Program-made: the position numbers and the translations under genes
Notes under the pieces: generated by a model
What the model was told of the DNA's origin: nothing
The model's input: only the letters and a program-made list of their open reading frames with translations
Database searches by the model: none
In this document: positions 1-64,000 of the stretch, in pieces
How positions within the stretch are numbered: position 1 is the first letter of the stretch
How the letters are laid out: each line of letters begins with the position of its first letter
From: Hordeum vulgare subsp. vulgare
Taxonomy: Eukaryota; Streptophyta; Magnoliopsida; Poales; Poaceae
NCBI RefSeq assembly: GCF_904849725.1
Contig: NC_058521.1
Location: forward strand, 345,758,638-345,822,637
Direction of reading: 5' to 3'
DNA: 64,000 nt

Positions 1-1508
1 CTTCTAATTGGGTTTGAACCGTAGAAGCATGTTTGCCCACACCTCTTGTATCAATGGTGATTCTAAATAACAAGTCACTTAAGCAAGCAATCGTATCAAA
101 GTTTTATTTCAACTGTTTCATGACATAGGAGTTGAAATGATCTTGCTTTATAATATAATTATCAAACTCATATAAGCATTGACTAGGATGTTTATTGTAA
201 GGGATGTCACCTTCATCAAACTTCCGAAGAGAATATACCTCCACCACATGTGGTGCTATTTTGAGACCATTTATTTCATCTATAGGTGGTAAATTCTTAA
301 CATCTTCAGCTTTAATGCCTTTTTTCCTTCATACATTTCTTTGCCTCTTGCATAGTTTCAGGACTAAGGAATAAGATACCCCTCTTCTTTGGAGTAGGTT
401 TAGGCAGCAGTTCAGGAAGTGTCCATTCATCATAATTCTTCAATATATTAGTCAATAACTCCTCAGCATGTTCGACAGTCCGTTGCCTAAGAACACAACC
501 AGCACAACTATCTAGGTGGTCCCTAGAAGCATCGGTTAGTCCATTATAAAATATATCAAGTATTTCATTTTCTTAAGAGGATGATCACGCAAAGTATTAA
601 GTAATTGGAGAAGCCTCCCCAAGCTTGTCGGAGACTCTCTTCTTCAATTTGCACGAATTTAAATATTTCCTGTTGGGCAGCTTGTTTCTTATGAGCAGAA
701 AAACATTTTTCAAAGGAGTAGTAAATCATATCCCGGGGACTACGCACACAACCAGGAGCAGGAGTATTATACCAAATCTTAGCATCACCTTTAATGACAA
801 CGGAAATAATTTGAGAGTATAGTAGTAGCGAAATTTATGATCATTAGTAAATAGTGTGGCTATATCATTTAGCTTAGTCAGATGTGCCAGAATAGTTACA
901 TTTTCATAGCCATGAAAAGGATCAGATTCAACCAAAGTAATTATCTCTCGGTCGACAGAGAATTCATAATCCTTGTTAGTAACAAAGATAGGTCAAGTAG
1001 GAAACTTATGATCATATTTCATTCTAGCATTCAAGGATTTTTCTTTCAACTTGCATAGTAGTTTCTTAAGATATTCTATATTCTCACAAGCAAGATAGTC
1101 TCTAGCAATTTTTTCATCCATCACATAACCTTCAGGTATTTCAGGCATTTCAGTTCTAGGATAGTTATGTCTAAAAGGTATTTGAATATTTTCAGTAGGA
1201 AAGACTTCATTAGTTTTAGCATGCTCAATTTCTTTAGCTCTAGCAAGTTGTTCATCAAGAAATTCACCTAGTGGCACAGTATCATCAAGCAAGGTACTAG
1301 CATCATCATATGCATCATTCATATCTGATCTAGCATCATTAATAACTTGCAACGTATCAGGATTAATAGCATGTGGTGGTGGTGTTGCAAGTCTATTCAA
1401 AACCGAGACTGAATCAAGTGCACAACTAGGTTGCAGTTCCTTACCTCCCCTCGTCTTAGAGGGAACAATCCTGGTTCTTGTATCTATCATATTATTCATG
1501 GTGATCAA
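1..1508 (-). pseudogene. Gypsy gag pseudogene (partial)
   Basis: The longest open piece is 993-1508 (171 codons, minus strand). It holds an acidic N-terminal gag region with motifs such as IQIPFRHNYPRTEMPEIPEG. It ends at a stop near 993; the frame then resumes in pieces at about 935-726 and 747-565, the last containing AAQQEIFKFVQ and SLRQAWGGF, the conserved core of the Retrotrans_gag family. Successive pieces lie in different frames, so at least one stop and one or two frameshifts break the gene. Gag would form the particle that packages the element RNA. Pol is off the left edge. Assignment to Gypsy gag is secure; the exact family is not. Confidence 0.8.
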
Positions 1509-1543
1509 TAAATAGATATCCTGAGCGACTCAACAAACATTCT

Positions 1544-2956
1544 TGATAACCCACAAGTATATGGGATCATGATAGCTTTCGAGGGTAGAGTATTCAACCA
1601 AATTTATAGATTCGACACAAGGGGAGCCAAAGAATATTTGCAGGTATTAGATGCTGAGTTGTCAATTCAACCACAGTTGGAGATTTAGTATGTGCAGCAC
1701 AGTGATGAGTAGTACAGTAATATGATAGTTTTGATAGCAGTGGTAAGAATAGCATCAGTAACGGTAACAGTAGCAGCAGTAACGGTAACAATGATAGCAG
1801 TTTTGTGGAAGTTGTAACAACAGTAGCAATAGTAGTATCTTAGCAAGCACAATATGTGGAGAACTCGTAGGCACTGGATCGGTGATATTGCTGGATAATA
1901 TTCATCATATAATAGTCATAACATAGGGCGACACAGAACTCGCTCTCGTTCATCGATATAATATAGGCATGTATTCCGTAAATAGTCATATGTGGTTATG
2001 GAAAATAACTTGCATGATTTGTTTTCTCCTACCCTCCCATGGCAGCGGCGTCCATAAGGGAACTACGGGATATTAAGGCCTCCTTTTAATAGAGAACCGG
2101 AACAAAGCATTAACACATAGTGAATACATGAACTCCTCATACTATGGTAATCACCAAAAAAATCCCTATTATTGTCACTTTGGGGTATCCGGATCCTAAC
2201 ACGTAGTAGGTGCATATAACTTTCAAGATCGGATCAGGAACATAGGTATAATGGTGAAAACACAAACGGTTCAGATGTGAAATCATGGCACTCGGGCCCT
2301 AGTGACAAGCATTAAGCATAGCAAAGTCATAGCAACATCAATCTCCGAACATAGTGGATACTAGTGATCAAGACCTAAAAAAACTAACTCGATTACATGA
2401 TGAATCTCATCCAGCTCTTCACCGACCAGCAAGCTTACAAAGGAATTACTCACTCTCGTGGAGAGCATCACAGAATTGGCAATGAAATAGGGTCGGTGAT
2501 GACAAATACCAAAGATTACCCTCTCCACAGCACCAAACGGACTCAAGATTAGGCCTCCCGATGAAAAACAGGAGGTGGCAACAAATCCATATCGTGAAAC
2601 ACAATGAAACTTCCTCTCCTATTTTTTCTACGAAAATAGGATTTTATAGTGCTGGAATTAGGGTCAGCGGAGGCCCGTGGGACCCACTAGATAGCACGCC
2701 GCGCTAGGGGGAGGGGGGCTAGCGCGCACTGGTGCCTAGTGGGCGCTTGGGGCCTCCCCCTCCTTGGTCTTTGTTCGAGTAATTTTCTTTTATTCCATAA
2801 AAATCTCCAAAAGGTTTTGTTCCATTCCGAGAAAATTTATTTCGGCACAAAAACAACACCGAGGTAGTTCTGTTAAAAACATCGTCACTCCGTGTTAGCT
2901 TCATTCAAATAATGAGCAAAAGCATTAGGAAAAGTAGATATGATGGAGATGTATCA
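1544..2956 (-). repeat. 5' LTR of Gypsy element A
   Basis: On the minus strand this 1413 bp segment starts TGATACATCTCC (2956) and ends GGGTTATCA (1544), so it has the canonical TG...CA ends. The part nearest gag contains runs of tandem 'actgctat/gttaccgtt' triplet-like repeats (about 1730-1850). It carries the LTR promoter, with a TATA motif at 2641-2648. Short ORFs inside it (for example 1594-1791 and 2361-2546) are not credible genes. Confidence 0.85.
2641..2648 (-). promoter_or_regulatory. TATA box of Gypsy A LTR
   Basis: TATAAAAT on the minus strand lies about 310 bp inside the 5' LTR, the usual place for an LTR promoter, with GC-rich DNA upstream (2680-2760). Assigned by motif and position only. 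Confidence 0.5.
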
Positions 2957-3818
2957 AGGTCGGAAGCGTTCGGAGTGTGAGGATTATTTCAACCATGTCC
3001 CATTCGTCTACTTCACTGATTCATTCTTCATCCTAGCAGGATTTCACGCAAGATGACCATTACCTTGGATACCACTACTGTCATTGCTATGCTAGTTGTC
3101 TTGCTTCTATCGCAATTTCTCGCAACATACCAATTGTTTGCAAAGCCTCCTAAAATACCATGATAAGCCTCTAACCCTCCACATCCTAGGAAACCATTAT
3201 TTGGCTAAGTTACCGCTTGGTTAGCCCTTCTGATAGCATTGCTAGTTGTAGGTGCGGGTTGTTCCATGTGATAACATGGATATCTTTGGGATATCACAAT
3301 ATTCTTGCTATTTAATTTAATGCATCTATACAATTGGTAAAGGATGGAATGCTTGGCCTTTTGCGTGGTATTTTTTTCCACCCGTGCCACCCTAGTTCCC
3401 TTTACCGGTGTCATGTTCCATAGTGAGCGCTGCTAACGTGCTCGACGTTTTTACGGGAAACCCCTTGATTATTTGTTTTGGGATAAAACTCTTCCAGAAA
3501 GACCCAACATTGGTACTACAATTTCCTAATAACTAATAAAACTTGCATAGGACATGATCACCTCGTGGATACTTAATCAACAAACCGAGCCAGTGCTCCT
3601 CATGACTGTTGGTCCAAACTAGGCGATGCCCGAAGCCCCCTGGTCAACCAGGTTATCATCCAAATGGACGTCTAGCCCATCTGGTAGTGCCTTGAGAATG
3701 AATGTCGTGCGATCTTGCTGGATTTGTTTTAACTTTAATAAATGTCTTGTGCATCGGGGATCAGAGGATACTTTGGGATATCTCAACGTTGAGGTTTTTC
3801 ACCGTAGTTTGTGGTTAG
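2957..3818 (+). repeat. Repeat X, left fragment (host of the Y insertion)
   Basis: This stretch matches about 10780-11735 of the complete X copy at 8251-12563. Shared landmarks include the 'caagatgaccat' segment, the 'ccaacattggtact' segment and 'gttgaggtttt'. It is cut on the left by Gypsy A and on the right by the Y insertion at 3819. The same copy resumes at 12957. X looks like a very long LTR of a Gypsy-type element. No coding capacity is seen. Confidence 0.75.
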
Positions 3819-4617
3819 TGTACCATCGAAAGTATATCTAGAGGGGGGTGATTAGACTACTTGACAAGATAATTTTTTTGCCTTTTCCCAATTTTAGTCG
3901 AGAGGCAGCTTTGGCAGTTATAGCAAGTCAAGTGCACCCTACACATGCATTTCTAAGAGTATAGCAGCGGAATGTAAAACATGCAAGTGTAAAGTAAAGG
4001 AGTAAGGAAGGGAGATCAAACACATCAGGTTGACATGGTGATTTTTGGCATGGTTCCGATAGCTGGAGCTATCGTGCGTCCATGTTAGTGGAGACTTCAA
4101 CCCACGAAGGGTAGTGGTTGTGAGAGTCTACGGAGGGCTCCACCCACAAGGGGTCCACGAAGAAGCGACCTTGTCTATTCCACCACGCCTTCCGCCCACG
4201 AAGGGCTATCCTTACTCACGATAGATCTTCAGGAAGTAGGCGATCTCCTTGCCCTTACAAACATCTTGGTTCAACTTCACAACACGAAGTAGCAGGCTCC
4301 CAAGCGACACCTAACCAATCTAGGAGGCACCACCCTCCAAAACGTAATAGATATGGTAGATCAATGAACTCCTTGCTCTTGTGCTTCTAATGATAGTCTC
4401 CTCAACACAAAATCACTCTCTCACAGAATATGCTTGGGTAGGATAGATTGATTTGGTGGAAAGCTATTTGGGGAGGCTAGAGATCAAGTTTCAAATGGTT
4501 GGATTGGAATATCTTGTTCTCAACACATGAGTAAGTGGTTCTCTCTTAGAAAATGGATCTCGCTATGAAGTGTGTGTTCTGAGTGCTTCTCCCACGAGTG
4601 AGAGGTGGCTAAAGGGG

Positions 4618-4627
4618 TATATATAGG
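4618..4627. promoter_or_regulatory. TATA-like motif in LTR Y
   Basis: TATATATAGG lies in the middle of Y, where an LTR promoter is expected. The motif is nearly symmetrical, so it does not settle the orientation of Y. Confidence 0.35.
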
Positions 4628-4929
4628 CAGCACACAAAATCCAACAGTTGCACCTAAAGTGGCAAACTCAGCGACACCAAAGTCATAATCTCGGTTGTAC
4701 CAATTCAAACACAAGCCGTAACTATTTAATCTCGGTGGGACCGATATACACAACTCGGTGGCACCGAAAAGGTGGCTAACGGTCAGATGGCCAAATTCGG
4801 TGGCACCGATACTCAATCTCGGAAATTCCGGTTTTGTTTACCGAGGCAACAAAATGTTGGTCACATTGAACTTAGTAGCACCGATATGGATTCGGTTGCA
4901 CCGATTTGGTGGGAATCGCTAGGGTTTCT

Positions 4930-5100
4930 TGTGATAGCCTGGCTTATTAGGGATGATAGACTACTCATATCAATAAGGAATTCCTTATTTTTCGGGAGCC
5001 CATTCAAATAGAAATCAGAAAAGACTTGTATTGATATGTGGGGCCAGTCTAGATCCCACCACGAGTAACGACCGCCGGCGGGTGTGTCTGGGGCATTACA
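4930..5100 (+). repeat. Short 5' terminal segment (LTR end) of element B
   Basis: It starts TGTGATAGCC and ends GGGGCATTACA, immediately before a primer-binding site, so position 5100 is an LTR 3' end. At 171 bp it is far shorter than the 3' LTR and does not align with it beyond the first ~12 and last ~10 bases. Either the 5' LTR has a large deletion or the element is a recombinant of two families. Confidence 0.55.
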
Positions 5101-5103
5101 AGT

Positions 5104-5115
5104 TGGTATTAGAGC
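5104..5115 (+). other. Primer-binding site of element B
   Basis: TGGTATTAGAGC differs by one base from TGGTATCAGAGC, complementary to the 3' end of initiator tRNA-Met, the usual primer of plant Gypsy and Copia elements. It lies 3 bp past the LTR end, which fixes element B on the plus strand. Confidence 0.8.
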
Positions 5116-8100
5116 AGTATCGACCTAGGAGCCCCCTTGATTGATCGAAATTGGCCGAGTCGAATCTAGTGCAAAACTACTTTGAGTCTAGTTATATATC
5201 GGAGAGTAGGATTATTTTTTCTCCTCTTCTATGCTCTGGTGAGGAATCTTGACGTAATAATTTTACTTCTACTCCTCTTCTAACTCAAATTTTTTTGAGG
5301 ATCATGCGGATATTTTTGGAATCTATATGATGTCGATGTGACGGAGTTTTGTCTTGGTGCCTCGTGTCTGACTTGATTTCTTCCGGGGAGTTGAGCTCCA
5401 GGGGATTCTTGAGCACATCATTATCATTCAAATTTCATAGTATCTCAGGATGGAGGATGTTCGAAATTGCTTCAATACTAGTAGTGGTGAGAGGAGTCTG
5501 GCTTCCCCAGTACTGGTGCAAATAGATCCGGATGTATCGCCACACTTAGTATCGTTGTGATTACGAGGGTCTTAGATAGATGAGTTTCCGAGATTCTCGT
5601 TACGTGTTGACGGATGTGATACACTGGACGGGTTAGATGCTAGGAGTTGAGTGATATATTACTCCTTGTATACGTGGACCTGATTGCATGACCAGAAATT
5701 TCGGAAGTTCTTAGGTGGAAATTCAAGTAGTTATTTATAGGAAAATCTTCGAACAAATGCATGATGTTAGGTTGGGGTTCGACATCTAGTGGATTTGTTT
5801 GTTCACGGTCGTTTTACTGTCATTCTCGTTGTGTCTTAAAGAGTACTTTTAGCTTGCTACGACTCAGGGACGCTTCGTATGTTGTGTGCACTGCCTTGTA
5901 CATGATGGCTACTGTAGGATAGAGCCCGTTCGAGCCTCATCCACGAAAATATCGAGCGGAATCTCTCTCATGAATTTGTTCTGGCTAATTTGCAAGCCTC
6001 ATCCTATGTTTTGTTGCAGTATGGTAATTCGAGTTGCTTCGATGTCAAGTTTTGATTCCAAATCTTTCCTAAGCAATGTTCTCATATCCATATGAGAGTG
6101 CAAAATGGTTTGCTCAATCAAGTCATCATATCAGTTCTTTTTCATCAGGAGTGCTTCTCTTCAAGTCAATTCTATCCTTTTCAAGTTTTGCAAGATCAAC
6201 CTCTCATTTCTTTTCGGAGTTCATCTCATCTGTTCCAAGTTGTCTTTTTTCCCCGCCCTCCCGCCCTTTCTTCAGCGATTCATTATCATCCAAGTGACTT
6301 TCTTTTCATTTTGCTTCCGCTATCTTTTCCTTCTTATTCTATCCGGTGATTCATTGTGAAGATTCTCAGGAGTTCAAAGTTCATCATTTCTTCATTTGTG
6401 TTCTCTTTTCCGGTGAATTCAGTTCAGCTACCCGTGTTCATCACATCCTTTTCATTCTTAAATTCTTTCCCATGTTGAAAATTCTTATCAAGTCTTTCTT
6501 GTTTTTCATCTCTCCTTATTCTTTTCCGGAATGTTGAAATTATCTCAGAATTTTCTTGTTTTCAATCCTTTCAATTATTTTGAGGCTCGCAGCCTCATCT
6601 AGTTTTCATTTGTACCGATGCAATATCTCTCTTTCTCAGCAATCTTTTCAATGGTGTTTCTTTTCAGTGGGCCCATAACCCACAGGTTTTCCCAGCATCT
6701 TATCTGGCTCTTCTAATCTTTCCCGGAGATCTCTAATTCTTTTTAAATATGATGTAAGAATGAATTTCATCAGTCATATCCCTTCTCCAAGATCGTTTCA
6801 AATTAATTTTCATTATTGGCTCAACTTTTCATATTCTTATTCTGGAGTGTCTCAGTTATTCTTGGTGGTGTTCCTCTCTTCTTTCTCAATCTGAAGACCG
6901 AAGGAGCGTATATCTGAAATCTTGTCCATTCTTTTGAAGATTGTCTTCTAGCTTCGTGCTATCTTCTCAATTTTTCCTAATCATGAGTAATCACTTTCTT
7001 GCTATCCGGTGCATTTCTTAGTTGTTTTCATTTTTGATCCTCCAAAGGCCATCATTTCAGAAGATTTCTTTGTTCTTAGATTTTAGCTTTCACCCTCAAA
7101 TTCTTGTCAATTGTTGTCTCTTCATTCGTCTCTCAGTTATTCTGGTACCTTGTTAAAGTTTTCTGTTAGGCGGCTCAAGATCTTTTCATTCTCATGTATC
7201 TCCATTCATTCTGTTATCCCCATTCATTTCAATTATTACCGGTGTCTCCTTCAAGACTTCATCAAGTTTGTGCTCATATCTCTCTCTATCCCCAATATTT
7301 TCAGAAGAATAAGTGGTATGCTAAATCCGTTACTTGTCATCAATTTTACTTGATGAAGGATAAGCATAACATAATTCTTGCTCTTGTTTCATAGTGATTT
7401 CAATTCTACTTCAGAAGTCGATCATGATGTCAATTCTTTTCCCAACTACTCCATCTTTTCTTTTCCTTATTCTTTGAGGTGGTTTTATATGTTCTTGTTA
7501 GTGGAGGAGTCTCGAAGAGAAGTTGTTTCAAGAATTAAATATGTAAACACACCAATTCTTTGATCATGAGATATTGCAACCCATGATTTCTTCATTGAGC
7601 TATCTTGGTTTAGACTTCACCTAAAGCCTTGTCTAAGGATTGTTGCTATTATGGTGTTGCTATTAATCCAAGTTTTCAGTGTTTCCTCTTGGTGTAAGAA
7701 GCTTGTCTATCTTGTTCCTCCCAATCAATCCTTGTTCCTGTTAGTGGCTAGTTGTCACCTCATTATTTTGAAATGGTTTCCACAAGCCCACAACAAGTTT
7801 GTTCTTTCGTTCTTGATTTCCAACAACTCCGTTCAATTCTTGTTGTCCGGAGGCTCTTCAATTTATTTGTGATAGTAGTTGTCATTTTCTTCTTCATTCT
7901 TTCTTCTCAATGATCTAGTTTCTTTTCTCTTGTTTCGGATTTGTGGTGATATTGCTCTCTCCAATCTACAATCTTGTTCTATCAAGATCATGTTCTTTCC
8001 TTGTTCTTAAATATAGTTAGTTTCTTGTGAACATTCTCAAGATCTTCCATCTTATTGAATTTTGTCCCCTTTTCCTATCGAAGTGTTGCCGAAATTTTGT

Positions 8101-8250
8101 GTGAATTCTATCTTGTTTCCCATATCATTCTTCATATCTTTGCAACCTTGAAGGATCGTTGGTTTCATTGTTTGTCAAAGAAGCAATTAAGTTTTACCTC
8201 TTTCTCTTTCTCTTCCTCTTCCCCTTGCATACTTGGATCTCGGGTCGAGT
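5116..8250 (+). other. Internal region of element B, non-coding and pyrimidine-rich
   Basis: About 3.1 kb between primer site and 3' LTR. From about 6100 to 8230 the plus strand is dominated by T and C ('ttcttttcatt', 'tctttctcaatct' phrases). This yields many overlapping 60-85 codon ORFs in several frames that are composition artefacts. No gag, protease, RT or integrase motif is seen on either strand. Just before 8251 the phrase 'atctcgggtcgag' resembles the end of Tekay/Del-type Gypsy pol regions, but no clear polypurine tract follows. Confidence 0.6.
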
Positions 8251-8637
8251 TGTGAAAGCCCGAGACCGATGCTACAGAAGATTCCCCTTTTAGTCCATTG
8301 CCGTCGTGTGATTAGTTTGTTTGTTGCATTCATCATCGCATCATGCGCATCATCTGCATTGCATCGGCATTCCGTTGCCGCCAGTTTTCAAAATTGCATC
8401 CGTTATTAGTTACCGGTTCTCTCCGTTTTGTCGTTGACCGTTGGAGACCAACCACAGACGCACGCACCCACGACATTGTTAAACTCTGTCGCCGGGTTGC
8501 AACCTCCCTCTCATCCTCACCTAGCCCATCTACACAGCCCAACACGACCCACCTAGCCTACCCCTCCATTCCAGACCGTCCGATCGAGATCCGACGACCC
8601 GAAAACGATGCAAAACCCCCTCCTATTAGTTACCTCC

Positions 8638-8646
8638 TATAAATAG
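8638..8646 (+). promoter_or_regulatory. TATA box of the X-type LTR
   Basis: TATAAATAG is about 390 bp inside the LTR, followed by 'aacctagctagatc' and a GC-rich transcribed-leader-like stretch. Sequence and position fit an LTR promoter core. Confidence 0.6.
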
Positions 8647-9495
8647 AAGATGAAACCTAGCTAGATCAGCCCAACCCTAGCCCCATGGAGACAAACTCCC
8701 TCAATCCCCTCGCAGCGCCGCCACCCAACCAACAGTTCTCCTCGGATCGTGAGCGCCATAGTCCACCCACCAAATCCCATGACCCAATCCACAGCCACCC
8801 CCATCCCCTTCCCTGGACAGCTGGATGTAATATCCAATTGCCGGGAGAGCTCCCATGCAGCCTCCCAGATCCAACACTCCAGTTTGAGAGGAGCTCGATC
8901 CCGAGCTCCTCCTCGAAGCCTGCAGCCGCCACTATCGACCACCCGGTCGATCCCATGCCCAGGCCAGCCCCGTGCACCCATGCTCCCTTCCCCTCGCTAG
9001 TTCTCTCCCTCTCTCCCCTGTCTGTCAACTCTCTCCCTCTTCTGCTTTTCTTCAGGAACAACCATGGAGAGGAGATGCAGCTGGTCGCCCGATCTTCGCG
9101 TCTGCGCCGCCCCAAGCCACCTCGTCGCCGGGAATGGAGCTCCCAGTCCTGGATCCGACCGGTTCCCGCGTCTCCAGCCGGTTCTGGACACCGGATCCTC
9201 ATCCCTGACCACCTAGTACTGTTGCGAGCACATACATGGCTGAACCAGTTTCAACGGGTTCAGACTTAGCCCCATTACAATTTCAGTTTTGTCTAGTTTC
9301 AGATTCAGCGTGTGCTGATGTTCATCCAGCGAAGGCATCCCTTTTTACCACGAATCCATCGTAGCCCAGCTGATCACGACGTTGAACCTCTAGCCAGTAG
9401 ACCAATGATCAAATCCCACCGGCTCCAATATACTTTTTCTCAACAATTTTGCATTGTCTTTTATCAGCCCTGCTTGTTGTGTATAATAACCGAAT

Positions 9496-9582
9496 GCACA
9501 TAGCACAAGGACACATCGAGCCTTGCTGGTTAACCCAGCGCATTGGCATTGTGGAGATCTGGGGTTCAAATCCGAGTTGTGC
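9496..9582 (+). other. Degenerate tRNA-like sequence within the X LTR
   Basis: The 87 nt stretch has an A-box-like TAGCACAAGG (9501-9510), a B box GGTTCAAATCC (9563-9573) that differs at one base from GGTTCGAATCC, GCACA...TGTGC ends that can pair as an acceptor stem, and a T-arm with four of five possible pairs. Oligo-T follows at 9592. No proper anticodon arm is evident, so this is not a functional tRNA. It could be a tRNA-derived insertion or an internal Pol III-type promoter carried by the LTR. Confidence 0.4.
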
Positions 9583-9595
9583 CCCATATTGTTTT

Positions 9596-10511
9596 CCCCT
9601 TGTCGTTTTTTTGTATACGCTATGAATTTTGCGAATTTCAGAAAAACCATTAATTTTAAAACGCTCATACCTTTTTAACCGTGCCTTATATGCAAACATT
9701 GTAGATATGTAACTTGGCTAAAATTTCATGTAGATTAATATTTTTCAAGTTTCATGCATACTTAAAACTGTTTTGCATGTTGTTTGCATTGGTTTGCGTA
9801 TTGACGTGTTAGGATCGGTTTAATTCGTCGCTAGTGATCCGTAGCTCCGTTGGTGATGTTCCATATGTAAAAGGATTAGAACGACACGTAGAATCACGGG
9901 AATCGTTTTCTTTTGCCGTTTAACAAACATAAAATGTGTATAGGTGAAATCTGGACAGATTTAGAAAGTAACACATGGGGTCAGTTTGGAGATGCTATAT
10001 GTCGTTTCTTGCCTCATTTAAAATGCCTGGATAGGTATATTAATTTGTGCTCACCCCTTGCCGTTTTTTTGTATACGCTAGGAATTTTGCGAATTTCAGA
10101 AAAACCATTAATTTTAAAATGCTTATACCTTTTTAATCGTGCCTGATATGCAAACATCGTAGATATGTAACTTGGCTAAAATTTCGTGTAGATTAATATT
10201 TTTTAAGTTTCATGCATATTTAAAACTATTTTGCATGTTGTTTGCATTCGTTTGCATGTTGACGTGTTAGGATCGGTTTAATTCATCGCTAGTGATCCGT
10301 AGCTCCGTTGGAGATGTTCCATATGTAAAAGGATTAGAACGACACGTAGAATCACGGGAACCATTTTCTGTTGCCGTTTAACAAACATAAAATGTGTATA
10401 GGTGAAATCTGGACATATTTAGAAAGTAACACATGGGGTCAGTTTGGAGATGCTATATGTCGTTTTCGGCCTCATTTAGAATGCCTAGATAGGTAGATTA
10501 ATTTGTGCTCA
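9596..10511 (+). repeat. 458 bp tandem duplication in the X LTR
   Basis: Two direct copies, 9596-10053 and 10054-10511, each begin CCCCTTG. The same word recurs at the exit junction (10512). The copies differ by roughly 5% in the stretches I aligned. The inverted X copy (25850-26480) appears to have only one unit, so the duplication is not universal in the family. Confidence 0.8.
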
Positions 10512-12230
10512 CCCCTTGCCATGTTTAACAACATTTAATAATATCGTGTACCTAATCGAGAATGAACTAAATATTTAAACATGGGGTTCCGTCAATATGC
10601 AACTCGTTGCATATTGAACTTCACTTAATGCGTAGTGTTTGCGTGATGTGAATTGCCATGCCATGCCATGCATATTTGAAACTGATCATGCATCATATGT
10701 GAAGTGCATCTTGTCATGCATGTGCCGTGGTGAATATCATGTGTTGATTCTTATTTCCGGTTTGCTTCGTCTCGATAGAGTTCCGCAAGCGTGTCAGAAT
10801 GTGAGGATCCATCCGACTACGTCGGTTCGTCTGCTTCACGGAGTCATTCTTCTTCCAAGCAGGATCCCAGGCAAGATGACCATTTCCCCAGATATCATTA
10901 CTATCGTTGCCATGCTAGTTGTTCGTTTCTGTCGCTATGTCTCGTTGCCTACCACATGTTAAATGTCAGCCTCTCAACATTGCCATGAAAACGTTTAACC
11001 AGTTCACAACCTAGCAAACCACTATTTGGCTATGTTACCGCTTGCTTAACCATGTGTTAGCGTTGCTAGTTGTAGGTGCAGTTGCTTCCATGTGATAACA
11101 TGGGTTCCTTGTTATATCACCCGATTAAACACTATTAAATATAATGCACCTATATACTTGGTAAAAGGTGGAAGGCTCGGCCTTTCTAGCCTGGTGTTTT
11201 GTTCCACCTTTGTCGCCTTAGTTTCGGCTACCGGTGTTATGTTCCATAAACGAGCGCTCCTAACATGCTTGGGGTTGTTATCATGACCCCCTAGATTCTC
11301 GTTTTGGGATAAAGCTCATCTCGCAAGGCCCAACATTGGTACTATATTTGCCCAACATAATAATTCCGTTAATACTGAAAACATAGGGCGTCATGAACCC
11401 GAGGAGTAATTCTACATAATACAGGGGGGCCAGTGCTGAATGTGTTGGTCCCAAATGGTCTGCCTGCAGGGCCACCGCGAGGAGACTCGAGGTTTGGTTC
11501 TCGTACCTAGTTCCATCCGGTCGTGTCCTGAGAACGAGATACATGGCTCCTATCGGGTTCGTCGACACGCCGGGTGGCCTTGCTGGACTTGTTTTACCTT
11601 TCGCGAGCGTCTTGTGCGAGGAATTCCGAGGATGCTTTGGGTTATCTCGAGGTTGAGGTTTTCCAATAGGAACCCGAGGAGATCACGAGTTTCCCTGATC
11701 GAGGTCATTCCGTTGCAGCATGTGGTAGTTTGTGATGGAAAAGTTGGAGCACCCCTGTAGGGTTAAATCTTTCGGAAAGCCGTGCCCGTGGTTATGTGGC
11801 AACGTGGAAACTTTGTTTAACATCCGGTTCTTGATAACTTGAAGTTAACTTAACTAAAACTTGCCAACTGAGTGCATAACTGTGACTGTCTCTTTTGTGA
11901 GCTCCTTCTCCGATCGAGGACACGATGGGGTTATGTCTGACGTAAGTAGGTGTTCAGGATCATTCATTTGATCATAAGTAGTTCATGTCCGCTGCGTGTA
12001 GATGTTCCCCCTCTTTATTCTTGTACTCGTAAGTTAGACACTAAATAAATTCTTAGTCGCTTGCTGCAGCCTCACCACTTAACCATACCTCACCCAATAG
12101 GCTTTGCTAGTCTTGATACCTTTGGAAATGAGATTGTTGAGTCTGTGTAGCTCACAGATTACTACAACACCAGTTGCAGCTACAGGTAAAGGCTTATTTG
12201 ACGTGAGCGCGTTGATTGTTCATTTGGTGT

Positions 12231-12272
12231 TTCTTCTTCTTCTTCTTCTTCTTCTTCTTCTTCTTCTTCTTC
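12231..12272 (+). repeat. (TTC)n microsatellite
   Basis: Fourteen uninterrupted TTC units near the 3' end of the X LTR. The other X tail (about 13458) has only a few units at the same place, so the tract expanded within this copy. Confidence 0.9.
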
Positions 12273-12956
12273 GATCTAGGATGGGTTCGAGGCCGGCATC
12301 CTAGGATAGCAAGGATGGACGTCGTTCTTTTATCGTTGTTTTTGTCCGTAGTCGGACCCTGCTCTTATTCATGGTGATTGTATGTATTGTACTGATAGGA
12401 CTCTGATGTAGCTTGTGGCGAGTGTAAGCCAATTCCATATACTCATCTTTTCAGTACATGTACTTGTAACGATATCCATTATTGCGAAACGATGAGATGC
12501 GCTTCTATCCCTGTCGAGGCCTTCACGCCAAAATAAGGGTAGGGTCGCATCTTGGGCGTTACATTTCTGTTTGAGGTCAAACTCGGTGGGTCCAAAATTT
12601 GAAAGTTGGTGATACCGAATTTGAGTATGTGGAATTGGACAGAATGGTTATGTGGGAAAAATGACTGAGTATTTTGGTGGCTATCTTTGAGCACTTTGAG
12701 CAATCTGTTCATTTTAGTACCTCACCCACTTTTAATAGTATTGGCTTTCCTATGGATGCGAAAGTGATTTATCGCAAATATAAAATGAAGAGTCTTCTAG
12801 GTTGAAGCTTGAGACAATCTTATTCCTTTCTTGCATCAAGGGGCATCTCCACATAAGCCTTTAGCCATAACATCTTTTGAAATTTTCCAAAATATACTTG
12901 GAAACATATGTTGTGATCAATTATCAAAACCACCCTTGGGAGCAATTGTTCTTTGA

Positions 12957-13766
12957 GTTAGTTTGTGATGGATGAGTTGGAGCTCCCCTGCAGGATTAAA
13001 TCTTTCTAAAAGCCATGCCCGCGATTATGTGGCAACTTGAAAATTGTTTAACACCTGGTTATAGAAAATTTGAAGTAAACTAAAAAAATACACCAACTAT
13101 GTGCGTAACCATGACTATCTCTTCGTATGAGGCTTGAACCAAGAAGAGAACATGCTGGGTTTAGGTTTGACTCTTAAGTAGGTGTTCAGGATCACTTCTT
13201 GATCATTACTAGTTCAGTTTCGTTATGCGTAGATCACTCTTCTTATACTTGTAATCGTTAGTTAGCTAGATATCAAATGCTTATAGCTTGCTGCAGTCTC
13301 ACCACTTAATCATTCCTTGGCAATTAAGCTTTGTTGGTCTTGATTCCCTTGGTAATGAGATTGTTCAGTCCTCATGGCTCATGGATTACTACAAGAACAT
13401 ATGCAAGTACACGTAAACTCATGCTTTGACGTGAGAGCAATGATTGTTCTATTTGGAGTTTCTTCTTCTTCATCGATGATAGGACGGGTTCAAGGTTGAT
13501 AGCCTGAGATACTAAGATGGATGTCATTTTATCATTTGATTTCATACGTTGTGGGACCATGCTTTTATGTATGATGATTGCTATGGATGATTGTATTTGA
13601 GATGATCATGATTTACCTTGTGGCGAGTGTAAGCCAATTGCATATACTCATTCCCTCTTTACATGTACTTGTAATGATATCCATACTTGTGAAACGATGA
13701 GATCCGCTTTGATCCCCATTGAGGCCCTCGAGCCATGATGAGGATAGTATCGCATCCTGGGCATTA
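12957..13766 (+). repeat. Repeat X, right fragment (continues 2957-3818)
   Basis: It resumes X immediately after the Y insertion and aligns with about 11735-12563 of the complete copy, ending GGGCATTAC. The expected terminal CA is replaced by a run of C (13767-13778). It shares the 'ttgtggcgagtgtaagcc' landmark with the intact LTR. Confidence 0.75.
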
Positions 13767-14334
13767 CCCCCCCCCCCCAAGATCCATTGTTGGCCCTAAG
13801 CTCATTTTGTCCAAATCTCTCTCCCTATGCACAAAACTTGTTGATATTCTAGCGCTTCGAGGATATGGCCTCTATCTACACTTCCACAAAAGAAGTTTGA
13901 TGCCCCCATTAAACCTTGCGGATATTGTTACTCTTGAGTGATTGGGCACCCTAGACGAAAGATGTCACCAAAAAGACATAATCCATCGTGGTGAAGCTTT
14001 GTGGTGTTGTTGGGAGCCTTCGATTAAGTTGAGGAAATTGCTCCAACCTTCTTTGTAAAGGTTTGGTCGCCACATTTAAGGGCACCACTAGTGGAATCAC
14101 AACATCTTGCATTGTGAGAAAACGTGAAGAGAATATGGCTGCCCTATGTGGCATGAAACACCATGTTAAAGTAGGGGATTATTGCAGGGTGTGGGAGAGT
14201 GGACCGATGCAAAGAGATGAGGAAGGTGATGAAGACCGTGATGTTGATGAAGATGATCACCGGGGTGATGGTTCCCCTGGCGACACACCGGCACCACCGA
14301 GAGAGAAGGGGAGAGATAGTCCCCACTAACGCTT
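13767..14334. other. Unassigned repeat-derived segment
   Basis: It starts with a 12 bp C run. I see no RNA or protein gene; ORFs at 13735-13941 and 14063-14329 have no recognisable motifs. A GAT/GAC-rich stretch lies at 14215-14265. It may be the left half of the old Gypsy LTR that continues at 19939, since the LARD-2 element between them has near-matching target duplications. Confidence 0.4.
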
Positions 14335-17300
14335 TGTCACACCCATGTTTTACCACTACTCACTAAGTCAACAAATCTCGAAAACTAGGACCAATTAATT
14401 TTTTTGTATGCTTATGATGCTTGACTTGTTTGCTCTTGCTTGTGTCTTCGTTAGGGATTTTAAAAATTCAGAAAAGCCCTCCTACTCTCCAGACTGACCT
14501 CCTGGCTTCAAATATTTTCCCAAGGACCATACTTTGTGTATAATACCTAGAACTATCTTTCTCAAATATTACTTTAACCAAAAACCTTCTCTTTAATTTA
14601 AAATTTCAAAATCCCCTAAGTTGGGATTTGTACTACTAGTCCTCAAATTAGGGAAGTTGTTTTGCCCAACATATTTTATTTAAATCCTCCTATAAAAGAC
14701 ACTTACCAAAACCACAAAATTATTATTTTAAAGATTATTTTCCTATTTTAATTGAATACCTTTTTCTAAGGCCAGAAATGGTATTTTGTGAAGATTTTTT
14801 TTCCTTGCTTCCAAAATATTTGAGAAAATTTAGGGAAACTCATTGGACATGTATTTTCCATATATAAAAGTTTCAACACATGGCCATGTTCAAAATATTG
14901 GAGAAAACCCTTTAAAACCATTTTTGTTCATCTCACGTATTTGAAATATTTCTATAAGAAATATTCTCAAATACTTCAAGTACAATTCTACCAAGTCTCA
15001 CATGATATAAGTTATTATCTTGCTAAATTTCATCTCAATCCAAATTTATTTGATTCACCAAAATATTCCAAAACCATCTCTATCCAGAACCAAATTTGAG
15101 AAGGTATACATTGCCAAGTTTCTCTTTTTCTGCTCAAATTTGATGGATATGTTCCAATACCCTAATGATGCATCCTCACCAAGTGGTGCGTCAAGAAGAA
15201 CATGTCCACTTGTCCAAAGCCCCTCAAAACCACTTCTGCTGATTTCTTCAATTGGCAACATTTGCATTGTCAAGTTTCTCTAGTTGGACCCAAATTTTTT
15301 GGGCTTTCGCTACTCCTCAAATAATTCCACCACACCATGTGGTGCATTAGGGTGAATTAGTTTGCATGGGTGTATATAAAGAAAACAATTTCTGCCCTTT
15401 TCTAGGGTTTCTAAAGTTTACATTGTCAACTTTCATCATATAATCTCAAAATTGGTGATCATGGCCAAATGGTGTTACCCTTTACCCCTGGTAAATATAA
15501 GGGTCATTAGATAACCCTAGATGCCCTAGGACTGCATCAAAGACCTTCAGCCATAAGCTTGTGGACAAGCAAAGTTGACCCAAAAAGATTCTCCTTGCCT
15601 CCAAATATTTACCACAGTATCTTATAACCTTGTTTTACATCTAGTAACTTTGCCGTAGCCTTAGATCAATAATTGGTGGTGCTGGGGGGATAACTTCCTC
15701 ACTTACACTCTCTGGTTTCCTTGGGATTACCTCGTTTGCCCTTCTCCCATTATTTCTGTTCATGCAAATGCCCCCAAATATTTCCACAACACCTCTACTG
15801 TGCTAATGCATCTTGCCACACCCAAAAGTGGCAGGCTGATATGGGAAATATGAGCTATTCATCTAAACCTAAGATTTGGTAGCAAATTTAGGATTGAACT
15901 ACAAGTGTTAGCTACGCTTGTGTCTTAAGGCTGAAATTTGGTGTGTTTGTAGTACTTGCATACCTAATAATTCTAGACAAGGTTTCGCACCCAATGCCCT
16001 GTAGTATAACCCCTTTTGAATGATCCCAAGTTTGTTGTATGAAACTTACTTCAAGTAGAAACCCCTTGTACCCTACCCCTTATCCTCTCAAACCTCTCCA
16101 GTGCTCTCTTGCATGCGTGCTCACACGTTAGACAACTTTTCCCGACCAAAATGTTGCCCTGGACACAAGCTGCTGTGGTGACCACGCCGTTGGCATGTAA
16201 CAATGGTGCTATGCCCAGCAACTTTGTCCTGTAGCTCGTGGCAGGCTATGGCAAGATGCCCACGCGCCCCAGGGAACCCCTCTCGACCTCCCATGCTCAT
16301 CCCTGACACCAAGAATCCGCCAAGACGACTCTGGCATACGTTCTCCCTGCACGCGTAGAGCATCCGAGGCCACCCCGAGCTCCCTCTGCTCGCCCCTGCC
16401 TTAAGGGCCTCTCCCCGAGCGCCCCTCTCTGCTCTCTCTTGCTCCCACTCTCTCCCACGGACCCCTAGGTCCGTTTCCCCCTCCTCTCATGCCCTTCTTC
16501 CACCCACATGGACGCAGCTCTCCCGTCGGATCCCATTCAAATTCGAGCACTACACTCGCTCGCCTTCTCTCTAGAGCCCCCCTAGGAACCAGCATCTCCT
16601 CGACTCCCTTCCCATGCGCCCTATTTTGATCCCCCAATGGCCAAGGCGCCACGCCATTCAACAATGGTGGCCTCCTCCATGTCCGTCCATACCCTCGCCA
16701 CTACGCCTCTCCCCCGTGGTCGTATAGCACCTATGGCCTGGTCGCCGGAGAAGCGGCGGGTAGCGCCGGCAAAAACCGTCAGCATCCCCCCTAATTGCCC
16801 TGGTGGAGTTTGTGGGAGGATGAAGAAGGAAAGCCTAACCCGTGGGCCCCCCATATCAGCGGCACACCGACCGGGCACGATGCTATAAGTGGAGGTGCCC
16901 ATCACAGACCGCGTGCCCTGCGCGGAAGGCGTAAAGCCTTCTAATACGCCTTCGGCGACGCCTTTAAGTATCCTGCCGAGTAACTGGGCCGCCCAATTCA
17001 TTATCCTGTGTCCTGGGTGTTGTTTAGCCCCGCTGATAAATGGCATTTATGTTTTTCTTTATTTCACACGATTCAAAAATCAAAGGTTTACGAAAACCCC
17101 GTCGAGTGCCACTAATGCTCGAGGGTGATGATGAGTTAGGTGGCCACTTTTGGTGAAGTGGTGCACTGGGTATTTTGAGTGTGTATGGTTTTGGAATTGG
17201 GATTAGATTTATGATGTGTCGACCGTCCCAACCTTACATGTACGACCATGTTACCCCTTTATGGGACGAGGCTTTGTTGATTACTCTGGTCGGTGCTTGC

Positions 17301-18335
17301 AAAGAGCCACAATACTAGTGCCGGGAGTGATGTGTGGTCACTGTCGTGATGGGGTCGTGTGACATAGGGCGACTATGACGTTTTTATGTGTTCCAGGCAC
17401 ACCGTTGGTCCCCTCATGGATGATACTGTCCAGATTCGGTGCTCGTAAGACGTACATCATGTGGGTTGGGTACGAATCGAGTGGACCTCTTTGTCTAGTA
17501 TCGTTAGGGGAAAGGAATTGATCGGATACTTACCTCGGGTATGTTATATACCGCGAGTCATGGATGACACGGAAGTTTCCCTCATTTTGTGGGTACAGCG
17601 TACAACCTGTGCAGAGTGTAAAACTATTCGAATAGTCATGTCCACGGTCAAGGACAGTTGGGTAATCCTGCTTAAACTACGTCCAGTCGTTTCCGCATCA
17701 ACCAAGTGTGTGTGAGTGTGTGGTGTTAATAAAAAACAGTTGATATGACCAAGTTTGGTTACTTGGCACAAGGGTTGAACCCAGAGTGTTCAACCCTTGA
17801 CAGATATATTGATATCTCTAACCTGTTCTTCAAATCAACATCTAGTTTATGATGCATACCCATGAACAAGTTTATTCTTAGACAAGTTGCTATCCACCAA
17901 AGATGCATATTACTTGTTATACTACCAATTGCATTGTTCATATCATGGGCTGTTTGCGAGTACATTCAAAGTACTCATTGGCTTGCCACTGGTTATTTCA
18001 TTGACCAGGTATGAGTGAACCGGATAAATGAAGAGTAACTTGGTGATGTTCCTGCGAACTAGGACGCTTCCTAGTCAGAATGCCTGTAGGTTAACGTTGA
18101 TGGCATGGGTTCACGCTTTCTACCAATATTTCCGCTATTGGTCCAGTTTGGTGTGTTGGCCCTCAAGGCCTTATATATGTAAGACTTGACCGATATGGTC
18201 ATTTATTGTATCAAATGGTATGTATGGGTGTAAGACTCTTGTTATTCAGTTTTTGTGTGTTCGATGAGCATTGATCTCTGGGATCACTTAGCATGTTCAT
18301 TAGGCGATCTCGACTGGTAAGTCGGGGTCCCCACA
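14335..18335 (+). repeat. LTR of LARD-2
   Basis: It starts TGTCACACCC and ends GTCGGGGTCCCCACA, matching the reverse complement of the LARD-1 LTR ends. The first 1.2 kb is AT-rich; a GC-rich block at about 16240-17040 corresponds to the GC-rich block of the LARD-1 LTRs. ORFs there (for example 16621-17046, 16401-16664) are on the minus strand, absent as clean frames from sister copies, and not credible genes. Confidence 0.7.
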
Positions 18336-19938
18336 TTCTAATAGCCAGAGGTGTTCTATAAAAATAAAACCCCTAATTCAGAGGAATTTTATTTCTCTGC
18401 TTGTGGTGTTGCTTATTGCGGTTTCTTCCCCTGATAGTTGAGGAAATAGACGAAGTTCTCGGAGTAGACTAGAAGCTCGTGAAGTCCTTGAAGACTTTGT
18501 TGGACCACGCAAGCAGCCCTTTGACCATGACTATGAAACCATTTTGTGCATGTCATATGACACTTACTTTGTAGCATTTGAATCATGTTGAATTGGTGAC
18601 CAACTTGATGGGTTATCTCCGATAACTCCTCATTGATACTTGCACTTGGGCATGACCCTACCTTTTCTATGAGGGTTGTGGGGGTGGGAAGTAGATATCA
18701 TGCTAAGTAGTTTCTACGCAAGTGGGATGGGAATATGCATGATGAAAGAAAACGGAATGATTTGAAAGACTTTTCAAAAAACCCAACGGGTTCCACTAAT
18801 TCCCGAGGGGAATGGTGTTGAGCTAGGTACCCAATTAAGAAAGAAGTGGTGTACCGAGGCAAGTGAGGGTGTTGATTTTGAAAACGGATTGGTTTAAGTT
18901 GCAAACTTTACTCCAACCTTACATGTGCGACAATAATACCCCTATATGGGACAAGTCTTTCTTGATTACTTTGGTCAATGATAGCAGAGAGCCCGCATTA
19001 CTAGTGGCGGGAGTGGCATGGTCACTCTCCATACGGGGTCGTGCCAAGAAAGGATAACCATGGCCTATTTTCACATACACCGGGTACACTGTTGCATGCC
19101 CTCGTGAGTGATACATTTGATGTACATCATGAGGGATTGTCACCAACGAGTGGAGTCTTTGCTAGTATCGTCATGGGAAAGGCATTGTTCGGGTACTTAA
19201 CTCGGGTATGAGAAATACCGCGAGTTGTGGATTGACACGGAAGTTTCCCGAGTCTTGTGAGTAAAGTGTGCATGCTTTGTAGAGTGTAAGGAAAGTTTGA
19301 TGTCTGCTCTTGGGCTACGCCCATGTTTAACAAACTGTTTGTGTGGTGTGAGAATGATGGTACTTGACCTAAGTTGTATGACTTGACATAATGGAGGAAC
19401 ATGAGATGTTCTACACCTGTTTATATTGATATTTTTAATTTGTTCATACGGATGTCAGTTACTTCATGATGCATACCTTCATAAGATATTGATCATGTCA
19501 TTGCACTTGAAAATAAGCTTTCGGCAAATTTACCTACTTAGTGCTATATCTTTCATTGTTATTGCCTTGTTACAAACATGGGTTGCTTGCAATTACATTC
19601 AAAGTACTCATTGGCTTGCCACTAGTTATTTTATTGACCAAGCATGAGAGAACATGATACGATGAAGAATACGTTGTTGACGTTCATGCGAGCTAGGACG
19701 CTTCCCATTCAGAATACCTGTAGGGTTAAAGTAGAGGGCACGACTTTACGCTATCGTTGAAGATTTCCGCTGCAATGTATATGAAGACTTGTCAATGAAG
19801 GCCATATTCGGGTAAAATGGTACATAATGGATGTAAGACTCTTGTTTTTCAGTTTTTGTGTGTTCATTGAGGATTGATCTTAGGGGTCACTATCCACGTA
19901 CATTCAGTGATCACGATTTATGAGTCGGGGTCCCCACA
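18336..19938 (+). repeat. Truncated second LTR (3' part) of LARD-2
   Basis: It repeats the last ~1.5 kb of the LTR type just described. The shared phrases 'gcagccctttgaccatgact', 'ccaaccttacatgtgcgac' and 'gagtcggggtccccaca' occur in both. It begins directly at the end of the preceding LTR. Confidence 0.7.
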
Positions 19939-20535
19939 GGCTTCCTCCTCCATGGCCTCTCCCTAGATGGGGAGAGGTTCGCCCCACTAGTCTTGGCCTT
20001 TATGGCTCCCAGAGGGTCGAGAGCCCCTCCGAGATTGGATCTCTCTTTCCGTTTCTCTCATGTTTTCGGTGTTGTTTTCTCGCCCTTCACCATTTCTTAA
20101 ATATGCGGACATCCTTAGCTCTGACCGGGCTGAAACTTTGAGGGTATTTTTATCTAGAAATTATCTTTTTTGCGGAGAATAAGGGCCCCCAACTAAGTTA
20201 AGGGGTTGACACAAGGTGTAATGTTGTGGCCACCCACTAGCCGCACCATGTTGGCTTGTGGGGCCCTCGGGCATTGTGTTGCATTGATTATTCTTCCCAA
20301 AATTCACATATATTCCAAAAAGAAATATCTGTAAAGTTTTATCGCGTTTGTACTTCATTTGATATGAATTTTCTGCGAAATATAAAACACACAAAAAGTA
20401 GAAACTCGCACTTTGCACTGAATAAGTAATTTAATCCCAAAAATAATATAAAATGTTGCCAAAATTTTATGAAAGTTGTAGAATATTAGCATCAATACCT
20501 CATTAATTATCGATATGTTGGAGACGCATCGGGGA
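19939..20535 (-). repeat. Gypsy LTR remnant
   Basis: Read on the minus strand it starts near 'gatgcgtctccaacatatcg', the degraded form of the TGATACGTCTCC opening shared by Triticeae Gypsy LTRs. It contains the usual 'cagaaaattcatatcaaatg' and oligo-A phrases. It is cut on the left by LARD-2. No ORF. Confidence 0.6.
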
Positions 20536-20537
20536 TG

Positions 20538-21553
20538 TGTACAAAGGACATCTTGACTGGCACAAGTCCTGCTTCAGGAATCACTTCTCCCGCGGAAGGC
20601 CCTATCCGTCTTGAGGGGTTGTCCCGATAATTATGATAACAATATCACACAATAGCATTCGGTGTTTAACAACTAAACCTCGTGAATCCTCGAGGGAATG
20701 ATCCATGTTACCTTACCAAACCTTACTTTCACTAGTGTTCGGTATAACACTTCATGGTCACCTTGCTCCTAGCCTCACCGTTGCTCAACCTCCATAATAT
20801 TGGGTACCCGCATGGATGAAGATCACAGACAAGACAAGAGGCACTTCACGAAACAATTTTATTTCACACATATGAGACATTGCGTCAAAGACTTGTATTG
20901 ATCCTTCGACAAATACCTGGGTTTGCAAGGCTCATGCCTCACCCCATACCTTACTGAAGTACTCACATATGAAGATGAGATCGCGAGAATAGAACATTGA
21001 CAAACACAACTTGGGATTGATTGATTGCAATATGTCTTACAATGGATGCCTTGTGTGATGCCCAATTTACATATATGAACTAGATGAGAGAGCACTATGG
21101 TGGTGGAGATGGTTGTGGATATAAAAATGGCAGCGACTAGGGTTTGTGGATGATGAAGATGATGAATAGGTTCTGGTTGTGCTCGACGTTGTCCTGTTAA
21201 CATTTCGACGGGTCCCCTTTATAAAAGTTGTTCGCGTGGATGACCTGCCTCGGTTTCCCTGCCAAATGACCACTCTTGCGAATGTGTGCGCTCGCATGGA
21301 ACACTTTACTTTGCCCTGGATGGCCTCTGGCGCCGCCTCGTGATTGATTCTTCCTCTATTTTCCTTCCTTTCCATTTCCCATGTGATTTCTTAACTTTTT
21401 AGCCTATTTCCCATGGATAAATATTAAAGAGGGGATTTGTGGAAACCTTTGCATTCCTTAGTCATTAATGGAAATATCAGAGCGAATATCTCTCTTCTAA
21501 TAAATATCTTAGTTTAAATGACGTTGAAATGAGTGTAAAAATATAACTCGTCA
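20538..21553 (-). repeat. 3' LTR of element Z
   Basis: On the minus strand it starts TGACGAGTTATATTTTTACA right after the purine-rich GATTGGGGGACT, which fits polypurine tract plus LTR start. It ends near TTTGTACACA. A TATA motif (TTTATAAAAGGGG, 21213-21225) sits about 330 bp in. ORFs at 20859-21375 are composition artefacts of GAT/CAT-rich DNA. Confidence 0.6.
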
Positions 21554-21566
21554 AGTCCCCCAATCT
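21554..21566 (-). other. Polypurine tract of element Z
   Basis: AAGATTGGGGGACT-like purine-rich sequence directly precedes the LTR start on the minus strand. Such tracts prime plus-strand DNA synthesis. Confidence 0.5.
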
Positions 21567-23327
21567 TAAACTTGATCATCATCAAGCAACATAGATAGAT
21601 ATCTGAAGCATAAGGAACTCAATTGTTTAAACTTAAATAATGAGAAGGTTTTGGTTCACTTACGATCTGTATGCCTAAATATCCCTCCACTTCTTTACTT
21701 GAAAACTTAGCATAGATATATCAGTGATATGGTTATAGTGAAGGATGAGTCAAGCAAACATAACCAACAAAAATTTATGGTCTACTCTATAAAACAACTT
21801 TGCAACACTTCATTCCCTTTAATCTAGACAACACTTGCTTGCCAGAAATGCATGGAAGAGCTTCTTTTGACACAACCATGAAAATGTAAGTTATGGAGTA
21901 GAAGGCATGTAGTAAAATATGATGCTCAAGTTCTCATGAGCACACCCACAATTGTCTCCTCCTATAGGCTCTTAAACAGTTTGTTTCAATCATTGTTTGT
22001 CGTAACTTTGATTATCACATGAAGGAGATTATGCCAAGTAAGTGATCATGCATAGTGTTTTTTTTGTGGCTTAATGTTTGGGAACTATGAACCTTTAGAA
22101 ATAGTGTCTCTTTTGACATCTTTTTATCAGTTCCCTTTATTTACCACATACACCCCCCTCTTTTGACCTCTTTTGATCAGTTCCCTTTATTTACCACATA
22201 CAAACTCATAGCCGAAATCTGAGTTGTCGCTCATGGTGGATCGTTCATTGGCTAGCAGAGTCCTCAACATAACATCAAAAAGGGTGAGGAAGCCGTATGT
22301 ACACACGTAAACGCATATCTAGTAGCAAAGGCCATGGCACCGGCTGGAGGCTGTAACACCATGTTCAGAGATTCAACATAGATTTTTGGCATAATCTTCC
22401 CCACCATTCAACTAAGTTCCTCTAGAAAATTTAATCCGCAAGTTCTAGAAAGTCTATTGAAATTAACAACATGAGGTTGAGCATGTTAAATATCACTTCC
22501 ACTAGAATTTATCAACTCCCAAGTCTTGAGAGACTTCCTCTTGTGCATAGTTACTTTGGGTAAATATTGTTTCATTTAAAAACTGTCTCACGACAAGTCT
22601 TAGTTGGGCAAAAATTTATTTTAGTTACTAGAGAAAAACCTTTGTATCAACTATCAAGACTTACTCCCATCTGCATACATTACGCATACAACTACTACAT
22701 CTACTCTAAGTATCCAAGTACAAAAGATGGTTGTCGTAGGACATACCTTCACGGTTGCAAATTTACACACCTCTCTTCCTTACTCTTCGTTCCTCTTTGT
22801 CCGTCATAGATCAACTCCTATGAAAAGAAAATGCAATCGGACTCCAATGGGATAAATGAAGAACAAGAGCAGAGCAAAGCTTATTCTATTTTTTGTTTTT
22901 TTTTTGAGAACTTACTTGCAACCGAAAAATCATAAAGTAAAAATAAAAATAATAAATAAAAAGCAAATAAAACAAAAGTGTTGGAACAAACCAACACGGG
23001 TGTTCTGAACCTCCTCGAGCTTAAGTGCAACCTCATTACAATTTATTCAAATACCGCCACACCTTGATGTAGAAGTGGAGATAACCTACTCCCGCCTGGC
23101 TTAGGCTTTTGTAAGCCCAAACTGGTGAGATCATTGTGGTAGTTGTTTAAGAGCCTACTCCCGCCTATTGTTGGAGAAGTTCATGTTCATGTAGGCGGAC
23201 GTGCCTACCAAGGACAATTCGAGGTTGCTCATACCATGGATAGAGCCCTGAAGGTTGTTGAAGTCCATGTAGGTTGTGTGGTCTTGTTGGGGCTGCTCCT
23301 TCTCTTTGTCGGTAGTGAGTTCTTCAT
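21567..23327 (-). other. Non-coding 3' internal region of element Z
   Basis: No ORF with recognisable motifs. It is AT-rich, with an A-rich stretch at about 22920-22980 and a 50 bp tandem duplication at 22108-22202. The coding strand nearest 23327 continues the reading frame region of the ORF fragment for about 170 bp (to about 23155), with Gln- and Asn-rich residues. Confidence 0.5.
22108..22202 (+). repeat. 50 bp tandem duplication
   Basis: Two copies starting 'ctcttttgac' at 22108 and 22158 share 'atcagttccctttatttacc'. A local replication-slippage type event inside element Z. Confidence 0.8.
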
Positions 23328-23735
23328 CTACTGTTCTGGTTCTGGCCCTTCTTGGGCATAAGTTGCATCTCCTGCCCATGCAACATAATGTAGTTGTCCA
23401 TTCCCGATGGAGAAACGGTTAGGCATACGTGTGTGTAATAAGTACGCTACTCCAGGAATTCTGATGCGATGACGGAAATTACAAACTACTACCATACTAG
23501 CGCTAGCAAGAACATGAATGTTAGCAAGAGTGTTACCCACAATGGGGCGGAGATGATTGTAGTTGATATCAAGGGAGTTGGCCAACATAGTGATCACTCC
23601 TCCACACACGATATCTCCATGTGCATGATTTGCTTGATGCACGAGGTGTAGTAAAAGTACTGCCCCTAAGTTGGGCGAATAACCGACGTCCAGGTTTTCT
23701 GCTTTCCTGAGAACTAGAATTTTCTCATCCTTCAC
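23155..23735 (-). pseudogene. Retrotransposon-associated ORF fragment upstream of the 3' LTR of Z
   Basis: An open frame of 135 codons (23735-23328) is continued in another frame to about 23155. The protein contains HLVHQANHAHGDIVCGGVIT and NTLANIHVLAS. From memory it resembles a Cys/His-containing region of long 'putative retroelement' proteins encoded by Triticeae Gypsy elements of Athila-like layout. I cannot name a Pfam family with confidence. It is not gag, protease, RT, RNase H or integrase. The 5' part is missing because the inverted X copy interrupts the element at 23944, and the frame change marks it as broken. Function unknown. Confidence 0.5.
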
Positions 23736-23943
23736 CTTAGAAACTTAAACTCATGCCTGAAATGAGTTAGTGATAACATAGTAGAAATAACATATAGCAG
23801 GAATTTCAATGCAACTAGCTCTTTGCATAGAGCCACGATGACTCATCTGGTAAAAGGATTGTCTTGGGTGCGGGTCAGTGAAATCACAAACATATCTAAA
23901 ATCATATTCATTGTTGGCAAAGCCAACGTGGTTAGAATACTCA

Positions 23944-26917
23944 TATAAAGCCCAAGATGCGGTACTATCCTCATCATGGCTTAAGTCCTCGATGGGGATA
24001 GAAGCGCATATCCTTGTTTCACAAGAACATATATCATCACACATACATGTAAAGAGGAGATGAGTATATGGAGTTGAAATACACTCACCACAAGCTAAAT
24101 AACGTCATTCAAATACAATTATCCATACGAGCATCATCCGAAAAATAGGGTCCAACTACGGACAAAATTAAATGGGAAAAAGATGATATCTATCCTGCTA
24201 ATCCTAGCCTGCCAGCCAAGGCATCCCTCCGACTCGGATGGATATGTCGTGTAAATGCGGCAACATTCCTCGTCATACTCCCATTGGAGTCTGGTCGCAT
24301 CATTTGGCTCGATCTCATCTCTACATGTACCTGTTGTGTTGTAGTAATCTGTTAGCCACGAGGACTCAACAATATCATCACCCAAGGTATCAAGTCTAAT
24401 TAAGCTAATAGGTAAGGTAGTGTTAATTGGCGAGGTTGCAACAAGCACTAATACTTTTTAAGCGGCTAACTTATGAGTACAAGAAGCTGAGAATCTATGC
24501 AAAAACGGACTAGTACTAGTTATGATCAATAAGTGATCCTGAACACCTAGTTACAAGTCAAATATAACCCAACTCTGTTCTCTTCTCGAACTCCCTCAAA
24601 AAGAGACAATCACGGTTATGCACATGGTTGGTGTATTTTATTAGATTTTACTTCAAGTTTTCTATAACCGGGTGTTAAACAATTTCTAAGTTGCCACATA
24701 ACAACCAGCATGACTTCCCTAAAGATTTAACCCTCCATGGGTGCTCCAACTCATCCCTCACAAACTAGCCACAAGCTATGGTGGAAAACCTCAACCTCGA
24801 GATAGCCCAAACTATCCTCGGAATTCTGGTGCAAAAGACATTTGTTCAAGGTAAAACAAATCACGCAAGACCAGCCACCAAGCTAGATCCCAATAGGATC
24901 CGCACATATATCGTTCTCAGGGCACTACTAGATTGTCTAGAAATCGGGTTGGCTAATACCCTGGGTGACCAGGGGGCGCCGGACATCGTCTAGTTTGGCT
25001 AAAACTCATGAGGAATTTTGGCCCAGTTTGTGGATTAATTATCCATGGGGTAGCTACTCCTGATGCAATTTTAATTAGTTATTAGAAAATGAAGTACCAA
25101 TGATGTGCCTTCCCGAAATAGTTTTATCCCAAAATGAATAATCAAGGGGGTCCCTATAACAACCCCAAGCATGCTAGGAGTGCCCGATATGGAACATAAC
25201 ACCGGTAAACGGAAACTAAGGCAGCAAAGGTGGAAAAGAATACCAAGGAAAAATCCAAGCCTCCTACCTTTTACCAAGAATATAGGTGCATTAATATGAA
25301 TAGCAAGAGTAATTTGATATCCCACAGATATCCATCTTATCACATGGATCAACCTGCACCTACAACTACCAACACTATAAGAAGGGCTGAGCAAGCGGTA
25401 ACTTAGACAAACAATGATTTGCTAGGATGTGGTGGGTTAGTGTCTTTTCATGGCATTTTGGGAGGCTTGACAGACAAGTGTTAGGCAGCAAGACATAGAA
25501 ATAGAAAAAAGACAACTAGCATAGCAAAATTAGAAACTGTATCCACTGTAATGATCATCTTGCCATGTGCTTCTTTAGTGTATAGTAATATTGCTCCTCA
25601 TAAGTGTTCTTGATAGGTTCCTTGAACTCAGACTCATCACTTGGTACTACCCACAACAAAGGACGACACCCAATAAACATACAACCATGCCATAAAGCAC
25701 AAAAAAGAATGATGCATGACCAAGTTTAAATATGCAAGGCATGGCAAAACACAACAATTAACTACTACACATTAAGTGAAGTTCAATACGCAACGAGTTG
25801 CACATTGACGAAACTCCATATTTGAGTTATTTAGTTCACTCTCGGTTAGGTACCCAACAAGCTTAAATTTTGTTTATCATGGAAAGAGGTGAAGCATAAG
25901 AAAAGTACATTATCTAGGCATTTGAAATGGGGCCGAAACAACATGTAACAATTTTGAAACGACCTCATATACATATTATGAATTTGTTCTTGTTCTGCCT
26001 AAACACATTTTATATTTATTAAACATGAAAATAAAGTGCACTATGTTATTCTACACATTTTTCTAAGAAATTTACATATATAATTAATTTGAATCGAAGT
26101 TATGGTTTAATTGCTATGAATTAACCATCTTAACATGGCATTGTTGCAAATTTAATAAAAATAGCAACTTAGAGATTTTCAACATTTATTAAAGTGACAT
26201 AATATGAAACTATATGAAATTCTACCCAATTATAATATATGACGTGATTTATTTAGATGCACGATTATTAACATATCAAATACCAAAGTTTGAAACCAAA
26301 ATGACCATAAACATATTTTATATGCACTTATACGAATTAAACGAGCCATTTAATAATTTTAATCAAGTGTAAAATTTGTAACAACACAATGTAGATCAAA
26401 GTCTGAGCATTTTACATATATAAATTGTTTTATTTGAATAAAAATTTAAAAGATATGATTCTCTCAAAGTGCATAGAAAAATCTGTCAAAGATGAAAAGG
26501 ACCAGTGCGGCACCAGACCGAATCTCTATGGACAAAATATGGCCTCAAAGTGAATCTTTCCCAAGCCCAAAGTGCAATATTTGTGTGTGTGGAAATAATG
26601 AAGGAAAACAACTAGGGGATATGGGGATTCAGAACCCTAGATCCCTTGAGTTAGTGCAAGTGGCCATGACCATCTCAACTAGCAACGTACTTGTTATATC
26701 TGGGGAGCTCCAATCTTGTTGAAGCAGCAGCAAGATGTAGTATCCCAACGACGAAAATCATGAAAGATAAAAAGTGCGGTCACATGGAGTCGATCTATGG
26801 TTGCCCACGTAGAAGCAAGAGGTGCTAACTAGTGCTTTGGAGCTATTGCTTACAATTCACCAAGGGCAGGCCTTGATTGTGCTCGAAATGAAAATAAACA
26901 AAGGAGGTAGAGCCTGG
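23944..26917 (-). repeat. Inverted partial copy of repeat X
   Basis: On the plus strand it begins 'taaagcccaagatgcgg', the degraded reverse complement of the X end. It then follows X backwards: the TATCC...CATAC landmarks near 24060-24120, the unoccupied Y site at 24757-24785, 'ccaacactat' at 25370, and one unit of the 458 bp block at about 25850-26400. From about 26480 the match to X fades. The stretch to 26917 is then interrupted by Gypsy C; the other half of the locus is after 48764. Confidence 0.7.
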
Positions 26918-26922
26918 GATAG

Positions 26923-28470
26923 TGATACGTCTCCAATGTATCGATAATTTATGAAGTATTCATGCCGTGTATGCCCATGTTTACAATATTTTTATATGGC
27001 TTAGCTGCACTTTATATGATTTATTTAGAACTAACCCGTACTGGAGCTGTTTTTAGCACAACTACCGTGGTGTTGTTTTTTGTGCAGAAATATAAGTTCT
27101 CGAAATTGGAGAAAACTTTTTGACGATATTTTTGTGAGGAAAAGAGAAATATTGGAGCAAAGAACCACCAGGGAGGCCCCCTGGTGCCCACTAAACACGA
27201 GGGCACGCCAGCCCCCCTCATGTGGGGTGGTGTCTAGTGGGCCACTCGTGTCCCATCTTGGCGTGATTCCAACACCCAAAAATCCTGGAAATAAAGAAAC
27301 CTCCAGAAATTACCCCAGATGAGAAGTTTCGCTGCTAGAGGCCTCTTTAGCCACAAAATTACCCTAGATGAGAAGTTTCGCCACCAGACGTTCGAGTACC
27401 CTCCCGGAGAGGGGAGATCATCTCCGGTGGCCATCTTCATCATCCCGGCGGAGGCCATGACAAGGAGGGAGTAGTCCACCCTCAAGGCTGGGGGTTTGTA
27501 CCAGTAGCTATGTGTTTAATCTCTCTCTCTCTCTCATGTTTTTGACATGTCATGATCTTGATATATCATGGGCCTTGTTAATATAGTTGGATCATATGGT
27601 GTTTCTCCCATACTATTTTTGTGATGAATTGAGTCTTTGACTTTAAGATTTCGCTATATTGGATTGAACATTCAGTTTTGAGAGCACACGATGTATGTCT
27701 TGCATGTGGATACCTGCAGATTCCTGCAGTGACATTGGGGTAATCTAGGCCTAAGGGTTGATTTCACATTTTCAAACTATATTCTCCGATAGAAATATCG
27801 GTGTGGTACTTGAAGTTCTTTGTGATGGATTGAGTATTACGAATCAGAATTTTTTATGGTGGTGTTTTAGTATGAACTCTTGATAGATCGGTTGGAAAGG
27901 ATAACTTGTTATCTTAGTATGAACTCTTGGAAAGATTGGTCGGAAATAATAATTTTCAGGTGGTTTCATACCCTACAAACAATCTTCTTACATTCTCCAC
28001 TAGATAGGTACTTTGGAGTGATTCTTCATTGCACATTGAGGGATTGTGATGTGATCCAATTATATTACATTGTTGAGAGATTGCACTAGCAGTAGTACGG
28101 ACCCTAGACCTCATTTTCAAGCATTGCAATACCATTTAGGCTCACTTTTATTACTTTCTACCTTGCTGTTTTTATATTTTTGTATTACAAAAATCAATAT
28201 CTACTATCATTACTGCACTTGTATCACCATCTCGTCGCTGAACCAGTGCACCTATACAATTCACCATTGTATTTTGTGTTTTGGAGACACAAGATACTTT
28301 TTATTATTTGGTTGCCGGGTAATTTGAGAGAGATTATCTCCATCCTACACCTCCCACGGATTAATAATCCTTAGGTCATCCACTTGAGGGGAAATTTCTA
28401 ATGTCCTACAAAACTCTGCGCTTGGAGTCCCAACACGAGTCTACAAGAACAAGTTGTGTAGTAGACATCA
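26923..28470 (+). repeat. 5' LTR of Gypsy C
   Basis: 1548 bp from TGATACGTCTCCAATG to TAGTAGACATCA. It aligns along its length with 47177-48759. It carries a short internal duplication ('agatgagaagtttcgc' at about 27317 and 27367) and a (TC)n tract. ORFs at 27021-27485 and 27880-28374 also appear in the sister LTR region in altered form and are not genes. Confidence 0.85.
27519..27535 (+). repeat. (TC)n microsatellite in the C LTR
   Basis: A pure CT/TC run. The sister LTR has a shorter interrupted version near 47758. Confidence 0.8.
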
Positions 28471-28485
28471 AGCTCTTTTCTGGCA
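28471..28485 (+). other. Primer-binding region of Gypsy C, interrupted by LARD-1
   Basis: AGCTCTTTTCTGGCA follows the LTR end. In related elements this leads into TGGCGCCGTTGCC, the primer site. Here LARD-1 is inserted exactly at TGGC(A/G), and the sequence resumes TGGCGC at 42283. The insertion splits the site needed to start reverse transcription. Confidence 0.7.
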
Positions 28486-31400
28486 TGTGGGGACCCCGAC
28501 TTACGAGTCGAATTCACCGAATGAACGTGCTCAGTGATCCCAGAGATCAATGCTCACCGAACACACAGAAACTGAATAACAAGAGTCTTACATCCATTCA
28601 TACTATTTGATACAATAAATGACCATTGTGGTCAAGTCTTACATATATAGGGCCTTGAGGGCCAACACACCAAAGTGGACCAATGGCGGAAATATTGGCC
28701 AAAAGCGTGAACCAATGCCATCAGCCTCAACCTACAGGCATTCTGGCTGGGAAGCGTCCTAGGTCACAAGAACGTTACCAAGTTACTCTTCACCATATCC
28801 TGTGCTCTCAAACCTGGTCAATGAAATAACAAGTGGCAAGCCAATGAGTACTTTGAATTTACTCGCAAACAGCCCATGATATGGATAATGCAATTAGCAG
28901 GATAACAAGTAATATGTAGTGTTTCGTGGATAGCAACTTAACGGTACATAAACATGATCATAGATGGATGTGCAGCATAAGCTAGATGGTATTTAGAAGA
29001 ACATGTTACATATATCAACATATCTGTTATGGGCTGAACACTCCGGGTTCACCCGATATGCCAAATCACCAAACCTGGTCATATCAACAATTTCTTAGAT
29101 AACACAGTTGAACACACAGACAAACACTTGGTTTATGCGGAAACGACTAGACGTAGTTTAAGAAGGATTACCCAACTGACCTTGACCGTGGGCAGGGCTA
29201 TTCGAATAGTTTTACACTCTACAGAGGTAGTACGCTGGACCCACGAGATCTGGGAAACTTCCATGTCATCCACGACTCGCGGTATATAACATACCCGAGG
29301 TAAGTACCCGATCAATTCCTTTCCCCTGACGATACTAGACAAAGAGGTCCACTTGATTGGTACCCAGCCCACATGTTGTACGTCTTACGATCACCGACTC
29401 TGGACAGTATGAACCATGCATGGACCATCGGTGTACCTGGAACACGTAAAAATGGCATAGTCGCCCTACCTGGCACGACCCCATCACGAGAGTGACCACA
29501 CATCACTCCCGCCACTAGTAATGTGGGTCTTTGATAGCATCGACCAGAGTAATCAACAAAGCCCCGTCCCATAAAGGGGTAACGTGATCGTACATGTAAT
29601 GTTGGGACGGTCGACACATCATAAATCTAATCCCATTTCCGAAACCATACTCGCTCAAAATACACGGTGCACCACTTCACCAAAAGTGGCCACCTGACTC
29701 ATCATCACCCTCGGGCATTAGTGGCACCCGACAGGATTTTCATGAACCTTTAATTTATACCAACATCATGCTCATGCTACTACTATTCTAGCTTTACTTG
29801 TCAACATGATATTAGCGTGACCTTCATAGGTGGTAGGATCATGCTCAAAATGCAAGTGCTCCAGAGGAGCCTTCGGTAACATCACTTCAATGATTTACCA
29901 ACACTTATGATCATATGCAACGGAAATATTTGCTACACAAGCATGTAATATAACATATGCTCAGTCATGGTCAAAGGGCTGCTTGCCTTTGCTCACATAA
30001 GTCCTTGGGGTCTTCGAGGTATTCCAATCCAACCCCAAGTATTCCATCTACCCGTAAACTATCATCGGAAATAACCATGGTAAGTCACACAACAGGAAGA
30101 AATAAAAGTGCTACATAAATAGAAGTTATTTTTTCTTGGACCTCTCTGGTCATAAGAAAAATACCTGAAGCTTGCTAGAGAAGAGTTGGACCATCAGGGA
30201 TTTTTGAATGGATGAAAGGGGGAATAGGTCATCCATATAGAAGCCTACATAAAATATTATGATAAAAATGAGTGAAGGCACTCATTTAATAGAGCATAAT
30301 TCTAGAAATATTTAGAAGTTGTTTCACTGGATTTGGAGTTGGCATGAATATTCTAGGGATTTTCTAATATGGAATAAATAGCAAAAGGGAGCTGTTTATT
30401 TATTGCAGTGGAAATATGCCATATAAAAATGTTGGCTATGGCTCCAAAAATAGGGCATGATATTAGATGTCTCTGGAATTTGGAACCACTCCATTTGGAG
30501 TGGATTTGAATCCTCTAGGATTTTTGAAAGGGGAGCTAGAAGCATCCCAAATTTGTATTTAAATATAAATACAGTATAAAAGTTGTTTCAAAAAATGTGC
30601 AAAGCAAATATTTGGATAGGTCTTGATTTTAGGGACCTGCATAAAGTTGAGTCAACATTTTTGGAGTTAAAATGAATTTATTAAGAAATTTTGAAGATTA
30701 CCGATAAGAGAAAAACAATAGAGAAAGGGCCACCAGGAATGCTATTAAGCGGTCAGGGCGACTAATAGACAGATGGGCCGGCCCATCAGCATGGTCACAC
30801 CAGCGAAGGGCCACGGTGGAAGCATATTGCCATGAATGCGCCTCCCATCGAGGAAGGCGGTTTTTCTCCAAATCCCTCCTCCGCTTAACCTGGTAGTGGG
30901 GTCGCATGGCTGCGGCTTAGGCTGACGGGTGGGCCGTGAGGACATGGGGCCTGCTGCCAGGTCCTTCTTCCTCCTCCCGCCTCTGTAGACTGGAGACGAG
31001 CAAAGGGGCGCCAACACCGCTCGAGCCAGCATCCTACGCTGCGTCCGGCGAGGCCTGACGTTCTGGAGCCCCAGGGGCAGGCGACGACCAAGAGAGGGGG
31101 CACCGCACACTCCAGAGGTGAACTAGTCGAGGCCAGCTCCTGCCAGGACAGATGTGGCCGTCGGCGACGAAGACACGACACCGTGACCTCAACAGAGGAA
31201 GGGGAGCTGCGGGGGAAGGCTCACGGATGCTACGGGAACCCCATGGTGCGGCTCAGAGGGGGAGGGACGCCCAACACGCCCGAATCGGAGCCGAGGCTGC
31301 CGGAGCTCCTTCAGCCATGGCAGGGGAACGAGGGCATGGGAGGAGATCTGAAGAGGTTCGGGAGATTTCTAGGGAGAGAGGGAAGAGATGCAGGGGTAGC

Positions 31401-33486
31401 AGGAGGGCTCGGGATAGGGTCAAATGGAGAGGGCCGAAGGGTGAGCTCGAGAGCTCTCGCAGCTCTCTTGCATGCAAGAAGACACGCGCCCCAGGGGCGG
31501 TTTGGAAGCATTCCAGCATCGGGAAGAGCTTGGACCAGTCAAAGAAGATGCACTGGTTCTCTAAGACACGATGGAACGACTGGATACACCCTAGAGAAGG
31601 AAAACAAGGTGCAGAGCACCGTTTCTACACGCCAAGGAGGTAGTCACCACCCCACTTGTTGTCCTGGGCCACCCCTTGGCCAGGCCAAGGTGTCAAGCAT
31701 GCAGGGCATACATGCCACGAAGCACTAGTGAAGTTTGGACAGATATGGAGCTGGTTTGAATTGGTTTGAACACTGATTAAGTTTACAGCAACAAACTTGG
31801 GGCTCGCAGAAGTGGTTTTCACAGAAAGGGAGTTGATGTGAAACCTTGTCTACCAGTCCTAAACATGGAAGGACTACAACAATGCCAAGTTTGAGCTCAG
31901 GAAGAGGTGGGTATCTAGTACTTTTTGTACAAAACTATATTTCAGCCAGAAATGAACTTGTAGATATGTTGCTAATTTTCTCCACATGATCATGATATCT
32001 CTTGGTTTGAAACAATCCTTTGGGATGCTAGGTACCCTCTAGAAAGAGGTGGGGCTTTGGCTTAATTAGAAGTGGGGCAAGAGGGTTAAAAATGGTGATT
32101 CAAGGGCGAAAAAGAGAAGTAGTTACCTGGAGCCTCTCTCCAATTATTGTCCAGTGGCCATGGAAATGTTACTGGAGGTAAAATGTAACTATATGAAGTT
32201 GTGGTAGAAAGTTGAGCTCAAGGGTTAAAGTGGAAGTGGCCAAAGCAGGCATTAAAGTGAGTGCACACAAGGTGTTTGACGAGTGTCGGAGAAACCGGAT
32301 GAACTTCAATGGATATGAAACTTAACAGGATCAATTAATAGATGAAAATAGGCTTGGACACCAAATTTGGGATTTGGTGTACGAGGTTTCCAATGTAGAC
32401 TTCGAAAACCCATGAAATGTGCAGAAATGGCTTTCTACATACAAAGCTATTCAAATCAATTCCCACAAATCCAATATTTGGTGTGGGGGCTTTATTTGAG
32501 CATAAAAGCATGCCCAAAAAGTTTGGGGTCAATTAGAGAAACTTTATAATGTAAAGTTTCCCAAAGTCAGAAATCCACAAAGACGGTTTTGAGGGGCTTG
32601 TGAAAAGTTCTTCTATTATCCTTGATGCACCACTTGGTGTAGCTGCATTATTGGAGTATAAGAACATGTATACAAAATTTGAGCACAATATGAGACACTT
32701 GGCAATGTAGAGTTGCTCAAATTTGTTTCTGGACACATAGGGTTTTAGAATAATTAGGGAAATCAAATCAACTTGGAATCAGATGAAACTTAGCAAGATC
32801 ATCACATATATCATACGTGACATGCTAGAATTTTACTGGAATTTATTGAGAATATTTGTTATAGAAATATTCCAAAAGCTTGAAATAGGAAGGAAGGGTT
32901 TTGGAGGGGTTTGCCCAATATTTTGAACAACACCATTTGTTGAAACTCATATATATGAAATATATATATCCAATGAGTTTCCCTAAATTTTCTTAAATAT
33001 TTTTAAAGCAATAAAAGTAACTTTCCTTCATAAGAGACCATTTCTGGCCTCACTAGAAAGCATTCAAATAAAATAGTAAAATAATTTTTAAAATAATAAT
33101 ACTATGGTTTTGGGAAGTCATTTTGATAATGGGTTTTAAATAAAATTATTGGTGCAAAATAAATTTCCTAATTTGAGGACTTGTAGTACAAATCCCATCT
33201 CAGGGGTTTTGAAGGCTTAATTCAAAGAAGTGCTTTTTGGTGAAGATAATATTTGGTAAAAATAGTTTCTAGTCCTAAACACATGCCACAGTCATTAGGC
33301 AGGAGTTTTGAGTTAAGGAAGTGAGTGTGGAGACTAATAGGAATTATGGAGAATCAACACAAGCATACCATCAAGCAAGCAAATAATAGTCACTTCAAGC
33401 ATCACAAGCATTCACAAATTTTTTTAATTGGTCCTAATTTTTGAAATAAGTTAATTAGTCAGGAAAGCTAAACACAGGGTGTTATA
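28486..33486 (-). repeat. 3' LTR of LARD-1
   Basis: On the minus strand it starts TATAACACCC (a mutated TG start) after the polypurine tract and ends GGGTCCCCACA. A GC-rich block at about 30690-31730 is flanked by AT-rich DNA. Overlapping ORFs there (31152-31728 plus strand, 30745-31181 minus strand) are mirrored in the other LTR at 39725-40599 simply because LTRs are duplicates, and none has a recognisable domain. Confidence 0.85.
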
Positions 33487-33500
33487 GACCTTACCCCCTT
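33487..33500 (-). other. Polypurine tract of LARD-1
   Basis: AAGGGGGTAAGGTC on the minus strand directly precedes the 3' LTR. The upstream phrase 'gggacgagattttctta' is the usual lead-in of Tekay/Del-type Gypsy elements. Confidence 0.75.
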
Positions 33501-36500
33501 AAGAAAATCTCGTCCCTTAGATTTCTAGGTTAGGGGTTAGAGAGATACAAGATCTTGAGTTGGAGGTAATCTTCATGTCCTCATGTTGCCGTTTGTGGGT
33601 CTTGAGGTGCTTGATGATACAACTTCAAATGCTCTGCACGACCTTGCCTGGTCGTGAGAAGAGTCTGACAATAAGTTATGCTTGATCGAGGGTCAAGGGC
33701 TTGGTGAACTAAGTCCGTGCAAGGTTCTGGCTTTCAAGTGCATTCCAAGGTAGGAATACATGGGAAAATAAAGTGTCTGGTTTGGGTCCAAGGGCCACTC
33801 ATGCCAGTTAGTGACATCTAGATGTCTCGTGTTAGAACATAAGGGTCAAGGCCTTTGCGTAGCTTCCTACTGACGGGGAAGTCCTAGAATCCCTTAAGGC
33901 CTGCAAGCTATGGTCGCGGGTGGTCTTCATCCTCTAGGGTGTGGTAGTGGTCTTTGAAGGCTTCTAGCGAAAGGGTCTGGGTTAGGCCTCGCCCATGAGT
34001 CTAAGCTCTGAGACTCATAATCCAGAATAGGTCCTACCATCTCGGGGGATTTGCGAGGGGTTCTGGATGAGCTGGCCACCCAAGATTATAGACCAGTCAT
34101 CCACTCCAAAGGTCTGCGGCTCAGCAAGCGGTTGAATCACCTTTAGCTGGCTTCCACCATGATCCAATTAGTACTCTCGTCCTTGATTTGGACCGAGAAG
34201 AAGCCGTCTGACTCTGTCGCTGTCCAAGGGCTTCATCGTCTTGATTCGTCGAGGCTTCTTGACATCGTTGATGTAGTCGGTGCAGGATTAGTGGTTGACG
34301 TCTTGTGCTTCTTTGCCATTGTCGGGGTTTCCCAACCTTGGCGGTTCTTCATCTTGTCTCGAATAGGGTAGACTTTCACTACCTTGAGGTGAGTTAAAGA
34401 AACCCACCTTCTCGAGATAACACTGTACCCTCGAGAGGCATAGCGATCAACATTCCTGGGGCTCATCCAAACAGGACTAAGTTGTTCTTCCTCTTATTGG
34501 GTGAATAAATATGTCATCCGTGAGGATGACAACATATTTTCCCCAAGAATGACCTAAGCACAGTGCTCATGAGACAGGTGAGGAGATTGGGGACGTGCTA
34601 TGAGTGGTTGCTGGCCGAGGGTTTTGTGGTCCAACATGACCTCGTCCTTCATGCCCATGTTCGTCATAGACACGACGGGTGGTGGTCGGGCGGGTACTGG
34701 CCATATTCCGACGACTTAGAGTCATTTTCTATGGTTGTAATCCGACCACCTTATGGCTGGTGAAGCTTTAGGGTCTCAAGGAACTTTGGATGTGGGTGAA
34801 CAGTTATCATCTTATCTCTAAACACATTCCTTAGATGCTAATAGTTCGACCTCTAACTCGGGACGACATCACCCTATCTCATCAAGGATACCATCTCACA
34901 TGGGTCAACTCCATACTACTCATGCTAGTCAACTTCGGGGTTGAGGGAAGAACTAACCCAAACACTACAAGTATGGTGTAGCAACGATGCACATGCATTC
35001 CTAAGCAAGAACCTTGGGGAGGCATACAAGCTCCTAGGCTTGAATTTAAGACACCACAAATCCAAATGTCCAACTAGATCATCCAATGGACAGGGTAATG
35101 CATTTCTATATGAAGGAAGCACGTAGTATACCAATCCAAAGCCCAGTTTACCTTCTGCTAATCCGATCGAGTGGTTCATCAATCCAGTCGAACATCACTC
35201 GATCCAACACTCCAACAAATCCAATATTGATGGGGTTCTACATAATCCCTTAGAGTCCTCCTAATATACATATTATTGCAAGGACTACATCACGATTTAT
35301 CCACCAACTTCAATATCATGGCCATCTATACTCCAAGGCCAATTCACATATGGTCTTAAATCAATTCGAAAACTCCAAGTATACACACTCATTATCCACC
35401 GAGAAACATGGTATCATGATCGAGATCATCGGGCTAAATTCAATTTAATCCAAACCATGTGGTCTCTGTCATCATCGATAGTCTATTTAGACTACTTATT
35501 TAAATCCAAAACCCAAGTCTAATAAGAACTTTTACTCGTTACTCCAAGTCATTATGGTAACTACTTGATAAAGTCAATCAACCACCAAGAATTATTACTC
35601 GCGATCATAATCATCCTACTGAATCCAAACTTACTCCAGGAACATGTAGGTTGTGCTATTATATCAACATTGTTCCACCAAATTCACCTACCTTTATAAG
35701 GGTATCATGATCCACCAAGATGGTCTAGCTATATCCTCCGGACGACTATCATCATCACAACAACCTTAGTCTAATACTCTTATATCAGAGAACGGTCCTT
35801 CTTATGGCATCAGGGTTATGGTGCTAGCTTGAGAATGAGGGAGACTCGTTCACTGTGATCACTTGTTCCATAAGGAATCCGGTGCTAAGCGAGGTTTTAT
35901 CGGGGCTTGGTGGGTGTTCTGGAAAATCCATGTATTGGACACATGACCAGAAATTTGAGCCTGAAAGGCTTGCGAGGGTTAGTCTGGTCTAGAGTGGGTT
36001 CCCGATCTTGAGGGAAAAGCATAACTCCTACGGGTTGCGTGTGGTTAAGCATGGCATAGTCTGTGTCTTCAGCGTCAGCTGTCCGTCGAAGTGGATCCCT
36101 GGTGCATCTTGTCTTGCTGGTCTTCAATTGTCGAGGGGGTGAGAGAGAGAGAGAGAGATAGAGTAGCACAGAAGAGAGTGCCTAAGGGGTGCTACAATGC
36201 GAGTGCAATCAACAAGTGTTGGAAAGACAACTCAAACAAGTATCAAAAATCATTTCGAACATCAAGATAAGACAGGTGATATAATCGCATGCTAGTTCCC
36301 TAGAGAAAAAGTGTGACTTATATCAAGGCACAAACAACACACAATGTGGTCCCGTCCGAACCATTTCACGGACTCGACTTCGTATAAGGGATTTACGACT
36401 CATCCTACCCTAGGGGTTCTCGGACTCGACTGTCGTGCTTGCTTCATGCCTCGGAGCGGAGTCCGTTAAGTCTTTTGGACCTTCTCATGGTGTTGTCACG

Positions 36501-37333
36501 TCTCTTGTTGTTGCTCGCCGAAGCGACTCGGGTTGAGTTAAAAAGAGCTCTTGATGTCTTCTCGTCTAGGGAGTTGCTGACGAAGGTGGTTCTTCATGGG
36601 TGCCGTTGACACGGACTTCTGTTGTCTTCATAATCTTGTCATTGTCTTCTTGTCTTTTGAGGCTTCGAGAGTTTCAAGTGGACGACCTTTATGTAATGAC
36701 GTCAGCATGGCATGATAGAGTTCCGACCCGTCAATCACCTGGATCGCAATATCGACACCTAGAGCGGGGGATGAAGAGAACCACTTTTCCTGCTCACTAG
36801 GGTGAGGCGGACCAAATGGGAGGTTCTCATCCACCGGTGCTGGTCGACACAATCTGGAAATTGACAAGGTCGCTCTATTAGCGATGTAGATCATGGTCTT
36901 GCACTTATCATGTGCTGATCATCATAGGTGAAGGTGGCACCACTCGTGAACAGCGTCGATGGTGTCGCCAACTTCTGTGTCTCGATGTCCTTGTTCCTCA
37001 TGGAGCTACTTCTGTTGGTGTCGTATGGTCGTAGAGTTGTCATCTTTGTCCTTCAGCACAAGGGTGGTCGCTTGGAAATATTGCTTCCTTCCGAGTTGCC
37101 CAAGAGGATTTTAAGTAATCCCATGGTCAGGAACAAGGATGCTAGCGGCTATTTGCAAGTTTTGAAGATGCACACGAGGGATGTCAAGAAAATAAGAGTG
37201 GGAGGGCTAAGGCAAAACCTTGCTTCCTTTGAAAATTTAGGAGAGGTGAGAAAGATACAGGTTTGTAAATTATTTTGAAGGGTTTATCCTAATTAACATC
37301 CGTGCTAACTAAGGGCTTCCTTTAGTGAGTATG
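33501..37333 (-). other. Internal region of LARD-1, non-coding
   Basis: 3.8 kb without an ORF beyond about 116 codons and without retroviral motifs on either strand. A (GA)n tract lies at 36141-36158. Small ORFs such as 36928-37278 and 34159-34371 show no family features. It is conserved non-coding cargo in the LARD class as described; conservation cannot be judged from one copy. Confidence 0.7.
36141..36158 (+). repeat. (GA)n microsatellite
   Basis: Nine GA units within the LARD-1 internal region. Confidence 0.85.
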
Positions 37334-37345
37334 GCTCTGATACCA
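37334..37345 (-). other. Primer-binding site of LARD-1
   Basis: TGGTATCAGAGC on the minus strand is a perfect match to the initiator tRNA-Met primer site, 4 bp after the end of the 5' LTR. It proves the minus-strand orientation. Confidence 0.9.
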
Positions 37346-37349
37346 GCTC

Positions 37350-40300
37350 TGTGGGGACCCGGACTTACGAGTCGAAATCACCGAATGAACGTGCTCAGTG
37401 ATCCTAGAGATCAATGCTCACCGAACAAACAAAAACTGAATAACAAGAGTCTTACATAGATTCATACCGTTTGATACAATAAATGACCATTGTGGTCAAG
37501 TCTTACATATATAGGGCCTTGAGGGCCGACACACAAAACTGGACCAATAGCGGAAATATTGGTCGAAAGCGTGAACCCATGCCATCAGCCTCAACCTACA
37601 AGCATTCTGACTAGGAAGCGTCCTAGCTCGCAATACTCTTCACCATATCCTGTGCTCTCAAACCTGGTCAATGAAATAACCAGTGGAAAGCCAATGAGTA
37701 CTTTGAATTTACTCGCAAACAGCCCATGATATGGATAATGCAATTTGTAGGATAACAAGTAATATGCAGTGTTTGGTGGATAGCAACTTAACGGTAAATA
37801 AACATGATCATAGATGGATGTCCAACATAAGCTAGATGGTATTTAGAAGAACATGTTACATATATCAACATATCTGTTATGGGCTGAACACTCCGGGTTC
37901 ACTCGATATGCCAAATCGCCAAACCTGGTCATATCAACTATTTCTCAAATAACACCGTTAAACACACACAGTCACACTTGGTTTATGCGGAAACGACTGG
38001 ACGTAGTTGAAGCAGGATTACCCAACTGTCCTTGACCGTGGACACGACTATTCGAACAGTTTTACACTCTGTAGAGGTAGTACACTGGACCCACGAGATC
38101 CAGGAAACTTCCATGTCATCCACGACTCGTGGTATATACCATACCCGAGGTAAGTACCCGATCAATGCCTTTCCCCTGACGTTAGTAGACAAAGAGGTCC
38201 ACTCAACTGTACCCAGCCCACATGTTGTACGTCTTACGAGCATCGAATCTAGACAATATCAACCATGCGGGGACCAACAGTGTGCCTAGAACACATAAAA
38301 ACGGCATAGTCACCCTACCTGGCACGACCCCATCACGAGAGTGACCACACATCACTCCCAACACTAGTAATGTGGCTCTTTGCTAGCACCGACGAGAGTA
38401 ATCAACAAAGCCACATCCCATAAAGGGGTAATGTGGTCGTACATGTAAGGTTGGGACAGCCGACACATCAGAAATCTGATCCCATTTTCGAAACCATACT
38501 CACTCAAAATACCCGGTGCACCACTTCACCAAAAGTGGCCACCTAACTCATCATGACCCTCGGGCATTAGTGGCACCCGACGTGGTTTTCATAAACCTTT
38601 AATTTATACCAACATCATGCTCATGCTACTACTATTCTAGCTTTACTTCTCAACATGATATTAGCATGACCATCATAGGTGGTAGGATCATGCTCAAAAT
38701 GCAAGTTCTCCGGAGGAGCCTTCGGTAACATCGCTTCAATGATTTACTGACAGTTACGATCATATGCAACGGAAATATTTGCTACACTAGCATGCAATAT
38801 AACATATGCTTAGTCATGGTCAAAGGGATGCTTGCCTTTGCTCACATAAGTCCTCGGGGTCTTCAAGGTCTTCGAGGTCTTCCGATCCAACTCCGAGTAT
38901 TCCATCTACCCGTCAACTATTGTCCGAAACAACCACGGAAAGCCACACAGCAGGCAGAAATAAAAGTGCTACATAAATAGAAGTTATATTTTTCTTGCAC
39001 CTCTGTGGTCATAAAAAATACCTGAAACTTGCTAGAGGAGTCTTGGACCATCAGGGATTTTTGAATGGCTGAAAGGGGGAATAGGTGATCCATATAGAAG
39101 CCTACAAAAAATATTATGATAGAAATGAGTGAAGGCACTCATTTAATAGAGCATAATTTTAGAAATATTTATGAAGTTGTTTCGCTGAATTTGTAGTTGG
39201 CATGAATATTCTAGGGATTTTCTAATATGAATAAATAGCAAAAAATAGCTATTTATTTATTGCCGCAGAAATAAGCCATATAAAATTGTTGGCTATGGCT
39301 CCAAAAATAGGGCATGATTTAGATGTCTCTGGAATTTGGAATCACTCCATTTGGAGTAGATTTGAATCCTCTAGGATTTTTGGAAGGGGAGCTAGAAGCA
39401 TCCCAAATCTGTATTTAAATAAAAATACAGTATAAAAGTTGTTCGGAAAAATGTGCAAAGCCCACATTTGGATAGGCATTGATTTTAGGGACCTGCAGAA
39501 ATTTGAATCAATATTTTTTGAGTTAAAATGAATTTATTAAGGAATTTTGAAGATTACTGATAAAAGAAAAAAACAGAGAAAGGGCCACGAGGAATGCTAT
39601 TAAGCGCTCAGGGCGACTAATAGGCACACGGGCCGTCCCATCAGAAAGGGCCACGGTGGAAGCGTATTGCCATGAATGCGCCCTCCCATCGGGGAAGGCG
39701 GTTTTCACCAAATCGCGCCTCCACTTAACATGGTAGTGGGGTTGCGTGGATCTGGCTTAGGCTGACGGGTGGGCCAAGAGGACATGGGGCCCGTTGGCAG
39801 GTCCTTCTTCCTCCTCCCGCCTCTGTCGACTGGAGATGAGCAGAGGGGCGACGGCGCCGCTCGAGCCAGCATCCTACGCTGCGTCCGGCGAGGCCCAACC
39901 TCCTAGAGCCCCAGGGGAAGGCGACAACCACGAGAGGGGGCGTTGCGTACTCCAGAGAGGAACTGGTTGCAGCCGGCTCCTGCCAGGACGGATGCGTCCG
40001 TAAGCGATGGAGGCACAATGCCATGACCATAACAGAGGAAGGGTAGCTGCGGGGAAAGGCTCACGGATGCTAGGGTAACCCCATGGTGCGGCTCAGGGGG
40101 GGAGGGGATGCCCAACGCGCCCGAATCGGAGCCGAGGCTGCCGGAGCTCCTTCAGCCATGGCAGGGGAACAAGGGCATGGGAGGAGATCTGGAGAGGTTT
40201 GGGAGATTTCTAGGGAGAGAGGGAAGAGATGCAGGGGCAGCAGGAGGGCTCGGGACAAGGTCAAATGGAGAGGGCCGAAGGGTGAGCTCGAGAGCTCTTG

Positions 40301-42282
40301 GAGCTCTCTGGCATGCAAGAAGACACGTGCCCCAGGGGCGGTTTGGAAGCATTCTAGCGTCGGGAAGAGCTTGGACAAGTCAAAGAAGATGCCCTGGTGC
40401 TCTGAGACATGATTCAACGGATGGATACGCCCTGGAGAAAGAAAACAAGGTGGGAGCACCGTTTCTCCACGCCAGGGAGGTGGTCACCACCCCACTCGTT
40501 GTCCTGGGCCACCCCTTGGCCAGGCCAAGGTGTCAAGCATGTAGGGCATGCGTGCCACGATGGACTGGTGTAGTTTGGACAGATATGGAGCTGGTTTGAA
40601 TTGGTTTGAACACTGATTAAGTTTGCAGCAGCAAACTTGGGGCTAGCAAAAGTGGTTTTCACATAAAGGGAGTTGAGGCGAAACCTTGTCTACCAGTCCT
40701 AAACATGGAAGGACTACAACAATGCCAAGTTTGAGCTCAGGAAGAGGTGGTATCTAGTACTTTCAGTACAAAGCTATATTTCAGCCAGAAATGAACTTGC
40801 AGATGTGTTGCTCATTTTCTCCACATGAGCACGCCATCTCTTGGTTTGAAACAATGCTTTGGGTTGCTAGGTACCCTCTGGAAATAGGTGGGGGCTTTGG
40901 CTTAAGCGGAAGTGGGGCAAGAGGGGTAAAAATGGTGATTCAAGGGTGAAAAAGATAAGTAGTTACATGGAGCCTCTCTCCAATAATTAGCTAGTGGCCA
41001 TGGAAATGTTACTCGAGGTAAAATGTAACTATATGAAGTTGTAGTAGAAAGTTGAGCTCAAGGGTTAAAGTGGAAGGGACCAAAGTAGCCATTAAAGTGA
41101 GTGCATACAAGGTGTTTCATGAGTGTCTGAGCAATCAAATGAACTTCAATGGATATGAAACTAAACAGTATCAAATAATAGATGAAAATAGGCTTGGACA
41201 CCAAACTTGGGATTTGGTGGAAAAGGTTTCCAATTTAGACTTGGAAAACCCATGAAATGGGCCGAAATGGCTTTCTGCATACAAAGCTATTCCAATCAAT
41301 TCCCACAAATCCAATATTAGGTGTGGGGCATTATTTGAGCATAAAATCATGCCCAAAAAGTTTGGGGTCAATTGGACGAACTTTATAATGTAAAGTTTCC
41401 CAAAGTCAGAAATCAACACAAAGGGTTTTGAGGGGCTTGGGAAAAGTTCTTCTACTATCATTGATGCACCACTTGGTGTAGCTGCATTATTGGAGTATAA
41501 GAACATGTCTACCAAATTTGAGCACAATTGGAGACACTAGACAGATAGATAATTAGGGAAAACAAATGAACTTGGAATGAGATGAAACTTGGCAAGATCA
41601 TCACATATATCATATGTGACATGCTCCAATTTTACTGGAATTTATTGAGAATATTTCTTATAGAAATATTCCAAAAGCTTGAAATAGGAGGAAGGGTTTT
41701 GGAGGGGTTTACCCAATATTTTGTACATGACCATGTGTCTAAACTCATATATATGAAATATATATATCCACTGAGTTTCCCTAAATTTTCCTAAATATTT
41801 TTAAAGCAATAAAAGTAACTTTCCTTCATAAGAGACCATTTCTCGCCTCACTGGAAGGCATTTAAATAAAATAGTAAAATAACTTTTAAAATAAGAATAT
41901 TGGGGTTTTGGGAAGTCATTTTGATAATGAGTTTTAAATAAAATAATTGGTGCAAAATAAATTCCTTAATTTGAGAACTTGTCGTACAAATCCCATCTTA
42001 GGGGTTTTGAAGGTTTAATTCAAAGAAGTGCTTTTTGTGAAAATAATATTTGGTAAAAATAGTTTCTGGTCCTAAACACATGGCATGGTCATTAGGCAAG
42101 AGTTTTGAGTTAAGGAAGTGAGTCTAGAGACTAACAGGAATTATGGAGAATCAACACAAGCATACCAACAAGCAAGCAAACAATAGTCACTTCCAGCATC
42201 ACAAGCATTCACAAAAAATTTAATTGGTCCTAATTTTTGAAATAAGCTAATTAATCAGGAAAGCTAAACACACAGTGTTACA
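37350..42282 (-). repeat. 5' LTR of LARD-1
   Basis: On the minus strand it starts TGTAACACTGTG (42282) and ends GGGTCCCCACA (37350). It aligns with 28486-33486 throughout, with small indels, including a ~70 bp shorter stretch near 41535. ORFs in the GC-rich block (39725-40662) are LTR duplicates, not genes. Confidence 0.85.
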
Positions 42283-42379
42283 TGGCGCAATTTTCGAGGA
42301 GTTGAGTCTTGAAGGTATATCTTTAGATCTTGCAATTGAGTCTTTTAGTTTCTTGTTTTGTCACTAGTTTGGTTTATAA

Positions 42380-43283
42380 ATGGAAAATTACAAAAAAATG
42401 GACGTGAGGTGGTCTCATATTGTTCATCTTTATCATGTCGTCCTTAAAAATGATGGAAAGGAAAATTGTGCTCAATTCCTAGAGGAAGAATTTATGAAAA
42501 TGCTTAATTTGAATTATTTGAATGATGAGAATTATATAAATATTCTTAGTATGAATTCTCTGAGTATCCATGATGCTAATGATATGCAAAGCCACAAGCT
42601 TTGGGATGCTATCTTTGATGAAAATGATATTTTTTGTGGCACAAGTTTTTATGAGGAAATTTCTTATGATGATGGCATGCCTCCTATTTGTGATCATTAT
42701 ATTAATGAAAGTGTGTTTGGAAGAGTGTCAACTCTAGGTACTAATGATCCCACTATTTTGGAGCTTGTTGAATATTTTCATAATGATACAAGTGGATTTG
42801 GAGAGATGATGACTTTAATTTTGTTGAATATTTTTAGTGATGAGTCCACTATATTGGAAGAGGTTTCAATTGACTATAACAACAAAGTTACTATGCATGA
42901 TGATTATGGTGATGACATGTATGTTATAAGGAGTAATAAAACCATGAATCTTGACATCATGATTTTAATTTTCTATTGTATTATGCCACTCAAGTATCAC
43001 ATGATAGTTATTTTTTTTAGTTTTCTCCTACTACTATGAATGATAAGAAATTTTCTGGTGTGGGTAGTAATAAAAATTCTATACTTTGCATCATGAAAGT
43101 AATTCTGTATGTGATAGTTATATTATGAAATTCCTTCATGATGCTATTGAAAACTATTATGAGAGAGGAACATATGCTTCTACATATTTCAATAATATCA
43201 AGTTTCCTCTCTTTACGTTGAAAGTTTTGAAGTATTGCTTGTTTTGCTTTCCTATGCTAGTTGATTCTTGTTCCCATAAATAG
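42380..43283 (+). pseudogene. Decayed acidic ORF of non-autonomous Gypsy C
   Basis: The first open frame (42380-43039, 219 codons) is rich in Asp, Asn, Glu and Met, with motifs such as LSIHDANDMQSHKL, MPPICDHY and DDIF-like acidic patches. It ends in a hydrophobic tail created by loss of frame. A second piece (43086-43283) in another frame contains CDSYIMKFLHDAIENYYERG and ends LFCFPMLVDSC. From memory these two blocks belong to one protein found in many non-autonomous Triticeae Gypsy elements. A frameshift near 43040 therefore breaks it. It is not gag-like by motif, and its role in the element is unknown. Confidence 0.55.
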
Positions 43284-43579
43284 TTTTCTTGGATAATCCC
43301 TATGCATAGGAAGTGGGTTAGACTTAAAGGTGCTGGCCATGTGAATCATGATGCTCTCTTGCATGTTTCAACTATTATTACTATATGAGCATCATTGAAA
43401 TCATCATGCCTAGGTTAAATGCATTAAAGAAAAGCGCTTGTTGGGAGAAAACCCAATATTTAACATTTCTATTTTTGAGCGTTCACATGACTAAGCTACT
43501 GTATTAATCATGTTTTATAGCTTTTATTTCAATAAAGTGCCAAGTAAGTCTTTGTGATAGTGTGAATACTTGCCAGTTT

Positions 43580-44960
43580 GATTCTATGCGAAAACAAAAA
43601 CTTTTATGTCCATTGCAGAATTTCTCTAATTTTACTGGAGTGTTAAAAAAATCTAAAATGTTTCTACAGTGTTGTATGCAGTTATCTACGTTGTCCTAAT
43701 TTTTCAGAATTTTTACAGTCACAGAAGTATGTTGTAATACAGATCTTCACGGAGTGTTCTGTTTTTGACAGATTCTGTTTTACGTGCATAGTTTGCATGT
43801 TTTAGTGTTTCCATAACTTATGTTTAGTGATATAAATTATGGGAATGATATGATATAGTAGGCATTATGTTAGAACAATTATTAATCTTGTCTTGACAGT
43901 ACCTATGTGAATGATCTATATTTATCGTACTAACCCATCTCACGAAGTTCCGTTAAGTTTTGTGTGATTGAAGTTTAGAAGTTTTGGGTGAGATTCCAAT
44001 ATGACGAGAATAAGGAGTAGAAAGAACATAATCTTAGGGATTCCCGAGTCATCCTCAAGGTTATATCCAAGGAAGACTCAAGCATCTATGCTTGGGGATG
44101 CCCCAGAAGGCATCCCCTCTTTCATCTCAAACATTATCGGTATATCTTACTTGGATCTATATTTTTATTCATTACATGATATGAGTTTTGCTTGGAGCAT
44201 CAATTTATTTTTTTGTTCTCTGTTGGATGTTATTTAGAATCTTATTTTCCAATAAAAAAGTTCCAAGAATATCCTTTAGACTACCTGAATTGCATGTGTG
44301 ATGTATGTTGTACAAAAGTAGAAACTTTGTATGTAGTATTTGAATTATAAAAATTTACTAGAACTTGGAAAGTTTCTGAAATTTTTACACAGTGCTTTCA
44401 TAAAAAGTTTTTATCCCGTCCTAATTTAAGAATTTTTAGAGATATAGAAGTACACTTTTTAAATAAATTGCTAACGATTGTTTTGTTTGGCTAGATTGCT
44501 GTCATAGTTTTGTCATCTACTTATCCTATAGTTTCCTTAGCTTATATTGGTGGATATAAATTGTGGAAATGATATTATAAAGTACCTAATGATTTAAAAT
44601 TATTATGCAATTTGTCTTGGCAGTACATAAAGAGTTGATTTACTTTTATATGTACTAACCTATCTCACGAGTTCTTTACAAGTTTTGTGTGGATGATGTT
44701 TTTGAGACTTAGGTGAAACCATGATATTAGAGCAATTAAGAGACATAAAAGCTCAAGCTTGATGATTCCCAAGGAACCCAAGTAAATATTTCAAGAAATC
44801 TCAAGCATCTAAGCTTGGGGATGCTACGCATCCCACCTCTCTTCATCAAACAAATATCGTTTAGGCTATGTTGAGCCTAAATTTTTATATGTCCACTTGA
44901 AATGTGCTATTCTTGGAGTTTCTTTTGCTTTATTTTCTGTTTGAAATAAAATATAATATC
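43580..44960 (+). repeat. Diverged ~700 bp tandem duplication inside Gypsy C
   Basis: Landmarks recur in order: a 'gtcctaatttttcagaattttta' region (43693, 44417), 'gttttgtgtg' after 'ctcacgaagttc/ctcacgagttc' (43938, 44666), and 'aagcatctatgcttggggatgc' (44080, 44805). Identity is modest, so the duplication is old and probably a family character. Confidence 0.6.
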
Positions 44961-46690
44961 TGATAATATTTATTGAGAGAGAATCCTCACATACCTACTT
45001 AAGTGTTTGACTACTCATTGATCTTCACTTATATCTTTTGAGAGTAGTTTGAATCTTAGCTCTAGTACATCACTTATATCTTTTTGAGCATGTTGGTGTT
45101 GTTATTTTGAAGAAATATATTCTCATGCTTCACTTAGATTATTTTTCGAGTTAGTAGAAACTTTGAAAAAATCCTCTCTTGCTTCACTTATGTTATTTTG
45201 AGGGTTGAAAGTTTTAAAGAAATATGTGCTCTCATTCTTCACTTATATTTGTTTTAGAGCTTTTTATTTGTAATGAAAATTTTCTTTAAATGAAAATCAG
45301 TCCCAAAGTGATAGATATCGAGGGGAGATATAATAAAAACTTCATGAAGATCATTGGATGTTAACCTCGATTCTTTGCAATAGTTTTGCGATATGAAGAT
45401 AGTGATATGTGAGTTATGTTGATGAGTAATTATGCTTTAAAGAATATTGGTGTTAAGGTTTGTAATTCCCTATACATGCACATGAAGTCAATAATTACGC
45501 TATGAAATTACATCGTACTTGTGTTGCATTATTCAGTGTTAGTTGTGTTGAATGTTCGCTTATGATGGTTTTCGTTCCTTGGTTGGGTCCTCAATCTACT
45601 TGCTAGCCTTCACTTGTACTAAGCGGGAATGCTGCTTGTGCATCCAAATCCTAAACCCAAAGTCGTGCAAAATGAATCCACCATAACTACCTACATGCGG
45701 TACTTTAGTGCAGTGCCAAGTAAATTTGTATGTGCCAACTTTAATGTTCAAAATAAACTTCTGTTTTGTGTGCCCGTACCGCTCATGAAGCGGCGAGGGG
45801 TGGCCGGTATCTTACATCTTAAATAGGTTATTGTCAAGATAAGTGTTTATTCACTTGTCATTGCACGAGAGTATGGAGGTAATACGGATGCCCAATACCA
45901 AAATGCAAAGAAAATTATTTTATGTTGTCAAACAATAAATTCCTTGGAAAGTGTTGGTATGGTAGTACCCGTGGATGCGGCTAGTCGTGGAATGTGAAAG
46001 AATGGTTGAAAAGGAATAAACTTAATTTTTAGTTTGGGAACCACCTATGATTTGTTTAGCTTGGAAGACATTGGAAACTCTTAGTCATTTTCATTAACAG
46101 GAAAAGCATTCCACCCAAAATAATTTTATCTTGAGCTCTGACACCTCTACAAATCCATGCTTCCCTCTACGAAGGGCCTATCTAATTACTTTATGAAATT
46201 TTTATGTTTATTTGAGTGTCCATATTCTCTTATAAAAGTACCAACTACGGAACACTATTGTCATGATTGAGCATTGCATGTTGCTAGTATTTGAGTGTGT
46301 TGCATGAATGGATCAATGATTGAGCATGATGGGATAGGGATAACTTTATTTAGCGTTGATATTTTGAAAGACATGGTTGCTTGTTGATATGCTTGAGTAA
46401 TAAAGTTTTCATGTCAAATTATAGACTATTGCTTTGAATCATCTACAACTCCATATGTCCATGCTATAAAGAAAATAGTATATGCTAAATATGATAGGTA
46501 TAATTCCACATCAAAAATTCTATTTTCAATTGCTACTTTATCAAGATCAGTTTTTTGAGAAAGATTTGCTGTTATGATGCTAGGAAAAGTGATTGAAATT
46601 ATCATTGATCAAACTTATGCACTATGCTAGCATTCACACTTCATGAATTATTTATGTTATCATTTACCTACTCGAAGACGAGTAGGAATT

Positions 46691-46704
46691 AAGCTTGGGG
46701 ATGC
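46691..46704 (+). other. Polypurine tract of Gypsy C
   Basis: AAGCTTGGGGATGC is the conserved purine-rich tract before the 3' LTR in this Gypsy group. It is followed by TCATATGTCTCC, a mutated LTR start. Confidence 0.75.
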
Positions 46705-47176
46705 TCATATGTCTCCAGCGTATCGGTAATTTATGAAGTATTCATGTCATGTTTGCCTATAATTACAATACTTTTATATGGTTGTGCTGCACATTATATG
46801 ATTTATTTAGAACTAACCCAGACTGACGCAATTTTTAGCACAAGTACCGTGGTTTTGTTTTTTGTGCAGAAATAAAAGTTCTCGGAATTGGATGGAACTT
46901 TTTGACGATTCGTTTTGAGGAAACGAGAAATATTGGAGCAAAGAACCACAATAGGGGGCCCTCTGGTGCCCACTAGACACCACGGCATGCGTGCCGCCCT
47001 CGCGTGGGGTGGTGTCTAGTGGGCCACCCATGGCCCATCTTGGCGTGATTCCAACGCCCAAAAATCCTATAAATATAGAAACCTCCAAAAAATTCCCTAG
47101 AAAATAAGTTCCACCGCTGTAGGCCTCTGTAGCCATGAATTACCAATCTGTAGATGTTCCAGTATCCTGCCGGAGG
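46705..47176 (+). repeat. Extra partial LTR upstream of the 3' LTR of Gypsy C
   Basis: 472 bp equivalent to the first third of the LTR, ending at 'cctgccggagg', then directly joined to a second LTR start. It has the TATA motif TATAAATATAG (47068-47078). It is more different from the 5' LTR than the following full LTR is, so it is not a simple recent tandem copy. Confidence 0.75.
47068..47078 (+). promoter_or_regulatory. TATA box in the partial LTR of Gypsy C
   Basis: TATAAATATAG, the best preserved TATA motif among the three LTR segments of this element; the other two read 'ggaaataaag' and 'cgaaatatag' at the same place. Confidence 0.5.
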
Positions 47177-48759
47177 TACGTCTCCAATGTATTGATAATT
47201 TATGAAGTATTCATGCCATGTTTGCCTATGTTCACAATATTTTTATATGGCTTAGCTGCACTTTATATTATTTATTTAGAACTAACCCGGACTGGCGCTG
47301 TTTTCAGGAGAACTGTCGTGCTGTTGTTTTTTGTGCAGAAATAGAAGTTCTCGAAATTGGACACAAGTTTTTGACGATTTTTTCTGAGGAAAAGAGAAAT
47401 ATTGGAGCAAAGAACCACCAGAGGGCCCCCCTGGTCCCCACTAGACACCAGGGTGCGCCAGTCCCCCTGACGTGGGGTGGTGTCTAGTGGGCCACTCGTG
47501 TCCCATCTTGGCATGATTCCAACACCCAAAAATCCTCGAAATATAGAAACCTCCAGAAATTACCCTTGATGAGAAGTTTCGTCGCCAGAAGCCTCTGTAG
47601 CCACTAAATACCCTCTTGGAGACGTTCTAGTACCCTCCTGGAGAGGGGAGATCATCTCTGGTGGCCATCTTCATCATCCCGGCGGAGGCCCTGACGAGGA
47701 GGAGTATTCCACCCTCGGGGCCGAGGGTTTCTTCCAGTAGCTATGTGTTTAATCTATCTCTCTCTCTCGAATTCTTGAGATGTCATGATCTTGATATATC
47801 ACGGGCCTTGTTAATAAAATTTTATCATATGGTGTTTGTCCCATGCAATTGTTGTGATGGATTGAGTCTAGCACTTCAAGATCTCGTTATATTGGATTGA
47901 ACATTCAGGTTTGAGAGCACATGATGTATGTCTTGCATGCGTATACCCATAGTGACATTGGTGTATTCAAGTGATCCACTTAATATATGTTGTGGCATAA
48001 ACTCGCAGATTCCCATGGTGACATTCGCGTAATCTAGGCATAGGGGTTGATTGCACGTTTTCATATTATGTTCCCCGATAGAAATTTTGGTGTGCTCTTG
48101 AAGTTATTTGTGTTGGATCGTGTATTATGAATCTCAAGTTGTTATGGTGTTAATTTTTGTACAAACTCTTGATAGATCGATCGGAAAGGATAACTTGTTA
48201 TCTTAGTACAAACTCCTGGAAGGAATGACCGGAAAGAATAAATTTGAGATGGTTTCGTACCCTACAAAGAATTTCTTGTTATGTTCTCTAATTGATAGGA
48301 ACTTTGGATTGATTATTCATCGTAGTTGAGGTATTTTTATGTGATCCAATTATATTAGCGTTGTTGAGTGATTGCACTAATGAAAATGCAGACCCTAGGC
48401 CTCATTTTCAAGCATTGCAATACCATTTATGCTCAGTTTTGTTACTTGCTACCCTCCTATTTTTATATTTTCAGATTACAAAAATCAATATCTACTATCA
48501 TTACTATACTTGTATCACCATGTCTTCGCCGAACTAGTGCACCTATACAATTAAACATTGTATTTGGTGTGTTGGGGACATAGGAGACTTTTATTATTTG
48601 GTTGCAGGGTTGTTTGAACGAGACCATCTTCATCCTACGCCTCCTACGGATTGATAAACCTTAGGTCATCCACTTGAGGGAAATTTGCTACTGTCCTGCA
48701 AAACTCTACGATTGGAGCCCAACATGAGTCTACAAGAACAAGTTGTGTAGTAGACATCA
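47177..48759 (+). repeat. 3' LTR of Gypsy C
   Basis: It lacks only the first three bases (it starts TACGTCTCCAATG) and ends TAGTAGACATCA, followed by the target duplication GATAG. It aligns with the 5' LTR along its whole length. It contains a short ~60 bp internal repeat near 47935-48015 ('catagtgacattggtg' / 'catggtgacattcgcg'). Confidence 0.8.
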
Positions 48760-48764
48760 GATAG

Positions 48765-49398
48765 GAACTGAGGACCTCTCGGATGTGAACGAGGAGTACT
48801 GACCACTACGGTGTTGATGTGTGTTTGAACAAAAGGAGGGCATTACTTATTTTGAAGTGATCACCCGACCATGACTTTCTCATCATGGACGTGCGATGGA
48901 AGCTAATAGCAGCAACTTCCGTGGTGGCAGTGGACCGGCGGGGGTGCGAAAAAGGAAGAGGGGCGCTGTTGTGGGATGCACGCATGCATGCAAAGGCTCG
49001 GGGAATGGGAACCAGGGAACAAGCTTGTGCTCGCCTCAGTCATGGTGGAGGTAGTGGTGTGGCAAGGCAACTGCGAGGTTAGCAGCTCGCGCACGGGCAG
49101 GCTGCTGTGTTGCAGGCTGCAACATGCGTGCAAAACTGCGCATGAGGAGGCCTGGAACCAACAGGTGAACGAGCATGGTGCATCACACTATCACAACACG
49201 TAAAAATATACGTTCTTGGGCAGAGCATCGGGAACATAAATATGGAATGAATAGCACGACACACACGGTATGCAATCCACTCCAAGAAACGACATGGAGG
49301 GGGAGCGGCTCACCTAGTGCCCACTGTAAATGAAGGGGTGGGCCGATACACGTTGAACATGACGCGTGGACTGGCAGAAGTCCGACGAGGTCATGATC
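48765..49398. other. Unassigned segment, right flank of Gypsy C
   Basis: It is the continuation of the DNA left of 26918, split by Gypsy C. It is moderately GC-rich, with ORFs of 60-76 codons on both strands that overlap and have no recognisable motif. It is probably part of a repeat, possibly the variable half of the inverted X copy, but I could not align it. Confidence 0.4.
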
Positions 49399-50738
49399 TA
49401 TTGGGTTCTATGGTAGGTACATTGCATGTAATCATTTTTTTTCCTACACACAAAACAACCAAGAACATGCTATGGAGATGGACCACAGATTGTTACCACT
49501 AGATGCGAAGTGTCATGGAGAGGAAGTAGAGTTGGGGCAGCGCATCCGTGAGGTCCGTCTCCTCCTCGTCCGATCTCCCTCGAACAACCGGTAGCCGGAT
49601 CCCATGTACATGTTCGCTCGAGTGGCACAAGTGCTCCGCCTCTAATGGTATCCGCGCGCGCAGGAGGAACACCATGCGGAAGACTGCTAGGTCCAATCAC
49701 ACAGTCGACAATGGGTGTAGGGGCTAGTTGAAACACATGCAAATCCCTAATGATGGCACCGAAGTGATCAACCTATTAAGTGTGCCACACCTCCACTATA
49801 TATAGGCATCTGTCGCTGGCTCAACTCTTGGGCCTCACATGGATCCTAAAGCCAAGGTGTTCCTTCCCTTAAGCGCGCGACCCCTTAGGTTCTCATTCAT
49901 TTGGTCACGAGTCAGATCACACCCGTCTCGGTTAGTCGGTAGAGGCCCCTAGCAAAGCGTGTCGACTCCAAGTGTCCAATGAAGATGGTTAGGCAAACTT
50001 GTACTTCGCAGTTCTGTTCCCTTCGCCATAAGATATATGTTATCGTGCTAATGCGACATGGTTATCCTTGTTGTAGCACGACCTCTTTATCGTTCCGGTG
50101 AATCCAACCAACACTTAGGATTATCACATAATCCTCATCGTATGGACATGTTTATCCATGTCAGATCACCTATTGGCCTGAGAGTATATCTCTCCTGATC
50201 GGAGGGGCAAATCCCATGTTGCTCGACCATGTCTCACAGCCTGGGTCTGGACAAACCCAAAGCCTACCTTTTTAACTACCTAGTCACGGAGTAGCGCTTG
50301 GTTGGCCCAATCTAGGTGTGTCACCATCCCGAGTACATGCGCCATCTCAAGTCTTAGGACACAGAACGTATGTTGTACTAGAGATTCAGACTTGACACAT
50401 CGTTGCATCTCATAGTTGGGTTTGTCCAACTCAGACCTTATCTCAATTCTGATCTAATCAGATCTTTCTGAGTCCATATTATCTGGCTAGCATCCAATGC
50501 TACATGGTTTGTGAGACCGTAGCTTCCACCATTTCATATGCTAGTATAACTAGTTGCGCGTCCACACAACTCTTTCAAGTAGGGACCTTTTAAGAGAGTC
50601 ATCATACATTGCATAGTATCACAAACAAGTCACATACTTGTTAATATACATCATTGCTAATGTACAAGGACTATCTTTATCCATAAACACATAGGAAACA
50701 TCACCAAACATGATTACCTCTAGGGCATACCTCCAACA
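49399..50738 (-). repeat. 3' LTR of the Copia element
   Basis: The start at 50738 is firm (TGTTGGAGG after the purine tract). The end near 49399 is estimated from the 'gaacccaata' ending, which resembles the TTCCCCAACA end of Angela LTRs with a mutated final base. A TATATATAG promoter motif lies at about 49797-49805. Small ORFs near 49470-49742 are not genes. Confidence 0.65.
49797..49805 (-). promoter_or_regulatory. TATA box of the Copia LTR
   Basis: CTATATATAG on the minus strand follows 'gcgacagatgc', in the middle of the LTR and about 930 bp from its start, as in Angela/BARE LTRs. Confidence 0.55.
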
Positions 50739-50749
50739 GTCTCCCACTT
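50739..50749 (-). other. Polypurine tract of the Copia element
   Basis: AAGTGGGAGAC on the minus strand directly before the LTR, the typical tract of Triticeae Copia elements. Confidence 0.75.
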
Positions 50750-50789
50750 GCACTAGAATCAATCAAATAGACATCGAATGCCCATAGCT

Positions 50790-52297
50790 CTAACGTGTCC
50801 CTCGTGCTTGGGTTGTGGAAGTGGCTTAGTCCACGGATCTGCAACATTTGCGTCCGTGTGTATCTTGCATAAATTAGTATCACCATTCTATACGAGCTTT
50901 CATATCAAGTGATATTTTCGGTCGATGTGCATGGTCTTGTGGTGTTGCCTCAGCTCCATGGCCTGTGCGATGGCACGTGCGTTATCACAGTAAAATTATT
51001 ACGTTTTGACTAGCCCGACAACACACCAAGATGATCCAGGAACTTTCGAATCCAGACACTTTCCTTCGCGGCTTCACAAGCCGCAATGTATTCGGTCTCT
51101 GCTGTAGATTCGACCACCGTTTTTTGCTTGGAACTCGTCCATCTCACTGCTCGTGCATTCGTGACATACACAAATTCATTTTGCGATCGTTGATCATCCC
51201 TATCGGGATGGAAACTAGCATTAGTGTAACCCTTTACGCAGAGCTCCTCCTTACCTCCATAAACTAGGAACATGCCTTTCTCCTTTTCAGGTACTAGAGA
51301 ATAGCTTTCACCGCTGCCCAAGGACCTCACCTGGCTTATTATAGTATCTACTTGTTAAGCTTATTGCATAGGAAACATATGGACGTGTACATGTCATGGC
51401 ATACATGATGCATCCTATTGCCGAGGCATACAGAATCCTACTCATCCAGTTTCGCTCATCAGAAGTCATATGACTCTGAGTCTTGCTTAGCCTTTTACAA
51501 TGTGAGACGGGCAAGAATCCTTTATTGGTCTCACTCATGTTGAATCGCTTGAACACTTTGTCTATGTACGTGTCGTGACTTAAGCTGAGCATACTCCTTG
51601 ATCTATCTCAATAGATCTTGAGGCCTAAAATCTACACTCCTTCTCCAAGGTCTTTCATTGAAAACTGGCGATTCAATGATTCGTTGATTGAGTTTAGAAA
51701 GGATACATCATTTCTGATCAGTAGTATGTCATCCACATACAAGATCAAAAATACTACCAAGCTCCACTAGACTTATTGTATAAACAACAGCTCTCTTTGT
51801 TATTGATGAAACCAAGGTCAACGATGACTTCATCAAAACGAATATTTCAACTCCGAGCTGCTTGCCTCAATCCATAAATGGATCTCTTGAGCTTGGATCG
51901 AAAAAACCTTTGGGTTGTATCATGTATACATACTCTTTTAAGTTTACATGAAGGAAAGCCGTTTTCACATCCATCTACCATATCTCATAATCGAAATATG
52001 CAGCTATAGCTAGTATGATCCTTAGCGACTTCAGGATCACTACCGGTGAGTAGGTCTCATTGTAGTAAATTACTTGAAATTTCATATAAAATTTAGCGAC
52101 AAGCCGAGCTTTGTGTATTTGAACATTTCCATTCACATTAGTTTTCTTCTTAAAGACCCAATTGCAACCAATGGCTATTATGCCACGCGACGAATGAACC
52201 AAGTCCTAGACTTGATTATCATCCATGGACATCAACTAGGATCTCATGGCCTCGAGTCATGCCTCAGAATCTGGGCTCACCATCGCTTTCGCATACG
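50790..52297 (-). pseudogene. Copia pol pseudogene: reverse transcriptase and RNase H
   Basis: Read on the minus strand in order: GCNWVFKKKTNVNGNVQIHK and ILAIAAYFDYEIW (52202-51975), SIYGLRQAARS-type motif (about 51893-51855), the catalytic YVDD (51739-51728), MYAMTCTRPYVSYAI (ORF 51592-51308), then RNase H with GYTNASFHPDRDDQRSQ and KQKTVVESTAETEYIAACEA (ORF 51330-51010), and NVADPWTKPLP (about 50860-50800). These are the hallmark blocks of Copia pol, which copies the element RNA into DNA. Stops and frame changes between the blocks show it is dead. The 5' part is cut by the Y insertion at 52298. Confidence 0.85.
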
Positions 52298-52871
52298 TGT
52301 AGGATCGAAAGTATGTCTAGAGGGGGGGATTAGACTACTTGACAAGATAAAAACTTAGCCTTTTCCCAATTTTTAGTGTGGGCTAGTTTTAGCAATTATG
52401 ACTAGTCAAGTACACCATACACTTGCACATCTTAGAGTATATAGCAGCAGAAAGTAAATCATGCAAGTGTAAACTAAGAATGGGTAGGGACATCAAATGC
52501 ATGAGGTTGACATGGTGATTTTTGGCATGGTTCCGATAGGTGGTACTATCGTATGTCCATGTTAGTGGAGACTTCTACCCACGGAGGGTAACGGCTGCGA
52601 GAGTCCACGGAGGGCTCCACTCGCAAGGGGTCCACGAAGAAGCAACCTTGTCTATTCCACCACGGTTTCCGTCCACATAGGACTAGCCTCACTCACGGTA
52701 GATCTTCACGAAGTATGCGATCTCCTTAACCTTACAAACATCTTGGTTCAACTCCACAACATGAAGTAGGAGGTTCCCAAGCGACACCTAACCAATCTAG
52801 GGGCACAGCCGTCCAAAAGGTAATAGATGTGTTAGAATGATGAACTCCTTGCTCTCATGCTTCTAAAGGTA
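52298..52871. repeat. Second copy of LTR Y, interrupted by the CACTA element
   Basis: It starts TGTAGGATCGAAAGTATGTC and matches 3819-4395 closely (for example 'cacggagggctccac' and 'tctccttaaccttacaaaca'). It is inserted inside the Copia pol region on its left. The match stops at 52871, where the CACTA terminus begins; the first Y copy continues uninterrupted at the same point ('gcttctaatgatagtctcctc'). Confidence 0.8.
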
Positions 52872-53130
52872 CGCTAGTGGAATCCTAAAATTTGCCGTCT
52901 GCCAGGTCTTTACCGTCCGCTGACACATGGCAAAGCTCCTCTTTGCCGTCAACTGGCACAAAGCTCACGGCAAATAGAAGCCTGATGGCAAAGGTGTTGT
53001 TTCCCGTCAGCCTTGCCTTTGCCGTCCGCCAGCGGCAAAGGGTGCGCCACCCTAACGGCCGAAACCCACCCACCCCATCCACCCCTTTGCCATCTGCCTC
53101 CGTGCCTTTGCAGACGGCAAAGGGGCGCCA
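52872..53130 (+). repeat. CACTA 5' terminus and subterminal repeat region
   Basis: At least eight copies, in both orientations, of a TTTGCCGTC / ACGGCAAAG-type motif occur within about 240 bp. In En/Spm elements subterminal motifs bind the second element protein and are needed for excision. This role is inferred from the family. Confidence 0.85.
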
Positions 53131-53506
53131 CCATAACGGCAGGCAGCCCCCACCCCCGCCCCCATAATGGCACTGACCCCCTCTCTCTCTCTCTCACAAG
53201 ACATGCCCCTTCTCTCTCTCGTGCGCCCCCTGCCCACCCAGAGCCGCCGCCGCCACCACCTGAGCCGCTCCTGCCCACCAACACCGCCCATGGCCGGAGC
53301 TCCCCACGCCACTCCTCCCCGCGCCCTGCCCACCCCAACGCTGCCGCCACCAGTACCGGAGCCGCTCCGGCCCACCACCGCCGCCCACGGCCAGAGCTCG
53401 CCCTCACCTCCTCCCCGCACCCCTCCTCCCCACGCCCTCCTCCCCACGCCCATCCTCCCCGCGCCGCCGGAGTTGCCCGCCCCTCCTCCCGCGGCACCGG
53501 AGCTCG
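53131..53506 (+). other. GC-rich CACTA leader region, left of nested Gypsy D
   Basis: Very proline/alanine-coding, C-rich DNA. It rejoins 57182-57305 after removal of Gypsy D. Overlapping long ORFs on both strands (52949-53649) have only low-complexity composition. It probably corresponds to promoter and first-exon leader of the transposase transcript. Confidence 0.5.
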
Positions 53507-53511
53507 CCCTG

Positions 53512-55157
53512 TGCTACTTCAACAAAAGACTTTCCAACGGCGCCAGGAACGTGCTGAGAGGAGACTGTTCTTGTCTTGATACTTCTCAGCAATGGCATCA
53601 GGAATCCTTCTGCTATGGCTACGCCTTAAGGGACTTCCCAGGAAAATAAGCAAAGGATTTCCCCCGTGGCCTTGGAGCCTTGCGTTGGTGTTCCCTCGAA
53701 GCAGAAAGGGTGATGTAGCGCAGCGGTGGTAAGTATTTCCCTCAGTTTGAGAACCAAGGTATTGATCCAGTGAAGGAGTATCTCAAGTGCCTGCACAAAC
53801 ACAAAAAGCTTGCTCCCAACGCTATGAAGGGGTTGTCAATCCCTTATAGATTGTTCGCCAAGTGAGAACTGAAAGCAACAAAGTAACAAAGCAAAGTAAA
53901 AGCAAACGTGGAAATGATAGGTGTGAATAGACCAGGGGGGCGTAGTGTTACTAGTGCCTTCTCTCATGAAAGCAAGTAGATGGTGGGTGAACAAATTACT
54001 GTCGAGCAATTGATAGAACCGCGCAAAGTCGTGACGTCATCTATGGCAATGATTATATCTATAGGCATCACGTCCAAAACAAGTAGACCGATACTTTCTG
54101 CATCTACTACTATTACTCCACATGTCGACCGCTATCCAGCATGCATCTAGTGTGTCAAGTCAAAAAGAATAGAGTAACGCCTTAAGCAAGATGATATGAT
54201 GTAGATGGACAATCTCATATCTACGACAAAGCCCACCTTGTTACCCTTGATGGCAACTACACGATGTGTGCCTTGCTGCCCCTATTGTCACCGGGAAAGG
54301 TCACCACATGGTAAGAACCCAAAACCAAGCACTTCTCCCATTGCAAGAATCATAGATCTAGTTGGCCAAACAAAACCCAAGACTTGGAGAGACTTACCAG
54401 GATATCAACTCATGCAAATAAGAAATCAGCAAAGACTCAAATATATCTCATAGACAATCTGATCCAAAATACATAATTCATCGGATCTCGACAAACACAC
54501 CGCCAAAGAGGATTACATCGGATAGATCTCCATGAAGATCATGGAGAACTTTGTATTGAAGATCCAAGAGAGAGAAGAAGCCATCTAGCTACTAACTACG
54601 GACCCGTACGTCTGAAGTGAACTACTCACGAGTCATTGGAGGGGCGATGATGTTGATGTAGAAGCCCTCCAACTCCAAAGTCCCCTCCGGTAGGGCACCG
54701 GGAAGGGTCTCCAGATGAGATCTCGCGGAAACGGAAGCTTGCGGTGGCGGAAAAGTGTTTTCGTGGATTCCCTGATTTTTTTTCTGTATTTTAAGGAATA
54801 TATAGGTGAAGGAGCTAGGTGAGGGGGAGCCAGGGAGGCCACAAGCCTGCTAGCCGCCGCCCCCTGGTGGCGGCTAGGAGGCTTGTGGGCCCCCTGTAGC
54901 TCTCCTGGCTTGGCCCTCAAGCCCCCTGATCTTCTTCCGTTCGGGAAAAATTTATTTCGGGGATTTTATTCCGTTTGGACTCCATTCCAAAATCAGATCT
55001 GAAAAGAGCCAAAAACACAGAAAAACAGGAACTTGCACTTGGCACTGAATTAATAAGTTAGCTGCAAAAAAGATATAAAAGGTACATAAAACATCCAAAG
55101 ATGACAAGATAACAACATGAAGCCATCAAAAATTATAGATACGTTTGAGACGTATCA
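53512..55157 (-). repeat. 3' LTR of Gypsy D
   Basis: 1646 bp. On the minus strand it runs TGATACGTCTCAAACG to TTGTTGAAGTAGCA. A TATATATT promoter motif is at about 54797-54804. The stretch GTTCCTGGCGCCGTTGG inside it (53531-53547) looks like a primer site but is inside the LTR as defined by the target duplication. Confidence 0.8.
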
Positions 55158-56292
55158 AGCATCCCCAAGTTTAACTCCTGCTCGTCCTCGGGTAGGGAAG
55201 TGATAAAGAATGAATTTTTGATGCTTTCATGCTACCTAGCATAGATGTCCTTTGTAACTCCTCTTATGTGACGTGAATGTTCAGATCCATTAGATTCAAA
55301 ACAATAGTTTGCTATTGACGTGGAAACATTAATAATTCAAGCAAACTAGCATGGTAATCATGAACTTTCAAAATAACAAGGCCAAAAGAAAGTTATCCCT
55401 ACAAAAGCATATAGTATGGCTATGCTCTATCATCATTGCACAACGAATTTAAATCATGCACAACCCCAGTATTGGCCAAGTAATTGTTTTCAAACCTTTA
55501 CTTTGTCAAACCTTTTCAACTCTCACGCAATACATGAGCGTGAGCCATGGTTTTAGCACTATAAGTGGTGTGGAGTGTGGTGGAGGTTGCAAGACAAAAA
55601 AAAGGAGAAGATGGTCACATTGACTAGGCATATCAATGAGCTGTGGTGCTCATCAATAGATATCAATATGAATGAGTAGGGATTTCCATACAAATGATGC
55701 ACTAGAGCTAAGAGTATGTGAAAGCTCTTAAAGAAAACTAGTGGGTGTGCATCCAACTTGCTTTCTCACGAAGACCTAAGGCAATTTTGAGGAAGCCTAT
55801 CATTGGAATATACAAGCCAAGTTATATAATGAAAATTTCCCACTAGCTATATGGTGGTGATAAAACGAGAGACTCTCAATCATGAAGATCATGGTGCTTA
55901 ATATGCACAAGTGTGGAAAGGTGGTAGCATTGTCCCTTCCCTCTTTTTCTCTCATCATTTTTTGTGTGTGGGCTCTTTGGCCTCTTTTTTTAATATATTT
56001 TGGTGGGCATCTTTGGCCTCTTTTATTTCCTCACATGGGACAATGCTCCATCAATGATGATCATCACACTTTCAACTCAAAACTTAGAGCAACGATGACT
56101 CTATATGGAATGCCTTCGGTAGTGTACCGTGACAATGATCTAGCATGGCATAGACATTAATGGAAACATCATGCTAGCTATCTTACGATCATGCAATGGC
56201 AATGTAGAAGTGGTGGCACATGTCATGGTGGTAGTTGAATGGCAATATATCTCGGAATGACTTCGAAAAAGCCATATTAGGAAGGTATGGTG
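55158..56292 (-). other. 3' internal remnant of Gypsy D
   Basis: Non-coding. It starts at the LTR with the purine tract AAACTTGGGGATGCT (minus strand) and contains 'caatacatgagcgtgagccatgg', typical of the DNA upstream of 3' LTRs in this group. ORFs such as 55882-56160 are not retroviral proteins. Confidence 0.7.
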
Positions 56293-57176
56293 GCTGCCCC
56301 TATTGTCACTGGGAAAGGTCACCACACGGTAAGAACCCAAAACCAAGCACTTCTCCCATTGCAAGAATCATAGATCTAGTTGGCCAAACAAAACCCAAGA
56401 CTCAGAGAGACTTACAAGGATATCAAATCATGCAAATAAGAAATCAGCAAGGACTCAAATATATATCATAGATAATCTGATCACAAATCCACAATTCATC
56501 GGATCTCGACAAACACACCGCCAAAGAGGATTACATCGGATAGATCTCCATGAAGATCATGGAGAACTTTGTATTGGAGATCCAAGAGAGAGAAGAAGCC
56601 ATCTAGCTACTAACTACCGACCCGTAGGTCTGAAGTGAACAACTCACGAGTCATTGGAGGGGCGATGATGTTGATGTAGAAGCCCTCCAACTCCAAAGTC
56701 CCCTCCGCCAGGGCACCGGGAAGGGTCTCCACATGAGATCTCGTGGAAACGGAAGCTTGCGGCGGCGGAAAAGTGTTTTCGTGGATTCCCTGACTTTTTT
56801 CTGTATTTTCGGGAATATATAGGCAAAAGAGCTAGGTTAGGGGGGCGCCAGGGAGGCCACAAGCCTGCTAGCCGCCGCCCCCTCGTGGCGGCTAGGGGGC
56901 TTGTGGGCCCCCTGTAGCTCTCCTGGCTTGGCCCTCAAGCCCCCTGATCTTCTTCCGTTCGGGAAAAATTTATTTCGGGGATTTTATTCCGTTTGGACCC
57001 CGTTCCAAAATCAGATCTGAAAAGAGCCAAAAACACAGAAAAAACAGGAACAGGCACTTGGCACTAAATTAATAAGTTAGTCCCAAAAAAGATATAAAAG
57101 GTACATAAAACATCCAAAGATGACAAGATAACAACATGAAACCATCAAAAATTATAGATACGTTTGAGACGTATCA
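56293..57176 (-). repeat. Truncated 5' LTR of Gypsy D
   Basis: It corresponds to 54275-55157 of the 3' LTR. It breaks at 56293, where the word GCTG is shared with the adjoining internal DNA, consistent with a microhomology-mediated deletion. Confidence 0.8.
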
Positions 57177-57469
57177 CCCTGCACCACCACCGGCCTGGTC
57201 CCCCACGCCCCTCCTCCCCGCGCCCTATCCCCGCCTGACGCCCCTGCCTGCCCTGGCGCCACACTGGCCAGGCCCCCATTGCCCCGGCGCCAACTGCCCC
57301 TGCAGGTGAGCTTTTTTTTTTCTTTTTTGGCTTTATTTCCTATTTTTTCTTTTAAATTAGATAGTTAGTTTATTTTCTATTTTTCTGTTAAATTGGATAG
57401 TTAGTGTTTTTTCTGTTTTTTATGTTAAATTAGATAGTTAGTTTATTAGGTAGAAAAAGTAGATAGAAA

Positions 57470-57727
57470 AGAAAAAAATAGATAGAAAAGAAAAAACTTA
57501 GAAGAAAAATAAGAGAATAATAAACTAGAAGAAAAAAGAAGAAGAAGAAGAAGAAAGAGGAGAGGAGGAGAAAGACAAAAGAAAGAAGAAGAAGAAGAAG
57601 AGGAGGAGGAGGGGGAGGAGAAAAAAGAATAATAATAATAATAATAAGATGATCAAGAGGAAGAAGAAGAAGAAGAAGAAGAAGTAGAAGAAGAAAAAGA
57701 GGAGAGAGGAGAAGAAGAAAGAAGAGG
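57470..57727 (+). repeat. Purine (GAA/GAG)-rich stretch
   Basis: About 250 bp almost only A and G on the plus strand. It creates the long minus-strand ORFs 57430-58020 and 57525-57908, which are low-complexity artefacts. Confidence 0.85.
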
Positions 57728-58258
57728 ACCCCGACCCCCGGCCCGCGCCGCCGACGCCCGACGCCAACAACCCCCGACACCACTGACACCCGACACCTGA
57801 CGCCCGACACCACTGACCCCCAACCCCGACTCCCGACTCCACTAACCCCGACCCCAGACGCCCGACACCATTGACCCTCGACTCCCAACGCCACTGACCC
57901 TCGACCACCGACCCCCGACGCCCGACCCCTCACCCCTGACCCCCGACGCCACTGACCCTCGACCCCCGACCCCCGACGCCCGACCCCTGACCCCGGACCC
58001 CCGACGCCACTGACCCTCAACCCCCGACCCCCAACCCCCTACCCTCGACCCCCGACGCCACTAAACCCCAACCCCCGACCCCCGACACCTCTTCGGCCTC
58101 TTGTTGACCGAAAAGACCCTAACCACCGATGCTAGTGAACCTCGACCCCCGACGACACTGACCCTCGACCACCGACGCAACTAACCCCCGACCCCCGTGG
58201 CCACCGACACCCGACACCACCGACCCTCGACACCACTAGGCCCCGACCCCGACACCTC
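57728..58258 (+). repeat. C-rich CCCGAC minisatellite in the CACTA leader intron
   Basis: About 530 bp of irregular repeats built from CCCCGACCC, GACGCCACTGACC and GACACC words. The minus strand carries repeated GGGGGTCGGGGGTC, which could form G-quadruplexes. Confidence 0.8.
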
Positions 58259-58567
58259 TTCTGCCTACTATTGAACAAGAAGGTGCTTCTCGGCCTTCTA
58301 GAGGCTGACGGGGTCATAGTTTTGTAAATTATGAGTTAGGTCATATATTTTCCGATTATGTCAATTATAAAAACATCATATTTGTATTGATCGGGTGAAT
58401 TTAAATGTGCAGTTGTTCGACGACCTCCACGTGCGTTGGACGAGCTCCGCCCCTGCGTTTGTTGGTGAGCACAAATGACTTCTCCTCCTACCCCCTTAAT
58501 TTGCTCTGTTCCGGTCTTCATGCCGATGAAACTTGCTAGCTATATGTTTCTTCAATCATGACTATGC

Positions 58568-58607
58568 GTGACCAGTATGCGTCTCCCGTGACCAGTGTGC
58601 GTCTCCC
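58568..58607 (+). repeat. 20 bp tandem duplication upstream of the CACTA hairpin
   Basis: Two direct copies of a 20 bp unit (GTGACCAGT(A/G)TGCGTCTCCC), possibly a protein-binding site pair just upstream of the TATA-like palindrome. Confidence 0.7.
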
Positions 58608-58625
58608 TTTCGGAAGGGCGACATC

Positions 58626-58655
58626 TATAAATATGCATGTCTTTGCATATTTATA
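58626..58655 (+). promoter_or_regulatory. Perfect palindrome containing a TATA box
   Basis: TATAAATATGCA and its exact inverse TGCATATTTATA are separated by 6 bp (TGTCTT). The left arm contains TATAAATA, so it could act as a promoter on either strand. It lies about 45 bp upstream of the large inverted repeat and 300 bp upstream of the transposase ATG. Confidence 0.55.
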
Positions 58656-58699
58656 ACATCCATCCTTTCGAATTGTCCAACATTATCCATGGACAGCGT

Positions 58700-58909
58700 G
58701 AGTATGTATAGATTGGGTTCGTTTTCCCGTATGCTGTGCTCCGGATCCAATGTGGAATTTCGTCAGTGCCTCCCTGTTGTTCTCCAGGTACACATGCTCT
58801 CTAGGTATTGCCGAGACGTGTATCAGGAGAACAGCGGGGAGGTGCTGCCGAAATTCTGCGTCGCATCTGGAGCATAGCATGGGAAAACGAACCCAATCTA
58901 CACATACTC
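58700..58909 (+). ncRNA. Long imperfect inverted repeat (hairpin) in the CACTA transposase leader
   Basis: Arms 58700-58793 and 58818-58909 are near-complements with a ~24 nt loop. By hand alignment about 77 positions form Watson-Crick pairs and 10 more form G:U pairs in the plus-strand RNA, with 5 mismatches and one 2 nt bulge. Because of this symmetry, short ORFs on both strands (58689-58877 and 58683-58880) encode similar peptides, which is an artefact. It could be processed to small RNAs, control splicing or translation of the transposase RNA, or be structural DNA. Whether it is transcribed is unknown; the ncRNA label is tentative. Confidence 0.55.
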
Positions 58910-58961
58910 GGGTGGGATTAGGACATATCTTTACCTATTAGCGTGTAGGTTGCTAGGCAAC

Positions 58962-61485
58962 ATGAGTGATCGTGCTTGGATGTAAAATGGTCACCCTAGT
59001 CGGAAAGACATGACCCATGAATGGTTAACAAAAACCAGGGGGTTTGTGAGAGCCGCATTTGCAAATGGCCAGCAAAAAACATGGTGCCCCTGTCCCAACT
59101 GCTACAACTGGAAAAAAGTAGTTAGAGTTTGAAATGGGTAAACACCTGTAGAAGTGGGGTTTTACGCCAAATTATACGGTGTGGACTTTTCATGGTGAGT
59201 GTGACCAACGTGCCAGAGCTGAGGTGATTCGTCGTCGCACCGACTAGCATGGTACCGGGATCGAAGACATGGCGCAAGACTTTGATGATGCTCGGGATTC
59301 GGATGATGAGATGGAGGAATCTGCAAAGGACTTCTATGAAATGTTGGAGTCTTCAAAAGGTCCTCTCCACGAGCAGACTGAGCTTTGTCAGCTGGATGCC
59401 ATCGCGCAAGTAATGGCTCTGAAGGCTCAATTCAAACTAGGCAGAGAATGCTACGCCGCGATGATGACGATATTTGGACGCTTTCTGCTCAAAGGCCATG
59501 TACTGCCTGCAAACGTGTACTAGTCAGAGAAAATCCTTCGTGTACTTAAGATGCCCTATGAGAAGATACATGCCTGTGAGAATGGATGTGCCTTATTTAG
59601 GCTTGAGTATGCGGCCTTGAACTATTGCCCCATTTGCAATTCTTCCAGGTATATTGTGGTAGACAACGGTATGGGTGAGAAGAATCAGACCAAAATACCC
59701 ATTTGTGTTCTTCGGTATCTGCTAATCGTACCAAGACTTCAACGTCTTTTCATGGTCGAAGAGACGGCCAGACAGATGACATGTCACAAATTGGCAAAAG
59801 AACCGAACTAGATGCGGATGGGAACAAGATGCTGGTACACACTTCAGATTGTTTTGCGTGGAGGCACTTCGATGCATTACATAAGGATAAATCGGAAGAT
59901 CCAAGGCATCCTAGAGTTGTCATCAGCACGGATGGGTTCGTTGTGTATGGTATGACGACAGCACAATACAGTTGTTGGCCTGTATTTGTCATTCCACTCA
60001 ATCTCCCACCCGGAGAGATTATGAAAAGAAAGAACATTTTCCTCACATTGATAATTCCAGGGCCCAACTACCGGGGAAGAATGTGAATGTGTACATGCAT
60101 CCGCTTAAGGATGAGTTGCAAGAACCCTGGGATAATGGGATTAAGACCTACGATGCCGCTACCAAAACAAATTTCAAAATGCATGTGTGGTACATGTACT
60201 CGACGCATTATTATCCGGCGTTTGCGCTATTCGCTGGCAGGTGTGTGCATGGAAGGTTCCCGTGCACCACATGCAAGGCATCTCTTCAGTTTCGTTGGTT
60301 GCAGGCTGGTCACAAGTTTTCTTGCTTCGACATGAATAGATAGTTCCTGGATCCTGACCGTAAGTTCAGAAAAGACAAGAAGAATTTCATCAAAGGTAGA
60401 GTTGTCAAAAACACTACACCAGCTACGTTGACAGGCCAACAGACCCTTGATCAGTTAAACGCTCTCGAGCCTGATCCTTTGCATCCAGGGTACTTCAAAG
60501 GGTAAAATACGGAACACGTCAGGACTCACAAGTCATGCTTATGGGATCTGCCTTAGTTCAAAGACCTCCTTTGCCCACACAACATCAACATTATGCACAC
60601 TGAAAAGAATATTGTGCAGTCCATTTTTGGTACATTGTTCGGCATAGAGGGGAAGTCAAAAGATAATCCTAAGGATAGAATTGACCTGGAGGCTCTATGT
60701 GATAGACCGTTGCAAAACTTGCGACAATGGAAAGGAAAGCAAAGCATAGCGAAGCCAAAGGCATGGTTCAATCTTGAAAGGCCAGCTATGAGGGAAATGC
60801 TATTGTGGGTGAAAATGCGGTTGATGTTCCCCGATGGGTATGCTACGAATCTAAATAGGGGAGAGAGTCTTCAGAAATTGAAAATATTTGGTCTCAAGAG
60901 TCATGATTGGCACATATGGATTGAGCGGGTAATGCCGGTGATGTTGCGTGGCTTTATTCCTGAGGATGAATGGCTAGTACTGGCAGAGCTGAGCTATTTC
61001 GTCCATTCTCTTTGTGACAAAGAACTATCGCCTGGCGTGCTAGATGAAATGGAAGAGTTGGTGGCCGAGTTGATCTGCAAATTAGAAAAAACATTCCATC
61101 GGGCTTCTTTAATCCAATGCAGCATTTGATTTTGGATCTCGCGATCGAGGCATGATTGGGGGTGCCCGTTCAAAATCGATGGTGCTACTCAACTGAGAGG
61201 ATGCAGAAGACGCTTCGAGCTAAATGTAAAAATAAACGTAGAATTCAAGCATCGATGGCCGAGGCATTCATTACTGAGGAGGCAGCAAACTTTGTGACAG
61301 TACACTACGAAGCCAAAAATCATCATTTGCATAACCCGAAGCCTCGGTACAATGATGGCTATCCAAAAAAGGTCGATCCAATTTTAGCCTATTCAAAGGG
61401 AAACTCGCACCATCCGGTGCTTCGAAAGGGAATTCATCGGATGTCGAAGAATGTCGGACCATTTCATTGTATATCTTCACCAACC
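58962..61485 (+). pseudogene. CACTA TNP2-type transposase pseudogene
   Basis: The ATG (58962) opens a transposase-associated N-terminal domain: MSDRAWM, a stop (TAA 58983-58985), then KDMTHEWLTKTRGFV and CPCPNCYNW. After an acidic stretch (59269-59523) and a stop (TAG 59521) comes LNYCPICNSSRY, the zinc-ribbon-like motif, and PRLQRLFMVEETARQM. TNP2 core motifs follow in two further frames: WRHFDALH, VISTDGFVVYG, SCWPVFVIPLNLPP, then NVYMHPLKDELQEPW and CTTCKASLQF. Stops at 60341, 60503 and 60554 precede an intact 179-codon piece (60593-61129). A DUF4218-like tail (61156-61485) ends it. TNP2 cuts and joins the element ends. At least four stops and three frameshifts make it dead. Confidence 0.9.
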
Positions 61486-63529
61486 TAACAGAAGTGCGGC
61501 CGTAAATAGTAAGTTCTCGGTAAATTATTGATCCGCAACTTCTAATTCCTTTGAACTACTCTTATTCCCGGATATTTGACATAGTCGATAAGTTGCCGAA
61601 TTCTCGGATGGAGCGGTCATCGAAAAGGATTCCGTCGAAGAGTATGAGCTTCTCGCAAAGCATGGAGGCGACTATACTGGTTTCATCTCTTGGTTCAAAC
61701 AAAGGGTAATTAATTACCATTAATGGGCCATTTGATTTCTTGGTCTAATTTGCGGCTAATGCATCCATTCTTTCATATTAAACTTGTAGGCTGATGCAGA
61801 GTCTATGAACGCCGAGTTGAGACAAGTCGCTAATGGTTTTGACTATAAGGTCCATTCATTTGACAAATACAACATCAACGGGTATCACTTTCGTACCTTT
61901 GGCGAAGAGCTATCTATGCCCGACGTAAAGACTAAAATTGTTCTGTCTCTACTAGTTATTGTACTAATCGGTGTTGTCTCATTTGTAGACCTACTACAAA
62001 TGTGAGGAGGGATACGAGGAGGACACGGTGAAGGTTGTCGAAACCGAATGTGGCCGCCCACTTCAAAACTTTCGGCACGAAGCTCGGGTGCAGGCTGTTT
62101 GAGACTACTATGCCCCGCGGCGTATTAGGAAGGACAAGGCGAAGTGCCGCGATTCTAAGATGGAGAAGGAACATTACATGAAGGTAATTACATATTATTA
62201 AGGCCTGTAGTTAGTTTCCTTGATCTGATTCTTACGCGTTGTGCTCAAATTTATCTTTATTAACTTAGGTGCCCCCGAGATGGTGTGCGGATAAGATGGA
62301 TTGTTGGGAGGCCTTGGTGGATCAGTGGTGCTCCGAAACGTGGGAGGCCAGCCACAACAAAGCCAAGGAGAGGCATGGCAAAATGGTTGGTGTGTCACAC
62401 CATCAAGGTAGCGTCAACTTAATTCAATTTGGCGAGAACTGGGTATGTGGTTTTCTTCATGCCTCATGCAATTCATTCTTAATGCTATCTTGAGCCCTTT
62501 ACTAATACATTTTCCCTCTCTCTCTCACTTTTAGGCCCGTCACAATGAGACGGAGGTGCCACAGATGTACGACCTGTATGCGATGGCTCATACTGCCTTG
62601 TACAAGAAGGTCAAGACATTCTCTGAGTCTGACCTGAGCATCCAGAAAACTTCGCCAACATCTCCTCCCACCACAAGCTCGTGAAGTATAGAGATCACGG
62701 GAAGGCGAGGAAAGGGGAGGACTTTAACTCGAGCGAGGGGCCTATTGATCCAGAGCTGGTGATGATAGCTGGCAACGGGAGGCCCCATGGCTCGATCGCC
62801 ATTGGAGACGGCCTTATACGTTGTCCTAGCACTCTTCGTCAGATAAAGGCATGCCAAACGAGCTCCTGTCTTGAGATAACACCTCGTCCATGGCCAGTCG
62901 AGCTCGCCATCGAGGTTAGTATAATGGACTCAACTATCTTTCCGCATTATGTTGTGCGTGGGAACCAATATGATTACAATGCTAACAATGAGTTGTGTTA
63001 CAGGCTGCTATTCTGAAAGAGAGAGAGGCAATGCATGCGCTTTTGGTGGAGAAGGATAAGGAGATGAAGGAGCTGGAGGAGAGGACGACTATATTGGTGG
63101 AGGCGGAGAGGGCACTGAATAATGCGTCTAACAGGGCCATGTACGAGCTCTTCGTGGTAAGTTTCTTCTTCATATTATTTGAAATCTTGCATTTTACTGT
63201 CCTTTTCACTAATAACTAAAAAGTTTGACTTGTCGAAACCAAATGTACAATCTATGTGCGAGAAGGCCAACCACGTCCCTCCGGCGATGACAGTCATTAA
63301 CATGGCGAGGACGGTGAGTTTCATTTCAATGGAGTGATCTCAAGAGTGTCATCATGCTAACGACACATTGCAAACGATGTTTGGTGCAGAATATCTCCCG
63401 AAATGAATCGCACGACCCTTCTACAGTGGAGCCTTCTCCATGGCAGCCTTGTCCAGGTGAAACAAGCCAGAGCCACCGTGCTTCACCGCCGTGATGACGA
63501 TAATGGTATCTTATTTCTAGTATTTTGCT

Positions 63530-63933
63530 TAACAACTTCATAATGGTCAAATATGGTTTATTAAGTATACTTAGCTCCAAAATGACATATTTAACCCAAG
63601 TTAGCTCCAAAACGACATATAGTTAGCTTGGCTTCCACATAAATGACATAATTAGCTTAGTTAGCTCCAAAATGACCTATTTAATAAAAAATGACCTATA
63701 CTTAGCTATGTTCTCTCCTAAATGACATAATAAGGCCTACGTAGCTCCGAGATGACCTATTCCCCCTAACTTAGCCATTAAATGGACTATAATTAGCTTA
63801 GCTAGCTCCAAAATGGCTGAATAACCATAGTTAGCTCCAAAATGGTCTATTTAATAAAAAATGACCTATACTTAGCTAATTATCCTGCAAAATGACATAA
63901 TTAGCTCCAAAAAGGCATAATTAGCTAATTTAG
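63530..63933 (+). repeat. Tandem TTAGCTCCAAAATGAC repeats filling a CACTA intron
   Basis: More than ten imperfect copies of a TTAGCTCCAAAATGACATA-type word occupy nearly all of the intron between exons ending 63505 and starting 63934. A higher-order unit of ~170 bp is visible: 'tttaataaaaaatgacctat' at about 63679 and 63849. Confidence 0.85.
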
Positions 63934-64000
63934 TTCGAAGAAGAGGACAAGAGGACAAGTAAGAGGAAAAATGAAAAGAAGGAAGAAGAAGAAGAGAAGA
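63934..64000 (+). other. Putative Glu/Lys-rich exon at the window edge
   Basis: After the acceptor TTTAG the DNA is purine-rich and open in a frame reading EEEDKRTSKRKNEKKEEEE. It fits a charged tail of the CACTA second gene, but composition alone could produce it. Confidence 0.4.

Follow-up and report, generated by a model that had tools for sequence, protein, structure and literature searches.

Hairpins carried by plant transposons are described in several systems. In rice, the miR820 precursor is a foldback within CACTA DNA transposons that spreads with the element; it is directed against OsDRM2, which it resembles and from which it possibly arose, and five miR820 copies are reported for Nipponbare (PMC3459959). 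In maize, 32.52% of CACTA elements are reported to contain a miRNA-like region (LP-hairpin); LP-hairpins have been linked to small RNAs, are 25 nt long in the median and, within CACTA elements, are biased towards the terminal repeats (PMC10760457). Wheat MITEs of the Stowaway/Tourist type are described as forming stable read-through RNA hairpins that are matched mainly by 21-nt RNAs (PMC2996936). The barley hairpin analysed here is, like pre-miR820, a foldback inside a CACTA element, but it lies in the transposase leader, has no sequence kinship with miR820 that we could find, contains an arm 27-mer with >3000 occurrences as against the five miR820 copies, and is less conserved in sequence than in fold. 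Like the maize LP-hairpins it is a local hairpin of a transposable element; it differs from them as a single unit of 210 nt whose internal position is fixed and whose sense fold is supported by a comparison of lineages. With MITEs it shares the near-perfect palindromic stem but not the status of an independent mobile unit.

The hairpin was studied in a 64,000-nt stretch of barley DNA (the window). A first, sequence-only reading had described a near-perfect hairpin of 210 bp upstream of a CACTA transposase start and proposed folding both RNAs, and the folds confirm it. Plus-strand RNA of positions 58690-58920 has a minimum free energy (MFE) of -153.5 kcal/mol (RNAfold, z -16.7), and minus-strand RNA of the same stretch folds less well (-126.7 kcal/mol, z -14.9); 0/200 shuffles were as low for either strand. 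The 5' arm (58700..58791, plus strand) and the 3' arm (58818..58909, plus strand), delimited by the fold and by arm complementarity, enclose a loop with imperfect loop-proximal pairing, placed from the fold at 58792..58817 (plus strand). The arm ends (58700-58728 and 58881-58909) are 97% complementary across the first 29 nt, and the plus-strand structure of 58690-58920 contains 99 pairs, 86 Watson-Crick and 13 G:U. Transition differences between the arms within 58700-58791 comprise 10 G:U and 2 A:C oppositions, which reproduces the earlier count of compatible and incompatible sites; a third A:C opposition lies closer to the loop, at 58794. The stem-loop precursor expected of a plant MIRNA gene is present.

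The hairpin precedes a degenerate tnp2-type transposase gene recognised by domain matches (58962..61488, plus strand). This gene retains two pieces of PF02992 (59703-60083 and 59972-60340, plus strand; E 2.4e-24 and 6.9e-21) and one of DUF4218 (61156-61485, plus strand; E 1e-08), that is, the tnp2-type transposase characteristic of CACTA (En/Spm) elements; its start reads M-S-D-R-A-W-M, followed by TAA as the eighth codon. CACTA terminal repeats were found in a complete relative on contig C1 (L163+L164), which is 12,870 bp long and has 32-bp terminal inverted repeats (94%) starting CACTAC, CACTACTGG... The triplets beside this sole complete relative, AGG and ATG, are non-identical, and the 3-bp target-site duplication is not clean. 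Barley is reported to contain very many copies of the Triticeae CACTA families Balduin and Caspar; Balduin has ~6021 copies and a reference of 11,740 bp (PMC5738225), as against 12,870 bp for the complete relative. On grounds of size, copy number and abundance in barley, the hairpin family may be DTC_Balduin (PMC5738225).

Upstream of the hairpin, a TATA-box-like TATAAATA (58626..58633, plus strand; identified from sequence) sits within a short near-palindrome. It is almost invariant across 30 aligned copies, and an exact 36-mer around it, in the form of lineage A (defined below), has 1019+1036 genome occurrences. By inference, a transcription start ~30 nt past the TATA box would fall ~40 nt ahead of the hairpin. 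A second short inverted repeat, TATAAATATGCA ... TGCATATTTATA, flanks the TATA box (window 58609-58672). Farther upstream, the CACTA 5' region has C-rich tandem repeats, placed at 57729..58260 (plus strand) by repeat comparison. The element's 5' part also has, within 54275-57178, two direct repeats at a distance of 2018 bp that end in GAGACGTATCA and are 95-98% alike in two pieces; they resemble an inserted element of the LTR type.

Between the end of the hairpin and the tnp2-type start codon at 58962 lie 52 nt. This spacing is private to the window copy, the only one of 40 copies without ~87 nt between hairpin and ATG; L147, L159 and L162 have different losses in that interval. Comparison with the other copies places the junction at 58946..58953 (plus strand), and the stretch absent there ends in CCCCCATAG in lineage A or in the pyrimidine-rich TCTGTCTTTAG in lineage B. 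Its edges are intron-like (AG/GTTGC ... CCCCCATAG/GTAGC, slashes marking the boundaries), and it is a candidate for a short intron that was lost or for a deletion between imperfect repeats. We also considered the hairpin itself as an intron, via a GT donor at 58698 (CAGC/GTGAGT). This idea was dropped because the family has CC at that place, the GT being a mutation private to the window copy. The hairpin also forms when 662 nt of leader plus gene are folded together, and the order of TATA box upstream and ATG downstream of it is the same in lineages A and B.

Copies were sought in a genome assembly of 4.21 Gb and 180 contigs, seven of them chromosome-sized among the loci listed. A 27-mer taken from the 5' arm, with one two-fold position, has 1630+1632 = 3262 exact matches, and the reversed 27-mer, used as a control, has 0 in the same assembly. 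Of 1214 candidates from a hairpin similarity search, 40 were scored; 39 align across all 210 bases and one across 209. These hairpin-chosen copies share the upstream flank in 40/40 cases and the transposase start in 39/40, the exception being L162, where the hairpin and a short following stretch are joined to other gene-region sequence of the element, without the transposase start. For a sample independent of the hairpin, the upstream flank served as query; 40 of 526 candidates were scored, and the first 20 following the query copy itself were taken. The hairpin is present in 19/20 of them, including L212, whose 3' arm lacks 33 nt; the one exception, L207, is interrupted ~25 nt into the hairpin. 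That the hairpin might be absent from most family members, an objection the sequence-only reading had raised against its own idea, is contradicted by this sample. The hairpin is a fixed component of the transposase-gene 5' leader in a high-copy barley CACTA family.

The same samples bear on the origin of the structure. In size and near-perfect symmetry it is MITE-like, and one could take it for an independent MITE that inserted by chance into a CACTA element. However, the copies examined show a constant transposon context in place of independent insertion with an own target-site duplication: the upstream flank and the transposase start are constant as counted above, the flank-chosen carriers have the hairpin in the same place, and one position is common to both lineages. 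We regard such an origin as scarcely credible. Nor, in the loci compared, is it a general feature of CACTA leaders. Among 30 loci with PF13963 (the 30 best among 150 scored matches from 18949 candidates, covering only a handful of other CACTA groups), scanned with 1.5 kb on each side, 0/30 had a comparable hairpin, as against recovery in 40/40 copies by a slightly stricter filter in the positive control. Weak palindromes of 62-116 nt, 67-74% complementary, were seen in 3/30 of these loci (L179 2514-2625 on the gene side, L190 82-143 and L192 1011-1126 both upstream).

The sequence-only reading had also hinted that the sense RNA fold has been kept, and the family supports this, through its consensus and strand asymmetry and through the fixed changes given below. 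RNA of the plus strand folds better than that of the minus strand in 40/40 copies (-139.6 to -169.4 versus -116.5 to -147.2). The family consensus contains 9 G:U versus 1 A:C oppositions (one-sided binomial test, P-value 0.011), and its plus-minus MFE difference of -31.3 is equalled by 1/400 simulated neutrally diverged palindromes (palindromes randomly diverged by an equal number of changes; difference mean 0.3, sd 11.4). L264, an old copy with deletions, has near-zero strand asymmetry (-118.5/-114.5). In the old copies L263 and L264, CTCTGC in the 5' arm pairs with GCAGAG; the corresponding place in lineages A and B holds a G:G mismatch, which hints that the ancestral stem was more perfect. 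A function of the palindrome at the DNA level, as a transposase-binding or cruciform site, could be suggested by the adjoining C-rich repeat region. Yet DNA symmetry would not favour G:U over A:C oppositions, and the hairpin of the complete relative is ~2.3 kb away from the element's 5' end; we consider this function very improbable.

Changes fixed between two lineages are the best evidence on the fold. Lineage A consists of the 19 flank-chosen copies left after the interrupted L207 was dropped, and lineage B of 18/20 copies with TTCG instead of TTTG among the 27-mer matches listed on C1, excluding L249 (of another type) and L260 (broken downstream). The hairpins of A and B differ at 11/211 sites and by one indel, with 9 transitions and 2 transversions. 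All of the fixed transitions (9/9) fall at paired sites, 8 in the main stem and 1 loop-proximal, and all swap Watson-Crick and G:U pairs on the plus strand, none yielding A:C (two-sided binomial test, P-value 0.004 for 9 and 0.008 for 8; the test covers 9 events in one lineage pair of one genome). Differences were listed across the entire hairpin and none lies at an unpaired site; hence the 9/9 count was not produced by omitting breaks. Transitions between A and B in the flanks are strand-symmetric, in small numbers (C/T 6, A/G 7), and thus show no sign of a general mutation process with strand bias. The source consensus sequences of the two lineages have MFEs of -162.1 and -170.4.

Other groups of copies were compared in the same way. 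An 11-copy group near the window copy, selected by similarity to it, is separated from A by 2 and from B by 7 paired transitions, all of which retain pairing; one further difference, at site 88, is unpaired. A group of 17 copies (L226-L242) picked by similarity to L144 was not treated as a lineage, and in this biased pick one consensus change breaks a pair (C:A at sites 22/191). A third lineage, sought with two patterns and 8 copies, gave only old single copies or A/B variants and no replicate.

Divergence between A and B is uneven along the leader. We found 0 differences in the 59 nt before the hairpin, 1/56 nt after it and then 16 in the following 80, and 12/79 differing sites at the gene start. 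Expressed per segment, the 59 nt before the hairpin are identical, the hairpin is 5% different, the intron-like stretch 20% and the gene start 15%. The low divergence of promoter and hairpin relative to the gene could reflect exchange of a 5' module by recombination between CACTA lineages. With such an exchange the overall similarity proves less, and the pair-keeping test is unaffected.

The decay of inserted copies serves as a control for these fixed changes. Transitions scattered within the A and B sets keep or break pairs in a ratio of 40:30 (P-value 0.28, not different from even), those seen once in 35:23 (P-value 0.15) and variants in at least 2 copies in 5:7. Among the 40 copies, unfixed variants stand at 7:7 (seen once), 5:6 (2-4 copies) and 2:2 (at least 5 copies). 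Fixed transitions differ from the scattered ones (Fisher test, two-sided, P-value 0.011 for 9:0 or 0.02 for 8:0) and from the once-seen ones (Fisher test, P-value 0.023 or 0.043, respectively). The idea that arms in other copies might diverge neutrally thus holds for inserted copies and fails for the fixed lineage changes, 9/9 of which keep pairing. The sequence-only reading had also proposed comparing copies for compensatory changes: in the 40 copies no double change keeps a pair (2 doubles, both breaking) and in the A sample 1 keeps and 1 breaks it.

Dead copies decay mostly at CG/CHG sites. In A copies, mutation reaches 4.4% at CG and 5.0% at CHG sites of the hairpin, and 3.5% and 5.6% at those of the gene start. 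Deviation from the consensus in these copies is 2.0% in the hairpin, 0.96% in the sequence after it and 1.4% at the gene start, and the higher value of the hairpin can be explained by its many CG/CHG sites. No hairpin-specific excess of CHH transitions was found in inserted copies (5/978 cells versus 4/813 and 3/1005); hence, there is no mutational sign of small-RNA-directed methylation.

All this could be read as the history of a passive passenger, a single inverted duplication in a successful source element that was carried along as the element multiplied and now decays neutrally, with chance or an old mutational asymmetry behind the G:U excess. The pairing-blind decay of inserted copies, the unbiased shared unfixed variants and a hairpin deviation that fits its CG/CHG content agree with such a history. 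However, the fixed transitions and the 9:1 consensus oppositions favour the sense fold, the flank transitions are strand-symmetric, and the source consensus MFEs have remained low; we think this history rather unlikely. From the aligned copies, active lineages seem to maintain the fold rather than the sequence, and the changes scattered among copies appear unbiased.

A trans-acting locus similar to miR820 would yield one dominant 21-24 nt RNA that represses a gene of the host, possibly one with a role in silencing. It has a precedent in the rice CACTA family, whose pre-miR820 resembles OsDRM2, and retention of the sense-strand fold agrees with it. The longest stretch free of A-B change, 43 nt at sites 115-157 and mostly in the 3' arm, might be taken for a conserved guide; yet by our estimate such a run is ordinary for ~12 changes in 212 nt, and A-B change is denser in the hairpin (11/211) than in its immediate flanks (0/59 and 1/56). 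Database searches also speak against such a locus. Seven translated frames of the hairpin region, searched for gene-derived arms, match no Pfam family above the cut-off (two sub-cut-off matches, E 0.12 and 0.23), and Rfam at the gathering score gives 0 matches within the window. Five sub-threshold Rfam matches on L163 6850-7450 represent four miRNA families and one snoRNA, the best being mir-942 with 30.7 bits versus a gathering score of 100. No plant paper, by title, was found for the arm oligomers in the main texts of open papers. In searches of the host genome the scored places are taken up by the thousands of transposon copies, which would hide weak matches to a host gene. Taken together, we hold a locus of the miR820 kind to be unlikely.

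Further searches concerned the surroundings of the family. Hairpin 21-mers match the rest of the complete element at best in 16 and 15 of 21 positions, no better than shuffled controls (15-17), which gives no support to self-targets. Plasmids and phages gave no hairpin match, and among the compared loci from viral or bacterial contigs chosen by 17-mer only L005 matched (blastn, E 1e-3, 37 nt, 86%). Protein relatives of the transposase in public sets number 213 at E <= 0.001, without DNA context. No printed account of the leader hairpin was found in the open papers searched, and the word hairpin occurs 0 times in PMC4158355, on CACTA transposase exons.

The reading we prefer, tentatively and at a little under an even chance, is that the leader hairpin is a cis-acting, Dicer-accessible element of the transposase gene. 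A stem of such stability would be expected to block ribosome scanning and to serve as a Dicer substrate. Provided that transcription passes through the hairpin, the sense transcript of the transposase gene would fold into a nearly continuous stem of ~95 bp. Such a stem would hinder ribosome scanning and lower transposase expression, a throttling that would amount to self-limitation of dosage. It may also be cut as a Dicer-like substrate, and the 21-24 nt RNAs expected as products may feed back on the CACTA family. The hairpin sequence changes faster than its immediate flanks while sense pairing is kept, as expected if the fold and not a guide sequence is used. Apparent selection on fold rather than sequence makes a cis role, or one for which any siRNA would do, preferable to a sequence-specific miRNA.

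Transposon hairpins may be passengers, self-silencing triggers or adaptive parts. It is possible, though we put it forward with reserve, that selection acting on the transcript of a DNA transposon family has preserved a Dicer-sized hairpin in its transposase leader as a brake or a small-RNA source. With similar caution, the conserved trait might be the RNA fold and not the sequence, fixed changes keeping sense pairing and dead copies decaying randomly. This first comparison of active lineages with dead copies favours, on few events, retention of the fold. Thousands of dead copies form a built-in neutral control, and one genome can test whether active lineages retain an RNA fold.
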